From the NCBI GenBank assembly GCA_028223395.1, contig JAOIUG010000005.1:1-64000 (forward strand): DNA of 64,000 nt. Direction: 5' to 3'. This stretch comes from Shewanella sp. (lineage in GTDB: Bacteria > Pseudomonadota > Gammaproteobacteria > Enterobacterales > Shewanellaceae). Below are positions 1 to 64,000 of the stretch, one piece after another. The notes under the pieces were generated by a model. It saw only the letters and a list, made by a program, of their open reading frames with translations, had not been told where the DNA came from and made no database searches. Each line of letters begins with the position of its first letter. Position 1 is the first letter of the stretch. The position numbers and the translations under genes are program-made.

Positions 1-41
1 AAGTTAAAGCTTTTTTAATCACTTCAAATTGGTTGGGAACT

Positions 42-824
42 ATGTCCAAGGTAAGCAATAAAACAAAAATCGCTACAGCGGTCATTGGCGCGCTAGCCCT
101 CGCAGGCAGTAACCTAGTGATGGCCGATCCTCTTTCTGATGTTCAGAAAGCAGATAGCAAAATCCACGCTGAAGCGGCAACGTCTCAGAAAAAAGTTGAT
201 AAGTATTTTGACCAAGCTCAAGACATGCTATTTGAGTACGGCTCAGTTGCTGATGAGCGTGAATCACTTAAATCATATAATGATTATGTTGCAGGCTTGG
301 TTGCTGACCAAGAAGCAAGCATGAAACTCATACAAGAAGACATCAATGGTGTTGATGCATTACGCCAAGGCGTTGTGCCATTGATGTTTAAAATGGTCGA
401 GGCATTAGACCTGTTTGTTGAGCTTGACTTGCCGTTTAATAAAGAAACACGTGTTGAACGTGTCGAAAACCTAAGAACACTGCTCAATAGTGCGGAAGTC
501 ACGTTAGCAGAAAAATATCGTTTAATTTTAGATGCCTATTCAATAGAGCGTGAATACGGTTTTTCATCAAATGTGAAGCAAGGTCAACTGCAACTTGACG
601 GTAAAGAAATTTTAGTTGATTTCTTTAACTTAGGCCGCGTTGGATTGTATGCAATGAGCTTGGATCAACGCGCTGCTTGGATGTATAACGCAGACACTAA
701 AGGTTGGGATTCACTCGCTGATAGCAATCTACGTGAATTGACCAAAGCGATTCGAATTGCCCGTAAACAAGGTGCTCCGGATCTATTCTCGCTACCTATT
801 CCTGCTGCGGAGGCTGCACAATAA
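42..824 (+). CDS. DUF3450 family periplasmic protein of a TonB2 operon
   Basis: About 260 residues with a hydrophobic N-terminal segment ending in a signal-peptidase-like site (LVMADP), so probably exported. The rest is charged and helical, with coiled-coil character around residues 30-110. It matches the DUF3450 family, which in Vibrio and Shewanella is the first gene of TtpC-type TonB operons; its biochemical role is unknown to me. The in-frame TTG nine bases upstream is less likely than this ATG. Its stop overlaps the next start (TAATG), indicating translational coupling. The promoter probably lies before the window. Confidence 0.85.
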   Translation: MSKVSNKTKIATAVIGALALAGSNLVMADPLSDVQKADSKIHAEAATSQKKVDKYFDQAQDMLFEYGSVADERESLKSYNDYVAGLVADQEASMKLIQEDINGVDALRQGVVPLMFKMVEALDLFVELDLPFNKETRVERVENLRTLLNSAEVTLAEKYRLILDAYSIEREYGFSSNVKQGQLQLDGKEILVDFFNLGRVGLYAMSLDQRAAWMYNADTKGWDSLADSNLRELTKAIRIARKQGAPDLFSLPIPAAEAAQ

Positions 825-2179
825 TGAAGAAGTTAATTACTACCGCTATCGTTGCGGCCAGTCTGTCACTGACAGCCGGTTTTGCAAATGCAGCTGACGC
901 ACCTAAAACAATCGATCAGCTACTTAATCAAGTTAAAGTTGATCGCGCTAATGCGTCAAAGACGAATGCTAAACGTGAGCGTGAATTTAGAAATGAACGT
1001 GGTGATAAAGCGGCATTACTTAAACGCGAAAAAAATGCACTTTCTGCTGAACGTCAACGCGGTAAAGACTTAAACCAAGCGTTTTTAGATAACGAGCGTA
1101 AAATTGCTCAGTTAGAAGAAGACTTGAAAACAGCTCAAGGTGACTTGGGTGAAATGTTCGGTGTAGTTAAAGGTGATGCCGGTGATTTTGCGGGTAAACT
1201 GGCCGGTTCAAACATTTCTGCACAATACCCTGGACGTGATGTATTTATCGCGGACTTAGGTGCTCGTAAACAACTTCCAAAAATTGACGAACTAGAGCGT
1301 TTCTGGGAAGAACAGCTGTTTGAAATGGCTGAGTCTGGAAAAGTGGTTAAGTTTGAAGGTGCAGTAACTGGCATTGATGGCAATGTTACCAATACGACGA
1401 TTACTCGTGTTGGTCCTTATAACTTGATTGCGGATGGCAAATACGTTGTTTACAACGCTAATTTAGGTCTTATTCAAGAGTTGTCACAGCAACCTGATGG
1501 CTACCAAGTTAAAACCGCTGCCGAGTTTGAAAATGCAACGTCAGGTACGCCAGTACTTTACATTGACCCCGTTCGTGGTGTGCTACTGAACATCTTCACG
1601 CAAAAAGCAACCATTGAAGAGCGTATCGAAGCCGGTGGTACTATCGGTTACATCATTATTGGTTTGCTTGTGTTAGGTGCACTTATCTCTATTGAACGCC
1701 TTATTACATTAGGTGTTGTTGGTGCGAAGGTTAAAGCGCAGCGTAAAAATGTTGATAATCCAGGTAACAATGCATTAGGCCGTGTTCTTCAAGCTTATCA
1801 AGCTAACAAAGATGCAGATGTTGAAACGCTAGAGCTGAAACTTGATGAAGCCATTCTCAAAGAAACGCCGGCACTGGAAGCACGCATTTCTATCATTAAA
1901 GTACTGGCAGCTATCGCACCTATGATGGGTCTACTCGGTACGGTAACCGGTATGATTGCAACATTCCAAAGCATCCAATTGTTTGGTACGGGCGATCCTA
2001 AGCTAATGGCGGGTGGTATCTCTATGGCATTGATGACAACGGTACAAGGTCTAGTGGCTGCACTACCATTGATGTTAATGCATGCGGTTGTGATTACACG
2101 TAGCAAGTCTATTGTGCAAGTGCTAGAAGAGCAAAGCGCGGGTATTGTAGCGACTCACGCTGAGAAGAGGAAAGCCTAA
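824..2179 (+). CDS. ttpC: TtpC-like MotA/TolQ/ExbB proton channel protein with N-terminal periplasmic extension
   Basis: A 451-residue protein with a signal peptide (about 1-23), a charged coiled-coil region (about 35-110), a periplasmic domain, and a C-terminal MotA/TolQ/ExbB domain. Transmembrane segments lie near residues 272-292, 360-380 and 396-420, and the conserved GLLGTVTGMI segment is present. Ordinary ExbB is about 240 residues; the long N-terminal extension is typical of TtpC, which Vibrio TonB2 systems require in addition to ExbB2/ExbD2. It is coupled to both neighbours by one-base overlaps. The name rests on architecture and operon context. Confidence 0.85.
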   Translation: MKKLITTAIVAASLSLTAGFANAADAPKTIDQLLNQVKVDRANASKTNAKREREFRNERGDKAALLKREKNALSAERQRGKDLNQAFLDNERKIAQLEEDLKTAQGDLGEMFGVVKGDAGDFAGKLAGSNISAQYPGRDVFIADLGARKQLPKIDELERFWEEQLFEMAESGKVVKFEGAVTGIDGNVTNTTITRVGPYNLIADGKYVVYNANLGLIQELSQQPDGYQVKTAAEFENATSGTPVLYIDPVRGVLLNIFTQKATIEERIEAGGTIGYIIIGLLVLGALISIERLITLGVVGAKVKAQRKNVDNPGNNALGRVLQAYQANKDADVETLELKLDEAILKETPALEARISIIKVLAAIAPMMGLLGTVTGMIATFQSIQLFGTGDPKLMAGGISMALMTTVQGLVAALPLMLMHAVVITRSKSIVQVLEEQSAGIVATHAEKRKA

Positions 2180-2703
2180 TGTTATTCCTGATGGATATCT
2201 GGGATTCCGTCAGGGGCTTCATGGCCTCCGGGGGCGACGTCCTCTGGCTGGTTGCAGGTGTGTTATTTGTCATGTGGGTATTGATGCTTGAACGCTACTG
2301 GTATCTTAATTGGATATCACCAAAAGAGCACAAAGCAATCATTAGCGCATGGGAAGCACGAGAGGATTCAACCTCTTGGTATGCACACCGCATCCGTGAA
2401 GCTTGGGTATCCCAAGCGAAGCAAGATTTAACCGCACGCATGCTGTTAATCAAAACCTTAGTAGCCATCTGTCCGATGATAGGTCTACTCGGTACCGTAA
2501 CCGGTATGATTTCAGTATTCGATGTGATGGCAGTTCATGGGACGAGTAATGCTCGTATGATGGCAGCTGGTATTTCAATGGCGACCATGCCGACAATGGC
2601 GGGAATGGTTGCAGCATTATCAGGCGTATTTTTTAGTACACGCCTTGATGCAAAAATGAAAATCAGTTTAGCAAAGCTAAAAGACAGCATGCCTCACCAC
2701 TAG
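2179..2703 (+). CDS. exbB: ExbB-like proton channel subunit of the TonB2 complex
   Basis: A 174-residue short MotA/TolQ/ExbB protein with an N-terminal membrane segment (about 18-38), then two more in the C-terminal half carrying the GLLGTVTGMI signature also seen in the preceding gene. It should form the inner-membrane proton channel with ExbD and drive TonB. The start overlaps the upstream stop by one base (TAATG). The two adjacent channel-type proteins share only the core domain; this one lacks the periplasmic extension. Confidence 0.9.
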   Translation: MLFLMDIWDSVRGFMASGGDVLWLVAGVLFVMWVLMLERYWYLNWISPKEHKAIISAWEAREDSTSWYAHRIREAWVSQAKQDLTARMLLIKTLVAICPMIGLLGTVTGMISVFDVMAVHGTSNARMMAAGISMATMPTMAGMVAALSGVFFSTRLDAKMKISLAKLKDSMPHH

Positions 2704-2716
2704 AGAGAGATTGAAC

Positions 2717-3121
2717 ATGGCACGTAGAAAGCATTCAAGCGTAGAAGAAGAAGCTGAGATTGATATGACACCGATGTTAGACATCGTGTTTATCATGCTT
2801 ATCTTCTTTATTGTAACCACCTCGTTTGTAAAGCCATCAGGCCTTGACTATAACAAGCCTGAAGCGTCACAAGCGACTAAGAAGCCTTCTGCTAACATCT
2901 TTATTGGTGTGAGCAAGACTGGTGTCATCATGATGGAAAACCGTCAAGTTGATATTGAGCGTGTAACTGCAAACGTAGAGCGTATGCTTGCAGAAGCACC
3001 AGAGGCTGCAGTATTAATTCAAGCAGATCAAGAAGCCAGACACGGCTTAGTGATTAAAGTACTTGATAACGTTAAAGCGGCAGGTATTGATAAAATATCT
3101 GTATCGGCGGGGAACGAGTAA
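2717..3121 (+). CDS. exbD: ExbD-like biopolymer transport protein
   Basis: A 134-residue protein with a short cytoplasmic N-terminus, one transmembrane helix (about 20-38) and a periplasmic domain. Asp22 in the motif PMLDIVF corresponds to the membrane aspartate that ExbD/TolR proteins need for proton movement. I chose this ATG, preceded by AGAGAGAG, over a TTG six bases upstream. It lies between exbB and tonB in one operon and should complete the ExbB-ExbD motor. Confidence 0.92.
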   Translation: MARRKHSSVEEEAEIDMTPMLDIVFIMLIFFIVTTSFVKPSGLDYNKPEASQATKKPSANIFIGVSKTGVIMMENRQVDIERVTANVERMLAEAPEAAVLIQADQEARHGLVIKVLDNVKAAGIDKISVSAGNE

Positions 3122-3122
3122 T

Positions 3123-3743
3123 ATGCTAAGAGGAATAGTATCATTCATTGTTGGTGGTGCTGTGACTTTTGCTTTGTTTGTTTTCATGGCATTTCTAGTA
3201 GGTGGCGGTCCAACCCGCCACGCTACTTCGACAGAAACTCCTGTCATTGAAATATCCATGAACAAAGATGATGCAACTGCGCAGAAAAAGCCAAGGGTCA
3301 AACCTAAGCCGCCTAAACCGCCGGAGCAACCACCGAAGCCGGATACAACCCCGCCAGACAATTCATCAAACATTGACACTAACATGTCATTTAATATGAA
3401 CGGTGTGGACGCTGGTGGCGCTAATACAGGATTTAAACTGGGTAACATGATGACGCGTGACGGCGATGCTACGCCTATCGTGCGGATTGATCCACGTTAT
3501 CCGGTTGCAGCAGCCCGTGATGGTAAAGAAGGTTGGGTTCAACTGAGCTTTACTATTAATGAGCTTGGTGGTGTTGAAGATGTTAAAGTCATTAAGGCTC
3601 AACCTAAGCGTATCTTCGATAAAGAGGCACGACGTGCACTTAAAAAGTGGAAGTACAAGCCTAGAATTATCGACGGTAAAGCTCAAAGGGTACCAGGCCA
3701 GACAGTTCAGTTAGATTTTAACTTGAATAAAGAGGGGAGATAG
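3123..3743 (+). CDS. tonB: TonB energy-transducing protein (TonB2 type)
   Basis: A 206-residue protein with an N-terminal membrane anchor (about 5-27), a periplasmic Pro/Lys-rich stretch (about 55-80), and a C-terminal TonB domain containing RIDPRYP, GWVQLSF and ALKKWKYKP. It should transmit the ExbB/ExbD proton-motive energy to outer-membrane receptors, perhaps including the receptor at 11.0-13.7 kb. The reading frame is open further upstream inside exbD, but this ATG sits immediately after the exbD stop and begins the hydrophobic anchor. Confidence 0.92.
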   Translation: MLRGIVSFIVGGAVTFALFVFMAFLVGGGPTRHATSTETPVIEISMNKDDATAQKKPRVKPKPPKPPEQPPKPDTTPPDNSSNIDTNMSFNMNGVDAGGANTGFKLGNMMTRDGDATPIVRIDPRYPVAAARDGKEGWVQLSFTINELGGVEDVKVIKAQPKRIFDKEARRALKKWKYKPRIIDGKAQRVPGQTVQLDFNLNKEGR

Positions 3744-3745
3744 TG

Positions 3746-4993
3746 ATGCGTAAAGTGAATACTATCGCAGCTGCTTTATTACTGAGTTTGGGCGGAAGCC
3801 TTGCTGCAACACAGGCTGTATTGGCTGCTGAAAAATGCCCAATAGAAAAGCGTAAAAACAAAGCTGTTGGTCAAACAGTCGGTAAAAAAGTGCAGAAATC
3901 ATTTGCCGCTTACACAGAAGGCAATCTTGATGAAGCGTTGGCTATTTTGCTCGAAGCCAATGCTAAAAATAGCTTTGATAAAGCTTATGTTGCACGGATG
4001 TTGGGTAATTTCTACGCTGAAAAAAATCAGATGAAAACGGCGATTAAGTATTTAAAGTCTGCCGTTGACGCTGATGTTTTAGGCGGCATTGAACATGCGC
4101 AAACATTAAAGCTTTATGCTGATCTGCTCATTCAAGAGAAACAGTTCAAAGAAGCAATTCCTGCTTATTACAGTTGGATGGCATTTACTTGTAAAGAAGA
4201 TGCCAATGTTTATAAGCGTATTGCTATTGGCTACTCAGAGCTTAAAGATTGGAATAAAGTGCTCAGTGTGGCTGATAAAGGGATTGCTTTATCAGACAAA
4301 CCAGATAAAACCTTATACCAACTGAAACTGACTGCGTATTATAATCAGAAAAAATACAAAAACTCAGTAAAAGTGTTGGAAATAATGGTGCCATTGTTCT
4401 CTGAAGACAAGCGTCTTTGGGTTCAACTTGCGCAATTTTATCTGCTGACAGGTGATGAAACTCGCTCGCTTGCAACATACGATTTAGCCTATAAAAATGG
4501 ATTTTTAGAAACTGCGGGTAACATCACTCGTTTAGCTCAATTATTAGCTGCAGATGGCTCACCATACTATGCTGCAAAAATATTGAGTAAGCATATAAAA
4601 TCTGGTCTGCTTAAGAGTGACGAGAAAACATTGTCAATGCTTGCGGGTTTTTACCAAAATGCTAAGCAGATGAAACAAGCTGCGCAGACATATGGTAAAG
4701 CGGCTGCAATTAATAACAGTGGGAAGTTATATTTAAAGCAAGGTCGTCTGTTGGCGCTGGACGGTCAACATAAAGATGCAGTTTCACCTCTGAAGAAAGC
4801 ATTGGATGCAGGCATTAAAAATCCAGGTTCAGCTCAATTTGAACTGGCGCTTGCTTATCTTAACTTAAAGCAGTACAAACGTGCTTATAAGTATGCGAAA
4901 CTTGCGGCAAACGACAAGAAAACCGGTCGAACAGCTAAGAGTTACCTTTCTTATATTAAAGATAAAGCACGTATTAATAACGTTGCACTTTAA
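3746..4993 (+). CDS. TPR repeat protein, last gene of the TonB2 operon
   Basis: About 415 residues with a signal peptide (cleavage near ALAAEKC) followed by helical tetratricopeptide-like repeats through the whole length, for example SALATYDLAY-like and KDAVSPLKKAL-like units. Proteins of this type end TtpC/TonB2 operons in Vibrio and Shewanella. It is presumably a periplasmic scaffold; I know of no defined activity. GTG at 3743 is an alternative start overlapping the tonB stop; the ATG here is preceded by AGAGGGGAGA. A terminator follows 17 bases after the stop. Confidence 0.85.
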   Translation: MRKVNTIAAALLLSLGGSLAATQAVLAAEKCPIEKRKNKAVGQTVGKKVQKSFAAYTEGNLDEALAILLEANAKNSFDKAYVARMLGNFYAEKNQMKTAIKYLKSAVDADVLGGIEHAQTLKLYADLLIQEKQFKEAIPAYYSWMAFTCKEDANVYKRIAIGYSELKDWNKVLSVADKGIALSDKPDKTLYQLKLTAYYNQKKYKNSVKVLEIMVPLFSEDKRLWVQLAQFYLLTGDETRSLATYDLAYKNGFLETAGNITRLAQLLAADGSPYYAAKILSKHIKSGLLKSDEKTLSMLAGFYQNAKQMKQAAQTYGKAAAINNSGKLYLKQGRLLALDGQHKDAVSPLKKALDAGIKNPGSAQFELALAYLNLKQYKRAYKYAKLAANDKKTGRTAKSYLSYIKDKARINNVAL

Positions 4994-5010
4994 TGTTGAT
5001 TGATGCATAG

Positions 5011-5037
5011 AAAAAGCCTCTTTTTAGAGGCTTTTTT
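5011..5037 (+). terminator. Rho-independent terminator of the TonB2 operon
   Basis: A hairpin with arms AAAGCCTC and GAGGCTTT and a short T-rich loop is followed by a run of T. It lies 17 bases downstream of the TPR gene stop. Confidence 0.9.
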
Positions 5038-5362
5038 ATTATGAGGCTACGCCCAAGCTATTTTGCTAACATCATTGGTGATATTGCTTGTTATGATATT
5101 AAATTCAATTAAATTAATTGCTTATTAGTTTTTCTTACTAAGTTTAATGAGGTGGAGCAATCATTGATGAGCGTGGTGAGCCTACCTCATAGCTGTTACT
5201 GTTGCGCTATCACGATTAACAAACAATGTTAATCTGTTGACAATGGTGACCTTTAAATGTCGTACTTTGGTGAGCTCCTTGCCTGTGGCTCATCAGTTTT
5301 ATGATGTCAGTGATCCAACAGATAATCGTTGATAACGATTGAACAAGAAGGAATGCTTCACA
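5038..5362. other. Intergenic region upstream of the DUF885 gene
   Basis: AT-rich, without a credible ORF. It should hold the promoter of the DUF885 gene, but I found no convincing -35/-10 pair. The only notable structure is the palindrome at 5324-5340. Confidence 0.5.
5324..5340. promoter_or_regulatory. Perfect palindrome, possible operator
   Basis: AATCGTT-GAT-AACGATT is a perfect 7-bp inverted repeat with a 3-bp spacer, ending 22 bases before the DUF885 start codon and just ahead of its ribosome binding site. It could be a repressor operator or a small leader hairpin. No known regulator is assigned. Confidence 0.35.
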
Positions 5363-7186
5363 ATGAAAAAAGCAATAGTGGCACTGTCTATTAGCATGGC
5401 ACTGTGTTTATCAGCCTGCGATAATAACGCTAATACCTCAACGCAAGAAAGTAACGCCAACTCTCAAGCCAATGCAAGTCAGGAGCAAACAGCTGCCCAA
5501 GCTTATTTAGCATTAGTTGATCGTTTTTTTAACGATAAATTGGCGCTTGAACCTCTCTATGCAACTTATGTCGGTGTTGATGACTATAACGATCAGTTTG
5601 GTGATGGTCTGTCTGATCAGTACCTTAAACAGCGTCATCAATTGAACACGCGTTACTTAAAAGAGGTGAACGAATTAGATCGCGATCAGTTGCCGGCAGA
5701 TCTTAGACTGAGCTACGACATGTTCACCTATGATCGTAATGTCGCTTTAGCTGATGAAACTTTTCCAAACCATTTTATACCGATGAACCAGTTTTATAGC
5801 ACGGTGATCAGCATGGCACAGTTGGGCAGTGGTGAAAGTGCACAACCATTTAAAACGGTTCAAGATTATCGGAACTGGGAACAGCGTCTGCTTGGATTTA
5901 CTGCGTGGATGAAGCAAGCACAAATGCGTATGAATGAAGGCATTGAAAGCAATGTTGTGTTACCCAGAGTGCTCGTTGATCGCATTATTCCACAGCTAAC
6001 AGCTCAGTTAGTGGCTAAACCAGAAGATAGTTTGTTTTACGCCCCTATCCGCACGATGCCAGATCATTTCTCTACTGAAGATAAAATGGCGTTAACAGCT
6101 GAGTATAAGGCGCTTATCGCTGAAAAACTGATCCCAGAAATGACAGCATTAAGAGATTACTTCCAAAATACGTACGTTAAATCTGCCCGTGCAAGTGATG
6201 GCTGGTGGGGATTGCCGAACGGTAAAATGTGGTATCAACATTTAGCCAATACCCATACTACAACCACAATGCCTGTCGATGAGATCCATAAAATTGGCCT
6301 GGAAGAGGTTGCCAGAATACTATCAGAGATGGATAAAGTACGGCAGCAGGTCGGCTTTAAAGGCGATTTGACCGCTTTTTTCGCCTCACTTTCTTCTGAG
6401 CCACAGTATTTCTTTGATGATCGCCAGGGGCTGATCGATGGTTATATGGCGCTAAAAGATAAGATAAACGTCAAGTTACCTAATTATTTTAACATTATGC
6501 CAAAAGCGGATTATATTGTTAAACCAGTAGAAAGCTTCAGAGAGCAATCAGCCGCCGGGGCCTCTTACGAAGCGCCTGCTGTTGATGGATCGCGTCCAGG
6601 TGTTTTTTATATCAATACTTATAACCTTAAAGCGCAGCCAAAGTGGGGCATGACAACTTTATCATTGCACGAAGCCGCGCCGGGGCATCATTTCCAGATA
6701 GCAATTAAACAAGAGTTAACCGGCGTACCAGAGTTTCAGCGCTTTGGAGGTTATACCGCATTTGAAGAGGGCTGGGCGCTTTACGCTGAATATCTTGGGA
6801 TTGAAATGGGGCTTTTTGAAGATCCATATCAGTACTTTGGTAAGCTATCTGATGAAATGTTGCGTGCAATGAGGTTAGTGGTCGACACCGGCTTACATGC
6901 TAAAGGCTGGAGCAGAGAGCAAGCAATTCAATATATGATGGATAACTCCCCGATGGCGGAGTCTGACATTATTGCTGAAGTCGAGCGTTACATGGCCATA
7001 CCCGGTCAAGCATTATCGTATAAAGTCGGTCAGCTTAAGATCCTCTCTCTTCGAGCACAGGCAGAAGAAGCCTTAGGTGATAGGTTTGATCTGAAGGCAT
7101 TTCATGATCAAATACTGACGTCAGGTTCATTGCCGATGGAAGTGATGGAACTGAAAGTGAATGAATGGATTGCATCACAAAAGTAA
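5363..7186 (+). CDS. DUF885 family lipoprotein, probable metallopeptidase-like protein
   Basis: A 607-residue protein with a lipoprotein signal peptide (lipobox LSAC, Cys19) and an Asn/Gln/Ser-rich linker, then a DUF885 domain to the end. The motif LHEAAPGHHFQ is the HExxxH-like segment of this family, and a downstream FEEGWALYAEYLG block supplies the expected glutamates. The family is related to gluzincin peptidases and probably zinc-dependent, but the substrate is unknown. I chose this ATG because AAGAAGGA lies about 10 bases upstream and the lipoprotein signal follows directly. It is a single-gene unit. Confidence 0.88.
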   Translation: MKKAIVALSISMALCLSACDNNANTSTQESNANSQANASQEQTAAQAYLALVDRFFNDKLALEPLYATYVGVDDYNDQFGDGLSDQYLKQRHQLNTRYLKEVNELDRDQLPADLRLSYDMFTYDRNVALADETFPNHFIPMNQFYSTVISMAQLGSGESAQPFKTVQDYRNWEQRLLGFTAWMKQAQMRMNEGIESNVVLPRVLVDRIIPQLTAQLVAKPEDSLFYAPIRTMPDHFSTEDKMALTAEYKALIAEKLIPEMTALRDYFQNTYVKSARASDGWWGLPNGKMWYQHLANTHTTTTMPVDEIHKIGLEEVARILSEMDKVRQQVGFKGDLTAFFASLSSEPQYFFDDRQGLIDGYMALKDKINVKLPNYFNIMPKADYIVKPVESFREQSAAGASYEAPAVDGSRPGVFYINTYNLKAQPKWGMTTLSLHEAAPGHHFQIAIKQELTGVPEFQRFGGYTAFEEGWALYAEYLGIEMGLFEDPYQYFGKLSDEMLRAMRLVVDTGLHAKGWSREQAIQYMMDNSPMAESDIIAEVERYMAIPGQALSYKVGQLKILSLRAQAEEALGDRFDLKAFHDQILTSGSLPMEVMELKVNEWIASQK

Positions 7187-7231
7187 TTAATTCGTTGTCG
7201 TCAGAGCTACAAGTCATATAAATACTTTTTA

Positions 7232-7267
7232 AACTCAGCTTTTATCAATATACTGGCTGGGTTTTTA
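7232..7267 (+). terminator. Probable terminator after the DUF885 gene
   Basis: Arms AACTCAGC and GCTGGGTT (one G-U pair) with a long loop are followed by TTTATTTTT. The loop is longer than usual, so confidence is moderate. Confidence 0.5.
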
Positions 7268-7333
7268 TTTTTAACATCGCCAAGTATACATGAGTATAGG
7301 CTGGCGGATTTAACAAACATTTGGAGTTTACCT

Positions 7334-7612
7334 ATGGTACAAGCAACTGCAAGACACTTACTCGTTGAAACAGAAGAAAAATGTGAAGAGCTAAAACAAC
7401 AGATTATTGCTGGCGCCGATTTTGGCGATGTAGCGAAAGCTAACTCATCTTGCCCGTCTTCAGCTCAGGGTGGCGATCTAGGCTCATTTGGCCCAGGCAT
7501 GATGGTTAAAGAGTTTGACGAGGTTGTGTTTAGCGCGCCTTTGAACGAAGTTCAAGGCCCTGTTAAGACTCAGTTTGGTTACCATTTGTTAGAAGTCACA
7601 AGCAGAGGCTAA
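7334..7612 (+). CDS. ppiC: Parvulin-type peptidylprolyl isomerase (PpiC-like)
   Basis: A 92-residue single-domain parvulin of the usual PpiC length. Motifs ARHLLV, GADFGDVAKANSSCPS, GGDLGSFGPGMM and VKTQFGYHLL are all canonical. It catalyses cis-trans isomerisation of prolyl bonds. It has no signal peptide, so it is probably cytoplasmic like E. coli PpiC. GGAG precedes the ATG. Confidence 0.95.
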   Translation: MVQATARHLLVETEEKCEELKQQIIAGADFGDVAKANSSCPSSAQGGDLGSFGPGMMVKEFDEVVFSAPLNEVQGPVKTQFGYHLLEVTSRG

Positions 7613-7645
7613 TCAGTATTTTTTTGTGATTAAGTAGGACACTAT

Positions 7646-8179
7646 ATGCTCGAACTGTACACCGATAGACTTAGATTAAGGAGTGTTGTCAGAAGTGATT
7701 GGGACAACTTTCTCTATACTCATTCAAATGAAGAGTTGAATCAGTATGTGCGTAAACCTCAATCTGAATCGGTGATACGACAAAAGTTCGAGCGTATTAT
7801 GACACCGAATAACTTTGCAGAAGACGACACACTATTGTTGCTTATCGAAAGTGTTCATCAACAACAATTTATCGGTTTTATCAGTTTACATAATGTGAAT
7901 GCAGCCTTAGGCCAATTAGAAGTTGGTTATATGCTACACCCTGAAACCCATGGGCATGGTTATGCAACAGAGGCCCTTTGCGCACTGATTGATTGGGTGT
8001 GCATTGCACATCACCCCCATAAACTGATCGCACATTGTGCAGAACATAATCTTGCCTCAGCAAAAGTCCTCGAAAAGTGTGGTTTTGTTCAAGAGGGTTT
8101 ATTACGACAAAACTGGAAAGTCGGTGAAACATGGCTAGATGAGCGATTATATGGCTTATTGGTTGCTCAAAGATCATAA
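7646..8179 (+). CDS. GNAT family N-acetyltransferase (RimJ/RimL-like)
   Basis: 177 residues. The acetyl-CoA binding region is visible as VGYMLHPETHGHGYATEAL, followed by HCAEHNLASAKVLEKCGFVQEG, which is typical of the RimJ/RimL branch of GNAT enzymes. These acetylate protein N-termini, amino acids or antibiotics; the substrate here cannot be read from sequence. AGGA precedes the start, and the gene follows ppiC by about 30 bases in the same direction, so co-transcription is possible. Confidence 0.88.
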   Translation: MLELYTDRLRLRSVVRSDWDNFLYTHSNEELNQYVRKPQSESVIRQKFERIMTPNNFAEDDTLLLLIESVHQQQFIGFISLHNVNAALGQLEVGYMLHPETHGHGYATEALCALIDWVCIAHHPHKLIAHCAEHNLASAKVLEKCGFVQEGLLRQNWKVGETWLDERLYGLLVAQRS

Positions 8180-8216
8180 CAAACACTAAAAGCATTCCGG
8201 TTGTTGGGCTAGAGAG

Positions 8217-8225
8217 TGTTATAAT
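8217..8225 (+). promoter_or_regulatory. Extended -10 promoter for the S4 protein/rraB pair
   Basis: TGTTATAAT is a perfect -10 hexamer with the extended TGn element, about 33 bases before the GTG start of the S4 gene. No good -35 is visible, which fits the extended -10 type. Confidence 0.5.
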
Positions 8226-8257
8226 GCCATTGATGTAACAATTTAGAGGCAATTATA

Positions 8258-8488
8258 GTGGACTCAGCGATCCCAACACTGACATTACTGTCAGGTGAAC
8301 AACACATAGAATTATACAAAGTACTAAAAGTACAAGGAATGATGAGTGCAGGTGGCGAAGCCAAGCACGTTATTTCGACAGGGCAAGTCACAGTGAATGG
8401 CGAAGTCGAAACCCGTAAGCGCAAAAAAGTGGTTGCCGGTGAAGTCGTTAGCTTTAATGGTGAAAGCGTTAAGATTATCGCTGAATAA
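8258..8488 (+). CDS. Small S4-domain RNA-binding protein (YbcJ-like)
   Basis: A 76-residue protein made of one S4 RNA-binding domain: LYKVLKVQGMMSAGGEAKHVISTGQVTVNGEVETRKRKKV matches the family (shown here only as a region, residues 18-60). E. coli YbcJ is of this size and may be ribosome- or RNA-associated. The start is GTG, supported by AGAGG ten bases upstream. rraB follows after 18 bases. Confidence 0.85.
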   Translation: MDSAIPTLTLLSGEQHIELYKVLKVQGMMSAGGEAKHVISTGQVTVNGEVETRKRKKVVAGEVVSFNGESVKIIAE

Positions 8489-8506
8489 CTGAGTAAGAGG
8501 ATTAAC

Positions 8507-8893
8507 ATGCAATTTCCAGATGACGACAATGGCAAAATGCTTGAAGCAATGGCAAATGCCGGTATTGATCTATCCAAAGCACTTGATATCGATTTTTTCT
8601 TAGTTTTTGACGATCAACGTGATGCAGAGTCCGCGCTAGAAGAATTAGGTCATTCTGATTTAGATGGCGAAATAGAGTTGCTACTTAACGATGACTCTGG
8701 AAAATGGGAGTTAATTGTTTGCCTAAATATGGTGCCAACTTATGACACTATTGTCGAACAAGAGTTAAACCTCCATGAATTTGCACAAGAGTTTGGTGGG
8801 ATCACTGATGGTTGGGGTGTCATGCAACACCAAGAAGGTGATGATGAGTTTGCTGACGATGAACATCAGTGCGATGATACTTGCCAACACTAA
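8507..8893 (+). CDS. rraB: Ribonuclease E inhibitor RraB
   Basis: A 128-residue highly acidic protein whose core (FPDDDNG, DLSKALDIDFFLVF, ALEELGH, VCLNMVPTYDTIVEQE, FGGITDGWGVM) is that of RraB, which binds RNase E and lowers mRNA turnover. The C-terminal tail is rich in Asp, Glu and His. AGAGGA precedes the ATG. It is probably co-transcribed with the S4 gene, giving a small RNA-metabolism unit, and ends in a terminator. Confidence 0.92.
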   Translation: MQFPDDDNGKMLEAMANAGIDLSKALDIDFFLVFDDQRDAESALEELGHSDLDGEIELLLNDDSGKWELIVCLNMVPTYDTIVEQELNLHEFAQEFGGITDGWGVMQHQEGDDEFADDEHQCDDTCQH

Positions 8894-8908
8894 GTGATTA
8901 TAAAGCTA

Positions 8909-8931
8909 AGCCACTATTCCAGTGGCTTTTT
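8909..8931 (+). terminator. Terminator after rraB
   Basis: AGCCACT and AGTGGCT arms with a 5-base loop, followed by TTTT. It lies between convergent rraB and the LysR gene. Confidence 0.85.
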
Positions 8932-8972
8932 AATCTCTACAACTGCCATGTTATCACTCAAATAACGGCCAA

Positions 8973-9896
8973 TTATTGAGTCAGCTTTGTCGTTATAGAC
9001 TCAGTGTAGTCATGACGATAAGGAGAAAAAAGCTCTAATAGCCAATCAATAAACAATTGAACTTTTAATGGTGCTGTACTGGAGCTAGGTGTTAATACAT
9101 AGTAGCAATAAGGGCTTGTAAATGTCGCTTCAAAAGGGATCACCAATTTACCACTGGCAAGTTCATCTTCAATAAAAAAGCGGGGTATTAACGCTACGCC
9201 CATCCCACTGACCGCAGCTTGACTCAACATATAAAAATGCTCCATGCCAAATTTATCAGTTGTTGTTAGTGTCAATCCTACATTGCTTGCCCAGATCTGC
9301 CAAAGATCAGGACGAGTCGTGTGCTTCAATAAAGTCTGTTGATTAATATCTTCTAAACAATCCAACTGCGAAGCTATCTCAGGTGAACAAACTAAGCAGA
9401 GATCTTCATCCATCAATTTTAACACGTTGGCTCCTTGTGGAAGCGTAGTTGCACTTCGAACCGCAATATCGTATTGAGTATGATTAAAATCGACAGGAAA
9501 ATCACCAATTGAGAGATCCACATATAGGTGTGGAAAGCGCGCTTTAAATTGCTCCATTCGTGGGATCAACCAGCTAATACTTAAACTTGGTAATACATTA
9601 ATTGCCAGAGCCTGCGTATTGAGAGGCTGAAGTACTAAATCAGCTGTCGCACTATTGATTGTCCTTAATGCTGATTGCACATTGGCAAAGTATTGCTCAC
9701 CCTCATCTGTGAGGAGTAATTTTCGATGTTGACGGATAAATAAGGCGCAGCCTAAGTATTCTTCTAAGGCTCGTATTTGTTTACTGACTGCGCCGTGAGT
9801 GACAAACAGCTCTTTACTGGCCAGCGTCACACTCATTAGCCTTGCAGTTGCTTCAAATGAGCGTAATGCGTTCAGCGGTGGAAGATGTGAATACAT
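8973..9896 (-). CDS. LysR family transcriptional regulator (GcvA-like)
   Basis: 307 residues with an N-terminal winged helix-turn-helix (LNALRSFEATARLMSVTLAS, then THGAVSKQIRALEEYLG) and a C-terminal effector-binding domain (about 90-295) of the GcvA type. It is divergent from the TSUP transporter gene with about 100 bases between starts, the usual arrangement for a LysR regulator and its target. Its ligand is unknown. Confidence 0.9.
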   Translation of the reverse strand: MYSHLPPLNALRSFEATARLMSVTLASKELFVTHGAVSKQIRALEEYLGCALFIRQHRKLLLTDEGEQYFANVQSALRTINSATADLVLQPLNTQALAINVLPSLSISWLIPRMEQFKARFPHLYVDLSIGDFPVDFNHTQYDIAVRSATTLPQGANVLKLMDEDLCLVCSPEIASQLDCLEDINQQTLLKHTTRPDLWQIWASNVGLTLTTTDKFGMEHFYMLSQAAVSGMGVALIPRFFIEDELASGKLVIPFEATFTSPYCYYVLTPSSSTAPLKVQLFIDWLLELFSPYRHDYTESITTKLTQ

Positions 9897-9999
9897 GGGT
9901 AATACCTTTTACTTGTGTGAGTTTATCTCACATCTTGAAGGGAATAACTCCTTTGTATTCTAGCTTAAAAGGTCGTTTAATGGCGATAACGAGTATTTA

Positions 10000-10776
10000 A
10001 TGTTGACAAAAATGACCATAGAACTCACTTTTGAGATCATCACACTTCTTTTTTTCGTTGCCATGCTTGCAGGCTTTATTGACGCCATTGCAGGTGGTGG
10101 CGGTTTGCTGACCATCCCGGCGCTAATGTGGGCAGGCTTACCGCCGACCCTCGCGCTTGCGACAAATAAACTGCAAGCTTGTGGCGGCAGTTTTTTCGCG
10201 AGCGTTTATTTTGTACGAAAAGGGCTGGTGCGTTTAGCGGATCTAAAGTTAAGTATAGCGAGTGCTTTTATTGGTGCGGCTTTAGGGACGATAGCAGTAC
10301 AAATGCTAGATAGTGCACTACTGGAAGTGGCGTTGCCATTTTTAATTTTAGCAATCGGCGGCTATTTTTTATTCTCAAAGAAAATAAGTGAAGACGATAA
10401 GCATCAGTTACTCAGCCCCAGTCTATTTGCTTTTACAGCGGCATTGGCGATAGGTTTTTATGATGGTTTTTTTGGACCCGGCACCGGCAGTTTTTTTGCC
10501 TTAGCTTTTGTTTCATTAGCCGGTTTTGGATTAGCCAAAGCAACTGCTCATGCTAAAGTATTGAATTTTTCAACCAATATCGCGTCTTTGTTTTTTTTCG
10601 CCATCGGCGGCAAAGTCTTATGGGGTTTAGGAGCCGTGATGCTGCTTGGACAAGCGATAGGAGCGACATTAGGCTCACGACTAGTGGTTAGCAAAGGGAC
10701 TAAAATAATCAAGCCATTAGTCGTACTTATGTCGATAGTTATGAGTGCTAAGCTGCTATTAGCACAATATATATAA
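10000..10776 (+). CDS. TSUP family (TauE/SafE, YfcA-like) membrane transporter
   Basis: 258 residues, almost entirely hydrophobic, with about eight predicted membrane segments. GFIDAIAGGGGLLTIPAL near the N-terminus and FFGPGTGSFFAL in the middle are the two conserved repeats of this family. Members export sulfite, sulfoacetate or related anions; the substrate is not determinable here. Divergence from a LysR gene suggests control by that regulator. A second ATG four codons downstream could also be used. Confidence 0.9.
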   Translation: MLTKMTIELTFEIITLLFFVAMLAGFIDAIAGGGGLLTIPALMWAGLPPTLALATNKLQACGGSFFASVYFVRKGLVRLADLKLSIASAFIGAALGTIAVQMLDSALLEVALPFLILAIGGYFLFSKKISEDDKHQLLSPSLFAFTAALAIGFYDGFFGPGTGSFFALAFVSLAGFGLAKATAHAKVLNFSTNIASLFFFAIGGKVLWGLGAVMLLGQAIGATLGSRLVVSKGTKIIKPLVVLMSIVMSAKLLLAQYI

Positions 10777-11003
10777 AATATTAAGCCCATGGTTAATGTA
10801 ACTGAATAGCAGTGAAATTGCAGGTCAATAATCTTAGGCTACCACAAGAGGCACTGTTTTTTATATGAAATAGACATGTATATTTTTCATTCAACGTCTG
10901 TCTTTTCATACTTGTTGTAAAAATGTTAAAAACATAAGCTTGTTATTTTATTCTGTCGCCCTGCAAAGGCGATTATTTATATAATGAAATACAAGGGAAT
11001 ATT

Positions 11004-13730
11004 ATGAATGTAAAGCGTCAATTTTCATTGTCGACACTGTCTGTCGTCATGTTATCTTTAACGCCAGTTGCAACGCCAGTGTTGGCAGATGAACAGAGCA
11101 TTGAAAAAATAATGGTCACGGGTTCGCGGATCGGACGTGCTGAACTAGAATCGACTTCGCCAATAACGGTTGTAACTAAAGTACAATTAGATAACCTCGG
11201 TATCAGTGATGTCAGTTCGGCTCTTCGCCGTTTACCTGCCATTACAGGGGCGACAGCTAATAACCAAAGCAGTGCAGGTTCCAATAATATTCAAACAGCC
11301 ACACTACGTGGTATTGAAGCAACAAATACACTCATACTGTTAAATGGCCGTCGTTTAGTGGGCTCTGATGAAAATGCTCTAGTCGATTTATCTTCAATTC
11401 CATTTGAGGCAATCTCTCAAATTGAAGTATTAAAAGATGGGGCTTCAGCGATTTATGGCTCAGATGCAATTGCAGGTGTCATTAACATCATCACTCGTAA
11501 AAATTATGAAGGTTTAGAGGTTAACGCTCATTATGGCATTTCTTCAAAAGGAGATGCAGCAGAGCGTGAGGTTGGCCTAGTCATGGGCTTTAGCACAGAC
11601 AACGGCAGTTTGATGGTCGCAGCGTCGACCAGTAATAATGACGGTTGGGAAGAAAAAGATCGTTATATGACAAAATATACAGATCAAAGCTACTTAGGAG
11701 GCGGAAACATTAGCTCTGGCACGGCTCCATTTTCTAAGTTGTCCGGCTTTGGGCTTGATCCAAGTCAAACATGGACGATTTTGGATGCCAGCGATCCAAC
11801 CAATATAACACCATTTGACTATAACACGATGGGTTACAATTATAGAGCTGCACAATCAGGTGCTAACGATAACAAAACGACCAGTGTTTTCGTCAGTGGA
11901 GATTATGCATTTAATGAAGATCTACTGTTCTTTACTGAACTGTCTTTTCACAATGGCTTTGTCCAAGGTAACCAAGCACCACCAGGCACAGATACAGGTT
12001 GGTACTCAAACAATGTTGATACGCCTAATGCATTTAAACGCTACCCTGATGCACAAGGTAACAACTTTGGTGTAGGAGCTAATCAGAAATATAATCCATT
12101 TGGTGTTTCAGGTAATGTTGCTCGACGCTTTAGTGAATATGGATCACGTATTTACAAAACAGACAACACAGTGCAGCGCTACACATTAGGTTTAAAAGGG
12201 TCAATTTTTAATGACTACGATTGGGAGTTAAGTTATTCCAGTCAAAGCGCTGAATTGATCCAGCGTGGTGGCGCTCAACCTTCTATTATGCAAATTGAGC
12301 GTGCACTTTCAGATGAATGTGAAACCGCTGCAGATCCAAGCTGTGTTGCATTGAATGTATTCGGACCTGAAGGGACTGTGACGACTGAAATGTTGGATTT
12401 TATTAATACAACAGCGCCTGTCCAGACCAACAGAAATGACTTAATGTTTATACAGGCACATATTTCAGGAGCGGTAGTGACGCTTCCTGCGGGTGATTTG
12501 ATGTTTTCATCCGGGATTGAATATCGTGAAGATCAGTTATCATTAGAAGTTGACCAAGCTCAACGAACCGCCACATTCGATGTTTCTTGGGGAGGCTCGA
12601 GCACTCCTGTAATCTCACCGGTTCGTAAAATAAAAGAGTTATATTTAGAACTTGCCATTCCGGTTATTGATAATTTAGATGTTGAGCTCGCAGCACGATA
12701 TAGCGATTACAGCGATATTGACGAAACAACGGTTAACCCTAAATTTGGTGTTATTTACCAGCCCCTTGATATGTTAAAACTTCGAGCAAGTTATAGTACA
12801 GGTTTCCGCGCTCCGACTATGGCACAAATGTACCAAGGAAGAACATCAACCATTAATACTAACCTTTATGATCCTTGTAACCCTAATAATGACGAAAACT
12901 TTAGTTCTTCAGTGCCTGCTTGTGTAGCGTTAGGTTTAAATCCAGCTAACAGCGCAAATACCATTCAGAGCAATGATATTATCGGTGGTGGTAATCCCGA
13001 TCTCGAGCCAGAAGAGGCCAAGAACATGACACTGGGCATGGTCATTGAACCCAGTGATAATTTATCGTTGACTTTAGATTATTTTGACATTGAACAAACT
13101 AATGTGGTGTTTGCAAGCTCTCGGTATGTGGTTGACCAGAATTTAGCCGGTAACCCTGATTATGCTGGAGATGTGATACGCGCTAACAATGGTAAAGGCT
13201 ATATTCAAACTATTTATTCTCCGGCCAATAATATAGCATCTCGTCATCTAGCGGGTTTTGATTTTAATACCAATTACACCTTGGCAACAGATATTGGTGA
13301 TTGGAGAGTCAATCTTGACGCAACTTACATGAGTAAGTTTGAAGTGCAAGATACCAGCAGCTCACCATTTAGGGATATAACAGGCAATTATGACGCAGCA
13401 TTTGGCAGTCTTCCTGAGTATAAAGCAAGTGTTCAAATTGACTGGTCGTTAGGAAATTATAGAGCGACGTGGGATGCTAACTATAACTCTGAAATCTTCG
13501 CTTCAGAAGCAACGAAAGACTTTGGAGCAGACGTCATGTCCGCGACAGTGTTCCATAATATGCAGGTGGGTTACTTTGTTGATGCTGCAGGTATCGACTT
13601 ACATGCAGGGATCCAAAATATCTTTGATAAAGAACCGCCTTTCTTAAGAGCAAACGGTACGTCTACCGATGATAACTTGTATTCATTTCGCGGACGATTC
13701 TTTTATGTCGGGTTTAAAAAGTCCTTCTAA
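11004..13730 (+). CDS. TonB-dependent outer-membrane receptor
   Basis: 908 residues with a signal peptide (cleavage near VLADEQ), a TonB-box-like segment (IEKIMVTGS), a plug domain (LRGIEATNTLILLNGRR, VLKDGASAIYGSDAIAGVINIIT) and a large C-terminal beta-barrel ending in Phe. This subfamily resembles the large Alteromonadales receptors often linked to carbohydrate or peptide uptake more than siderophore receptors. Two extracellular-looking segments carry closely spaced Cys pairs (around residues 437-450 and 630-645). No transporter or enzyme neighbour shows the substrate. The TonB2 operon at the window start could energise it. Confidence 0.92.
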   Translation: MNVKRQFSLSTLSVVMLSLTPVATPVLADEQSIEKIMVTGSRIGRAELESTSPITVVTKVQLDNLGISDVSSALRRLPAITGATANNQSSAGSNNIQTATLRGIEATNTLILLNGRRLVGSDENALVDLSSIPFEAISQIEVLKDGASAIYGSDAIAGVINIITRKNYEGLEVNAHYGISSKGDAAEREVGLVMGFSTDNGSLMVAASTSNNDGWEEKDRYMTKYTDQSYLGGGNISSGTAPFSKLSGFGLDPSQTWTILDASDPTNITPFDYNTMGYNYRAAQSGANDNKTTSVFVSGDYAFNEDLLFFTELSFHNGFVQGNQAPPGTDTGWYSNNVDTPNAFKRYPDAQGNNFGVGANQKYNPFGVSGNVARRFSEYGSRIYKTDNTVQRYTLGLKGSIFNDYDWELSYSSQSAELIQRGGAQPSIMQIERALSDECETAADPSCVALNVFGPEGTVTTEMLDFINTTAPVQTNRNDLMFIQAHISGAVVTLPAGDLMFSSGIEYREDQLSLEVDQAQRTATFDVSWGGSSTPVISPVRKIKELYLELAIPVIDNLDVELAARYSDYSDIDETTVNPKFGVIYQPLDMLKLRASYSTGFRAPTMAQMYQGRTSTINTNLYDPCNPNNDENFSSSVPACVALGLNPANSANTIQSNDIIGGGNPDLEPEEAKNMTLGMVIEPSDNLSLTLDYFDIEQTNVVFASSRYVVDQNLAGNPDYAGDVIRANNGKGYIQTIYSPANNIASRHLAGFDFNTNYTLATDIGDWRVNLDATYMSKFEVQDTSSSPFRDITGNYDAAFGSLPEYKASVQIDWSLGNYRATWDANYNSEIFASEATKDFGADVMSATVFHNMQVGYFVDAAGIDLHAGIQNIFDKEPPFLRANGTSTDDNLYSFRGRFFYVGFKKSF

Positions 13731-13755
13731 TGACGCGATGAGTTCCTCTTGAAAT

Positions 13756-13787
13756 AAAAAGCCATTCTATTGAATAGAATGGCTTTT
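13756..13787 (+). terminator. Strong terminator after the TonB-dependent receptor
   Basis: GCCATTCTAT and ATAGAATGGC form a 10-bp stem with a 3-base loop, flanked by a run of A on the left and T on the right. Confidence 0.95.
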
Positions 13788-14214
13788 TTGATGGCGATAG
13801 AGAGGCATTACTCAAAACGACTAAAGTCTGTTGATCTTTTATGATAGTTCTTACTGCAGATTATTCGCCACTTCGCTGAGCGAGCGTAAAACTCATCGCT
13901 AAAGTCTTATATTAAAAGCATTATTTATTATGATAAAGAATCGAACCCTAGATCACCAACACTAAGCTTGAAAACAAATAGGCCCGAGTCTGTGAGTACG
14001 ACTCCTCAACGAGAAAACGCATTATGGGTCATTAAATAAGTGATGGTGGCTGGCCTAAGGAACAGATCGCTCAGGGATAAAATTGGTCTCATTGTATCAC
14101 CAGTGAAACAGTAATATTTATCGCTTTTCTTTACGTCAGCACTCGATGACAGTGATTTTTAGGTTAGAATAGCTGCGTTTTGTTCGACGAAATGATGAAT
14201 TTTATGGAGGAACG
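13788..14214. other. Non-coding region upstream of corA
   Basis: About 430 bases with stop codons in every frame and no recognisable RNA gene. It must hold the corA promoter; I could not pick a convincing -35/-10 pair. A short imperfect hairpin (GAGTC...GACTC near 13985-14006) is visible but has no T-run. Confidence 0.4.
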
Positions 14215-15162
14215 ATGATAACAGCCTATGTTTACCAAGATCGTCAATTAACGATGAGCGAGCTGAGCATCAAAGACACCATCCCTCCCGGTACGATATG
14301 GTTAGATCTATATAAGCCTGATGACAGCGAAAGGGAGTGGTTAAGTCAATTTTCAGTGGAAGATGTACCTGAAGAAGAAGACATTAACGAAATTGAAGCT
14401 TCTGCGCGTTTTTATCAAAACAATGATGGTTTGCATATTAATTCGTTGTTTCCTCAACGGGCAGGTCAGGATGTCAAGGGAGTGAACGTCTCTTTTAATA
14501 TTCGGCAACATTATTTGTTAACGCTAAGAGAAGAAGACGTAGGCTTGATCCGGCTGTTGAGAAACTATTTAAGGTTAGGGCGCATTGCGGCAACAACACC
14601 TCAGGCGTTGTTATTGGCATTATTTAACCTGAAGGTGGATTATCTTTCTGATCTGATTGAAGATGTGTACACGGTACTTGAGAATGTCAGCGAAGAGGTG
14701 TTTAAAAACGAAGAGCTCGATGATGTATTCAAGCTTATTACGCGGCAAGAAGACTCAAACGGAAAAATACGATTAAGTTTATTGGACACGCAGCGATCAC
14801 TACGTTTTATGCAGAAATCTTACCGTGATCAATTGTCAGATGAGGAGTTAAAAGATCTGAGAGAGATGCTGTCAGATATTGAATCATTGATGCCTCATAG
14901 TCAGTTTATTTTTGATAAATTAAACTTCCTATTGGATGCTGCTATGGGGTTCAGCGGCCTGCAACAAAACAAAATTATTAAGATTTTTTCTGTTGCCGCG
15001 GTGGTTTTTTTACCGCCGACAGTGATTGCCAGTAGCTATGGGATGAACTTTGCTAATATGCCGGAACTCAGTTGGGAGTTTGGCTACCCGATGGCTATTA
15101 TGATGATGTTTGGTAGTGCTGTTGGGACTTACTTCTTTTTTAAAAGAAAAGGCTGGCTGTAG
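14215..15162 (+). CDS. corA: CorA family divalent metal ion transporter
   Basis: 315 residues with a long N-terminal cytoplasmic alpha/beta and helical domain, two C-terminal membrane helices, and the signature YGMN at residues 275-278 ending the first helix. CorA forms pentameric Mg2+ (also Co2+, Ni2+) channels in the inner membrane. Length and C-terminus (FFFKRKGWL) are normal. A good GGAGG lies five bases before the ATG. Confidence 0.93.
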   Translation: MITAYVYQDRQLTMSELSIKDTIPPGTIWLDLYKPDDSEREWLSQFSVEDVPEEEDINEIEASARFYQNNDGLHINSLFPQRAGQDVKGVNVSFNIRQHYLLTLREEDVGLIRLLRNYLRLGRIAATTPQALLLALFNLKVDYLSDLIEDVYTVLENVSEEVFKNEELDDVFKLITRQEDSNGKIRLSLLDTQRSLRFMQKSYRDQLSDEELKDLREMLSDIESLMPHSQFIFDKLNFLLDAAMGFSGLQQNKIIKIFSVAAVVFLPPTVIASSYGMNFANMPELSWEFGYPMAIMMMFGSAVGTYFFFKRKGWL

Positions 15163-15171
15163 CAGCCCAGT

Positions 15172-15495
15172 TTAACGGACCGGTTTGTGAGGTGTTTGCG
15201 TTGTAAAAGGAAGGATTTTTGCCTGCTTGCCATAAAAGGCATTAGGCTGGTTTAATAGGTTATCTAAAGTGGATAATTTTTGATGCATCAAAAGGCTAAT
15301 GGCATGGCAGCGTTGCTCGACGGTGTTGCAACGTAATAGTTTTTTATCCAGATCAGAGCGCAATGCGTTAAGCGCAGCGCTATGGTTACTTTGCTGAATA
15401 AACTCATCGTTTAACTGTTTTTGTAATGAATTTAATTGCTCAGGACGGTGTTTTGCTAGCCATAATAATTTATCAAAATTAGGGAGTTCAGCCAT
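15172..15495 (-). CDS. DUF3135 domain protein
   Basis: 107 residues, helical, with the pattern LPNFDKLLWLAKHRPEQL at the N-terminus and a central RCNTVEQRC segment, as in DUF3135 proteins of Shewanella and Vibrio. No function is known. It is convergent with corA, with only nine bases between the two stops, so both transcripts must terminate within the other gene or rely on Rho. Confidence 0.8.
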   Translation of the reverse strand: MAELPNFDKLLWLAKHRPEQLNSLQKQLNDEFIQQSNHSAALNALRSDLDKKLLRCNTVEQRCHAISLLMHQKLSTLDNLLNQPNAFYGKQAKILPFTTQTPHKPVR

Positions 15496-15742
15496 AAAAG
15501 TATTCTTTAATGTATCAAGTTAAAATTAAATTTAGTCATCACCTTGGTATCGCGCAAGGTTGTCAGCCAATAAATCACTAGCAATGGCGAGAGATAATGG
15601 AAAGTAGTGGATTATTGGGCGCGACTTATTTACCGTGGTTTAGTGTGTAGTTTGTTATTCTGATTGACCCAATATATTGATCTTTAATAAGCATATTTGT
15701 GCGGCATATTAACTTATGACTTTTTACCTTTAAGAGTACCCA

Positions 15743-16432
15743 ATGGATTTTATAGAAATATACCCTCAGGCTATTCCTGACGAGCTGTGTGATGAATTGA
15801 TTGCTGCTTTTGAGCAACACCCTGGTGTGCTGGCAGGTCAAACTGGTGCTGGCGTCGATACTACAAAAAAACACAGCCAAGATCTTATGCTGGACAGCCA
15901 TGACGATCTATCGGCGCTTAAAAACCGTTTACTGAAACACACTTTATCTTATAGCGCTGAGTATTTTAACAAATACTCGCTTGCACTAATGGGGGCAGTG
16001 TCTGTCGGTGTTGCAAATGAAACGGGTGAGGCGGTGACGCTAACGCCAGACAATTATGCCGCACTCGGTGCGCCTAAAGCTGAGGCTATCGTGAAATACC
16101 TGTACCGCAGCGGCACCATCAATATCCAAAAGTATCAACAAGACAAAGGTGGCTACCCTCATTGGCATTCTGAGCAGTTTCCACAGTTAAACCATAATGA
16201 GGCGTTGCACCGAGTGGTGTTGTATATGTTTTATTTAAATGATGTACAAACAGGCGGTGAAACCGAGTTTTATTACCAGAATAAGAAAATCTCTCCTAAA
16301 AAAGGCACCATGGTGATTGCGCCTGCAAGTTTTACTCATTCGCACAGAGGTAACGTCCCCAAAAGTGGCGATAAATACATTGCTACCTCTTGGATTATGT
16401 TTAATCGCGCAGAGCAGCTTTATGTTTCCTAA
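15743..16432 (+). CDS. 2-oxoglutarate-Fe(II) oxygenase
   Basis: 229 residues. The C-terminal half has the double-stranded beta-helix pattern of the prolyl-4-hydroxylase-like branch: iron ligands fit H142-S-E144 and a distal His at 199 or 201, and Lys211 is placed to bind 2-oxoglutarate. The segment LYMFYLNDVQTGGETEF is typical. The substrate (protein residue or small molecule) is unknown. The gene stands alone between DUF3135 and the ABC importer. Confidence 0.85.
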   Translation: MDFIEIYPQAIPDELCDELIAAFEQHPGVLAGQTGAGVDTTKKHSQDLMLDSHDDLSALKNRLLKHTLSYSAEYFNKYSLALMGAVSVGVANETGEAVTLTPDNYAALGAPKAEAIVKYLYRSGTINIQKYQQDKGGYPHWHSEQFPQLNHNEALHRVVLYMFYLNDVQTGGETEFYYQNKKISPKKGTMVIAPASFTHSHRGNVPKSGDKYIATSWIMFNRAEQLYVS

Positions 16433-16579
16433 CTGCTTCAATAATCAGTGTTGGCTAACGTAACCGTTTCAGTGAGTTAATTTCTACATTTTCATGCTTG
16501 TGTGTGAGGTGATTTATTTTGGGGTTGTTGATTGACGTTGGTTAATGTATGTTAAATTTTTTATTAATTTAGGTTACTG

Positions 16580-17434
16580 ATGTTGTCTTTGAAATCACTT
16601 TTTAGTCTTTGTCTCTTATTTGCAGCGCCTAATGTGCTTGCGGTCACATTTACCTTTACTGCTATTCCTGACGAAGATGAAAGCCAATTGCGGACACGTT
16701 TTGATAAAGTGGCCGTGTATTTAGAAGACAAATTAGGAGTGACGGTTAAGTATGTGCCGGTGAAGTCTTATGCCGCTGCAGTGACAGCGTTTAGAAACGA
16801 TCAGGTGCAATTAGCATGGTTTGGTGGGCTCTCAGGTGTGCAAGCAAGACGTTTGGTGCCAGGATCGCAAGCCATTGCGCAAGGGTATGAAGATCAATTT
16901 TTTAAAAGTTACTTTATTGCACATCACTCCGCTGATCTTGCCGCCAGTAATAATTTTCCCAATCTTAACGGCTACACCTTTACCTTTGGATCCAAAGGTT
17001 CCACATCGGGGCGTTTGATGCCACAGTTTTTTATTGAGCGTAATTTAGGCAAAAGAGCTGAAGATATCTTTAAACGAGTGGGCTTTTCTGGGGACCATAG
17101 CCGCACGATTGCACAGGTTCAAGCGGGAGTCTACCAAATTGGGGCCGTTAATTACAAAGTGTGGGAGTCGGCAGTTGCAGCAGGGAAAGTAGATTTAAAT
17201 AAAGTGAATGTGATCTGGACGACGCCGTCTTATCCTGATTATCAATGGACTGTCAGAGCGGGGATAGATGCTAAGTTTGGTGAAGGCTTTCAGCAAAAAT
17301 TAGAGTTGGCTTTGTTGGCGATGGACGATCCTGAATTGTTAAATAGCTTTCCCCGTCAATCCTTTGTTGAAGCAAATAATCAAGATTATGAACCGATCGA
17401 GAGCGTAGCAAGAACCATCGGGTTAATTGACTAG
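16580..17434 (+). CDS. PhnD-like ABC transporter substrate-binding protein
   Basis: 284 residues with a signal peptide (cleavage after NVLA). FTAIPDED, VKSYAAAVTAFRNDQVQLAWFGG and TFGSKGSTSGRLMPQ are signatures of the phosphonate/phosphite-binding PhnD superfamily. A branch of this family is annotated as putative selenate binding (TIGR04553 type) and this protein resembles it, but no selenium gene lies nearby. It is followed after 3 bases by the ATPase and then the permease. Confidence 0.85.
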   Translation: MLSLKSLFSLCLLFAAPNVLAVTFTFTAIPDEDESQLRTRFDKVAVYLEDKLGVTVKYVPVKSYAAAVTAFRNDQVQLAWFGGLSGVQARRLVPGSQAIAQGYEDQFFKSYFIAHHSADLAASNNFPNLNGYTFTFGSKGSTSGRLMPQFFIERNLGKRAEDIFKRVGFSGDHSRTIAQVQAGVYQIGAVNYKVWESAVAAGKVDLNKVNVIWTTPSYPDYQWTVRAGIDAKFGEGFQQKLELALLAMDDPELLNSFPRQSFVEANNQDYEPIESVARTIGLID

Positions 17435-17437
17435 TTA

Positions 17438-18139
17438 ATGTTAAAACTTGAGCGCTTTAGCTGCACTTTTGGTAACAAACTCGCGTTAGACGCGATTGAT
17501 CTTATCATCGAACCCGGCGAAAAAGTGGCAATTATTGGTCGCTCAGGCTCTGGAAAAACGACTTTGATCAACCAAATTAATGCGCAATTACACGATCGTG
17601 CGGCGTTTTGCTCACAACAGCAGGGCTTAGTTGACAGTTTGAGTGTGTTTCATAATATTTTTATGGGCGCTTTAGGCCGGCATCACTTTTTGTATAATTT
17701 ACTGAACTTAGCTTACCCATTTAAACGTCCGTTACAAGACATCACCGCTATTATTGGTTCACTGGAGTTAGATTGTCCCGTCTCACAACCGGTTTCACGC
17801 TTATCTGGCGGTCAACGTCAACGTACGGCAGTGGGGCGAGCCCTTTATCAAAATATGCCAGTGTTTATTGGGGATGAACCTTTTTCTGCACTTGATCCTA
17901 TGATGAGCTCAAGGCTGATTACTTTATTGATGGCGCAACACAATACAGTGATCATGGTGCTGCATGATGTGAACATGGCACTCACGCACTTTGATCGTAT
18001 TATCGGCTTGTGTGAGGGGAAAAAAGTGATAGATGCTGCCGCTGACACACTCAATAGCGATCTTCTGCAAGCTTTTTACCATTGCACTGCGGACGCAGTC
18101 ATCTCGCCAGCACAGACACCCACACAAGATGGCGTGTAG
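17438..18139 (+). CDS. PhnC-like ABC transporter ATP-binding protein
   Basis: 233 residues with Walker A GRSGSGKTT, the family-typical Q-loop region (FCSQQQGLV), signature LSGGQRQR, and a Walker B with GDEPFSALD, followed by the H-loop LHDVN. It energises the importer formed with the preceding binding protein and the overlapping permease. A Gly rather than the usual hydrophobic-Asp precedes DE, as is common in this branch. Confidence 0.9.
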   Translation: MLKLERFSCTFGNKLALDAIDLIIEPGEKVAIIGRSGSGKTTLINQINAQLHDRAAFCSQQQGLVDSLSVFHNIFMGALGRHHFLYNLLNLAYPFKRPLQDITAIIGSLELDCPVSQPVSRLSGGQRQRTAVGRALYQNMPVFIGDEPFSALDPMMSSRLITLLMAQHNTVIMVLHDVNMALTHFDRIIGLCEGKKVIDAAADTLNSDLLQAFYHCTADAVISPAQTPTQDGV

Positions 18140-19649
18140 TCCTCAGACTATCGATTCTCGTTTTCTCTTTTTTGGCTATTGGCAAAAAGTGACACTGATG
18201 TTGTTATTTGTCTCATCGGTGAGCTTTTATTGCGCCGATATTGAAATCATTGCGCTAGAGCCATGGAGCGAGCTGAAACGTATAGGGTTAGGGCTGCTGA
18301 CTCCTGACTTATTTGCAACAGAGTACTTATTGCAAGCAGTATGGCAAACCATAAGTTTTGCGTTACTTGGCTTAGGGTTAGGATTACTGCTTGGCGCTCC
18401 GCTAGCGGTGTTTTATCACCATCCAATCGTGTCGATGAGTTGTGCCTTTATACGCTCTATTCATGAATTGTTCTGGGCTTTGTTGTTTTTGCAGATCTTT
18501 GGGTTATCTCCATTAACAGGCATATTGGCGATTGGACTGCCTTTTGGGGCGACATTTGCTCGGGTGTTTTACGATATTTTACAACAGACTCCTCATGATA
18601 CATCGCTAAGTTTACCCGCCAATACTGACACATTCAGCCGTTACATATACGGGCATGTGGTGCATGCATGGGCGGAAATTCACGCTTATGTTCGCTATCG
18701 TTTTGAGTGTGCATTAAGAAGCAGTGCCATTTTAGGTTTTGTAGGAATGCCGACATTAGGCTTTTATTTAGAATCAGCCTTTAGACAAGGGCATTATCAT
18801 CAAGGTGGGGCGTTACTGCTGCTATTTATTACAATGATTGCGACAATTCCTTATTGGTGCCGTAAATCATTGCTTCCCTTTTATTTGGTGGCGTGCATTG
18901 CCTTGTTACCGGCTATCCCATCGGTTGATGGTTCCCTTATTTGGCGCTTTTTAAGCCACGACATTTTACCGCCCATGTTCCAAAGTTATGCTGCGCCATT
19001 AGCGTTAGAAGATAAAGCGCGACTATTTTATGATTGGTTAAGCTTATTGATCACAGATCAAGCGTTAGCAGGTATGGTGGCGACATTAATATTAGCTTTT
19101 GCTGCACTTGGTGTGAGCTATTTATTTGCACTAGCGTTGATCACCGTTGGTTGCCGCGCCTTAACAGGAACCTTTTGCGCGAAAATGAGCCAGCCTGCAT
19201 TATTAGTTTTACGATCTATTCCTGAATATATTTTAGCGTATATCTTTATGTTACTGCTTGGGCCTTCCATGTTACCGACCATTATGGCATTGGCTATTCA
19301 TAATGGCGCGCTGATCGGGTATTTAAGTGCCAGGCAAATCGCTGCGTTGAATGACAATTCACACTCTAACGGACGTTTAGACGGTTACGCCTATACAATC
19401 TTACCCAGAATATACCCGAATATTATGGCATTACTCTTTTATCGTTTTGAAGTTATTTTGCGAGAAACCGCCATTTTAGGCATGTTAGGCGTCGTGACGT
19501 TGGGCTTTTATGTCGACAGCTATTTTGCAGAAATGCGTTTTAATAGTGCTTTGGTACTTATGTGCATGACGGCATTACTCAACATGGGGGCTGATCTACT
19601 CAGCAGAAGGCTGCTGGCTAACGGCAGCCTATCGTATCGGTTATGCTAA
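18129..19649 (+). CDS. Double-domain PhnE-like ABC permease
   Basis: About 506 residues, roughly twice the length of PhnE, with two consecutive permease halves. Each half has about five or six membrane segments and a similar ending (RSSAILGFVGMPTLGFYLES near residue 200; RETAILGMLGVVTLGFYVDS near residue 460), showing fusion of a duplicated permease. I chose the ATG overlapping the end of the ATPase gene by 11 bases; the frame is open further upstream but only inside that gene. One polypeptide would supply both permease domains. Confidence 0.88.
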   Translation: MACSPQTIDSRFLFFGYWQKVTLMLLFVSSVSFYCADIEIIALEPWSELKRIGLGLLTPDLFATEYLLQAVWQTISFALLGLGLGLLLGAPLAVFYHHPIVSMSCAFIRSIHELFWALLFLQIFGLSPLTGILAIGLPFGATFARVFYDILQQTPHDTSLSLPANTDTFSRYIYGHVVHAWAEIHAYVRYRFECALRSSAILGFVGMPTLGFYLESAFRQGHYHQGGALLLLFITMIATIPYWCRKSLLPFYLVACIALLPAIPSVDGSLIWRFLSHDILPPMFQSYAAPLALEDKARLFYDWLSLLITDQALAGMVATLILAFAALGVSYLFALALITVGCRALTGTFCAKMSQPALLVLRSIPEYILAYIFMLLLGPSMLPTIMALAIHNGALIGYLSARQIAALNDNSHSNGRLDGYAYTILPRIYPNIMALLFYRFEVILRETAILGMLGVVTLGFYVDSYFAEMRFNSALVLMCMTALLNMGADLLSRRLLANGSLSYRLC

Positions 19650-19735
19650 TTTAAGGCGATATTATACTGATATTATTGATAAAGATGACATATTTAGCTT
19701 GAGTAGAGCAAGCAGTGAATCATCCAGTCATGCAA

Positions 19736-20374
19736 TCATCGAATCAAAGCTGAAATAATGACCACTGCCACACTGATAAAAATACAACCTGTCAGTAGGT
19801 TAATGACGGGCGTTGCTTTTTTTAGTTTGATTTGCACACTGGCTTTTGTCAGTACCGTTGCAATCAAACTAAACCACATCATAGAAAGGGTAAAAAGCAA
19901 CGTGGCCGCCGCCGCTTTAGTGGCAATGGAAACTTGTGGCGTAATTAATGTTGAAAATAAGGTGATAAAAAAGACGAGTGCTTTAGGGTTTAATAAGTTG
20001 GTGTAAAGCCCTTGCAAAAAACCGTCTCGTGCGTGCAACCCTTGGCTTTGTTGTTGTTTCTCTAGTGAGACGGGATCGCGCCAGTGCGCTAAGGCCGCTT
20101 TTATTGCACCGACTCCCATCCATGCTAAATAACTGGCTCCAATCACTTGTAACAGCATAAACAAGCGCTCAGAACTGTGAATAATTAAACTTAAACCCAG
20201 TAGACTCAGTAAAGTATGGATTAAAATTGCACTTGAGATCCCAGTCGCAGCGGCCAACGCGACCGCTCTGTTTTCTTGAGCAGATAGTTTGATCACCAAC
20301 GCAAAGTCGGGGCCAGGGCTGGCAAGCGCAGCGAGGTGAATAATCGCAAGGGTGAGCAGTAATTGTACGTCCAT
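19736..20374 (-). CDS. LysE/RhtB family amino-acid exporter
   Basis: 212 residues, six hydrophobic segments, with the N-terminal family signature ALASPGPDFALV and later GFLQGLYTNLLNPKALVFF. These proteins export amino acids or homoserine lactone-like compounds. No regulator is adjacent. It is convergent with the ABC permease gene. Confidence 0.92.
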   Translation of the reverse strand: MDVQLLLTLAIIHLAALASPGPDFALVIKLSAQENRAVALAAATGISSAILIHTLLSLLGLSLIIHSSERLFMLLQVIGASYLAWMGVGAIKAALAHWRDPVSLEKQQQSQGLHARDGFLQGLYTNLLNPKALVFFITLFSTLITPQVSIATKAAAATLLFTLSMMWFSLIATVLTKASVQIKLKKATPVINLLTGCIFISVAVVIISALIR

Positions 20375-20691
20375 GGGGCGGGTTCTCTGTGACTGTTTAT
20401 GGCGGTGATTAACGTAATCTTAGCGGTTTTTATGCTGTTAGGCAGTTCAATATTTGCTGTCTTTGGATGAAACAAACATCAGATCACGTGACATATTAGC
20501 CACGCATCATATCATAGGATCATCAACATGGAGCCGGTTCGGGCAAGATCGTATCGTCCAACGGTATCAATACGTATCGCGGGTTGACGTCTGTGGGGAG
20601 CAAAATAAAATATGATCAGCGATTAAGATACTAATCGAGTGATAAAGAGTAGAATGTTCAACTATATGGTGGTGTCACAGGAGTTTACGAT
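20375..20691. other. Intergenic region between lysE-type gene and nadE
   Basis: Divergent promoter region for the exporter and nadE. It contains no ORF I would support and no clear operator or riboswitch. Confidence 0.4.
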
Positions 20692-21522
20692 ATGAAAGGG
20701 CAAATTTTAAGGGAAATGAAAGTACTTAAAGCCATTGATCCTGCTTTTGAAGTACAAAGACGTGTTGCATTTATTAAAGCCAAACTTAAACAAGCGAACG
20801 CGCAGACACTCGTGCTGGGGATCAGCGGTGGAGTTGACTCTTCTTTGGCTGGTCGTTTGTGTCAACTGGCTGTAGATGAACTCAATAGTGAAGAGCGGAA
20901 TCCAAGTTATCAGTTTATTGCGGTTCGCTTGCCTTATGAGATCCAAAAAGATGAAGATGAAGCTCAGCTTGCATGCCAGTTTATCAATCCCTCGAAGCTT
21001 ATCACTGTTAATGTAAAAGAAGGTGTAAACGGTGTTCATCAAGAGACGTTAACAGCCATGGAGTCTGCAGGGGTCGCGATATCGAGTGGCGTGAACGTTG
21101 ATTTTGTTAAAGGCAATGTAAAAGCCAGAATGCGCATGGTGGCGCAATACGAGGTAGCGGGTCTGGTGTCTGGTTTAGTGGTTGGCACGGATCACAGTGC
21201 AGAGAATATCACCGGTTTTTACACTAAATGGGGGGATGGTGCGTGCGATTTAGCGCCTTTATTTGGGCTGAATAAACGTCAAGTTCGGCAATTGGCACAT
21301 TTTTTAGGGGCTCCTGATATTTTAGTGCTTAAAGCGCCGACAGCAGATCTAGAAGAGGGTCAACCACAGCTTGCTGATGAAGTCGCCCTTGGGCTGAGTT
21401 ATGATCAAATAGATGACTTTCTAGAAGGTAAAGTGGTGAGTGAGACTGTTAACGAACGGCTTATTAGCCTCTACCGTGCAACGCAGCATAAGCGTGAAGC
21501 CATCCCAACGATTTACGACTGA
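20692..21522 (+). CDS. nadE: Ammonia-dependent NAD+ synthetase
   Basis: 276 residues, the usual length of the bacterial ammonia-dependent enzyme. The PP-loop SGGVDSS is at residues 45-51, and [26 protein letters not shown] covers the second substrate region. It amidates nicotinic acid adenine dinucleotide to NAD+ using ATP and ammonia. GGAG lies about ten bases before the start. A terminator follows the stop. Confidence 0.96.
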
Positions 21523-21532
21523 TATTGACGTT

Positions 21533-21553
21533 AAGCGCCGCAAGGCGCTTTTT
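21533..21553 (+). terminator. Terminator after nadE
   Basis: AAGCGCC and GGCGCTT arms around GCAA, followed by TTT. The GNRA-type loop makes a stable hairpin. Confidence 0.88.
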
Positions 21554-21564
21554 AATACCAATAA

Positions 21565-22041
21565 TCAACCAAAATGAAGCGGTGTACGCGCTAAGCTCTG
21601 TCTCAATGTATTGATTTTTAAATTAGAAAATTGACGATAATCGAGATAAGGGCAAAGATAAATAGCATGTGCGCAGTGTTTGAAAAGTGTTGATGTTTGA
21701 TCAAGAGGCATAAAGTGTTTGAGATCAATTGGTAATTGCTGGGCACTTTGTTGGCCGCAAATAAAGTGGACTTGCGCCGTTGTTGACAATAACGACGCAC
21801 CTATTACTATTTGCTCATGTTTTTTGAGCAAGTCTATATCACGATAATGACGCCAGTCTTCGCCATTGACCATTATTTTGGCCATAATAGTTAATATTTT
21901 TCGCCAGTGATTACCATTTAACTCAATCAACTGCGTGACTGCCATGTCATTTTGGTAATGCCAATGATCAGGATATTGTGGTGAAGTCGGCAGGTAGAAG
22001 CAGCTGTGCGCGTTTTGTACTCCAATCATGATTATTGTCAC
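21565..22041 (-). CDS. Conserved-looking hypothetical protein
   Basis: 158 residues, no signal peptide or membrane segment. I do not recognise the family with confidence. It has several aromatic and His-rich segments (YPDHWHYQND, HFICGQQSA) and an ending LRQSLARTPLHFG. The length, an upstream region free of other genes, and the placement between nadE and tRNA-Pro support a real gene. Two closely spaced Met codons (positions 1 and 5) leave the start uncertain. Confidence 0.65.
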   Translation of the reverse strand: MTIIMIGVQNAHSCFYLPTSPQYPDHWHYQNDMAVTQLIELNGNHWRKILTIMAKIMVNGEDWRHYRDIDLLKKHEQIVIGASLLSTTAQVHFICGQQSAQQLPIDLKHFMPLDQTSTLFKHCAHAIYLCPYLDYRQFSNLKINTLRQSLARTPLHFG

Positions 22042-22115
22042 CGCTATTCATTATGGTGTGTATTGTGCCAGGAGCATTTTTGTTAAAACAGTCAAATCCT
22101 AGAATAGCAGACATT

Positions 22116-22144
22116 AAAAAAGCCAGCTAAAAGCTGGCTTTTTT
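22116..22144 (-). terminator. Terminator downstream of tRNA-Pro
   Basis: AGCCAGCT and AGCTGGCT arms with a 3-base loop, A-run on one side and T-run on the other, so it can act on both strands. It directly follows the tRNA on the minus strand. Confidence 0.88.
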
Positions 22145-22152
22145 AAAAAATG

Positions 22153-22229
22153 TGGTCGGGATAACAGGATTTGAACCTGTGATCTCTTGTCCCCCAGACA
22201 AGCGCCTTACCGGACTAGGCCATATCCCG
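22153..22229 (-). tRNA. tRNA-Pro (anticodon GGG)
   Basis: A 77-base tRNA on the minus strand, including an encoded 3' CCA. The acceptor stem pairs CGGGATA with TATCCCG, the T-arm contains GGTTCAAAT, and the anticodon stem CTTGT/ACAAG encloses the loop CTGGGGG, so positions 34-36 read GGG. This decodes CCC and CCU proline codons. A terminator follows within ten bases. Confidence 0.96.
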
Positions 22230-22404
22230 AATGTCTACAAGAACAACGATAAAATCAGCTGCTTTGAAGAAAAAGCACTTTAACAATTGATTTCGATTGG
22301 TGCAAGCGCTCAATGAATATCGAGGCACCGATCGGTCAGTTTATATCCATCATTGTAAAAACGGCAGTGTATCGTCTTTGAGATCGACTCTACATGCATT
22401 TTGA

Positions 22405-24189
22405 TTAATGAATATAGAACCTTCTGCCTTCACGCATCACCTCAATCAATTCAGGTGCATTGATCTTTTTCCGAGGACTTTTATGGTAATTGATATCATA
22501 GATCTGGTAATTACCATGTCTGTCTATGGTTGTGATTTCATTGGGTTGATAAATGGCGAACGCACGGTCATCACCAATATAAACCCAAGAGCGATCGCTG
22601 GGCTGTAATAAGCTGTTACCGGCACTGTAGTCCGCAGCCGGATTGGTGCATTTTAGCGCTTGAGTCATGAGGGTCGGGACCAGCTCATTGTGAGTCGTTT
22701 GATAGTTAACCTGCGTGGCAATGGCGGCTGTAGGCCAAGCAATGATCATCGGCACATGCACATTATCAGATGAAAAGTTAACCCGTGCACTCTCAGGGTT
22801 AGTGGTAAACACTTTGCCGCTAATACCGGTTATTACCACTAATGTATTTTCAGGCAGTTGAGTCAGCATTTTTTCTAACTGACCATCAATAAAGTTTAAC
22901 GACTGACGGTATTGCGCCAGTAACACTTTTTCTGCAGGAAGCTTGTTGAGATCACGATGGGTAGGACTGATGCCTAAAAAGCCTGCTGGAGTGTCGTAGC
23001 TGCTGGGAGCTTTAAGGTTAACGAGTGAAAACCACGGTTGTGTTGATGATTCTGTCCACTGCTGCCAATGCTTAATCGTGTCTAAATCTGCGTTGGCATA
23101 ACTGTTTTGATAAAGCGTATCAATGCGCTGAAAGTCATTAAAAATGGCTTGAGGCTGAGCATGGCTATTGTCAGTTGTAAATAAGCCGAGTTGGTAACCA
23201 TTTTTACTCAACTCTTGGGTTAAAACTGGGCTTTCATAATGCAGGTCAATGGCGTTTTGGTAGCTGCCTTGCAGTCCATACAGTAAGCTGAACATACCAC
23301 TGTTGAATTGATTCCCGCCACTGATATGGCGTTGAAAAGACTGATTTCTATTCGAAAAACCAGTCAAAAAGGGCATAGTGGGCTGATCTAACCACTGCGC
23401 TTGTAAGCTGTCGATGGCGATAACTAAGATGTTCGGTTTATTCTGCGCTTTGCACTGCATGATAGACAGCGGGTAATTGAGTGTTTTTTTAGGCTGTGCT
23501 TGGCTTTTGTGATCATGAATATGCTGTATACCATAATTTTTGATAAAACTTCTGGCCGTTGCTGGGTAAGACAGCGGATATGCATCATCAAACTGAGTAA
23601 TATCGGTCACATCTGCCGCATCGCCCCAAATATGAATAAGGTGACTGGCAATAAAACAGACACCAATAAAGCCAACGACTTTATTTCCCACATGACGTTT
23701 ACGGATTTTTTCAATGCGTTTCCAAAGATAATTGGCGAGCGTGAGTTCAATCGCTAAAATACCCAGTGGAGTAACAATATAAGAGGTGCCTTGCAATAAA
23801 CTACTGAGATCAGTCCATGCTAATTCAAACACAAAGGGACTTAGATGAAGGCCGTAATCATTATAAATAATGGTGTCATACAACAGTAAGCATAAGCTGA
23901 ATGTGGCGACAACAGCAGCATAGCCTCGCAGCACTTTAGAATAAGGAAGTAATAAGGTGACGGGGAAAATAAGCACCAAATAGACCATAAAAGCTAAGAA
24001 GCTAAAATGACCAATAGTATTTAATGCTAAATAACCCCAGCCTATCCAAGAGTCAGGAAAACCAACAGTATCGAGGTATCGGTAGCCGATAATGATAGCC
24101 AATAAGCCATTATAAAAGGCAAACCAATGCCCCCAGCTAACTAAGCGTGAAACGCGATCTCGGCCTAACTGTTTTTGTCGCTCAACCAT
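22405..24189 (-). CDS. yejM: YejM/PbgA (LapC) inner-membrane sulfatase-like protein
   Basis: 594 residues. Five membrane segments occupy about the first 190 residues (DUF3413 domain, starting with SRLVSWGHWFAFYN), followed by a periplasmic alkaline-phosphatase/sulfatase-fold domain (NILVIAIDSL; HISGGNQFNSGMFSLLYGL). E. coli YejM matches along the whole length. YejM senses periplasmic lipopolysaccharide and controls LpxC turnover through LapB. It follows yejL on the minus strand, the conserved order. Confidence 0.94.
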   Translation of the reverse strand: MVERQKQLGRDRVSRLVSWGHWFAFYNGLLAIIIGYRYLDTVGFPDSWIGWGYLALNTIGHFSFLAFMVYLVLIFPVTLLLPYSKVLRGYAAVVATFSLCLLLYDTIIYNDYGLHLSPFVFELAWTDLSSLLQGTSYIVTPLGILAIELTLANYLWKRIEKIRKRHVGNKVVGFIGVCFIASHLIHIWGDAADVTDITQFDDAYPLSYPATARSFIKNYGIQHIHDHKSQAQPKKTLNYPLSIMQCKAQNKPNILVIAIDSLQAQWLDQPTMPFLTGFSNRNQSFQRHISGGNQFNSGMFSLLYGLQGSYQNAIDLHYESPVLTQELSKNGYQLGLFTTDNSHAQPQAIFNDFQRIDTLYQNSYANADLDTIKHWQQWTESSTQPWFSLVNLKAPSSYDTPAGFLGISPTHRDLNKLPAEKVLLAQYRQSLNFIDGQLEKMLTQLPENTLVVITGISGKVFTTNPESARVNFSSDNVHVPMIIAWPTAAIATQVNYQTTHNELVPTLMTQALKCTNPAADYSAGNSLLQPSDRSWVYIGDDRAFAIYQPNEITTIDRHGNYQIYDINYHKSPRKKINAPELIEVMREGRRFYIH

Positions 24190-24271
24190 GCTGCCCTATT
24201 ATTCCTTCATTCCGTTAATGGGTTTAGGTTTCATCGTTAAACCCAGACTCAATGCCACGCTTATCTTTATT

Positions 24272-24490
24272 CTAGCTATTTTTTACCGACTGCGATAATG
24301 CTTTTGCAAACTGCTCGGTGACCACTTCACGTGCTTCTGCAGGTACTTTATTTTGCAATAGGTGGGTGACACAGTTGCCTAACGCCATCAGGCTTAGATC
24401 TGTGGGAGATTGGTGTTTATCTAGTACTGCTAAAAGTTCAGTAATGATAGATTCAACTTGCGTGTTTGAATACTTAGATTGGATAGCCAT
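24272..24490 (-). CDS. yejL: YejL family (DUF1414) protein
   Basis: A 72-residue protein matching E. coli YejL in length and sequence pattern (SKYSNTQVESIITELLAVLDKH, PTDLSLMALGN). Function unknown. The frame extends to a GTG five codons upstream, but the ATG here matches the family start (MxQISRYS-like). It is co-directional with yejM, 82 bases ahead of it, and divergent from yejK. Confidence 0.9.
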   Translation of the reverse strand: MAIQSKYSNTQVESIITELLAVLDKHQSPTDLSLMALGNCVTHLLQNKVPAEAREVVTEQFAKALSQSVKNS

Positions 24491-24888
24491 TGTGATAAAG
24501 TCCACTTTAAATCTTAATTAACGGCATATAATAACGGATTTTATCCATAAGCTCTGCATTTTTTATATGCATGTCACGTGTTATCTGCATTATTGTTCAC
24601 TGAGCCACTTAATGGCCGTTGTGACGCGGCTTGAATCACTGTTTTAGCGTTCCTCTTGGCATTAGCGTGAGTGTCATATGAGATCGCGTTGCATCAAGTG
24701 GGCATATGAATTTCTAATCTTTGTTTGATATGATAGCGCCTATCGTGTTTCATGCTTAGCCTTGTTGCCGCTAAGCGTAGAAAAGAGATCGAACTGAGCC
24801 CCATTTTAGCTGAATCGCTAATATTCAAATAAGATGGGAGCTTCACCTAACATAACGCCGGCTCCACACAACTTTTTATCGAGGCTCA
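24491..24888. other. yejL-yejK divergent intergenic region
   Basis: About 400 bases without a credible ORF. It should carry both promoters. A TATGAT hexamer at 24729-24734 could be a -10 for yejK, but no good -35 accompanies it. Two CATATG palindromes lie about 20 bases apart near 24675-24708. Confidence 0.4.
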
Positions 24889-25917
24889 ATGAGTATTAAC
24901 GTCGAACAAGCAATTATCCATGCCATTTCTCAAGATGGAAACGGCCAACTTAGCTGCCGTCTACGCCCACAGCCGTTATTAAACAGTCAAGCGGTTGAAA
25001 CCATGTTAGAGGAGCTGCACCAAACTTACACAACAAAGGCGGGTAAAGGCTTTGGTCATTTTGGTATAAATGGCGAAGATGGCGAGGCCAATACGCAATT
25101 TGAAACAGCCTTGCACCAGTATCGTCATAATGAGCTGGGATTTGTTGAGTTCTCAGGCATTGCAGGTAAGTTATTACAAGAAGAATTGGCAAAGTATGAT
25201 TTCAGCTCAGGCGGGTTTTTGCTGTTATCTTGTTACACTTACATGACCAGTGACTTCTTGTTTGTGTCATTACTCAATGCTAAATCATCGATGACGGTAC
25301 TCGATGACATGGAGCTGACGCAAAACACACACCTTGATTTGAGTAATATACAACTGGCTGCTCGTATTGATTTAACCGAATGGCAAGCTGAACCCGATTC
25401 TAAGAAATACATTTCTTTTGTCCGTGGGAGAGCTGGGCGTAAAGTGGCGGATTTTTTCTTGGATTTTATGGGATGCGTAGAAGGCATTAACACTAAAGCG
25501 CAAAATAAATCGTTGATGAATGCTGTTGAAGATTTTGTCGGTGCGAGTGAATTAACTAAAGACGAGCGTCATGCAGCCAGAGAGCGCGTGTTTGATTATT
25601 GCTCAGAGCGTTGCGATGAAGGCGAAGATCTTCAAATTAAGGATCTGACTGATGAACTCGCGGATCAAGGGATGGGATCATTTTATGATTTTGCTCAAGC
25701 AGGCAGTTATGAGCTAGAAGAAGAATTTCCCGTAGATAAACCTACCCTAAGGCAATTAAAGAAATTCTCAGGTACTGGCGGAGGAGTCACCATGAGTTTT
25801 GATAGCCAGCATTTAGGCGAGCGCGTGATTTATGATCCTATCTCCGATACCATCATGATTAAAGGCGTGCCTGCCAATTTGAAAGATCAGCTCGATCGTC
25901 GCTTAAAGGGCGAGTAA
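24889..25917 (+). CDS. yejK: Nucleoid-associated protein YejK (NdpA)
   Basis: 342 residues, typical NdpA length. Conserved blocks include KAGKGFGHF near residue 50, the [18 protein letters not shown] segment, [21 protein letters not shown], and a [20 protein letters not shown] segment near the C-terminus. NdpA binds the nucleoid in E. coli. Divergent from yejL-yejM, as in many gammaproteobacteria. Confidence 0.95.
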
Positions 25918-26426
25918 CAGCAATAATTGGGTTCAATGTTGATTAACCATTAACAGTAAGTATCGCAATAATGAGCAAGGAGCTATGGTTATTATGCTCA
26001 CCTCGCAACGCTTATCACGGTAACGGCGTAACAAAATAAAGGTTGTACGCCGATGCAGCAATGGTTAATCATCTGATGGCTTTTCGATGAAAGTGGTCGA
26101 ATATTCCAATTTATCACTGTAAGCTACAGCCACTATAGGTTGTCACGCATGAGGTGATGCTCGATGTTAATGTTTAATATGAAGGTTGAGTGCTAACGTC
26201 GCTGTTTAACTAACCTACTGATTACGCTACAGGGCCGCGGTGTAAACAACATCAACCACAGTCCATGTAGTATATTGAACCACCGATTGTCTCCCCAATG
26301 CGCCGTGTTAACTCGCACCAATAATCCACGGTACAATTGGGATTTTGACATAATGAATATGACCGTCCTGCAGCCATTGCTGCTCGGACTTTTAAAGGTA
26401 GACTGTTTTTCTGCCTAGGAGCTTAA
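25918..26426. other. Long intergenic region upstream of the PTPS-family gene
   Basis: About 510 bases with no supportable ORF, terminator or tRNA. A TTGACA hexamer at 26345-26350 has no matching -10. Just before the gene, AGGTAGA and TCTGCCT form an imperfect hairpin that ends at the ribosome binding site. I could not recognise a preQ1 riboswitch. Confidence 0.4.
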
Positions 26427-27314
26427 ATGCAACTCTTTGTTAACGATTTGACTGTAATAGACTTTTCATACCTTTGTCCGATCCGTGGTATGGTCGGAGA
26501 AAGCTGGATTGTGGACGTTTTACTCGAAGGCGATTTAGACGAGCAAAATATGGTGCTTGATTTTGCCAAAGTAAAACGAACCATTAAAAACACCATTGAT
26601 GATGTCGCGGATCACCGTTTGCTGATCCCAACCGCTTGCAATGAAGTCCGTTTGCAACAACAAGACGATAGAGTCTGGGTGGATTTTAACAGCCAAAAAG
26701 GCAGCATACACCTTGCTTGTCCTTCACAGGCCTTTGCCTTGATCCCAAGTCATGTTGTCGATTTTGATAGTGTGAATACATTTTTGCACACTGCCCTTAA
26801 AGCGGTTTTACCGGGTAATGTTGATGGGGTATCGCTTACTCTCAGAAACGAAATTCATGCCGCGCCTTTTTATCATTACAGTCACGGCTTAAAAAAGCAT
26901 GATGGTAATTGCCAGCGCATTGCTCACGGACACCGGAGCCCGGTAACAGTATTTGAAAATGGTATTGCGGCGCCAAAGTGGGATGAATATTGGGCCAAAC
27001 GCTGGCATGATATTTATCTGGGGAGTGAAGAAGATACCGTCTCAGTTGACTCACTTGGGTTGTCATCACAAACGGCGATCACTGCAGAGACTCATTTAGG
27101 CTTTCATTACCAAGCGCCACAAGGTGACTTCCAATTAGCAATGCCCATCGCATGTTGCGATGTGCTGCCACAAGACACTACAGTGGAATTATTAGCTGAC
27201 TACATGGCACAATGTTTGTCAGAGAAAGTTCCCAGCAGTGACTTTAAAGTGATAGCTTATGAAGGAATTGGCAAAGGGGCCATTGCTAGCCGCGCCGGGA
27301 TAATTAAACAATAA
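26427..27314 (+). CDS. Tandem 6-pyruvoyl-tetrahydropterin synthase/QueD-family protein
   Basis: 295 residues, about twice the length of QueD, with two PTPS-like halves. The C-terminal half has the zinc-binding pattern (YSHGL with His153; H167-G-H169) and a Cys162 five residues ahead of the HGH, as in CxxxHGH of 6-carboxytetrahydropterin synthases. The N-terminal half has GES (24-26) where HGH is expected but keeps the VLDF (43-46) and DH (62-63) motifs that the C-terminal half seems to lack. Annotated homologues are usually called 6-carboxytetrahydropterin synthase, the queuosine pathway enzyme. No other queuosine gene is nearby, so the role is unproven. AGGAG precedes the start. Confidence 0.8.
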   Translation: MQLFVNDLTVIDFSYLCPIRGMVGESWIVDVLLEGDLDEQNMVLDFAKVKRTIKNTIDDVADHRLLIPTACNEVRLQQQDDRVWVDFNSQKGSIHLACPSQAFALIPSHVVDFDSVNTFLHTALKAVLPGNVDGVSLTLRNEIHAAPFYHYSHGLKKHDGNCQRIAHGHRSPVTVFENGIAAPKWDEYWAKRWHDIYLGSEEDTVSVDSLGLSSQTAITAETHLGFHYQAPQGDFQLAMPIACCDVLPQDTTVELLADYMAQCLSEKVPSSDFKVIAYEGIGKGAIASRAGIIKQ

Positions 27315-27324
27315 AGGATACGTT

Positions 27325-28170
27325 GTGAATAAGATAACCCCAATGATTATCGGCTGTATCGCCAGTACATTATCTTGCGTTGTACATGCACAGGTAGCAT
27401 TAACGGGTGTATTACAGCAAGGAGCTTTGATCAGAGCGAAAGTGCAACCTGGTACTCGAGCTTTTTTAAATGACCAAGAAATTAAGGTGAATGAGCTCGG
27501 GCAGTTTGCTTTTGGTTTTCCGCGTGAAGCGGCGTTAACACAACTGCTTAAACTGATTTACCCTGATGGTTTAACCGAGCTTAAACCATTAAAGATTAAA
27601 GAAAAGCAATATAAGATCCAGCGTATTACTGGGATCAGTAAAAAAATAATGAAACCGGATCCTAAAGCCCAAGCCCGCGCCATTAAAGACAGTCAACAAG
27701 TTAAAGCGGCACGGGCTGAATTTCGGCCTAGCAATGCGTTTTATGAGCCCTTTATTTGGCCATTAACAGGGCGGATCTCCGGTGTTTATGGCAGCCAGCG
27801 AGTGTATAACGGCAAGCCCGGCAACCCTCATTATGGTGTGGATGTCGCCGCTAAAACCGGCACAGTAGTGGTAGCGCCTGCGGACGGGGTGATTTCCCTT
27901 TCAGAGCCGGACATGTTTTATTCAGGTGGCACCATGATTATTGATCACGGTTATGGGGTCAATTCGAGTTTTTTACACTTGAGCAAACTGTATGTTGAAG
28001 AAGGGCAAACGGTTAAGCAAGGGCAAAAAGTGGGCGAAGTGGGGGCTACAGGTCGTGCAACAGGGCCGCATCTAGACTGGCGGATCAACTGGTTTCAAAT
28101 GCGACTTGATCCCACCAGCGTCGTTCCTTCCATGCAAACAGCCATTAACCGTGCATCGGCTGATCGTTAA
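27325..28170 (+). CDS. M23 family (LytM) metallopeptidase
   Basis: 281 residues with a signal peptide (cleavage near VHAQ), a small N-terminal domain, and a C-terminal LytM domain (about 150-265). H169 and D173 in HYGVD fit the first zinc motif and H218 the catalytic position; the last motif reads H249-L-D251 rather than the usual HxH. This subfamily variation is noted separately. It should act on peptidoglycan cross-links in the periplasm. GTG start with AAAGGA upstream, ten bases after the PTPS gene stop, so probably one operon. Confidence 0.88.
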   Translation: MNKITPMIIGCIASTLSCVVHAQVALTGVLQQGALIRAKVQPGTRAFLNDQEIKVNELGQFAFGFPREAALTQLLKLIYPDGLTELKPLKIKEKQYKIQRITGISKKIMKPDPKAQARAIKDSQQVKAARAEFRPSNAFYEPFIWPLTGRISGVYGSQRVYNGKPGNPHYGVDVAAKTGTVVVAPADGVISLSEPDMFYSGGTMIIDHGYGVNSSFLHLSKLYVEEGQTVKQGQKVGEVGATGRATGPHLDWRINWFQMRLDPTSVVPSMQTAINRASADR

Positions 28171-28184
28171 GGTTTAATGTTCTC

Positions 28185-28213
28185 TAAAAAAAGCAGCGTT
28201 AGCTGCTTTTTTT
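28185..28213. terminator. Bidirectional terminator between M23 peptidase and DUF2062 genes
   Basis: AAGCAGC and GCTGCTT arms with a GTTA loop, with a run of A before and of T after, so it can serve both convergent genes. Confidence 0.92.
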
Positions 28214-28252
28214 GATCGGCTGTGCAAATTGAAATGAACCACAGCACTGTGA

Positions 28253-28759
28253 TTACTTGTTACGATTTTTCCACTTGAATAAGACCGAATATTTCCACAG
28301 TACTTTTATTGCAAAATAAGCGATGACAGCACAAACAGCGCCGAGAGTGAAACAACCAACGAGAAAAGAAGGGCCAATCGTCTCGATTGAGGATTCTATC
28401 CATTGCCAGCTGGCTTCAAAAGCAAAGTCTTGGGGGACAACGCCTAATATCTTAGCGCCAAGTAGGTAGGCCATATAGAACATAAAAGGCATGGTGACTG
28501 GGTTTGTGATCCACACTAATGCGACTGCAACAGGAAGGTTAACATTAAAAAAGATCGCCAATGCGGCGGCAAGGACCATTTGAAACGGCATTGGGATCCA
28601 GGCCACAAAAAGCCCCACGGCGAAAGCGCCAGGAGCGGAGCGTCGATTAAGCGCCCACAAGTTGGGTTTGAGTAATAGATCACCAAACATACGTAAATGT
28701 TTATGGTTACGTAGTGTGTCGGGGTTGGGCATAAACTTTTCTATAATTTTTTTTGGCAT
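28253..28759 (-). CDS. DUF2062 membrane protein
   Basis: 168 residues with a basic N-terminus and several membrane segments. SAPGAFAVGLFVAWIPMPFQM and the PVAVALVWITNPVTM segment are the DUF2062 signatures. Function unknown. It is divergent from comEC with 26 bases between starts; DUF2062 next to comEC-msbA is an arrangement I associate with Shewanella-type genomes. Confidence 0.88.
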   Translation of the reverse strand: MPKKIIEKFMPNPDTLRNHKHLRMFGDLLLKPNLWALNRRSAPGAFAVGLFVAWIPMPFQMVLAAALAIFFNVNLPVAVALVWITNPVTMPFMFYMAYLLGAKILGVVPQDFAFEASWQWIESSIETIGPSFLVGCFTLGAVCAVIAYFAIKVLWKYSVLFKWKNRNK

Positions 28760-28785
28760 AACTTGAGTTTGCTGTCTTAACTTAC

Positions 28786-31143
28786 ATGATTATGAATGGA
28801 TTCATGTGTGGCTTCTGCGCCACGATACTATCAGCAATGCTTTGGCCATTGCTTCCCCAACTGTCCATGTTGCCCCTGTTTCTTGTTGCAGCATTGGTGC
28901 TGTTTCGCCATACGCCGGTGTTGGCTGGTATGCTCATTGCGCTGAGTTGGATCACCGCGTTTAATGCATTATTAACCAGCACTGCAGTCAGCGAAGATGG
29001 CAATCCGGTGACGATTAAGGCCGAAATCATAGCATTAGTTTATTCAAACCGCGACTGGATTAGTGTTGATGTAGCACTTATTGAGCCAACTTTTCCTTCA
29101 TTACTAACAAGCAAGCTTAGATTATCGTGGTCTAAACCGCCAAGCCTAGCAGTAGGGCAGCAGTGGCAATTAACCATTAAGCCTAAGCCCATCACAAGTG
29201 TGGTAAACCAAGGCAGTTTTAATCAACAAAAATCGTTGCTGAGCAAACACATTTTAGCGAAAGGTAATGTATTAGAAGCGCAACTTATTTCGACCAGCCC
29301 AGAATTAAGAACGCAGCTTATCAAGCAGTTAACCCCAGCCTTAGCCTCTTTTCCGTCTCAAGATCTGTTGCTGGCATTATTGGTCGGTGACAAGCAATTG
29401 ATGAGTCAATCGCGTTGGTTACAGCTTAGACGTACCGGCACAGGGCACTTGTTTGCGATATCGGGCTTACATTTATCGGTTGCGTGCTTTTGGGCCTATT
29501 TACTGAGCAGCCGTGTGTTATTTAATTTTGCCGCGCATCAAGGCCGACGAAACCGGATCATTGCCATGATATGTTGCAGCTTGATAGTGATAGGGTACGC
29601 TTATTTGGCGGGTTTTTCGGTATCAACTCAGCGTGCGCTGATCATGTTGTTAACTTACTTTTCAACATGGATCTTTCGGCGTTACTCTAGCAGTTGGGAG
29701 CGGCTGCTTTATGCACTATTTGTGGTGTTATTACTCGATCCTTTTAGCCCATTAAGTGCGGGTTTTTGGTTATCGTTTATGGCATTGGTTGTGATACTTG
29801 TGAGTATGTCAACTTGGGATCGCACTTTCGAGGGCAATGACGCATCACAGGTGAATGAGCCTGTTGTTGAAGCTAAACAACCTTTGCAGCTCAAGTTTTC
29901 ACAATGGCGTCAAACATTTGTGGGTTGGTTGTGGGCTTTTTGGGCGATTCAATGGCGTTTAGCTTTGGTGCTGGGCGTCGTACAGGCGGTGTTTTTTGCG
30001 GGGAGTTCGCTGATCAGTGTCTTAATTAACCTGGTGTTAGTGCCTTGGTTTAGTTTTGTGGTGATCCCGCTGTCATTGCTTTCATTATTCTTGTTTGTAT
30101 TGGTTGTGTTTGTTGGATTTCACGGCGATGGCGCGGGAATATTTTGGTTGGCAGATAAAACCATGGAGCCAGTGCTTTGGCTGCTTGAGCATACGAGTGA
30201 GCTGACTTTTGCTTGGTTTGCATTACCAGAGCAGTTGATCGCAGTTTTATTGTATGCATTGTTAGGAGTCGGCTTGTGTTGTTCTTTTAAACTCGGCTAT
30301 TGGCGCATAGCATGCAGCGTGATGTTATTGCCATTATTGGCGCTCTGTTTTCAAGTCAATACCGAACAGCAGTCACCGCGCTGGCAAGTGCATATGCTCG
30401 ATGTTGGGCAGGGGATGTCGGTGGTGATTGAAAGCAATCGTCGCGCGATTGTGTATGATACCGGAGCCAGTTTTGGTGGCTTTAGCTATGCTGAGCGCGT
30501 TGTGGTGCCTTTTTTACAGCACAGAGGGATTAAGCATGTCGACTACTTGGTGATCAGCCATAAAGACAATGATCATGCGGGTGGGGCTCAAGTGGTGCTG
30601 AATGCTTACCCCGACGCTCAAGTTATCGCCGATGACAAGCTTGCTGCTCTCACTTGTCGGCCGAAAACATTTTTGTGGCAAACAATCACCATAGCGATAA
30701 TCGCGCCGAAATTCGCCAGTAAAGGGAATAATGGCTCATGCGTATTACGTGTAAGCCAACACGATCAGAGTATATTGCTCACTGGCGACATTGAAGCAAA
30801 CGCTGAGCTGCAGTTAAGCACCCAAGCAAATATCGCCAGTAATATCATGAGTGTGCCCCATCATGGCAGTAACACCTCATCAAGTCTGGCTTTTATTCAG
30901 GCAGCGTCACCACAATTAGTGCTGATCCCCGCTGGGTTTAATAACCGTTACGGGTTTCCTAAAAAAGCAGTGCTTGAGCGATATCATCAGCTGGGGATCT
31001 CAGTGTTAACCACGGGTGAGCAAGGGCAGTTGAGTGTGACGTTTGAGCCAGAAAGTATCGAATATGACACATATCGTTCGAATATAGCGCCTTTTTGGTA
31101 CAACCAAATCTTTAGATTTGGTCCGAGCGCCAATCCAGAGTAG
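28786..31143 (+). CDS. comEC: ComEC/Rec2 family DNA internalisation protein
   Basis: 785 residues with an N-terminal membrane/DUF4131 part, a central competence domain (TGTGHLFAISGLHLSVACF), many membrane helices, and a C-terminal metallo-beta-lactamase-like domain (HMLDVGQGMSVV, then SHKDNDHAGG and VPHHGSNTSSS). ComEC forms the inner-membrane channel for single-stranded DNA in natural transformation. E. coli YcaI occupies the same position before msbA. The first codons after 28786 include two Met, so the start is approximate. Confidence 0.93.
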   Translation: MIMNGFMCGFCATILSAMLWPLLPQLSMLPLFLVAALVLFRHTPVLAGMLIALSWITAFNALLTSTAVSEDGNPVTIKAEIIALVYSNRDWISVDVALIEPTFPSLLTSKLRLSWSKPPSLAVGQQWQLTIKPKPITSVVNQGSFNQQKSLLSKHILAKGNVLEAQLISTSPELRTQLIKQLTPALASFPSQDLLLALLVGDKQLMSQSRWLQLRRTGTGHLFAISGLHLSVACFWAYLLSSRVLFNFAAHQGRRNRIIAMICCSLIVIGYAYLAGFSVSTQRALIMLLTYFSTWIFRRYSSSWERLLYALFVVLLLDPFSPLSAGFWLSFMALVVILVSMSTWDRTFEGNDASQVNEPVVEAKQPLQLKFSQWRQTFVGWLWAFWAIQWRLALVLGVVQAVFFAGSSLISVLINLVLVPWFSFVVIPLSLLSLFLFVLVVFVGFHGDGAGIFWLADKTMEPVLWLLEHTSELTFAWFALPEQLIAVLLYALLGVGLCCSFKLGYWRIACSVMLLPLLALCFQVNTEQQSPRWQVHMLDVGQGMSVVIESNRRAIVYDTGASFGGFSYAERVVVPFLQHRGIKHVDYLVISHKDNDHAGGAQVVLNAYPDAQVIADDKLAALTCRPKTFLWQTITIAIIAPKFASKGNNGSCVLRVSQHDQSILLTGDIEANAELQLSTQANIASNIMSVPHHGSNTSSSLAFIQAASPQLVLIPAGFNNRYGFPKKAVLERYHQLGISVLTTGEQGQLSVTFEPESIEYDTYRSNIAPFWYNQIFRFGPSANPE

Positions 31144-31177
31144 AATAGTTTTTTTTGCAGATACGTTAAATTTTTTA

Positions 31178-33001
31178 ATGACCACATCCCCTAAAAGTGA
31201 AGTCTGGACCGTTTTTAAACGCCTATTAGACTACTTAAAGCCGCTTAAAGGCGTTATGTTTTTGGCCCTGATTGGCTTAAGTATGTACGCATTGGTTGAT
31301 ACGGCGTTTATTGCCGTCATCAAACCGTTTATTGATGAAGGTTTCGGTGGGCAGTCGAGCCAATTACCTTCAGCCGCGGGCAGTTTAAGCCATTTAGATC
31401 TCGGCACCAGTCACGGCTTTAACTCTGACAACAATGTATTGGCCATGGCTCCTTTTGTCGTTATCGGATTGTTTACGCTCAGAGGCCTAGCTAATTTCCT
31501 GTCAACTTATTGTATTTCTTACATGAGTGCTCGGATCATTATGGATATGCGCCAAGAAGTGTTTGAGCATTACCTGACTTTGCCTGTCAGTTACATTGAC
31601 AGCGAAAACACCGGCAACTTGATTTCACGCGTCACATACGATACCGAGCAGATCGCCCGAGCGTCAGGCAGTGCATTGATAACAATAGTGCGTGACAGTA
31701 TTACCGTAATAGGCATGATAGGGATCATGTTTTACTTTTCTTGGAAGCTATCGTTAGTGATCCTTATTATTGGCCCGATTATTGGTCTTGTGATCAGTGT
31801 GGTCAGCCGTCGCTTTAGAAAAGTGTCTAAGAACATACAAACCGCAATGGGTGGCGTGGCGGCGGCAACAGAGCAGATGATCAAAGGTCACAAAAACGTA
31901 CTGTCTTTTGGTGGACAAAAAGTCGAGGCAGAGCGTTTTGCTAAAGTGAACGATCAAAACCGTTACCAAACCATGAAACTTGCTACAACTCAAGCAATTA
32001 GTCAGCCGTTGGTGATGATTATAGGCTCGTTTGCCATTGCCTTTATTTTATATGCCGCCAGTATTGATGGCATGAAAGCTGAGCTCACCGCTGGGACATT
32101 TGCCACCATTTTAGGGGCGATGCTGGCGATGCTACAACCGATTAAGAATTTGACTCGAGTCAACGCTGAATTTCAACGCGGTATTGCCGCATGTACCACG
32201 GTATTTGAGCTACTTGATACTCAACCAGAATTGGACACCGGTACGCTCAACACCGATCGCGTTAAAGGTAAACTGACATTTAATCAGGTTGATTTTAGTT
32301 ATCCAGGGCAAGAAAAACGAGCCCTTAATGGTATTGATTTTACCGTAGAACCAGGCAAAACCGTTGCCCTTGTAGGACGTTCAGGCTCGGGTAAATCAAC
32401 CATTGCCAGCTTAGTGACTCGGTTTTATACAGGCCTTAGTGCAGGTGAGATCACACTCGATGATCACAATGTTAACGATTACACATTGGCTTCTTTACGT
32501 CATCAAGTGGCTCTGGTGTCTCAACAAGTTACCTTGTTTAATGATTCCATTGCCAACAATATTGCTTATGCGTATCCCGGTGAAGTGACTCGAGCGCAAA
32601 TTATAGAAGCGGCGACACTCGCCCATGCGATGGAATTTATTGAGCCCATGCCAGAAGGACTCGATACGCAAATTGGTGAAAATGGGGTGATGCTATCCGG
32701 TGGCCAACGTCAGCGTATCGCTATTGCAAGGGCAATACTGCGTAACTCACCGGTGCTGATTTTAGATGAAGCAACGTCGGCATTAGACACTGGATCAGAA
32801 AAAGCGATCCAAGAAGGGCTAGATAATCTCAGGCATAATCGTACCTCAATTGTGATTGCTCACCGTTTATCAACCATTGAAAGTGCTGATCAAATTTTGG
32901 TCGTGGATCAAGGTCAAATTATTGAACGCGGTACTCATGAGTCATTACTCGACAAAAAAGGCGTGTATTACAACTTATACCAAATGCAGTTTGGCAGCTA
33001 A
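31178..33001 (+). CDS. msbA: Lipid A export ABC transporter MsbA
   Basis: 607 residues: an N-terminal six-helix exporter domain (about 20-330) and an ATPase domain with Walker A GRSGSGKS, signature LSGGQRQR, and Walker B LILDEATSALD. It flips lipid A-core across the inner membrane. The frame is open 20 codons upstream inside comEC; the ATG here starts the expected N-terminus. It follows comEC as in E. coli (ycaI-msbA), but lpxK, normally next, lies at 59.3 kb. Confidence 0.94.
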   Translation: MTTSPKSEVWTVFKRLLDYLKPLKGVMFLALIGLSMYALVDTAFIAVIKPFIDEGFGGQSSQLPSAAGSLSHLDLGTSHGFNSDNNVLAMAPFVVIGLFTLRGLANFLSTYCISYMSARIIMDMRQEVFEHYLTLPVSYIDSENTGNLISRVTYDTEQIARASGSALITIVRDSITVIGMIGIMFYFSWKLSLVILIIGPIIGLVISVVSRRFRKVSKNIQTAMGGVAAATEQMIKGHKNVLSFGGQKVEAERFAKVNDQNRYQTMKLATTQAISQPLVMIIGSFAIAFILYAASIDGMKAELTAGTFATILGAMLAMLQPIKNLTRVNAEFQRGIAACTTVFELLDTQPELDTGTLNTDRVKGKLTFNQVDFSYPGQEKRALNGIDFTVEPGKTVALVGRSGSGKSTIASLVTRFYTGLSAGEITLDDHNVNDYTLASLRHQVALVSQQVTLFNDSIANNIAYAYPGEVTRAQIIEAATLAHAMEFIEPMPEGLDTQIGENGVMLSGGQRQRIAIARAILRNSPVLILDEATSALDTGSEKAIQEGLDNLRHNRTSIVIAHRLSTIESADQILVVDQGQIIERGTHESLLDKKGVYYNLYQMQFGS

Positions 33002-33045
33002 TATCGATGAAATATAACGGTTAAGTTTTACTGTGAAGCTCGACT

Positions 33046-33077
33046 AATCACGCTCAAGCCATGGCTTGAGCGTGATT
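33046..33077. repeat. Perfect 32-bp palindrome between convergent msbA and GST gene
   Basis: Arms of 15 bases starting AATCACGCTC, with an AT centre that is itself symmetric. No T-run follows on either side. It lies midway between two convergent stops, so it may be a Rho-assisted bidirectional terminator or a transcript-stabilising hairpin. See the matching structure at 37151-37182. Confidence 0.8.
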
Positions 33078-33108
33078 CATTTACCTGATACTAAAGGCGC
33101 CAACTCAC

Positions 33109-33774
33109 TTATATTGAAGTGTGCTCATGGCCAAAAAGAAAGCTTTGCTGGCTTGCCAACCACGTTGGGTACTTTTGCATAATGGCAGTAAATGCAGCGC
33201 TGTGTAAATGTTGTGCTAACCAGCGTTGTACATGTTGATATTGGGACTGCTCAAACCAAGTTTTATCGACATGAGCAAATTGGCGAACAAAGGGATAAAT
33301 CGCCAGATCTGCTATTGAGATCTGTTGACCCGTTAACTGCGGATGCTGAGCCAATAGTTTATCGAGTTGCAAAATAAATACCGCTGCTTGCTCTCGGTAA
33401 TATTGCTGAGAGTGCTCAGGAAAACGATCGGCATACTTATACTTATCTAACCACGACTTGAAAACGTGATCATTTTGATTAATCAAGGCAAGATCTTGAG
33501 CATGTCGTGACTTATCATCATGTTGTAATAGATTATGCGGATCGTGTTGTTTAAGTGCCCACTGCATGATTTCAAGGCTCTCTTCTAAGACGACACCATT
33601 GGTTAAAATCAGCACCGGCACTGTTCCTTTGGGCGAAGCCTGCAACATGGCCTCAGGTTTATGTTTTAATACAATTTCGCGTAAATTAACGGACGTTTGA
33701 GCAAAGTAGAGCCCCAGTCTTGCTCGCATTGCATAAGGGCAACGTCTAAATGAGTACAATGTTGGTAAGATCAT
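33109..33774 (-). CDS. Glutathione S-transferase family protein
   Basis: 221 residues with an N-terminal thioredoxin-like domain beginning PTLYSFRRCPYAMRARLGL, VPVLILTNGVVLEESLEIMQWAL in the glutathione-binding region, and a helical C-terminal domain (ISIADLAIYPFVRQF). The CPYA segment near the N-terminus resembles glutaredoxin- and omega/zeta-class sites where Cys is the catalytic residue. Substrate unknown. It is convergent with msbA. Confidence 0.88.
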   Translation of the reverse strand: MILPTLYSFRRCPYAMRARLGLYFAQTSVNLREIVLKHKPEAMLQASPKGTVPVLILTNGVVLEESLEIMQWALKQHDPHNLLQHDDKSRHAQDLALINQNDHVFKSWLDKYKYADRFPEHSQQYYREQAAVFILQLDKLLAQHPQLTGQQISIADLAIYPFVRQFAHVDKTWFEQSQYQHVQRWLAQHLHSAAFTAIMQKYPTWLASQQSFLFGHEHTSI

Positions 33775-34048
33775 AGTGAGTGAGTGTGAATTAAACCAAG
33801 GTGTTTATTTTCGTCCGATCCATTCGAAATAACAATCACTAACCTTGATTCTTTGTGCTCACAAGGCGCTCATGACTGATCCATAGTTAACAAACAAAGG
33901 CGACAGCCAGCATTGGTGATCGTCTGTGACTGTTTATCGCAGTGTGATTAAGGTATGATCGCCGGCTAATTTTGTGCACCACGTCACATGCTGGTGCGAG
34001 TCACATGCACTGAAGGTTAAGCTTCAGGTCGCAGTAAAAGAGGTTTGT

Positions 34049-35023
34049 ATGTCAAAAATTGTTGTTTGTGCCATGTATAAGTTTGTTTCGCTTGCCCATT
34101 TTGAAAGTATTCAAAAACCGCTATTAACGCAAATGGAAACATCGGGTATTAAAGGCACATTATTGCTTGCCAGTGAAGGGATCAATGGCACTGTGGCAGG
34201 CACGCAACAGGCAATCGATGGGTTACTCGCTTGGCTGGACACTCAGCCGGGATTGGACAACATTGTTTATAAGTTATCGTTTGATGACGACATGCCTTTT
34301 TATCGCACCAAAGTGAAGCTAAAAAAAGAAATTGTGACCATGGGCGTTGAAGGGATCGATCCCAATAAAGTGGTCGGCACTTACGTTAAGCCTCAAGACT
34401 GGAATGCATTGATCTCAGATCCTGAAGTGTTACTGGTCGATACGCGCAATGATTACGAAGTCCAGATCGGCACCTTTAAAAATGCCCTTGATCCACAAAC
34501 GGCAACATTTAGAGAGTTTCCTGAATACGTTAAACAAAACTTGGATCCTGCAAAACATAAAAAAGTGGCCATGTTCTGTACTGGCGGGATCCGCTGTGAA
34601 AAATCCACTGCGTATTTGAAAGAGCAAGGCTTTGATGATGTGTATCATCTTGAAGGCGGTATTTTAAAATACCTAGAAGAGGTCGAGCAAGAAGAAAGCA
34701 TGTGGCAAGGAGAATGTTTTGTGTTTGATAACCGAGTGGCTGTCAATCATGATTTACAAAAAGGTCAGTACGATCAATGTAATGCTTGTCGTATGCCGAT
34801 AACAGCTGAAGAAAAAGCCTCCACTGCGTTTGAACAAGGGGTAAGCTGCCCTCATTGTATTGACAACGTCACCGATAAACAGCGTCAGCGCTTTTTAGAA
34901 CGTGAGCGCCAAGTGCAGTTATCTAAGCAACGCGGAGAAGCACACATTGGCAGTGACGTCAGTGCTGTGATCCAATCTCGTCGAGATCAAAAAGAGCAAC
35001 TAAAGCAAGCACAGAAAAAGTAA
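34049..35023 (+). CDS. trhO: tRNA U34 hydroxylase TrhO (rhodanese family)
   Basis: 324 residues matching YceA/TrhO: N-terminal ferredoxin-like domain (EGINGTVAG), central rhodanese domain with catalytic Cys177 in [10 protein letters not shown], and a C-terminal Cys-rich segment ([13 protein letters not shown]) like the family. TrhO performs oxygen-dependent 5-hydroxylation of uridine-34 in several tRNAs. The longer frame upstream is not used; AGAGG lies just before this ATG. Confidence 0.93.
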
Positions 35024-35034
35024 ACAGTCCGATT

Positions 35035-35063
35035 CATCCCCATTGTTAACGCAATCGGGGATG
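35035..35063. terminator. Possible hairpin terminator after trhO
   Basis: CATCCCC and GGGGATG arms with an inner ATTG/CAAT stem and one bulged base. No T-run, so a factor-dependent terminator or mRNA-protecting hairpin is more likely than an intrinsic terminator. Confidence 0.4.
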
Positions 35064-35226
35064 AGCCCTCTGAGCATCAAAATTGCTTGAATGGGCGATC
35101 AATATTAACACCTGTCATTTATTCCATCATATGTCGACACTTCGCGGCTTTTTTTCGTCATGATCTTTTTACTGTTGATGAACTGTGCTACTTTTCACGG
35201 CTTTTTAAGATTAACGGGATCAACGC

Positions 35227-36597
35227 ATGTTTGTAGGTTTTGACTATGGTAGTGCTAATTGTGCGATGGGCGTCATACAAAATGAGGAAGTGTGTTTAAT
35301 CCCGCTTAACGGTAATGATAAATACTTACCTTCCACGCTTTATGCCATGGACCGAGAGTTAATTGCCGAGGCAGTACTCAAACAGTTATCAGCAGAGCAC
35401 AAAGCGGAATATAGCCGCTCACGCGCAGCGCAATTAAGCCGTGCACGCACGGTACGTCATGAGTTAGATCTCCTGCCTGATGAGCAGGCCGTCTTTGTGG
35501 GCCAAGCAGCCGTAGAAGCTTATCTAGAGATCCCCGATGAAGGTTTTTATGTGCGCTCTCCCAAATCTTTTCTTGGCGCGACAGGGCTAAGAGACAATCA
35601 AATCGCATTGTTTGAAGATATTGTCACTTTAATGATGATGCACATCAAGCGCGTGGCTGAGTCAAACTTGCCGCAAACGATGCTGCCTATTACTCATGCC
35701 GTCATTGGTCGTCCGGTCAATTTTCAAGGGATTGGCGGTGAAAAAAGCAATCAGCAAGCAGAAGCCATTTTGTCACTGGCAGCTAAGCGTGCCGGTTTTA
35801 GTGATGTCGATTTCTTATTCGAGCCATTAGCCGCAGGCATGGATTACGAAGCTTCACTCGATGAAGATCTTACCGTGCTGGTGGTGGACGTCGGTGGCGG
35901 CACGACTGACTGCTCGATGGTCAAGATGGGGCCAAGCCACAGGGAGAATGCAGATCGCAGCCAGGATTTTTTAGGTCACAGTGGCCAACGTATTGGAGGC
36001 AATGATCTGGATATTGCGCTGTCGATGGCCGCATTTATGCCACACCTTGGCTTAGGCAGCTTGATGGCAAATAAACTGCCAGTGCCAAGCAAACCATTTT
36101 GGAATGCGGTGGCCGTTAATGATATTAGCGCTCAGCGTGATTTTGCCACTTTACATTCTAGAAAATTGATCGAAGAATTGATTAAAGAGGCGCAGCAACC
36201 GGCCTTGATTGAGCGTCTATTACAAGTGCAAAAGCAGCAATTAGGCTACAAATTAGTTCGCAGTGCAGAACACAGCAAAATGGCGTTATCGAGCCAACAG
36301 GCGGTGAGTACATCACTGGCGTTTATTGACAATCACTTACATGCCACAGTGACAGCAGATGACTTTGAAGCGGCGATAAGTACGCCACTGGCCAAAGTGG
36401 AAGCGTTAATGCGCGAAGCGCTCATCGCGTCAGGCAGGCAGCCGGATCGGATCTATGTCACTGGCGGTACAGCGCGTAGTCCGGCTATTTATCGCCGTAT
36501 TTCAGGCGTCTTTCCCGAGATCCCAATCGTCGTCGGAGATCATTTTGGCAGTGTGACGGCGGGGCTCACACGGTGGGCCAACAAAGTATTTAGATGA
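35227..36597 (+). CDS. yegD: Hsp70-like protein YegD
   Basis: 456 residues containing the actin-like ATPase domain: FVGFDYGSANCAMGV at the N-terminus, VVDVGGGTTDCSM, and YVTGGTARSP near the C-terminus. The substrate-binding domain of DnaK is missing, as in E. coli YegD, which is the same length. Its cellular role is not established. Single-gene unit. Confidence 0.92.
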   Translation: MFVGFDYGSANCAMGVIQNEEVCLIPLNGNDKYLPSTLYAMDRELIAEAVLKQLSAEHKAEYSRSRAAQLSRARTVRHELDLLPDEQAVFVGQAAVEAYLEIPDEGFYVRSPKSFLGATGLRDNQIALFEDIVTLMMMHIKRVAESNLPQTMLPITHAVIGRPVNFQGIGGEKSNQQAEAILSLAAKRAGFSDVDFLFEPLAAGMDYEASLDEDLTVLVVDVGGGTTDCSMVKMGPSHRENADRSQDFLGHSGQRIGGNDLDIALSMAAFMPHLGLGSLMANKLPVPSKPFWNAVAVNDISAQRDFATLHSRKLIEELIKEAQQPALIERLLQVQKQQLGYKLVRSAEHSKMALSSQQAVSTSLAFIDNHLHATVTADDFEAAISTPLAKVEALMREALIASGRQPDRIYVTGGTARSPAIYRRISGVFPEIPIVVGDHFGSVTAGLTRWANKVFR

Positions 36598-36647
36598 GCA
36601 ATAAGCCAACATGTTGGTTTAATCACAGATGATATAAAGGATGTAAC

Positions 36648-37124
36648 ATGAAAGGATTAACGCTATTAAAAGCCTGTGTTGTGGGCGTGTTAACGACGGC
36701 AGCTTTAACTGGCTGTGGCGATGATGTTGGAAAAATCAGCCTAGGTCTGTTTACAACCAAAGACATTATTATTGATGCGCGTCATGATCCTAAAGTGGCG
36801 GGAGTGACATGTCATATTAGCCGTATTGAAGCTAATTTAAGTTTAGCCGATCCTTCAGATATGAGTATTGCTTGTCGCCAAAGTGGACCTATTACCGCCG
36901 CAGATCTGGCGGGGATCGATAAGAGTAAAAATGGAGAGGTAGTGTTTAAAGAATCTTTAAGTGTTTTGTTCAAAAGCTTGAAGGTTCGCAGGATCTATGA
37001 CGCTGAGAATCAAACGTTGTTGTACTTATCTTATTCAACCAAAGAAACCAACGGTAGCCATAAACATGCATTGTCGACGGTGCCTTTATATGGGACTCAA
37101 GCGTGGCAGGTTAAGCCTAACTAG
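36648..37124 (+). CDS. creA: CreA family lipoprotein
   Basis: 158 residues. LTGC with Cys23 suggests a lipoprotein. The body follows E. coli CreA: DPKVAGVTCHISR, ISLGLFTTKD, then CRQSGPI, EVVFKESLSVLFKSLKVRRIYDAENQTLLYLSYS, and SALSTVPL-like ending (residues 95-148). Function unknown. RBS AAAGGATG precedes the ATG. Confidence 0.92.
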   Translation: MKGLTLLKACVVGVLTTAALTGCGDDVGKISLGLFTTKDIIIDARHDPKVAGVTCHISRIEANLSLADPSDMSIACRQSGPITAADLAGIDKSKNGEVVFKESLSVLFKSLKVRRIYDAENQTLLYLSYSTKETNGSHKHALSTVPLYGTQAWQVKPN

Positions 37125-37150
37125 CGTGCACGTCTTGCGTTGATAACAGC

Positions 37151-37182
37151 AACACATTAAGTGCATGTGCACTTAATGTGTT
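37151..37182. repeat. 32-bp inverted repeat between convergent creA and azurin gene
   Basis: Two perfect 15-base arms starting AACACATTAAGTG around a TG centre. Weak T-content follows on the plus strand only. Its size, spacing and placement between convergent stops match the palindrome at 33046-33077, though the sequences differ. Confidence 0.8.
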
Positions 37183-37211
37183 CTTGTCGGCTGACATTCA
37201 GGGCGCTTAAG

Positions 37212-37661
37212 TTAACTTAGGTTAAACTCGCCTTGCATAATGGCCCAATGTCCAGGAAAAGAGCAGAAAAAACGGTAGCGCTTACTGGGATCTAAACCTG
37301 CGGTATTAAATGTAATACTCGTGGAATCTCCACCGCCAACAATGTCGGTGTAGGCGATAACACGTGCGTCATCAGGCTTGATATAACTGTTAGTTGCCCC
37401 CGCCGCCATGCCTTCATTTGCAATCGCTTGCATATCACTTGCTGCACTGAGCACCCAATTATGCCCCATTGCCGACTTTGGTAGTTGACCGCTGTGGGTT
37501 AATGTCAGCGTGATCTCTTTACAACTTGATGGGGCGGATAACGCTTTTTTGTCAAATTGCATTGCATCGGTCGCTGAAATTGTCAGTTCACATTCGCTTG
37601 CAAAGGTTGAGTGACTGAACCACATCAGTATTGTGGTCATTAATGTCGTGATGACGCGCAT
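37212..37661 (-). CDS. azu: Azurin, periplasmic blue copper protein
   Basis: 149 residues with a signal peptide (about 1-21) and a mature azurin of about 128 residues. The copper ligands are His67 (MGHNWVL), Cys133, His138 and Met142 (FFCSFPGHWAIM); Cys24 and Cys47 fit the conserved disulphide. It shuttles electrons in the periplasm, for example to nitrite reductase or cytochrome c peroxidase; no such partner lies in this window. AGGA lies before the start, and a Fur-like site is about 75 bases upstream. Confidence 0.96.
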   Translation of the reverse strand: MRVITTLMTTILMWFSHSTFASECELTISATDAMQFDKKALSAPSSCKEITLTLTHSGQLPKSAMGHNWVLSAASDMQAIANEGMAAGATNSYIKPDDARVIAYTDIVGGGDSTSITFNTAGLDPSKRYRFFCSFPGHWAIMQGEFNLS

Positions 37662-38046
37662 AAAGCTTCCTTATTTCAAAGTTAAGTTAATACAAGGGCA
37701 GTGTAAAATAGAAACGCAATAATGTTAATGGTAGTGAGAATGATAATCAATTATAAATTTCACGAAGTAAAAAAACCAATACGCTTGAGAATGTGGTTAG
37801 GGTGATGTGTAACATGTGGAGTGTTTGACAGAAGATGTCGCTGTTAGTCTGTTACAAACAGTTTAGCATTTGCTTATTTTTTGAATTTTTATTACATTTC
37901 TGATTTTTTATGTGATTAAAATACGCTAAAACATAAATATTGGCCTTAGATCGTATTTTTCTGTCAAAAAAAGAGGTAATTTAGCGACCTTAAAATTTAA
38001 ATACTGTGCCTAAAGGTTAACAGTGTGTGATTAAGATGAGGCGTTA
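37662..38046. other. AT-rich intergenic region between azurin and DUF1097 genes
   Basis: About 385 bases, very AT-rich after 37860, with no ORF of note. It contains the Fur-like site at 37736-37754 and a small inverted repeat CTGTT-ACA-AACAG near 37849-37861. It should hold both divergent promoters. Confidence 0.4.
37736..37754. promoter_or_regulatory. Fur-box-like sequence upstream of azurin
   Basis: GAGAATGATAATCAATTAT matches the 19-bp Fur consensus (GATAATGATAATCATTATC) at 14 positions by eye, including all of AATGATAATCA. It lies about 75 bases upstream of the azurin start, which could allow iron-responsive control. Confidence 0.35.
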
Positions 38047-38538
38047 ATGGAACATCGTTGGCAAATAGCCATCTCAGCAGGATCGCTTGCGGCGGTTTGG
38101 GCTGGAGTGGCGGATGCATTTCAATGGGTGACTTGGATAGGCTTTTTAGGCTGCAGCACTTTTTTTGCCCAAACAGCAACTGGGGGCAAAGGCATGCTCA
38201 TGGCCATGATGACAAACACGTCAGGTGTGTTCTGGGGCTGGTTGATCATATCAGCTAGTGGTTTTTTTGTGTCTCCTATTCTGGGCTATTGCTTGACCGG
38301 TGTGGTGACTGCCGCGATGTGCTTACAGGCGAGTTATCAAAAGCTGGCATTTATCCCAGGTACCTTTATTGGTTGCTGTATTACCTTTGCCATGGCAGGA
38401 GATCTACTGGCGATTTTACCGCCGTTACTGCTCGGCGCAGCGTTAGGTTATTGCATGGCTTTATTGACACAACAACTTATTGCATTAACTGAAAAACGAC
38501 ATACAATGCGTGCCGATAACACAGCAAACTCGCGATGA
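38047..38538 (+). CDS. DUF1097 membrane protein
   Basis: 163 residues with about four membrane segments; AFQWVTWIGFLGCSTFFAQ and GWLIISASGFF match DUF1097. Function unknown. GAGG precedes the start. The MCP gene follows after 90 bases and may be independent. Confidence 0.85.
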   Translation: MEHRWQIAISAGSLAAVWAGVADAFQWVTWIGFLGCSTFFAQTATGGKGMLMAMMTNTSGVFWGWLIISASGFFVSPILGYCLTGVVTAAMCLQASYQKLAFIPGTFIGCCITFAMAGDLLAILPPLLLGAALGYCMALLTQQLIALTEKRHTMRADNTANSR

Positions 38539-38627
38539 TGGTAACCTCGTGCCCAGTGTTATTGGATTTGCAATATATAAATACCTAAATAGCTCGTTGT
38601 ACTCGGTTTTAGCCGCAGGATCTCATC

Positions 38628-40088
38628 ATGAAGAAAATAGCGTTTCGCCCTATAGATGCATTACTCATTAAACTCACGCTTAATGGCAAATTTATTTCGC
38701 TGTGTCTTATCTGCACATTCATCACGTTGAGTGTATCTGCACTCAATTATGTCAGTACGCTAGCGCAAACGGAGTCAAGCTCGTTTGCACGGGCGCAGGA
38801 AAAAGTGGCCGCATTCGCTGCCATTGCCGATGGTTTAATCTTGAGCGATGAGGCTTTAGATGACTTTGCTCAACGTCATGGATTGTCCGTCGGTTATGCA
38901 CAAGAACATCGTCGTGAAGGTCACTTTGTCACCGTGAGTGCGGCAGCAGGTTCTCGCTCACTGATTGCGCGCGTTGATGTTAGCAAATGGGAGCAAGCGG
39001 CGCGTTCGCAAGCCAATTGGATGGTATTACTGAGTGTCCTTGGTCTGTTTCCACTTTATTTAGTCAGTTATTGGCTGTCGACTTCTTTAGGCGGTGGATT
39101 GTGGGATATGTATGAAGCCATTAAAAGAATAGCAAAGGGCGACTTGAGCTTGAGGTTGAACTTTTTTGGACAAGATGATTTTAGTTTAATCGCTCAAGAG
39201 ATTGATCGTAGCGCGGATAACATGAGTAAAATGGTGGCTGCAATCGCCCGTAATGCTGAAACTCTGGCGCATGCGGCGAATGAGTTTAACCTTCAAGCGG
39301 AACAAAATGAGCAGTTAACTTGTGGTCAGCATCAATTTCTCGATACTGTTGCGGTCGCGATGACCCAAATGACAACGGCGATAGAAGAAGTGTCGCACAA
39401 TGCGTCAAAGACCTCAGAGCAAACAGAGATTAACTCCACACAAGCGGCGAATAGTAAATTGCAGTTAACGCAAGCGGTGAGCAGTATTGAGGCGCTAACG
39501 GGACGGATCTCAGAAGCCTCAACGTCGGTGGCTGCTCTCTCTCATGCCGCCACTGAAATTGGCGACGTCGTCACGACGATTAATGGTATTTCAGAGCAAA
39601 CCAATTTACTGGCATTGAATGCGGCGATTGAAGCTGCAAGAGCAGGAGAGCAAGGACGTGGTTTTGCGGTGGTCGCGGATGAAGTGAGAACTTTAGCGAG
39701 CCGAACCCAACAAGCAACAGTTGAAATCCAAACCATGATAGAAGGCTTGCAAAGTGGCTCTCATCAATTATCAACCATCACGAATGATATTGTGGCTCAG
39801 GCAGTAAAAGGGCGCGAAGCGATTATATCTGTGAGTGATGATGTGGATAATATGACAGTATCAATCCATACCGTGTTTGACATGAGTGTGCAAATCGCCG
39901 CCTCCTCAGAAGAGCAAAGTATGACGTCGCGCGAAATAGCCTCTCAATTGCACGATATTCGCGAGCAAGCACAAACCATTAAAAAGACCACTGAGCAGTC
40001 GGTGATATTAGCTGCCGATCTGGGCGAATCATCTAAAGGGCTCGACAGCTTGTTGGATCAATACACATTAGCCACCCCCCGCCGTTAA
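38628..40088 (+). CDS. Methyl-accepting chemotaxis protein
   Basis: 486 residues: first membrane helix about 18-42, a short periplasmic domain of about 85 residues, second helix about 127-147, a HAMP region ([19 protein letters not shown]), then a long signalling coiled coil with the hairpin tip [20 protein letters not shown]. It relays an unknown stimulus to CheA. The small periplasmic sensor domain is unusual in size. No che genes are adjacent. Confidence 0.93.
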
Positions 40089-40235
40089 TCCATTGAGCAG
40101 CGCACAACAAAGAAAGCAGAGTGCGTTGCTTAATATTCCCCTTATTTATATTGCTTTTTTCTAAACAACGCTGTAATTTTCCCAACGTTTAACCTGTCTT
40201 ACTTTACCACTTATAACTTGTCATACACGGAAACA

Positions 40236-40982
40236 ATGACCATGAACGTAATCGGTGCACAAGGCCTTCGTCGCACAGTGCTTCACCCTCAAATCACCGC
40301 CATATTGATGTTACTCACTGTACCGCACAGTGCTATCGCCAATAGTAAACAGCCTGTGCCTACCGATGACGGGGCGAACGTGGCAGAGTTGACCGTGAAG
40401 GTCTCGAACACCGATGCATATGCTCTAGACAATATGGTGGTTTATTTATTGGCAGAGCCTGGCAAAACACTTGCCAGTAAGGCAGGCAGTGGTGCATTAG
40501 AAATACATCAAAAAGACAAACAGTTTTCTCCTTATATCACAGTGGTACAACGAGGGGATGAATTACAATTTGTTAACGATGACGATATTACTCACCATAT
40601 TTATTCCGCATTGGGGCCTAAGCGTTTTTCGTTTAAGCTGCGTCAACATGATGAAAAAAAAGTGATTAGGTTTGATGATGTGGGCCATGTGTCAATGGGC
40701 TGTAATATTCATGATTGGATGAGTGGCCATATTTTAGTGGTCGATACGCCATTGTATGCTGCTACGAATGCGACAGGGACCGTTCGTTTTCAGGGATTGC
40801 CTTATGGTCATTATAAGGCCGTTGTGTGGCATCCTCAGTTGTTAGCGGCAAACCAGCTACAAGCGTTCGAAATTGACATTACTGCAACTAAACAGACATT
40901 CGATGCGATTGTTACGGCTGAGATGGGGCATTTACCGCAGCAGGAAAACATCGATGAATTTGAGTTTTTGGAAGACTATTAA
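40236..40982 (+). CDS. Exported type-1 copper (cupredoxin) protein
   Basis: About 248 residues with an N-terminal signal sequence (about 1-35, ending near IANS). A cupredoxin-like domain has the type-1 copper pattern: His120/121 in ITHHIYS, then Cys156, His159 and Met162 in GCNIHDWM. A C-terminal segment resembles a carboxypeptidase-regulatory-like fold (TGTVRFQGLPYGHYKAVVWHP). Homologues are often annotated as methylamine-utilisation-like proteins. Its stop overlaps the start of the GGDEF-EAL gene (TAATG), so they are translationally coupled. A TTG six codons upstream is also possible. Confidence 0.82.
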   Translation: MTMNVIGAQGLRRTVLHPQITAILMLLTVPHSAIANSKQPVPTDDGANVAELTVKVSNTDAYALDNMVVYLLAEPGKTLASKAGSGALEIHQKDKQFSPYITVVQRGDELQFVNDDDITHHIYSALGPKRFSFKLRQHDEKKVIRFDDVGHVSMGCNIHDWMSGHILVVDTPLYAATNATGTVRFQGLPYGHYKAVVWHPQLLAANQLQAFEIDITATKQTFDAIVTAEMGHLPQQENIDEFEFLEDY

Positions 40983-43348
40983 TGCTGAAGCAACGACTGA
41001 TGCAGATGAATCGACTGCAGATCCGTATTTTTTTCTTTTTTATGTTGCTACTGCTCGCGGTGCAAGCGATTTCTTTTACGATGAGTTACCAAAATAACCA
41101 GCGACTCACATTGCAACAGTTAAGTAATCGTTTGTCCATTGCAGAGTTAGTCTTTAACTCTGAGTATGAAAACCGAAATTATTACTTGTCAGCGTTTGCG
41201 GAAACAGCGGCAAAAGATTTCGCCCTTAAAGATATTTTTATAGATGGTGACAGTCGGAGTTTTTTGGTGGCGTTAAATAACCATCAAAAACGTATTAATG
41301 CTGATCTGGCCATTGCGGTGTCAGCGCAAGGGCAAGTTATTGGGCAACTTGTGAGTTTTGTCGATGATAACGGCCGTAAGAAAGTGCGTTTAGGTATTGA
41401 GCACAATACTGCGTTTCGTTATCCATTAGCCACTGAATTCCAACAGATAAGCACTTTGTATGCACTGGAAGATAAAGTGTATCAGATTAAGTTTGCACCA
41501 TTGACCAGTGGTGGCGACAGTGTGATAGCGTGGGTTGGGTTTGGCTTTGCTGTTGATGATAATTTAGCGCAGTCTTTGCAGTCTCTTACCGGGCTTAATA
41601 CCGGCTTTATTGTGACGCAGCCTGAGCATCCAAGCCGTTTTTTAGATCATCATGGTTCGCAGGAGAACAGCGCAGAAACAGCGGTGATCAAAGCGTTAGT
41701 GGAAGGTGAACACACAAACGAAGATTACCTGCTGTGGAGTAAAAAAGTGGGCGTCATGGGAGAGGCAAGCCTGTACGCTTATATGTATCAACCTCGCTCA
41801 GATTTACTACACACTTTCCAACAACAATGGTTGTGGCAATTGGCATTGATTATGTTGATGTTGCCTTTGACTATGTTGTTGGCGTTTTTGATCGCTGGCA
41901 GTGTCACCAAACCCATTAAGCAACTTATCGAACAAGCCCGGTTTATTGCCAAGGGGAATTACAATAGCAAGGTTTCGGTGGGTAACAGTGTTGAAATGTT
42001 ACAGCTTGCCGAAGAATTTACAGTGATGCAGCAAGCCATTTTAAGCCGAGAAAGCGAAATTGCGTTTCAAGCCTATCATGATCCTCTCACTCGCTTACCC
42101 AATCGAAATGAACTGGAGCGGGTTTGTGCTGCATGGTTTGCGCAACAGCAAAATGTGGCGATTTGCCTCATCAACATTCGTCGAATGGGGGAGGTGAATG
42201 TCACGTTGGGTCACGTGGTTGGTGATGAAGTGCTTAAAGAGATCGCACGTCGCTTAACGTTAATGGCGAACATTGACTTAGTGTGTCGTTTATCTGGTGA
42301 TGAATTTGTACTGGCTTTTAAAAACACCAATGCGCAGACTTTAACACCATTATTAACAGAGCTGCATCGTAATATAGAGCAGCCTTATCAATACCAAGAG
42401 ATTAATTTACACTTACAAATCACCATCGGCTGTGCGTTTTATCGGCCACCTTGTGATCTTGTCACGTTATTACGTCAAACTGATATAGCCTTGCACTATG
42501 CGAAGAGCCATCAATTATCGCAACAAACCTACGACGCAAGCATTGATGTTAACACCCTTGAAAGGCTGCAATTAGTGAATGATTTAAAGTCAGCCATTGA
42601 AACACACGAGTTAGTGCTCTTTTATCAGCCAAAATTGGACTTAAAACTTAATCAAGTCACTCATGTTGAGGCGCTGGTGCGTTGGATGCACCCGATGAGA
42701 GGCATGATCTCTCCGGATACATTTATTCCGATTGCTGAAAAAACAGGCCAAATGAATGCGCTAACACGCTGGGTGATCATTGAGGCGATCTCACAATATC
42801 ATCGTTGGCGTCAAGAAGGGATCACACTGTCGATAGCGGTCAATATTTCTGCTGAAAACTTAAAAGATGAATTTTTCTGCCAGTGGGTGCTCGATATCAT
42901 CAAACAACACAATATGCCGATCAGCGCATTAACCCTTGAGATCACCGAAGATGCAGTTGTCGCCGATCCGGCGACAGCCATTCGTCAGTTGAGTGTGTTG
43001 CGCCAATATGGCTTGGCATTATCAATTGATGATTATGGCACAGGCTACTCTTCATTGACGCAGCTCAAACGCTTACCGGTCGATGAGCTTAAAATTGATC
43101 GCACATTTGTCCAGCAGCTAATGAACAGTGGTGATGATCGCATTATAGTGAGCTCAACATTACAACTTGCCCATAGTTTAGGTTTGTCTGTCGTGGCTGA
43201 AGGCGTGGAAGATCAAGCCACATTAAATTGGCTCACAGAGCGAGGCTGTGAAATGGCGCAAGGGTTTTACCTTTCAAAACCGATGGAAGCGAGCCTAATG
43301 GGGGCATGGCTTGCACAATATAACAATATTAGTCGTGATGAGCGGTGA
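40982..43348 (+). CDS. Membrane HAMP-GGDEF-EAL cyclic-di-GMP protein
   Basis: 788 residues: membrane helix about 14-33, a periplasmic sensor of about 245 residues, second helix about 284-305, HAMP about 305-355, GGDEF about 360-515 and EAL about 525-780. The EAL motif is intact (E563-A-L565 and DDYGTGYSS), so phosphodiesterase activity is likely. The GGDEF reads SGDEF (438-442) and lacks the usual Asp of the DxDxFK block (N398, R400), so cyclase activity is probably lost. Coupled to the cupredoxin gene; possibly regulated by it. Confidence 0.9.
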   Translation: MLKQRLMQMNRLQIRIFFFFMLLLLAVQAISFTMSYQNNQRLTLQQLSNRLSIAELVFNSEYENRNYYLSAFAETAAKDFALKDIFIDGDSRSFLVALNNHQKRINADLAIAVSAQGQVIGQLVSFVDDNGRKKVRLGIEHNTAFRYPLATEFQQISTLYALEDKVYQIKFAPLTSGGDSVIAWVGFGFAVDDNLAQSLQSLTGLNTGFIVTQPEHPSRFLDHHGSQENSAETAVIKALVEGEHTNEDYLLWSKKVGVMGEASLYAYMYQPRSDLLHTFQQQWLWQLALIMLMLPLTMLLAFLIAGSVTKPIKQLIEQARFIAKGNYNSKVSVGNSVEMLQLAEEFTVMQQAILSRESEIAFQAYHDPLTRLPNRNELERVCAAWFAQQQNVAICLINIRRMGEVNVTLGHVVGDEVLKEIARRLTLMANIDLVCRLSGDEFVLAFKNTNAQTLTPLLTELHRNIEQPYQYQEINLHLQITIGCAFYRPPCDLVTLLRQTDIALHYAKSHQLSQQTYDASIDVNTLERLQLVNDLKSAIETHELVLFYQPKLDLKLNQVTHVEALVRWMHPMRGMISPDTFIPIAEKTGQMNALTRWVIIEAISQYHRWRQEGITLSIAVNISAENLKDEFFCQWVLDIIKQHNMPISALTLEITEDAVVADPATAIRQLSVLRQYGLALSIDDYGTGYSSLTQLKRLPVDELKIDRTFVQQLMNSGDDRIIVSSTLQLAHSLGLSVVAEGVEDQATLNWLTERGCEMAQGFYLSKPMEASLMGAWLAQYNNISRDER

Positions 43349-43391
43349 TCGTGGGCATGACGTTTAGGTTAGTGTGGATTGGAGAAATGAG

Positions 43392-44639
43392 ATGACCAAA
43401 CTGGTTTACGTATTGGCGCAGGTGATGCTATTAAATATTTTGGGCGTGGTTAACTGTATTGCTGTGGAGCAAAAGCTGTCTGGTTTAATCGATGTGAGAG
43501 CCACTTATAATAATAGCGAAATGTCATTTGTCAGCGGCGGATTGGGCAAATTTCGGTTCGATCCACAATCACACTTATCACTGGCCCAAGCGGGGTTGAG
43601 CTATCGCGCAAACTGGGATAACGGTATTGCGGCCCATGTAGTGAGTAATGCATATTGGGATGGAGTTAAAAATAACTTAGGGATCACAGAGGCATGGTTA
43701 GGCTACAAAGGGTTACCGTCGGCAAATGGTTTCAGGCTCAGCGCTAAAGCCGGCATCTTTTATCCACATATTTCGCTAGAAAATGTCGCCACGACATGGT
43801 CTTCACCGTATACGCTTAGCTACTCGACGATAAACAGCTGGTTGGCAGAAGAAGTGCGCCATATTGGATTGAATGTGGGTCTGCAGCATCTGGGTAAATT
43901 TTCTCAGTCAGCACATGATATCGGCTTTAATATTGAAACGTTTATCAATAATGACACGACCGGTGCAATGCTTGCGTGGCACGGCTGGACATTAAGCTCT
44001 AGACAAACCTTATGGCAAGAAAGGTTGGCATTAAGTGCGATACCAGCGCTTTATGGCGGCATGTTAGCTGCTCAGGCTAAAGAATCTGATCCCTTTTTAG
44101 AGCTCGATAATCGTTTAGGTTATCATGTCAGTGGCAATTGGAAATGGCATGGAAAAGGCAAATTCAATGCTGGCTATTATAATAACAATGCAAACCCTAA
44201 AGTCGTCAAACAAGGCCAATATGCTTGGTTAACACGCTTTGGCTATATTGGGGGTAAATGGAAGCTGCCTTATAATATCGATTTGATAGGCCAGTTTATG
44301 CTTGGCGATACCTTGATGCAAAGCCCAACGGGGATCAATGTGGTCGACAATGACTATCACAGCGCTTTTTTATTGTTGAGTCGACGTTGGGAAAAACATC
44401 GCTTAACACTCAGAGTGGAAGACTACGGCGTGGTTGATCAAGACAATACCATTGACGATGACAACACTGAAGCTGGCCAAGCTTATACATTGTCTTACGC
44501 TTATCAACTCCAAAAAGGCTGGTTTTTACAAGCAGAATACAACCTTATGGACTCTCAACGTCACGCGCGGATCGCACAAGGACAAAACAGCCATGCGCTG
44601 GAGCAACAATGGCAATTGGCGAGTCGCTATTATTTTTAA
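43392..44639 (+). CDS. Predicted outer-membrane beta-barrel protein of the copper/c-di-GMP operon
   Basis: About 415 residues with a signal peptide (cleavage near CIAVEQ). The rest alternates polar and hydrophobic residues with many aromatic girdle residues and ends in RYYF, as outer-membrane barrels do. I do not recognise a named porin family. GGAGA lies just before this ATG; a GTG 18 bases upstream is in frame but would place the RBS inside the gene. It follows the GGDEF-EAL gene by 43 bases and is probably in the same operon. Confidence 0.75.
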   Translation: MTKLVYVLAQVMLLNILGVVNCIAVEQKLSGLIDVRATYNNSEMSFVSGGLGKFRFDPQSHLSLAQAGLSYRANWDNGIAAHVVSNAYWDGVKNNLGITEAWLGYKGLPSANGFRLSAKAGIFYPHISLENVATTWSSPYTLSYSTINSWLAEEVRHIGLNVGLQHLGKFSQSAHDIGFNIETFINNDTTGAMLAWHGWTLSSRQTLWQERLALSAIPALYGGMLAAQAKESDPFLELDNRLGYHVSGNWKWHGKGKFNAGYYNNNANPKVVKQGQYAWLTRFGYIGGKWKLPYNIDLIGQFMLGDTLMQSPTGINVVDNDYHSAFLLLSRRWEKHRLTLRVEDYGVVDQDNTIDDDNTEAGQAYTLSYAYQLQKGWFLQAEYNLMDSQRHARIAQGQNSHALEQQWQLASRYYF

Positions 44640-44643
44640 GCAG

Positions 44644-44676
44644 TAGATTGTTAAGCGATAGATTGTTGAGCGATAG
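44644..44676 (+). repeat. Two-copy 15-bp tandem repeat
   Basis: TAGATTGTTAAGCGA followed by TAGATTGTTGAGCGA and a partial TAG, immediately after the porin-like gene stop. Small and of unknown meaning. Confidence 0.7.
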
Positions 44677-44707
44677 TCAGCTTGCTCACAAGCTTTAAAT
44701 GGCCCAT

Positions 44708-44733
44708 AAAAATGCCAGCAATAACGCTGGCAT
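44708..44733 (-). terminator. Terminator of the yciB-yciI-xthA operon
   Basis: ATGCCAGC and GCTGGCAT arms with a 6-base loop. On the minus strand it is followed by TTTTTA, and it lies 27 bases past the xthA stop. Confidence 0.85.
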
Positions 44734-44759
44734 GATCACTAAACTAAAAGCAGGCTGAG

Positions 44760-45566
44760 CTAGCTAAAGCAGCTCCAGATGGGGGCGTGATCGGACGGCT
44801 TTTCGATGCCTCGTAGCGCATAGTCAATGTCCGATCCTATCAAGCGTGAAGCTAATGATGAGGTGGCGAGCACGACATCAATTCGTAAGCCACGATTATC
44901 CACAAATCCTTTACTACGGTAATCAAACCACGAATAGCGCTCAGTTCGCTGAGGATGCAGCTGGCGGAACGTATCGACTAACCCCCAATCCATTAACGTG
45001 CGCAGCCATTCACGCTCTTCAGGTTGAAAGCTGCACTTGCCGGTTTTTAACCAACGCTTAGCGTTTGGCTCGCCAATACCAATGTCAAGATCGGTAGGAG
45101 AAATATTGATGTCACCAATAATGGCCAGATCTTCATCCGCGGTATGATACTCGGATAAATAGCTCATTAAATCTTGGTAAAACTGACGTTTTGCGGGGTA
45201 CTTTGTCTCATGGCTTATATTGTCGCCTTGAGGAAAGTAACCATTTAACACGGTTAACTTCCGGCCGCTGTCTTGCATAAAAGTGCCGATGATCATCCGG
45301 CGCTGTGCATCATCGTCATCAGTTGGAAAGCCTTTTTGAACCGTTAAGGGTTCGGCTTTTGACAACATAGCCACACCATAGTGTGCTTTACCGCCGTGAT
45401 AATGGACCTTGTAGCCCATCGTTTCTACATCAGCAAGTGGAAACGCTTCATCGTGTACTTTGGTTTCTTGTAAGCCAATGATATCTGGCTGATGGCTATT
45501 AATTAATGCTTGTAGTTGGTGTAATCTAGCACGCAATCCATTGATATTAAATGAAACAATTTTCAT
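44760..45566 (-). CDS. xthA: Exodeoxyribonuclease III
   Basis: 268 residues, standard length. The conserved blocks are visible: [45 protein letters not shown] and a C-terminal SDHAPI. It is the major AP endonuclease and 3'-5' exonuclease of base-excision repair. It is the last gene of a minus-strand operon after yciB and yciI. Confidence 0.95.
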
Positions 45567-45583
45567 CCTATGCCCCTTGGTAT

Positions 45584-45883
45584 TTACGGTAAGACCAGTT
45601 TATATGGCTTCACAATCACACTTTGGTAAACGCCGGCAGCGATATACGGATCGGCATCAGCCCAACGTTGTGCCTCTTCTAGCGACGGGAAATCAGCCAC
45701 CACAAGCGAGCCTGTAAAACCGGCTTCACCGGGAGTGTCACTGTCGATAGCAGGGTGTGGCCCTGCAATTAATAACTTCCCTTCATCGGCTAAAAGCTGC
45801 AGACGAGCGAGATGCTCAGCACGGACGGATAGACGCTTTTGCAAACTATTTTCAACATCTTGTGACGAAATCATGTACCACAT
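45584..45883 (-). CDS. yciI: YciI family protein
   Basis: 99 residues with the YciI pattern: [31 protein letters not shown], and [18 protein letters not shown]. This ferredoxin-like-fold family has a conserved His/Asp pair and is of uncertain activity. The start overlaps the yciB stop by one base (TAATG). Confidence 0.93.
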
Positions 45884-46428
45884 TATTTGAGTTCCTTTTT
45901 ATCTTCTTCAGACATGTTCTTCAATAAATAAACAACAGTGATCACTGTATTAATAAGCGTGAGTGCTGTTAAGCCAAACACCTTAAAATTGACCCATGTT
46001 GCTTGCGATAAGCTAAAAGCGACATAGATGTTAACCACACCGCATACGGTAAAAAACACTACCCAGTACCAGGTGACACGCGCCCAAATTTTATCGGGCA
46101 CAATGAGTTCTTTGCCCAACATACTTTTTAAAATGGGTTTATTGAACCATTGGCTCACAGTCAGTGCGAGGGCAAATAAGGCATACACGATAGTGACTTT
46201 CCATTTAATAAAGGCATCGTCGTGCAAGATCAGCGTTAATGAGCCAAACACTGTGACCATCGCAAAAGTGATCAGGTGCAATTTTTCTAGTTTCTTGTAC
46301 AGAATGTAAACGATCACAAGCTGTAATGCGGTGGCAGCGATAAGAGCACCACTGGCAATATAGATATCAAAAAGCTTATAGACGATAAAAAAGACAACCA
46401 AAGGAAAAAAGTCGAGCAGTTGTTTCAT
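45883..46428 (-). CDS. yciB: Inner-membrane septation protein YciB (IspZ)
   Basis: 181 residues, five hydrophobic segments; begins [18 protein letters not shown] and contains [28 protein letters not shown] and WVNFKVFG, all YciB signatures. It interacts with cell elongation and division proteins in E. coli. The open frame is longer, but the family start is this ATG. It leads an operon with yciI and xthA. Confidence 0.94.
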
Positions 46429-46664
46429 AGCAGTGATCAAGTCAAATTGATAAAAGAGGTGCTGAGTGTAGCATGCAAGCCGAGTAGGAAAAAGTCTTCT
46501 CATGCGCGCTATTGGTCTGAGTCCGCAGTGCAAAATGCAGCGCAAATGACATATTTCTTTCTTATGACTGTCATAAAGAGTATTTAGTCTAACGTTTGTT
46601 TTAATTAGCTGAAACAATTAAAAAAACTTTAACAGCCATGATTTTATACCGACAGGAATTGACT

Positions 46665-48347
46665 ATGTTAAACCGCAGCCTTTTAGCGTTAGCCGTATCG
46701 ACCACTTTATTGACCGCGTGTAATAATGACACCAACACCATTGAGGTGATTAAAGAGGTGGAGATCATCAAAGAAGTGGCTCCAGAGGAGATCACCACAG
46801 TGAAAAACGTGATCTTGATGATTGGCGATGGGATGGGACCACAGCAAGTCGGCTTATTAGAAGAATATGCACGTCGAGCGCCTCAGTCTATTTACAATAC
46901 AAAAGGAAACATGACGGCTTTATCTAAACTCAGTGACGCTGGGCAGCTTGGATTATCACTTAACGCGCCTCATGGTAGCAATGGCAGTTTAGTGGTGGAC
47001 TCAGCGTGCTCAGCAACGCAACTGGCCACCGCAATGGCAGCAGGCTCAGAAATGATAGGGCTAGATGATCAAGGCAATGTGGTGCAAACCATTTTAGAAA
47101 AAGCCAAAGCCAAAGGTAAAGCCACCGGCTTAGTGTCAGACACGCGGATCACTCATGCTACGCCAGCGGCGTTTGCTGCGCATCAACCTCACCGCTCCTA
47201 TGAAGAAGCCATTGCAGAAGAGCTTATTGAGTCGGGAAATGTCGACGTCATGCTGTCAGGCGGGGCGCGTCACTTCCTACCGGTAGACATCAACAGTGAT
47301 CTCACTAAGCGCAGCGCAATGGCGGCACTTGGCGCGCCAGAAACGGTTTATAAAAAATCCAAACGCAATGATGACAGAAACCTACTGTTGGAGGCGAAAA
47401 ACGATCATCAATACCGGTTAGCTTTTGATGCAGAACAATTGAGTAATGTCGACGAGGACACCACTAAATTATTGGGATTATTCGCTAACTCCGGTATGGC
47501 AGATGGGATCAGTTATACCGCTTGTAAAAAGGCGCAGAGCTGCACCCAACCTTCGCTTAAAGCCATGACGTTGACTGCACTGGATATTCTTTCTAAAGAT
47601 GAAGACGGTTTCTTTTTAATGATAGAAGGTGGGCAAATTGATTGGGCCGGTCACGTTAACGATGCAGGCTGGATGTTGCATGAACTGCTCAAGTTTGATG
47701 AAGCAGTTGAAGCGGTATACGAATGGGTCAAAGACAGAGATGACACCTTAGTGCTCGTTACCGCCGATCATGAAACCGGCAGTTTTGGCTTTAGTTACTC
47801 ACGTAAAGATCTTCCCGCCGCGACCAGTTTGAATGGAGATGGCATGCAAGGCAAAGATTATCAGCCTAACTTTAACTTTGGAGCATTGTCTCAGCTAGAT
47901 AAACTGTACGCTCAGCGAGGCACTTTTTACGATGTGATGGATCGCGTGGATGCCAATTGGAGTTTTGCCAACTCTACAGGCGATCAATGGGCTGAAGCGA
48001 TTAATCACTACAGTGAGTTTAAAGTGACTGTAGAGCAAGCTATGCCGGTCGCAGAGCGGGAAGCGAATGAATACTATGTGGATGGACATAAGTATTTATC
48101 GGCCGCAGAGTTTCCTAAAGTTAATGATTTTAAAGAGTTCTTTGTCTATGGTGATGAAATACATGCCAACTTAGTGGCGCGCGCGTTGGCTGCAGATCAA
48201 AACGTAGTATGGGGAACAGGCACTCACACCGCCGCGCCTGTGCCGGTGTATGCGTTTGGCCCGGCTGGCGTCACAAAGGCATTTTCTACTATGCAACATC
48301 ACGTCGATATCGGCCGAAAAATGCAAGCGGCGCTATTGGGGCAATAG
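46665..48347 (+). CDS. Alkaline phosphatase, predicted lipoprotein
   Basis: 560 residues, PhoA/alkaline-phosphatase superfamily. A lipobox LTAC (Cys19) predicts membrane anchoring. The metal site begins with IGDGMG (Asp55), the nucleophile is Ser113 in VVDSACSATQ, and later blocks are THATPAAFAAH, EGGQIDWAGH and TADHETGSF. It hydrolyses phosphomonoesters outside the cytoplasm. AGGA precedes this ATG, nine codons into a longer frame. A lone PhoB-like half-site lies upstream. Longer than E. coli PhoA (471 residues). Confidence 0.92.
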   Translation: MLNRSLLALAVSTTLLTACNNDTNTIEVIKEVEIIKEVAPEEITTVKNVILMIGDGMGPQQVGLLEEYARRAPQSIYNTKGNMTALSKLSDAGQLGLSLNAPHGSNGSLVVDSACSATQLATAMAAGSEMIGLDDQGNVVQTILEKAKAKGKATGLVSDTRITHATPAAFAAHQPHRSYEEAIAEELIESGNVDVMLSGGARHFLPVDINSDLTKRSAMAALGAPETVYKKSKRNDDRNLLLEAKNDHQYRLAFDAEQLSNVDEDTTKLLGLFANSGMADGISYTACKKAQSCTQPSLKAMTLTALDILSKDEDGFFLMIEGGQIDWAGHVNDAGWMLHELLKFDEAVEAVYEWVKDRDDTLVLVTADHETGSFGFSYSRKDLPAATSLNGDGMQGKDYQPNFNFGALSQLDKLYAQRGTFYDVMDRVDANWSFANSTGDQWAEAINHYSEFKVTVEQAMPVAEREANEYYVDGHKYLSAAEFPKVNDFKEFFVYGDEIHANLVARALAADQNVVWGTGTHTAAPVPVYAFGPAGVTKAFSTMQHHVDIGRKMQAALLGQ

Positions 48348-48407
48348 TGGTATTGGCAGCATAATGAAGGGATGATCATCGGTTAACGTTAGTCTCGTTG
48401 ATGACCT

Positions 48408-48433
48408 AAAGACACGCTTATCGTGTCTTTTTT
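48408..48433 (+). terminator. Terminator after the alkaline phosphatase gene
   Basis: AAAGACACG and CGTGTCTTT arms with a 5-base loop, followed by TTT. Confidence 0.9.
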
Positions 48434-48538
48434 GTCTTTGTGGGCGATGTTGAATACGCAATAAAATTCGTCTGTTGGGGGCGTTAGGTATATATTGATC
48501 ACTATCAAATGTGCGAATAAATTAAAGCGGACTGTGTG

Positions 48539-49324
48539 ATGCAAACATTAACCATGAAAGATCATCTGCATGCCAGACCCACTCCAAGTGGGATTGATGT
48601 GCTTTGTAAACTCCAGCACTTCTCCATTATTACGTACGCGGTTGATCCTGCTCGTTTTGACGGATTAATTCCAGATCGCTTTACGCTCGACACCGTCAGC
48701 ATTGCAGGAGAAGAAAAAGCACTGCTCTCAGTTGTGCCTTTTATTGATGTCGATTTCACCTCTGCGGTGTATCCCTTTCCGCGTTTTACCATGGGACAGA
48801 CAAATTACCGGATCTATATTACCGACAACACAACGGGCGAGCGCTGTGTTTGGTTTCTTGGTACGACGCTCGACTCATGGACCTTAGCGATCCCAAGATA
48901 CCTGTGGTCATTACCTTGGTATCGAGGTGAGGTACGCTTTGATTGTGTGTTTGATGCATCACAGCAGCGCTATCTTAAATATCACATGGAAACGCAATCA
49001 ACATGGGCGCCGGCACATGTGGCATTGGAGCACACTCCAGAGCAAGCCATACAACTGGCGGGCTTTCCCGATCTCGATACCGGCTTAGTGTATTTAACGC
49101 ATCCTCTAACAGGGTATTACCATCGACGTGATGGCAAACTTGGCACTTACGCCGTATGGCATAAGCAGCTCGCGGTTTCGGCGGGAACACTGATTTCAGC
49201 CCGTTTTGACTTGTTGTCTCGCTTGGGGTTAGTGACCTTAGATGAGCAGCAAAAAGCGCACAGTGTACTGATTGAGCCCATCAATGAATTTACCATTTAT
49301 TTACCGCCCAAATTAGTCAACTAA
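48539..49324 (+). CDS. DUF2071 domain protein
   Basis: About 261 residues, no signal peptide. PARFDGLIPDRFTLD near the N-terminus and RCVWFLGTTLDSW later match the DUF2071 (YqjF-like) group, related in fold to acetoacetate decarboxylase. No function is known. A GTG codon directly before the ATG is the alternative start; AAGCGGA lies about eight bases upstream. A single-gene unit. Confidence 0.75.
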   Translation: MQTLTMKDHLHARPTPSGIDVLCKLQHFSIITYAVDPARFDGLIPDRFTLDTVSIAGEEKALLSVVPFIDVDFTSAVYPFPRFTMGQTNYRIYITDNTTGERCVWFLGTTLDSWTLAIPRYLWSLPWYRGEVRFDCVFDASQQRYLKYHMETQSTWAPAHVALEHTPEQAIQLAGFPDLDTGLVYLTHPLTGYYHRRDGKLGTYAVWHKQLAVSAGTLISARFDLLSRLGLVTLDEQQKAHSVLIEPINEFTIYLPPKLVN

Positions 49325-49375
49325 CCCGTGAGGTGATCTACACCTTTGCGTGGCACTTTCAGTGCGACAAGACTC

Positions 49376-49384
49376 TGGTATACT
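49376..49384 (+). promoter_or_regulatory. Possible extended -10 promoter for sbcDC
   Basis: TGGTATACT includes a -10-like hexamer (TATACT) with the TGn extension, about 122 bases before sbcD. No good -35 is seen. Confidence 0.35.
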
Positions 49385-49505
49385 CCACGTTTAAGCTGAT
49401 GTGAATGTATGAAAAACCTGTCACCACAATGACTAACACTTGAGCAACACAGTAGGTTGCTGCGCATTCACGTCAAATATTGGGTTTACTTCTAAATGAG
49501 AGCGC

Positions 49506-50648
49506 ATGAAATTCATTCACACCTCAGACTGGCATATCGGCCGGCAGCTGCATAATCAATCTTTATTGGACGATCAACATCATGTGTTATTGCAAATTAT
49601 TGAATTGGCAAGAGTACAAGCTGTCGATGCGGTGATTATCGCCGGCGATATTTACGATCGCTCCGTGCCTCCCGCTAATGCGGTCGCGTTGTTAGATGAA
49701 GTGCTAAATACCTTAATTAATGAGCTCAATATTGCGGTGATCATGATAGCCGGTAACCATGACGGCCATGCGCGTTTAGGTTTTGCTGCGCGGCAATTGC
49801 AAGACAGTGGGCTGCACATTATTGGTCCACTGACAGCCAATATACAGCCTATTTTACTCAAAGGGCAGCAAGGCAGTGCCATGTTCTATCCGCTGCCTTA
49901 TGCCGATCCGGCCATGGTGCGTCATGTGCTGAAGTGTGACGTCAGCACACATGAAGAGGCAATGATCGCATTGCTCGAGCAAATCAATGCACATGATGCC
50001 GAAGGCCTGCCTAAAGTTGTAATAAGCCACTGTTTTTTAGATGGCGGAAGTGGATCTGACTCCGAAAGGCCATTGAGTATCGGTGGCGCGGATAAGATCT
50101 CACCGAGTTTATTCTCAGCTTACGCCTATACCGCCTTAGGACACTTACATGGGCCGCAATATAAAGGCTGTGAGCATATTCGTTATTCAGGATCTCCGCT
50201 GAAATATTCTTTTAGTGAACAAAAGCAGAAAAAATCAGTCACGCTGGTGGAACTTGATGCCGCAGGTCACGCCCAGATGAGTTTGTTACCACTCACGGCT
50301 AAACGAGATGTGCGGGTAATAGAAGGGGAACTCGAAACGGTGTTGCTGGCGGGAGCCGCCGATCCTCACCGTGATGATTATTTGATGGTGCGCTTACTGG
50401 ATAAAAGCGCGATCCTCGATCCCATGGGGAAACTTCGCGCGGTGTACCCGAATGTGCTACATCTTGAGCGTACTGGCTTAATGGCACAAACCGCCTCGCT
50501 GCAAATAGCTCAAGATCATATTCAAAAAGGTGAGCTTGCCATGTTTAGTGATTTTTTTAGCCAAGTGTACGGTGAAGCGTTAACCGAGCAGCAACAGTGC
50601 GCCATTGTCGAGACCATCGACTCCTTACACAAAGGAGATCTCGCATGA
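49506..50648 (+). CDS. sbcD: Nuclease SbcCD subunit D
   Basis: 380 residues with the metallophosphoesterase motifs HTSDWHIG, AGDIYDRSVP, GNHD, SHCFLDGG and GHLHGPQ. With SbcC it forms the Mre11-Rad50-like nuclease that cuts DNA hairpins and protein-blocked ends. Its stop overlaps the SbcC start by four bases (ATGA). Confidence 0.95.
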   Translation: MKFIHTSDWHIGRQLHNQSLLDDQHHVLLQIIELARVQAVDAVIIAGDIYDRSVPPANAVALLDEVLNTLINELNIAVIMIAGNHDGHARLGFAARQLQDSGLHIIGPLTANIQPILLKGQQGSAMFYPLPYADPAMVRHVLKCDVSTHEEAMIALLEQINAHDAEGLPKVVISHCFLDGGSGSDSERPLSIGGADKISPSLFSAYAYTALGHLHGPQYKGCEHIRYSGSPLKYSFSEQKQKKSVTLVELDAAGHAQMSLLPLTAKRDVRVIEGELETVLLAGAADPHRDDYLMVRLLDKSAILDPMGKLRAVYPNVLHLERTGLMAQTASLQIAQDHIQKGELAMFSDFFSQVYGEALTEQQQCAIVETIDSLHKGDLA

Positions 50649-53600
50649 GGCCTATCAAGTTAACTTTAGCCGCCTTTGGACCGTTTAGCGACCAACAAGT
50701 GATGGACTTTTCAGCGTTAGGTCATCATCCGTTATTCTTGATCAACGGCCCAACAGGCGCCGGCAAAACCACGTTGCTTGACGCCATTTGCTTTGCATTA
50801 TACGGAAAGACAACCGGTGATGAGCGCGAAGGTCATCAAATGCGTTGTGATAATGCCAGTGACAGTTTACTCACCGAAGTGACGTTTACCTTTGCCTTAG
50901 CCGACCACCACTATCGGATCCGCCGCGTACCTGAGCAACAACGGGCTAAAAAAAGTGGTAACGGTTACACGGTGCAAAAACCAGAAGCGCAGTTGTATAA
51001 AATTGACGCCGCAGGTGAGGAACATTTATGGGTCGCGAGTAAAGTCTCTGAAGCGACAGCCGAAATAGAGCAGCTCACAGGGCTCGATGTGGATCAATTT
51101 CGGCAGGTAATGGTCCTGCCACAAGGTAAATTTAGAGAGCTGCTAATGGCAGACTCCAAAGACAGAGAGAAAATATTTAGTCAGTTATTTCAAACGCAAA
51201 TTTATCGAAAAATAGAAGATAAACTGAAGTTTCAAGCCGCGGCAATTAAAGGCGCAGTGCGTGATCATCGGCATAAACGCGATGGCATATTACACAACGT
51301 GGGCGCAGATTCAGATCAAGAGTTGGTCGCTGAGCTCACTGCATTGACACCGCAATTAGCCCAAGCGGTTACTGATAAAGACAACGCCAAGCGCGCTTAC
51401 ATTGAGAGCAATCAACAGGTGCAAACGGCCAAAATATTAAAAGAGGATTTTGAACGCTTAGATAAACTCAAACAAACGGCGCAAGCATTAACCCAGCGCC
51501 AAGCTTTGATCAACGAGCAACGCTCTCAATTAGACGCAGGGCAAAAAGCGCAGCAGATTAAGCCCATTGTTGACATGGCGACGGCCCAACAGCACGAGAA
51601 AGTACAAGCGCAAGCCGCTAAAGAAAAAGCCATTATCGCTGAGCAGCAGGCTGAAAAAAGCCTGGCGTCAGCCACGATCGGCTTTAATGAATTGCCAGCA
51701 CTGGACACGCAGCGACAAAGCACACAACATCAGTTACAACATTTAACACAGTTGACGCCTCAGCTCCAAGAGTTGGACGCGCTAAAACAGACTTTGGCAC
51801 ATGCCACAGAGCAACAAACGCAGGCCAAACAGGCAGACATGAAAGCGACAGCGACCTTAGAGGCGCTGTTAACTAAAATGGCCACTGCGGAGCAACAGAT
51901 CTTCCCATTAGAGCAAGAAGCCAATAAACAGATCGCCGCTCAACAAGCACTAATGCAACACGGTGAGTTGAGCGAACGGGTCTTGCAATGGCGCAAAGCG
52001 GAGGCTGACGCGCAGCAAACAGCCAGCGACTTGCAGCTTGCAGAGCAACAAGGCCAGCAGTTGAAGCAAGTGTGCTTCGAGGCTAAAACCCAGCAGCAAA
52101 CATTAGCGCTTATCTGGCACCGAGGCCAAGCAGCGCTCTTAGCTCAGCAGCTTAGCGCAGGCAGTCCTTGCCCGGTGTGTGGCAGCGCTGAGCACCCAGC
52201 GCTTGCCCAAAGTGAGCAAGCTCTGCCCAGTGAAACACAGCTAAAACATGCGCAGCAGACGCTAGAGCAAGCAGCTGAGCGGTTAACGAGTGCTAGAGAA
52301 AAATATGCCGGGCTGAAGATTAAGTGGCAACAACAATTGGCGCTTGTTGATGAGCTGGCGCTGAAAATTGCGCAAGTCAACACCTCAGCATTAGCCTTGA
52401 CGGCGGAGTCGTTACAGCGTGAACAAGCGCGGCTGCAACAGCAGTTCACTGTCGCCAGTGAGGCTGCCAACCAATTAGTGATATTAAGAGAGCAACTCCA
52501 AGCTTGGCAGGCAGATGCGCAGCAACAACGAACCCAGCAAGAAACGGATCGGGCGTTATACCAACAGAGTCAAACTGAGGTGGCGACTTTACAAGGTCAG
52601 TTCACACAGCGACTTGCGGCTATTCCCGAACAGTACCGCACTTTAGATTCACTCAAGGCGGCGATGGTATCATGTCGGCGTTTAAGTGAAGAGCAACAAC
52701 AACACATCGCGGGTATTCGTCAAGCGCATACAGATGCGTTAGCGCACAACGCCGCGGTTAAGTCAGGCTTAAACAGCGCGGCAGAGCACCTTTTACTGAT
52801 CAGCGAACGGTTTGAACAAGCCGAGCAGCAACTCAATAAGCAATTAGCACAAGCGGGTTTTTGCGATCAATGTGCATGGCGCAATGCTTTAGTTTCTGCC
52901 GCGCAGTTAAAGCAGTGGGAGGGTGACATTAGCCAGTATCAGCAAGAGTGTATTGCCAATCAAGCTCACTTATCGCAATTGCAAGACAAACTGGATCAAC
53001 AATCACAGCCAGATCTTATTGCCCTTGAAGCTAAGTTGACCTTATTACACACCGAGCTTCAGCAAGCAGAGCAGCATTGGCAAGCACTGCAAGGTAAAGT
53101 CACACAGTTGAACCAAACTCAACAGCAACTTGCCAACGCAGATGAGCAAGCGCAGCAATTAGAAGACGAGTACGCCATTGTAGGGACATTGGCTGACGTC
53201 GCAAATGGCCAAACCGGCAATAAAGTCAGCTTACAGCGTTTTGTATTGAGCGTACTGCTAGATGATGTGCTGCTCAGTGCCAGTGAACGTTTACTCATGA
53301 TGAGTAAAGGCCGGTACCGTTTATTGCGTAAAGCAGAGCGAGCAAAAGGCAATAAAGCATCCGGACTTGAACTTGAAGTCGAAGATGCTTATACCTCCAC
53401 GGTGCGATCGGTGGCGACACTCAGTGGCGGTGAAAGCTTTATGGCCGCGCTATCGATGGCATTGGGTTTATCGGATGTTGTGCAAGCCTATGCCGGAGGG
53501 ATAAAGCTGGAGACGTTATTTATTGATGAAGGTTTTGGCAGCTTGGATCAAGATTCATTGGACTTAGCTATACGCACCTTAGTGGATTTGCAATCAACGG

Positions 53601-53713
53601 GGCGAATGATAGGTGTGATCTCCCATGTGTCAGAAATGAAAGAGCAGATAGGCACTCGCATCGATATTACTAAAAGTGCATTAGGCAGTGAAATTAGCCT
53701 GATATTACCGTAA
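50645..53713 (+). CDS. sbcC: Nuclease SbcCD subunit C (Rad50-like ATPase)
   Basis: 1022 residues. Walker A GPTGAGKT is at residues 35-42, a long Gln/Ala-rich coiled coil follows, the zinc hook is C509-P-V-C512 at its centre, and the C-terminal part has signature LSGGESF and Walker B FIDEGFGSLD. It is the SMC-like partner of SbcD in hairpin cleavage. The coiled-coil arms are extremely rich in Gln, Ala and His. Start chosen at the ATGA overlap with sbcD. Confidence 0.95.
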   Translation: MRPIKLTLAAFGPFSDQQVMDFSALGHHPLFLINGPTGAGKTTLLDAICFALYGKTTGDEREGHQMRCDNASDSLLTEVTFTFALADHHYRIRRVPEQQRAKKSGNGYTVQKPEAQLYKIDAAGEEHLWVASKVSEATAEIEQLTGLDVDQFRQVMVLPQGKFRELLMADSKDREKIFSQLFQTQIYRKIEDKLKFQAAAIKGAVRDHRHKRDGILHNVGADSDQELVAELTALTPQLAQAVTDKDNAKRAYIESNQQVQTAKILKEDFERLDKLKQTAQALTQRQALINEQRSQLDAGQKAQQIKPIVDMATAQQHEKVQAQAAKEKAIIAEQQAEKSLASATIGFNELPALDTQRQSTQHQLQHLTQLTPQLQELDALKQTLAHATEQQTQAKQADMKATATLEALLTKMATAEQQIFPLEQEANKQIAAQQALMQHGELSERVLQWRKAEADAQQTASDLQLAEQQGQQLKQVCFEAKTQQQTLALIWHRGQAALLAQQLSAGSPCPVCGSAEHPALAQSEQALPSETQLKHAQQTLEQAAERLTSAREKYAGLKIKWQQQLALVDELALKIAQVNTSALALTAESLQREQARLQQQFTVASEAANQLVILREQLQAWQADAQQQRTQQETDRALYQQSQTEVATLQGQFTQRLAAIPEQYRTLDSLKAAMVSCRRLSEEQQQHIAGIRQAHTDALAHNAAVKSGLNSAAEHLLLISERFEQAEQQLNKQLAQAGFCDQCAWRNALVSAAQLKQWEGDISQYQQECIANQAHLSQLQDKLDQQSQPDLIALEAKLTLLHTELQQAEQHWQALQGKVTQLNQTQQQLANADEQAQQLEDEYAIVGTLADVANGQTGNKVSLQRFVLSVLLDDVLLSASERLLMMSKGRYRLLRKAERAKGNKASGLELEVEDAYTSTVRSVATLSGGESFMAALSMALGLSDVVQAYAGGIKLETLFIDEGFGSLDQDSLDLAIRTLVDLQSTGRMIGVISHVSEMKEQIGTRIDITKSALGSEISLILP

Positions 53714-53897
53714 TAAAAGCGCGACAGGCCTCAGTGACACAAGTGACTGAGGCTCAATGTTGCATGTTAATAATTTTATTTGTGCGCGGTAAGGGTTTTT
53801 TAAATGGATAATCTTTGCTATAAACTCACATCCACCTTTGAGCATCGCAGGTGAGGTTTATGAATGGAATAAATAATAATGTAAGGTTGGGTTTAGG

Positions 53898-55184
53898 TTG
53901 CAGTTAGGTAAATTTTCTTTTGTTAAAATGCCGTTTTTTCGTTTTTCAGCACTGTCTTCTTCGCATCGAAAAGCTTTAATCGGATCCGTTTTATTGCTGG
54001 GGGCCGCGCTGTTACTGCCTCAAAAATCACCGCTTTTACCGCATCGCACCCCCGTTGATCTCGATATTGCCCGTTTATTGTCTGACACGACACAAAGTGC
54101 CCATTTACCCGCATTGCCGATGGCGCCTGATTTTGAGAAAGTCATTGCTAAAGGTGACACACTAAGTGGGTTATTTGAGCAAGGTGGCATTGATCAGCAG
54201 ACCATGTATCGAGTGTTAGAAGCGGATTTAAATATATTAGCGCTCGACACACTACAACCTAATGATCAGATCCAGATCTGGCTCGACGATGCAGGTCAAT
54301 TAGAGAAGCTGACACTGTATTTCAATGCGGCGCGGCAGGTGACTTATCACCGTTTTGACGATGGCTCATTCAGTGCCGATGAAACTAATATTGAAGGGAT
54401 CTGGCGTAATCGCAGCGTGGTTGGGGAGATAAAGGGGTCGTTTTATCGCTCAGCACAACGAATGGGGCTGAGCGCGGCGCATATTCAGCGGGTGGAATCA
54501 TTACTGAAAGAAAAATTGAATTTTGCGCGTGATCTTCGCGCCGGCGATAAGTTTTCAGTATTAATAGAAGATCAATATGTTGATGGTGTGGCTACCGGCG
54601 CCAGCGATGTGTTGGGGATCACGATTGATAGAGGCCGTAGCAGTATTAATGCTTATCAATTTACTGACGGTAACTTTTATGATGAACAAGGCAGAAGTTT
54701 AGCCCGCGCGTTCCAGCGGATCCCACTGACACGTCATTATCGGATAAGTTCACGCTTTAACCCTCATCGGCATCACCCCGTGACAGGCCGGACTAGTCCG
54801 CATAATGGTACTGATTTTGCCACTCCTATTGGGACTAAAATCATTGCACCTGGTGATGGTATTGTTTCTCTGGTGACAGATCATCGGTATGCAGGAAAGT
54901 ACGTGGTGATTGATCATGGTCATAAATATCGTACCCGTTACTTACATTTATCGAAGTCACTGGTGCATAAAGGGCAACGAGTGTCACGTGGTCAAGTCAT
55001 TGCGCTGTCGGGGAATACAGGACGGATCACCGGTCCACATTTGCACTATGAATTCCATATTAATGGCCGTGCGGTGGATCCTATGAAAGCGAAGATCCCA
55101 ATGGCAAATCAATTATCCGCCCAGCAAATGCGCACTTTTGAACAGTTAGTCAAAGTCAGAAAAATGATGATGGGCCACGCATGA
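53898..55184 (+). CDS. mepM: Murein DD-endopeptidase MepM-like M23 peptidase
   Basis: 428 residues: N-terminal membrane anchor (about 25-41), a LysM/OapA-like domain (FEKVIAKGDTLSGLF), and a C-terminal LytM domain with H302-x3-D306 (HNGTDFATP) and H381-L-H383. E. coli MepM is similar in length and order (440 residues) and cleaves D-Ala-mDAP cross-links to permit peptidoglycan growth. The TTG start gives the family-like length; an ATG at 53928 is the alternative. Confidence 0.9.
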   Translation: MQLGKFSFVKMPFFRFSALSSSHRKALIGSVLLLGAALLLPQKSPLLPHRTPVDLDIARLLSDTTQSAHLPALPMAPDFEKVIAKGDTLSGLFEQGGIDQQTMYRVLEADLNILALDTLQPNDQIQIWLDDAGQLEKLTLYFNAARQVTYHRFDDGSFSADETNIEGIWRNRSVVGEIKGSFYRSAQRMGLSAAHIQRVESLLKEKLNFARDLRAGDKFSVLIEDQYVDGVATGASDVLGITIDRGRSSINAYQFTDGNFYDEQGRSLARAFQRIPLTRHYRISSRFNPHRHHPVTGRTSPHNGTDFATPIGTKIIAPGDGIVSLVTDHRYAGKYVVIDHGHKYRTRYLHLSKSLVHKGQRVSRGQVIALSGNTGRITGPHLHYEFHINGRAVDPMKAKIPMANQLSAQQMRTFEQLVKVRKMMMGHA

Positions 55185-55203
55185 ATTGACATCACGGTGT
55201 TTG

Positions 55204-55237
55204 AGCGGGGGCGTATTGCCCCCTGCTTTCATTTTAT
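55204..55237 (+). terminator. Terminator after mepM
   Basis: GGGGGC and GCCCCC stem extended by AGC/GCT with a bulged T, then CATTTTATTT. It lies 19 bases past the stop. Confidence 0.65.
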
Positions 55238-55453
55238 TTATCTGCACCAGGCGCAGCTAGCGTCTTAACGTGAAAATAAGTACAATGGCTGAGTGTTAGT
55301 CAAGCATTGTGCTAATGATATTTACCTCACGACTCATATTTGAACTTCCCCCATAAACACACTCATGTTAACCATCGCGCCTCTACAGGCTTAATGAGAA
55401 TGCAGAACATAAAATAGCAAAAGGAAAGCCCCTTTTGCATTGGAGAATGATTG

Positions 55454-56263
55454 ATGATTTACCGTTGCCCCATATGCGAACAAGCGCTAAAGCTAGAAGA
55501 CAAAACCTGGCGTTGCATCGCAAATCACAGGTTCGATAGAGCGAAAGAAGGGTATGTCAACTTACTGCCAGTGCAGAAGAAAAAATCCAATGATCCTGGT
55601 GACAATAAGGCGATGATGTTTGCGCGGCGAGAATTTCTTAATAAAGGATATTACCAAAGCTTGAGCGATGATGTTAACCAGTTTGCGGCTCAATACCTTA
55701 ACGGCGCTGCAGTCGGGTTAGATATCGGCTGTGGAGAAGGCTATTACTCACATCGCTTGGCTCAACACTTAGGCAACGATTTCTCACTCTTTGGCGTCGA
55801 CATTAGTAAGTCGGCCCTTAAGTATGCTGCCAAGCGTTATTCAAACATTGCTTTTAGTGTCGCCAGCGCATTTGACATGCCTTATGCCGATAATAGTTTT
55901 GATTTTATGTTGAGGATCTATGCACCTTCGCGAGGATCGGAATTGAGAAGAGTCATTAAGCCCGGCGGTATTCTCATTACAGTGTGCGCAGGACCGCGGC
56001 ATCATTTCGCCTTAAAAGAATTGATCTATGACACGCCAACAGAGCATACATCGCAGGCTTCCTGTATTGAAGGCTTTGATCTTATCGACCAAAAACGGCG
56101 AGAAAGTACGTTGTGTCTATCGGATGAACATGACATTAAGCATTTTTTGCAGATGACACCTTATAACTGGAAGCTAACCGACGAACAAAAACAAACTTTA
56201 TCGCAGTCAGGTTTTAGCTGTGAACTGGATTTTAAAATTGAGGTTTTCAAAGCACACGGGTGA
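55454..56263 (+). CDS. rlmA: 23S rRNA (guanine-745-N1)-methyltransferase RlmA
   Basis: 269 residues. An N-terminal zinc finger (CPIC and CIANHRFD) is followed by GYVNLLPVQKKKSNDPGDNK and a SAM-binding methyltransferase fold (GLDIGCGEGYYS; FGVDISKSALK), all typical of RlmA. It methylates G745 of 23S rRNA. GGAG stands eight bases before this ATG; an adjacent TTG is the alternative. Confidence 0.93.
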   Translation: MIYRCPICEQALKLEDKTWRCIANHRFDRAKEGYVNLLPVQKKKSNDPGDNKAMMFARREFLNKGYYQSLSDDVNQFAAQYLNGAAVGLDIGCGEGYYSHRLAQHLGNDFSLFGVDISKSALKYAAKRYSNIAFSVASAFDMPYADNSFDFMLRIYAPSRGSELRRVIKPGGILITVCAGPRHHFALKELIYDTPTEHTSQASCIEGFDLIDQKRRESTLCLSDEHDIKHFLQMTPYNWKLTDEQKQTLSQSGFSCELDFKIEVFKAHG

Positions 56264-56396
56264 ACCTGGCTCAACATTGACTTATTTAACAGCATCTAAC
56301 GCGTGTGCTATGGCGAAACTGGGCGGAGCATATTCGGTGGTGAGGTGAGTTTTAGCAATATCATTCGATGATTTTAAATATAGTGTTTATTGTGTG

Positions 56397-56424
56397 TTGA
56401 CTTATTATTGGAATGGTTTATAGT
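56397..56424 (+). promoter_or_regulatory. Promoter of the cold-shock gene
   Basis: TTGACT, a 16-base spacer and TATAGT. Transcription from here would give a leader of about 130 bases before the cold-shock ORF, a length usual for cspA-type genes. Confidence 0.65.
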
Positions 56425-56560
56425 ACCTACAGCTTGAAGGTTAGGGCTTATTTTTATGTGTTCAATACGACAATGTTCGTCCTGTTAACATTAAGTAAAC
56501 CGGCATTTTCCAGCTTTACCGCCGTTAAGGCTTTAATTTATATTTACAGGATTCAATATT

Positions 56561-56767
56561 ATGTCTCAAGTTACTGGCGTTGTTAAGTGGTTCAACTCTG
56601 ATAAAGGTTTCGGATTTATCGAGCAAGAGTCTGGCCCAGATGTATTCGTACACTTCCGCGCTATCAACTCTGACGGTTTCAAAACTCTTGACGAAGGTCA
56701 AAAAGTTCAGTTTACTGTTACTCAAGGTCAAAAAGGCCCACAAGCTGAGAACGTAACTGTAGTTTAA
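56561..56767 (+). CDS. Cold-shock protein of the CspA family
   Basis: 68 residues, a single cold-shock domain with both RNA-binding motifs: KGFGFI and VFVHF. It binds single-stranded nucleic acid as an RNA chaperone. The paralogue type (CspA, CspC or CspE) cannot be set from one sequence; the long leader suggests cold-regulated. A strong terminator follows. Confidence 0.96.
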
Positions 56768-56810
56768 GTTACCAGCTTGATTAGCTTTTAGCTAATCGCA
56801 AAAAATTCTG

Positions 56811-56842
56811 AAGAGCCGTGGTTTACCACGGCTCTTTTTTCT
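56811..56842 (+). terminator. Strong terminator after the cold-shock gene
   Basis: AGAGCCGTGG and CCACGGCTCT arms around a TTTA loop, followed by TTTTT. A second weaker hairpin (GATTAGC/GCTAATC) lies just upstream at 56779-56797. Confidence 0.95.
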
Positions 56843-57192
56843 TTGTTGAAAAACACCTCGTACTGACATCCCTCATACTCAACTTGTTAACTCCCAATCT
56901 TACACCGTTTCAATAGCCCACACTTCAGATCTTGTGCTTGTGGCAGTATTGATAAACACTATTCCTGTCTTAAAAGCCTATTTTATAACGCTTTCATCAA
57001 TGCTATTTGCAATTAGTCGCGAACTAATCGCCATAAAAGGCGTCTGTTCCAATGGTGCAGCGCATGCTCAGCAGAGTTTGAAGGGGCAAAGTAGGGGGCT
57101 AAATAGAGGGAAACGCAGTAATGATTGATAGCGCAACGATGAGATGAGGCTGCGCACCGTGACTATTTAATAGTAAAAGTGCGCGTTAACAA
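56843..57192. other. Intergenic region between cold-shock gene and ABC ATPase
   Basis: About 350 bases between converging genes. A 64-residue ORF (56934-57128) is present on the plus strand but lacks an RBS and any recognisable family. No terminator for the minus-strand ABC operon was seen. Confidence 0.4.
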
Positions 57193-58092
57193 TTAAGAAA
57201 AGAGCTTGTCTTCTAAAGTTCGTCCTTTTTGTATCGCCTTATATTGCCATTGATGTTGCTTAAATAGCGAGAATAATGCCGTTTCGACGACAAAATCTTG
57301 TTCACTGTTATGTTTAATTAAAAACTCATTATGCTGCTTTTGTTCAATGGAGCTGATATCAGCAAGTTGCATCACAGTATGCAGTAGTTTCTCTGGTTCA
57401 CAGTGCTGCATTGTGAGTGTTAGATACTGGCTTTGCTGATCATCGTCCATGGATACAGACTGCGTAAGCTGCCCAAGCTCTAGGTAAAGCACCTGCCCAC
57501 ACAGTTTTTCTAATTCATCTAAGTTGTGAGAACTGATAATAAAGGTGGTTTCAGTAGATAAATGCCTGACTAATTCACGGACTTTCTTAGCATTGGCCGG
57601 ATCAAGCCCTGCAGTTGGCTCATCTAGAAGCACTAACTCTGGCGAGCCAATCAGTGATTGAGCTATGGCAACCCGTTTTGCCATCCCGTGACTTAATGAC
57701 TTAGGCTTTTGCGTTGCACAGTGAACTAAATCTACCAACGCTAACACTCTCAGCGCTTCACTTTTAGCCTCTTGACGAGAAAAACCTTGTAAGGTACCAA
57801 ACAAGGTGAGCTGGGTAATAATATCAAAATTAGGATCGAGTGTGGCATCTTGTGGTAAAGAAGCTACTCGCCCCAGTAAAACATGACTTCCCGGCTGATG
57901 GCCCAAAACAGTGATTTGACCACTACTGGGTGCAATATAACCACATAGTAAACTGAAGAGGGTAGTTTTACCGGCACCATTGGGGCCGACGAGCGCAATA
58001 GGCTCACCAGAGTTGAGGCTGAGATCAACTTTTTTTAACGCCTCTTTTTCGCCATAGCACTTAGATAAAGCTTTACATTCAATTAGTTTCAT
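57193..58092 (-). CDS. ABC transporter ATP-binding protein (ABC-2 exporter type)
   Basis: 299 residues with Walker A GPNGAGKTT, signature LSHGMAKRVAIAQ (LSHG variant) and Walker B LVLLDEPTAGLD, plus a C-terminal extension of about 90 residues. Typical of export/gliding/Nos-type ABC-2 systems. Partner of the membrane protein encoded just upstream, with a four-base overlap (ATGA). Substrate unknown. Confidence 0.9.
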   Translation of the reverse strand: MKLIECKALSKCYGEKEALKKVDLSLNSGEPIALVGPNGAGKTTLFSLLCGYIAPSSGQITVLGHQPGSHVLLGRVASLPQDATLDPNFDIITQLTLFGTLQGFSRQEAKSEALRVLALVDLVHCATQKPKSLSHGMAKRVAIAQSLIGSPELVLLDEPTAGLDPANAKKVRELVRHLSTETTFIISSHNLDELEKLCGQVLYLELGQLTQSVSMDDDQQSQYLTLTMQHCEPEKLLHTVMQLADISSIEQKQHNEFLIKHNSEQDFVVETALFSLFKQHQWQYKAIQKGRTLEDKLFS

Positions 58093-58922
58093 AGTGCGCT
58101 CCGTTTCATATATAGACGTCCAAGCAACAAAAGCGCGAGGGTTTGTAATAATGCAATAGGCGCATAAGCAAAGCTACTCAGCCCTTGAGTGTTTATCATT
58201 AACGCAACCTGCGAGCCAGGTAAAATCCACTTTAACTCATTGATGAATGGTAAGTAATTGTTGAGAATAGCAACAAAAATGGCCATGCCAGCCCAGATCA
58301 GTATTGCATAAATAGTGGCTTGGCGTGCTGAGTTAGCATAAAGCGACAGTATGGCCATCAACGCAGTATAGGGTAATAGGACAATCACAAGATTGAGGAC
58401 CACCACAAATCCACTCCATATAGCAGGGATCAATAAAGCAGAATCACGACTCACAGCCAGTAAAATGGTCGCCAATACCGTGAGTGATAATAACAAAGTT
58501 TGGATTGCCATATAGCCAATGAATCGACCAAAGAAAATACTGTCCCTGCTGGTTCTAAGGGTTAAAAAACGAAAGCTACCGCGTGATTTATCTGATGAGA
58601 ATTGATCCGCAGCGATAAAAATACTGAATAATGGAAACAAATATAATGCAATGATCCAATAAATGGCGAGTTCAGCAACAGGCCACTTAAACAGCTCGCT
58701 GACTAGTTGTGGTCCAAACATTCCCTCAATCATTTCTTTATAAGCTGGAGTGATCAAAAACTCTGACGCACCACTGATGGGGTAGAGTAAAATAAGTAGC
58801 CATACAAGCGAAAAAGCGGTTAATGCAATAATGCCACGAGGGTTGAATAACATTTTCTTGATTTCAAATTGAGCGATCAACGCAGTGTTGCGCATATCGC
58901 TACTTTGTTTACTGTTTTCCAA
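58089..58922 (-). CDS. ABC-2 type transporter permease
   Basis: 277 residues with about six membrane segments. A DKSRGSFRFLTLRTSRDSIFFGRFIGYM segment matches the NosY/ABC-2 permease pattern. It starts the two-gene operon with the ATPase. The transported substrate cannot be deduced. Confidence 0.85.
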   Translation of the reverse strand: MENSKQSSDMRNTALIAQFEIKKMLFNPRGIIALTAFSLVWLLILLYPISGASEFLITPAYKEMIEGMFGPQLVSELFKWPVAELAIYWIIALYLFPLFSIFIAADQFSSDKSRGSFRFLTLRTSRDSIFFGRFIGYMAIQTLLLSLTVLATILLAVSRDSALLIPAIWSGFVVVLNLVIVLLPYTALMAILSLYANSARQATIYAILIWAGMAIFVAILNNYLPFINELKWILPGSQVALMINTQGLSSFAYAPIALLQTLALLLLGRLYMKRSAL

Positions 58923-59257
58923 ATGGATCCCCTAATAAATAGAATAATACTATTAGCAGGTTAACACTAGAATGTGTCAGGAGTAACCATTAGTTGATGC
59001 AAATAGGTGAATAATTATTTACCTATTATGTTTTGTTATCGAGCAAGCACACGTGGCTGTGATCTTTGAGTGACGACTTCAATTTTACAAGCAGCAGTTT
59101 GTGATTATATTGCCCACGCTTCTTGCCTTAGCATGGAGCCTATCAATAGGCCGTGAAGGGATTAAAATGTTAAGCATCCATGGGCTATCTGCGGTAAAAT
59201 CGTTGTGATGACGATATTAATCACTTAATAATCACTTAATAACCAATGGGAAGCTAA
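58923..59257. other. Divergent intergenic region upstream of lpxK
   Basis: About 335 bases that must hold promoters for the ABC operon and for lpxK. I saw no clear operator or ORF. Near 59205-59245 a CACTTAATAA motif occurs twice. Confidence 0.4.
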
Positions 59258-60256
59258 ATGCAGTCTTGGGTTAACACATTATGGTATGAAGGGCATTGGT
59301 TACGGTTTATTCTTTGGCCTTTGTCGCTGATATTTACTGCAATCACTTGGAGCAGAAGGTGGTTATACACTGTCGGCATTAAAACGACAATGACGTTACC
59401 AGTGCCTGTCATTATTGTGGGCAATATTACTGTCGGCGGCAGTGGAAAAACGCCCACGGTTATTTATTTGATTGAGTTATTACGAAAGCATGGTTATAAA
59501 CCGGGTGTGATAAGCCGGGGCTATGGAGTTAAGATTAACGGGGTTCGTTCCGTTTTGGTGGGAGATTGCGCCAGTGAGATAGGTGATGAACCTGCAATGA
59601 TAGTGGGCAGAACACACGTACCTATGGTTGTCGGTGCTAAGCGAATCGATGCCGCCGAGCAGTTATTAGCCGATTTTGATGTGGATATCATTATCAGTGA
59701 CGACGGTTTACAGCATTATGCACTGGGGCGTGATATTGAGCTAATTATCCTTGATGGTGAACGCCGTGTAGGCAATGGCATGCTGTTGCCTGCGGGCCCA
59801 TTAAGAGAGGGACAATGGCGAGCGGCTGCGGTTGATCATGTGATTGTTAATGGCGGCGCTGCGCGAGAAACTGAGCAGCAAATGCAACTCGTACCAACAT
59901 TATGGCATGCTGTTAATGGCCAAAGTGATCCTAAAAGCGCGCCAAAACCTGGGCAATCGGTGGTGGCAATGGCCGGTATTGGTTATCCACGCCGTTTTTT
60001 CGACACGTTAAGCACGATGGGGTTTACACCGGAAAGTACCCATGAATTTGACGACCACCACACTTATAATCGTGCAGAATTAATGACACTTGCAGCAGAC
60101 AAACCGCTGCTGATGACCGAAAAAGATGCGGTTAAATGCCGCGATTTTGCAAAAGATAACTGGTGGTATCTCGCTGTAGATGCGAAGCTATCATCTTCAT
60201 TTGATCAACAACTTTTGGCCCGGATAAAGCAAGTGGTCGAAGAAAAGCAAAGGTAA
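59258..60256 (+). CDS. lpxK: Tetraacyldisaccharide 4'-kinase LpxK
   Basis: 332 residues. The P-loop [11 protein letters not shown] is at 55-65, followed by [22 protein letters not shown], and [15 protein letters not shown]. It phosphorylates the lipid A disaccharide at the 4' position, on the inner membrane by way of an N-terminal hydrophobic segment. It is followed four bases later by ycaR. In E. coli it follows msbA, but msbA here is at 31-33 kb. Confidence 0.96.
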
Positions 60257-60260
60257 CAAC

Positions 60261-60434
60261 ATGGCATTTGATAAAAAACTACTCGAGATCATTGCGTGTC
60301 CTGTATGTAAGGGCAAACTTGAGTATGTAAAAGATAATAATCAGCTTGTGTGTCGGTTTGATAAAGTCACTTATCCGATAAACGACGGTATTCCTGTGTT
60401 GCTGGAAAATCAAGCTGAGCCGTTGGCTGAATAA
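60261..60434 (+). CDS. ycaR: Trm112 family protein YcaR
   Basis: A 57-residue protein read directly from the sequence: it begins [20 protein letters not shown] and contains [11 protein letters not shown]. This is YcaR/UPF0434, a Trm112-like small zinc-ribbon protein, which normally follows lpxK. It begins four bases after the lpxK stop, so co-translation is likely. Function unknown in bacteria. Too short to appear in an ORF list with a 60-residue cut-off. Confidence 0.93.
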
Positions 60435-60451
60435 TTCATTTCGATCTCAAT

Positions 60452-60476
60452 AAGCGCGTGTTAACGCGCTTTTTTA
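60452..60476 (+). terminator. Terminator after lpxK-ycaR
   Basis: AAGCGCG and CGCGCTT arms with a short loop, then TTTT. It ends the operon, so kdsB, the usual next gene, is absent here. Confidence 0.88.
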
Positions 60477-60773
60477 TGGCGTGATGGCCCTTACAAAGTT
60501 CATCACTCTGGGCTACCGCATTACCATATCGCACATAATACGTGCATTGTTGCTATTGATTTATTGATATTCTTCCTTTTTAACTCGTCAGCCTGCCTAA
60601 ATTAACGCGTTGTCTTTCCTCTTTTACTAACGGTGTGCTTGAGCGTTACTTGTCTTTTGTGTTGTTTCACATCGATTAGAATGACGATCTTAGACTAATG
60701 TCTTGATTGTTGTTCAGGCTAGGCTTGCTAGATTATCCCCTGAGTGAATAGAAATTTATTACAGGGGAATCGC
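60477..60773. other. Promoter region of the DUF4212/symporter operon
   Basis: About 300 bases without ORF. A possible weak -35/-10 pair lies near 60710-60740, but I would not rely on it. This would be the place for a two-component-regulator site if acetate-type symporter control applies. Confidence 0.3.
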
Positions 60774-61040
60774 ATGAGTTTTGAAAATAATGATAAAGCG
60801 GCAGGCTATTGGCGTGAAAACTTACGCCTAGTATTGGGATTACTGGCTATATGGGCCGCAGTATCATTCGGCTGCGGTATTTTGTGGGTGGATGAGCTTA
60901 ACGAGATCCACTTCATGGGGTTTAAACTAGGTTTTTGGTTTGCACAGCAGGGATCAATGTATGTATTTGTTGTGTTGATTTTTGTCTATGTCGCAAAAGC
61001 GAACGCATTGGACAAAAAATATAATGTACACGAAGACTAA
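60774..61040 (+). CDS. DUF4212 small subunit of a sodium:solute symporter
   Basis: 88 residues with two membrane segments (about 20-40 and 55-75): YWRENLRLVLGLLAIW and FWFAQQGSMYVFVVLIFVY. DUF4212 proteins are encoded directly before VC_2705-type symporters and are thought to be a companion subunit. AGGGGAA stands eight bases before this ATG; an in-frame GTG ten codons earlier is less likely. The symporter starts 29 bases after its stop. Confidence 0.9.
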   Translation: MSFENNDKAAGYWRENLRLVLGLLAIWAAVSFGCGILWVDELNEIHFMGFKLGFWFAQQGSMYVFVVLIFVYVAKANALDKKYNVHED

Positions 61041-61069
61041 CTAACAAAAACATATAACAGGAGTCTGCA

Positions 61070-62788
61070 ATGGACGTACAAACACTGACCTATTTAATTG
61101 TTGGCCTTACTTTTACCCTCTATATTGGGATTGCGATCTGGTCACGAGCTGGATCAACGAAAGAATTTTATGTCGCGGGTGGCGGGGTACATCCGGTCAT
61201 GAACGGCATGGCGACAGCGGCTGACTGGATGTCGGCTGCTTCATTTATTTCACTGGCAGGGATTGTCTCTTTTACCGGTTACGATGGCTCCGTTTATTTA
61301 ATGGGCTGGACCGGCGGCTACGTGTTATTAGCACTTTGCATGGCACCGTATCTGCGTAAATTTGGCAAATTCACAGTGCCTGATTTTATTGGCGATCGTT
61401 ACTACTCTCAAGCCGCCCGTACTGTGGCGGTCGTGTGCGCTATTTTTATTTGCTTTACGTATATCGCAGGGCAAATGCGAGGTGTGGGCGTTGTATTTTC
61501 TCGATTCTTAGAGGTGGAAGTTGAAACCGGTGTGTACATTGGTATGGCGGTTGTCTTCTTTTATGCGGTGCTTGGCGGCATGAAGGGGATCACCTACACA
61601 CAGGTTGCGCAGTATTGCGTGTTGATCTTTGCGTTTATGGTGCCTGCGATATTTATCTCTGTGATGATGACAGGCCATATTCTTCCACAAATTGGATTCG
61701 GTGCAGAGTTAATCGATGCTGCGGGTAATAATACTGGGGTGTATTTGTTAGACAAACTGGATAATTTATCAACAGAGTTGGGTTTTTCTCAATATACACA
61801 AGGCACTAAAAGCACCATTGACGTATTTTTTATTACGGGTGCTTTGATGTTTGGTACTGCAGGTTTACCGCACGTGATTGTGCGATTTTTTACCGTACCT
61901 AAAGTTAAAGATGCACGTATTTCAGCAGGTTGGGCGTTGGTCTTTATTGCTATTATGTACACTACTATTCCGGCACTGGCTGCGTTTTCAAGGGTCAACA
62001 TGATTGAAACCATTGATGGACCTGAATTGACCGGTGTGGATTATCAATCATCACCCCAATGGATTAAAAACTGGGAAAAAACAGGTTTAATAAAGTGGGA
62101 TGATAAAAATGGCGATGGCAAAATATATTATGCCAATGGTGATACCAATGAAATGAAGATTGACCGCGACATCATGGTGTTGGCTACACCTGAAATTGCA
62201 GATTTACCTGCATGGGTGATTGCGCTGGTCGCGGCCGGTGGGTTGGCTGCAGCTTTGTCGACTTCAGCAGGCTTGTTATTAGTGATTTCAACTTCAGTGT
62301 CCCATGACTTATTGAAGAAAAACTTAATGCCTGATATCTCAGACAAAAAAGAGTTAATGTTTGCCCGTATTGCCGCAGCATTAGGGATTGTGATGGCGGG
62401 ATATTTTGGGATCAATCCGCCAGGATTTGTGGCAGCGGTGGTGGCCATTGCCTTTGGTTTAGCAGCATCATCGTTATTTCCTGCCATTATTATGGGTATA
62501 TTCTCTAAAACAGTGAACAAAGAAGGCGCTATCGCCGGTATGATCACCGGTTTGTTATTTACTGCCAGTTATATTATTTACTTTAAGTTTATTAATCCGA
62601 GTGCCAACACAAGTGACAATTGGTTATTTGGGATCTCACCTGAAGGCATGGGAATGTTAGGAATGGTGATTAACTTTATTGTGGCTTTTGCGGTCAGTAA
62701 AGTGACAGCGCCTATTCCGCAAGCCGTAGTTGATATGGTGGAATCGATTCGTTTCCCAAAAGGGGCCGGTGAAGCGCAAGATCATTAA
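61070..62788 (+). CDS. Sodium:solute symporter family transporter (VC_2705 type)
   Basis: 572 residues with about 13 membrane segments, of the SSS family close to acetate permease ActP. Conserved blocks are EFYVAGGGVHPVMNGMATAADWMSAASFI, GYVLLALCMAPYLRKFG and AAGGLAAALSTSAGLLLVIS. A loop of about 60 residues containing a DKNGDGKIYYANGD segment separates two helices and is reminiscent of an EF-hand-like loop. The likely substrate is a short-chain carboxylate such as acetate. Partner of DUF4212. Confidence 0.92.
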   Translation: MDVQTLTYLIVGLTFTLYIGIAIWSRAGSTKEFYVAGGGVHPVMNGMATAADWMSAASFISLAGIVSFTGYDGSVYLMGWTGGYVLLALCMAPYLRKFGKFTVPDFIGDRYYSQAARTVAVVCAIFICFTYIAGQMRGVGVVFSRFLEVEVETGVYIGMAVVFFYAVLGGMKGITYTQVAQYCVLIFAFMVPAIFISVMMTGHILPQIGFGAELIDAAGNNTGVYLLDKLDNLSTELGFSQYTQGTKSTIDVFFITGALMFGTAGLPHVIVRFFTVPKVKDARISAGWALVFIAIMYTTIPALAAFSRVNMIETIDGPELTGVDYQSSPQWIKNWEKTGLIKWDDKNGDGKIYYANGDTNEMKIDRDIMVLATPEIADLPAWVIALVAAGGLAAALSTSAGLLLVISTSVSHDLLKKNLMPDISDKKELMFARIAAALGIVMAGYFGINPPGFVAAVVAIAFGLAASSLFPAIIMGIFSKTVNKEGAIAGMITGLLFTASYIIYFKFINPSANTSDNWLFGISPEGMGMLGMVINFIVAFAVSKVTAPIPQAVVDMVESIRFPKGAGEAQDH

Positions 62789-62797
62789 TCATGAGGC

Positions 62798-62827
62798 AAA
62801 AAAGAGCACATTTTGTGCTCTTTTTTT
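62798..62827 (+). terminator. Terminator between symporter and DUF294 gene
   Basis: AAAGAGCACA and TGTGCTCTTT arms with a 3-base loop, flanked by A-run and T-run. Confidence 0.92.
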
Positions 62828-62895
62828 ATGCCGTCATATTGATCATAACCAATGTATGGCTAATGTAAACGATAAAACGTAAGTGGAAACCGTTA

Positions 62896-64000
62896 ATGGA
62901 TGCAAGTGAATTACAACCGATAATGCAATTTTTAGAGCAGCAGGTGCCATTTTCATATTTAGATCATGGTCGCTTGTTGAGTTGTTGCCGTTCGTTAAAT
63001 ATCGGTTATTACAGTAAAGCATCGGCTTTTGTGCCGCTCGATCCACAACATCCACAATTATACATTGTGAGAAGTGGCGCTTTTGAGATCCATGATACGC
63101 ATGGCAAGTTACTGGATAGACTCGGCGAGGGCGACTATTTCGGTTTTCCCTCATTACTCTCTGGTGAGCAAACGAATAATCGAGTGCTTATTTTAGAAGA
63201 TGGCTTGGTCTACCATATTACGCCTGACATGTTTGATACCTTGCGCACGGCCAACCGAGAGTTTGATCGCTTCTTTAATAGAGCGTTTGCAAAAAGGTTA
63301 CTGGCGCAAGCAAAGTTTGATACGAAAGATCTCACGACAACCAGTCGTATTACGGCATTAATGTCAACATCACCTCAGATGATAGCGCCAACAATGCCGA
63401 TTTTTGAAGCGGCAAAAATCATGCGGCAGGCACGAGTGTCGTCAATTTTAGTGGTGGATAATCACAAACTGGTTGGAATTTTAACCGACAGAGATCTACG
63501 AAACAGGGTACTGGCCGAAAACCTAGATGGCACGCTGCCCGTTTATCAAGCTATGACAAGCCACCCTGTTACTATTCATTCTCGAGCACTGATCTTTGAA
63601 GCTGTATTACAGATGAGCGAGCATAATATTCATCACTTACCAGTTGTCGAGAACGGTCACATGTTAGGGATTGTGACTCATACGGATATTTTACGTGCGC
63701 AAAGCTCACAACCTCTACTACTGATCGATGAGATTGATCGTCAACATGATCTCAGTAGCTTGATTTTGGTGAGTAAGCAGATCCCACTATTGCTACAAAA
63801 CTTGATCAGCGCAGATGCAAGAGCGCAGGAGATAGGCCGAGTGCTAACCGCAGTAACAGATGCACTGACTCGCCGGTTAATCGTGCTTAACCAGCAGATT
63901 TTAGGCCAAGCGCCCATGGCCTTTTGTTGGCTGGCGTTTGGCTCTCAAGGTCGACAAGATCAAGCTGCTTGCTCAGATCAAGACAATGGTTTATTACTAG
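62896..64000 (+). CDS. cNMP-binding/CBS/DUF294 nucleotidyltransferase-like protein (partial, 3' end missing)
   Basis: 368 codons are visible and the frame runs off the window end. Order: a cyclic-nucleotide-binding-like domain (about 1-150), two CBS domains (about 155-275), and the start of a DUF294 putative nucleotidyltransferase domain containing GSQGRQDQ and SDQDN near residue 350. Proteins of this kind accompany DUF4212/symporter pairs in other gammaproteobacteria, so it probably modulates the transporter or acetate metabolism. An exonuclease and acs commonly follow, but lie outside the window. Confidence 0.92.
   Translation, partial: MDASELQPIMQFLEQQVPFSYLDHGRLLSCCRSLNIGYYSKASAFVPLDPQHPQLYIVRSGAFEIHDTHGKLLDRLGEGDYFGFPSLLSGEQTNNRVLILEDGLVYHITPDMFDTLRTANREFDRFFNRAFAKRLLAQAKFDTKDLTTTSRITALMSTSPQMIAPTMPIFEAAKIMRQARVSSILVVDNHKLVGILTDRDLRNRVLAENLDGTLPVYQAMTSHPVTIHSRALIFEAVLQMSEHNIHHLPVVENGHMLGIVTHTDILRAQSSQPLLLIDEIDRQHDLSSLILVSKQIPLLLQNLISADARAQEIGRVLTAVTDALTRRLIVLNQQILGQAPMAFCWLAFGSQGRQDQAACSDQDNGLLL

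Follow-up and report, generated by a model that had tools for sequence, protein, structure and literature searches.

A gene unit of a type-1 cupredoxin, a predicted c-di-GMP phosphodiesterase and a porin-like barrel in Shewanella as a candidate envelope signalling system

The reading of redox outside the cytoplasm and its conversion into c-di-GMP or other signals are poorly known, and the described cases that can be compared rest on disulphides. Periplasmic proteins are paired with HAMP-GGDEF-EAL proteins in LapD/LapG and NspS-MbaA, an arrangement shared by the locus studied here; these pairs differ from the cupredoxin unit in that LapD is a degenerate receptor, LapG a protease and NspS a solute-binding protein. 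HmsD of the HmsCDE system is a cyclase. In Yersinia pestis the periplasmic partner of this system reads redox via disulphide bonds of HmsC (PMC5550408). In Salmonella, DsbA/DsbB and STM3615 represent a case in which the periplasmic redox state influences biofilm by way of a GGDEF-EAL protein (PMC4143323). For YfiBNR, it is described that YfiB at the outer membrane sequesters periplasmic YfiR from YfiN and that YfiR may read redox (PMC3375315).

The locus was found in a window of 64,000 nucleotides, the whole stretch of DNA analysed, from a 53 % complete assembly of a Shewanella sp. whose nearest named relative in the contig scan was Shewanella kaireitica DSM 17170. Three genes follow each other head to tail, all on the + strand. 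The first, cup (40242..40982, +), codes for a predicted secreted type-1 cupredoxin with an amicyanin-like loop, a C-terminal beta-sandwich domain and the acidic tail IDEFEFLEDY; candidate starts are TTG 40218, ATG 40236 and ATG 40242, with the ORF ending at 40982. The second (40982..43348, +) codes for a sensor-HAMP-GGDEF-EAL protein, by its Pfam domains and EAL residues a predicted c-di-GMP phosphodiesterase with a degenerate GGDEF domain; its membrane helices and putative dCache_3-like periplasmic sensor region (41018..41890, +) were assigned from the dCache_3 matches of relatives and the sequence search. The third, omp1 (43392..44639, +), was assigned by AlphaFold2, Foldseek and its linkage to cup as a 16-strand porin-like outer-membrane barrel with a terminal aromatic residue; it starts with ATG 43392 (GTG 43374 is possible), 43 nt past the receptor gene. 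The translational coupling of the first two genes by TAATG, reported in a first-pass annotation, was read in the sequence: at 40980-40984 the stop codon TAA of cup (40980-40982) overlaps by one base with the ATG of the receptor gene at 40982. The fixed stoichiometry suggested there on the basis of the coupling does not follow, for translational coupling alone does not demonstrate it. A terminator-like hairpin (44712..44733, -) lies between the operon and a convergent exonuclease-family gene; the operon region held two terminator-like sites against a shuffle mean of 4.9, hence no excess over chance. Upstream, the gene of a methyl-accepting chemotaxis protein (38628..40088, +) was rejected as an obligate part, being a neighbour in only 8 of 14 same-genus loci (L031-L044). 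A true azurin gene is located about 2.6 kb upstream at 37212-37661 (-; NCBIfam azurin E 1.9e-56). It was rejected as a member of the unit: a match was present in one of 40 neighbourhoods, that of the nearest relative L031 alone (75 % match). Apart from this azurin on the other strand, the Pfam scans of the operon and of seven genes in the flanks revealed no further redox gene.

The unit resembles YfiBNR (TpbB) of Pseudomonas aeruginosa in the combination of an outer-membrane part, a soluble periplasmic regulator and an inner-membrane c-di-GMP enzyme with HAMP domain (PMC3375315). It differs in that the enzyme YfiN is a cyclase of PAS-HAMP-GGDEF architecture, the outer-membrane part YfiB a Pal-like lipoprotein instead of a porin-like barrel, and YfiR is not described as a copper protein (PMC3375315). 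Only the HAMP and GGDEF modules are common to both. Membership in YfiBNR was rejected, as no YfiR or OmpA/Pal family was among the Pfam matches of cup and the barrel; the mode of action may be alike. With HmsCDE the unit would share a tripartite c-di-GMP control and a redox-dependent periplasmic partner, whereas HmsC acts by disulphides (PMC5550408) and the candidate here carries a predicted copper site. The DsbA/DsbB/STM3615 case likewise concerns disulphide status, and its abstract mentions no dedicated copper protein or barrel (PMC4143323). At most, the unit may work like YfiBNR or HmsCDE, of which it is not a member; the regulatory parts differ. Among the papers listed by a search of open-licence full-text literature, none was seen to describe a cup-receptor-barrel unit, judging by titles, the beginnings of abstracts and selected passages; subscription journals are mostly outside this body of text, and absence in print is unproven.

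The cupredoxin described in the first-pass annotation as secreted and carrying C-x2-H-x2-M ligands was recognized as such: a signal peptide is visible in the sequence, and the copper-ligand set H..C-x2-H-x2-M consists of H118, C154, H157 and M160 (numbered from ATG 40242). Pfam Cupredoxin_1 matched with E 2.1e-4 and 21.7 bits, below its cut-off of 27. By sequence the best match among solved chains was amicyanin (E 0.0024); a profile search with the cup family gave one solved chain, a copper nitrite reductase (E 8.7e-5). The structure model, like that of omp1 a single chain, had a pLDDT of 85 and NirK, pseudoazurin and amicyanin as best folds; Foldseek matches to NirK (E 2.6e-7) and amicyanin (E 5.1e-7) over about 110 columns place it in the cupredoxin fold. 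By fold and ligand set cup is a type-1 cupredoxin, and copper binding is predicted. Fold and type-1 ligands are as in amicyanin, pseudoazurin and plastocyanin, from which cup differs by an identity of 15-26 % among the fold matches listed, by an extra C-terminal domain with tail and by the company of a receptor gene. The short loop with C-x2-H-x2-M spacing is also present in amicyanin. The four ligands were invariant across 48 aligned rows, which is partly by construction: the search that yielded L071-L150 used two patterns, including the motif GCNIHD, so that invariance there is partly built in. The first-pass annotation had staked its reading on ligand conservation, and in the set chosen without a ligand motif all ligands were kept in 38 of 38 aligned rows (by eye). 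The second, beta-rich C-terminal domain contains a WHP that is invariant in 21 rows and conserved to at least 90 % in 48 rows. This domain with its WHP and the tails matched to the barrels would suit a protein that uses the cupredoxin fold only for ligand binding or as an adaptor, copper being structural or absent, like other adaptors of the periplasm. Broken ligand sets occur in two remote relatives, L176 without the His and L180 without the Met, and in both an EAL protein still adjoins; they speak for this role and against a copper-based co-receptor. Such a role is improbable, as all four ligands are kept in the main set. Proteins like cup are presumably annotated only as 'methylamine utilization protein'; if the signalling model developed below is true, proteins now bearing only this name would obtain a function.

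In the receptor protein of 788 aa, Pfam identified EAL (3.6e-75), GGDEF (1.6e-28) and HAMP (2.1e-7) domains; the HAMP domain is preceded by about 250 N-terminal residues flanked by two hydrophobic stretches, in agreement with the HAMP-GGDEF-EAL protein with large periplasmic sensor noted before. At E 0.01, the dCache_3 family (PF14827) was matched by 29 of the 32 sensors in the alignment. The sensor of the window itself had no match to it and finds relatives of the dCache_3-bearing kind with E about 1e-11 to 1e-16. When solved structures were searched with a profile of the sensor, the single match was at chance level. Nine positions which we take to be the catalytic and metal-binding ones of EAL domains were intact in 103 of 103 proteins, including that of the window. 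The GGDEF site of the window reads SGDEF, departing from GG[DE]EF, and lacks an RxxD I-site; some cyclase activity may remain. Among the 103 proteins the first G was present in 35 and the second G in 65. Because the nine EAL residues are intact while the GGDEF domain is mostly degenerate, the receptor protein is predicted to be a c-di-GMP phosphodiesterase. A pure c-di-GMP receptor with a degenerate EAL domain of the LapD type was rejected on account of the intact EAL residues, and the match to the NCBIfam LapD model, at 152 bits, was below the cut-off of 1020. For the same reason an active phosphodiesterase is more probable than the 'c-di-GMP receptor' named in the earlier title.

For omp1, the barrel predicted at first sight was reproduced by an AlphaFold2 model (pLDDT 93.9, pTM 0.89) with 16 strands, counted from the DSSP list. 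Foldseek gave porins as best folds (best E 2e-13); in the 50 fold matches listed, identity was 9-14 %. A Pfam scan yielded no family above cut-off, and omp1 is thus not in the known porin sequence families.

Linkage of the three genes was studied in 99 genomes, the window's own among them. There were 47 matches to cup, spread over 38 genomes, and 41 to the sensor region, from 36 genomes; the barrel had 23 matches, one in each of 23 genomes. All 23 barrel matches were near cup (within 4.5 kb), as were 39 of the 41 sensor matches (within 1.5 kb). The full unit of cup, receptor and barrel on one strand was present at 21 loci, window included; the conservation of gene order that had been named beforehand as a test was observed. 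Six weak cup matches, of which one is at the end of a contig, lacked both partners in their vicinity. The genomes G088 and G075 had barrels with cup present and the sensor protein absent. The sensor protein may work alone, because two of them (G094:C12 and G075:C293) have no cup nearby. The association of the three genes exceeds chance. A coincidental neighbourhood, or a lineage-specific operon without common function, would fit the presence of the full unit in only 21 of 99 genomes; it is highly improbable in view of the strict linkage among the carriers, is already contradicted by the linkage counts, and has against it a changed gene order in one locus and the occurrence of the pair in further phyla, both presented next.

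A scan of contigs found 589 encoding stretches, of which the best 80 were kept. These best 80 of 589 belonged to gamma-, beta- and alphaproteobacteria, Verrucomicrobia and Riflebacteria, with single records of Nitrospiria and Nitrospinaceae; within them the unit reaches beyond Alteromonadales. Together with 40 loci from relatives they formed a sample of 120 best matches, partly redundant (L031 and L071 come from a single contig, as L046 and L093 seem to do). A cup ORF was obtained in 117; L055, L108 and L113, in which the simple ORF finder called no cupredoxin ORF, were left out. In 112 of these 117 best-match loci cup was accompanied by a sensor protein on the same strand, at most two genes upstream or three downstream. 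The outputs behind the sensor were GGDEF-EAL in 102 loci and a class III cyclase in 8; in two, cut by the contig end, none was recognised, and five had no sensor protein. For the cyclase output, Pfam was run on L053 and L119. Of 50 loci with EAL and omp1, 49 had the order cup, receptor, barrel, and L143 had cup, barrel, receptor. In L135 and L140 sensor-GGDEF-EAL genes flank cup on both sides, a doubled receptor.

When 143 genera of the class were sampled evenly, only 23 genomes had a cup match at E 1e-10 or better; 26 of 27 new places were retrieved. All seven places with E below 1e-35 (window and G064 excluded) had a gene for a sensor protein nearby, in L166 in broken frames; the outputs were EAL, class III cyclase, histidine kinase (L165) and Ser/Thr protein kinase (L167, with a remote cupredoxin). 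Among the 19 weaker places, L176 had a sensor-PAS-GGDEF-EAL and L180 a HAMP-GGDEF-EAL protein, and the other 17 were without a receptor of this kind, several having MauG-like, cytochrome, kinase- or chemoreceptor-like neighbours; neighbours were labelled with profiles built here and limited Pfam scans, and unlabelled ones may conceal more parts. In L166 (1205-5717) the genes for cup, receptor, DUF3034 and globin lie in several broken frames, the locus being decayed or misassembled.

The first-pass annotation had proposed that a periplasmic copper or redox protein feeds a signal to a c-di-GMP phosphodiesterase, an outer-membrane component being part of the arrangement. This is the best-supported reading, because cup and the dCache_3-type sensor remain together where another cytoplasmic output takes the place of the usual one. 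With moderate confidence we propose a three-layer envelope signalling unit of porin-like barrel, cupredoxin co-receptor and dCache_3-type sensor/phosphodiesterase. Cup would be a soluble periplasmic co-receptor whose copper site responds to redox or copper. It would touch the periplasmic dCache_3-type domain of the inner-membrane HAMP-GGDEF-EAL protein and thereby alter the phosphodiesterase activity; the degenerate GGDEF domain would be at most regulatory. The outer-membrane barrel may hold cup by its C-terminal tail, or admit the signal (a copper ion, an oxidant, an NO-type or another small molecule), or both. A change of redox or copper at the surface would then change c-di-GMP and, with it, motility or biofilm. 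In this three-layer model, the protein contact, the copper loading, the sensed signal and the sign of the effect are what we infer. With its named residues and with carriers that can be cultured, the conserved operon, in which a type-1 copper protein is set between the porin-like barrel and the dCache receptor, is a candidate open to experiment.

Cup is also associated with the barrel itself: L050, L052 and L150 keep cup and omp1 without the sensor protein. Two GGDEF-EAL genes without a sensor profile are located directly upstream of this pair in L150 (2-5765). For this locus with its other GGDEF-EAL genes, the three-layer reading becomes slightly weaker, and slightly stronger becomes the alternative that cup is the electron carrier of a small periplasmic or outer-membrane redox chain, the c-di-GMP protein having its own ligand and being merely co-regulated. 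The three loci, together with the MauG-like, cytochrome and globin neighbours of related genes, speak for such a carrier; it is nevertheless quite unlikely, considering that cup and sensor remain neighbours across four or more types of output and that, azurin apart, neither the window operon nor the seven scanned flanking genes offer another redox gene.

Three types of outer-membrane partner occurred across the loci: omp1, DUF3034 or a smaller barrel, omp3. DUF3034, a name for unknown function only, was accompanied by a truncated-globin gene in 31 of 34 loci; such a sister operon, with the genes for cup, dCache_3-GGDEF-EAL protein, DUF3034 and truncated globin, is located at L056:4935-9336, and similar loci are present in Shewanella and Pseudomonas. 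Tails were counted as acidic with at least three acidic residues and more acidic than basic residues in the last 15, after the removal of identical C-terminal stretches (124 to 122 rows). Acidic cup tails were found with omp1 in 54 of 55 rows, with omp3 in 0/8, with DUF3034 in 4/36 and without recognised barrel in 6/23 (L081 and L101 of these at contig ends). At omp3 loci cup ended in a Gly-rich stretch and a Tyr in five of eight cases. Where output and barrel are uncoupled, L163 (EAL, omp3) had a tail of the omp3 type and L119 (cyclase, omp1) an acidic one. Two members of the omp1 clade have no recognised barrel: the tail of L104 is no longer acidic, that of L080 still is. The exception to the rule is L065, first classed as barrel-less and relabelled omp1. 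A tree-corrected test of the association was not significant, with two independent pairs on well-supported branches and six on all branches; L101 and L111, their sensor proteins cut by the contig end, were left out of the tree. The match of tail and barrel is a lead, not proof, for a docking of the tail on the barrel. Partial correlations of distance matrices, given EAL, ranged from 0.44 to 0.59 for cup, sensor and barrel (cup-sensor 0.46), values that do not separate contact from shared history.

Remote cupredoxins occurred in the company of haem proteins. L153 (1560-5499) and L154 had the order MauG-like peroxidase, cupredoxin, cytochrome P460, GGDEF protein; the order MauG-like, cupredoxin, cytochrome c, histidine kinase was present in L155 (2876-6440), L159 and L160. 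Pfam was applied to L153 and L155, and L154, L159 and L160 were assigned to them by BLAST. A theme recurs, in which a membrane signalling protein has a small cupredoxin as neighbour, in many cases together with haem proteins. Because this company recurs, a redox reading is favoured over a pure copper-ion reading, without being settled. In the latter the porin would admit copper, cup would be a chaperone, and the dCache-EAL protein would read metal loading, not redox; the conserved ligands and the porin-like barrel in the same operon argue for copper-ion sensing or delivery. It is unlikely, since the relatives keep company with haem proteins instead and no copper gene was seen among the neighbours scanned, unsystematically, with Pfam. 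Type-1 copper sites are, moreover, usually electron carriers, which also stands against a copper-ion role. The three-layer unit could be one case of a general receptor class, in which a tail-docked blue-copper protein on a matched barrel relays redox to dCache_3 with interchangeable outputs (phosphodiesterase, class III cyclase, histidine kinase, Ser/Thr kinase), related cupredoxins serving MauG- or cytochrome-linked chemoreceptors, kinases and diguanylate cyclases; this generalization is tentative and somewhat doubtful. Remote cupredoxin-like proteins in L170 and L171 directly follow large HEAT-repeat proteins, no such receptor being labelled nearby. In L179 a chemoreceptor (MCPsignal) is ahead of the cupredoxin, cytochrome and MauG-like genes, and the window's own genome carries on another contig (G000:C24, L157:3627-7622), in this order, a MauG-like gene, a cupredoxin and a chemoreceptor (MCPsignal).
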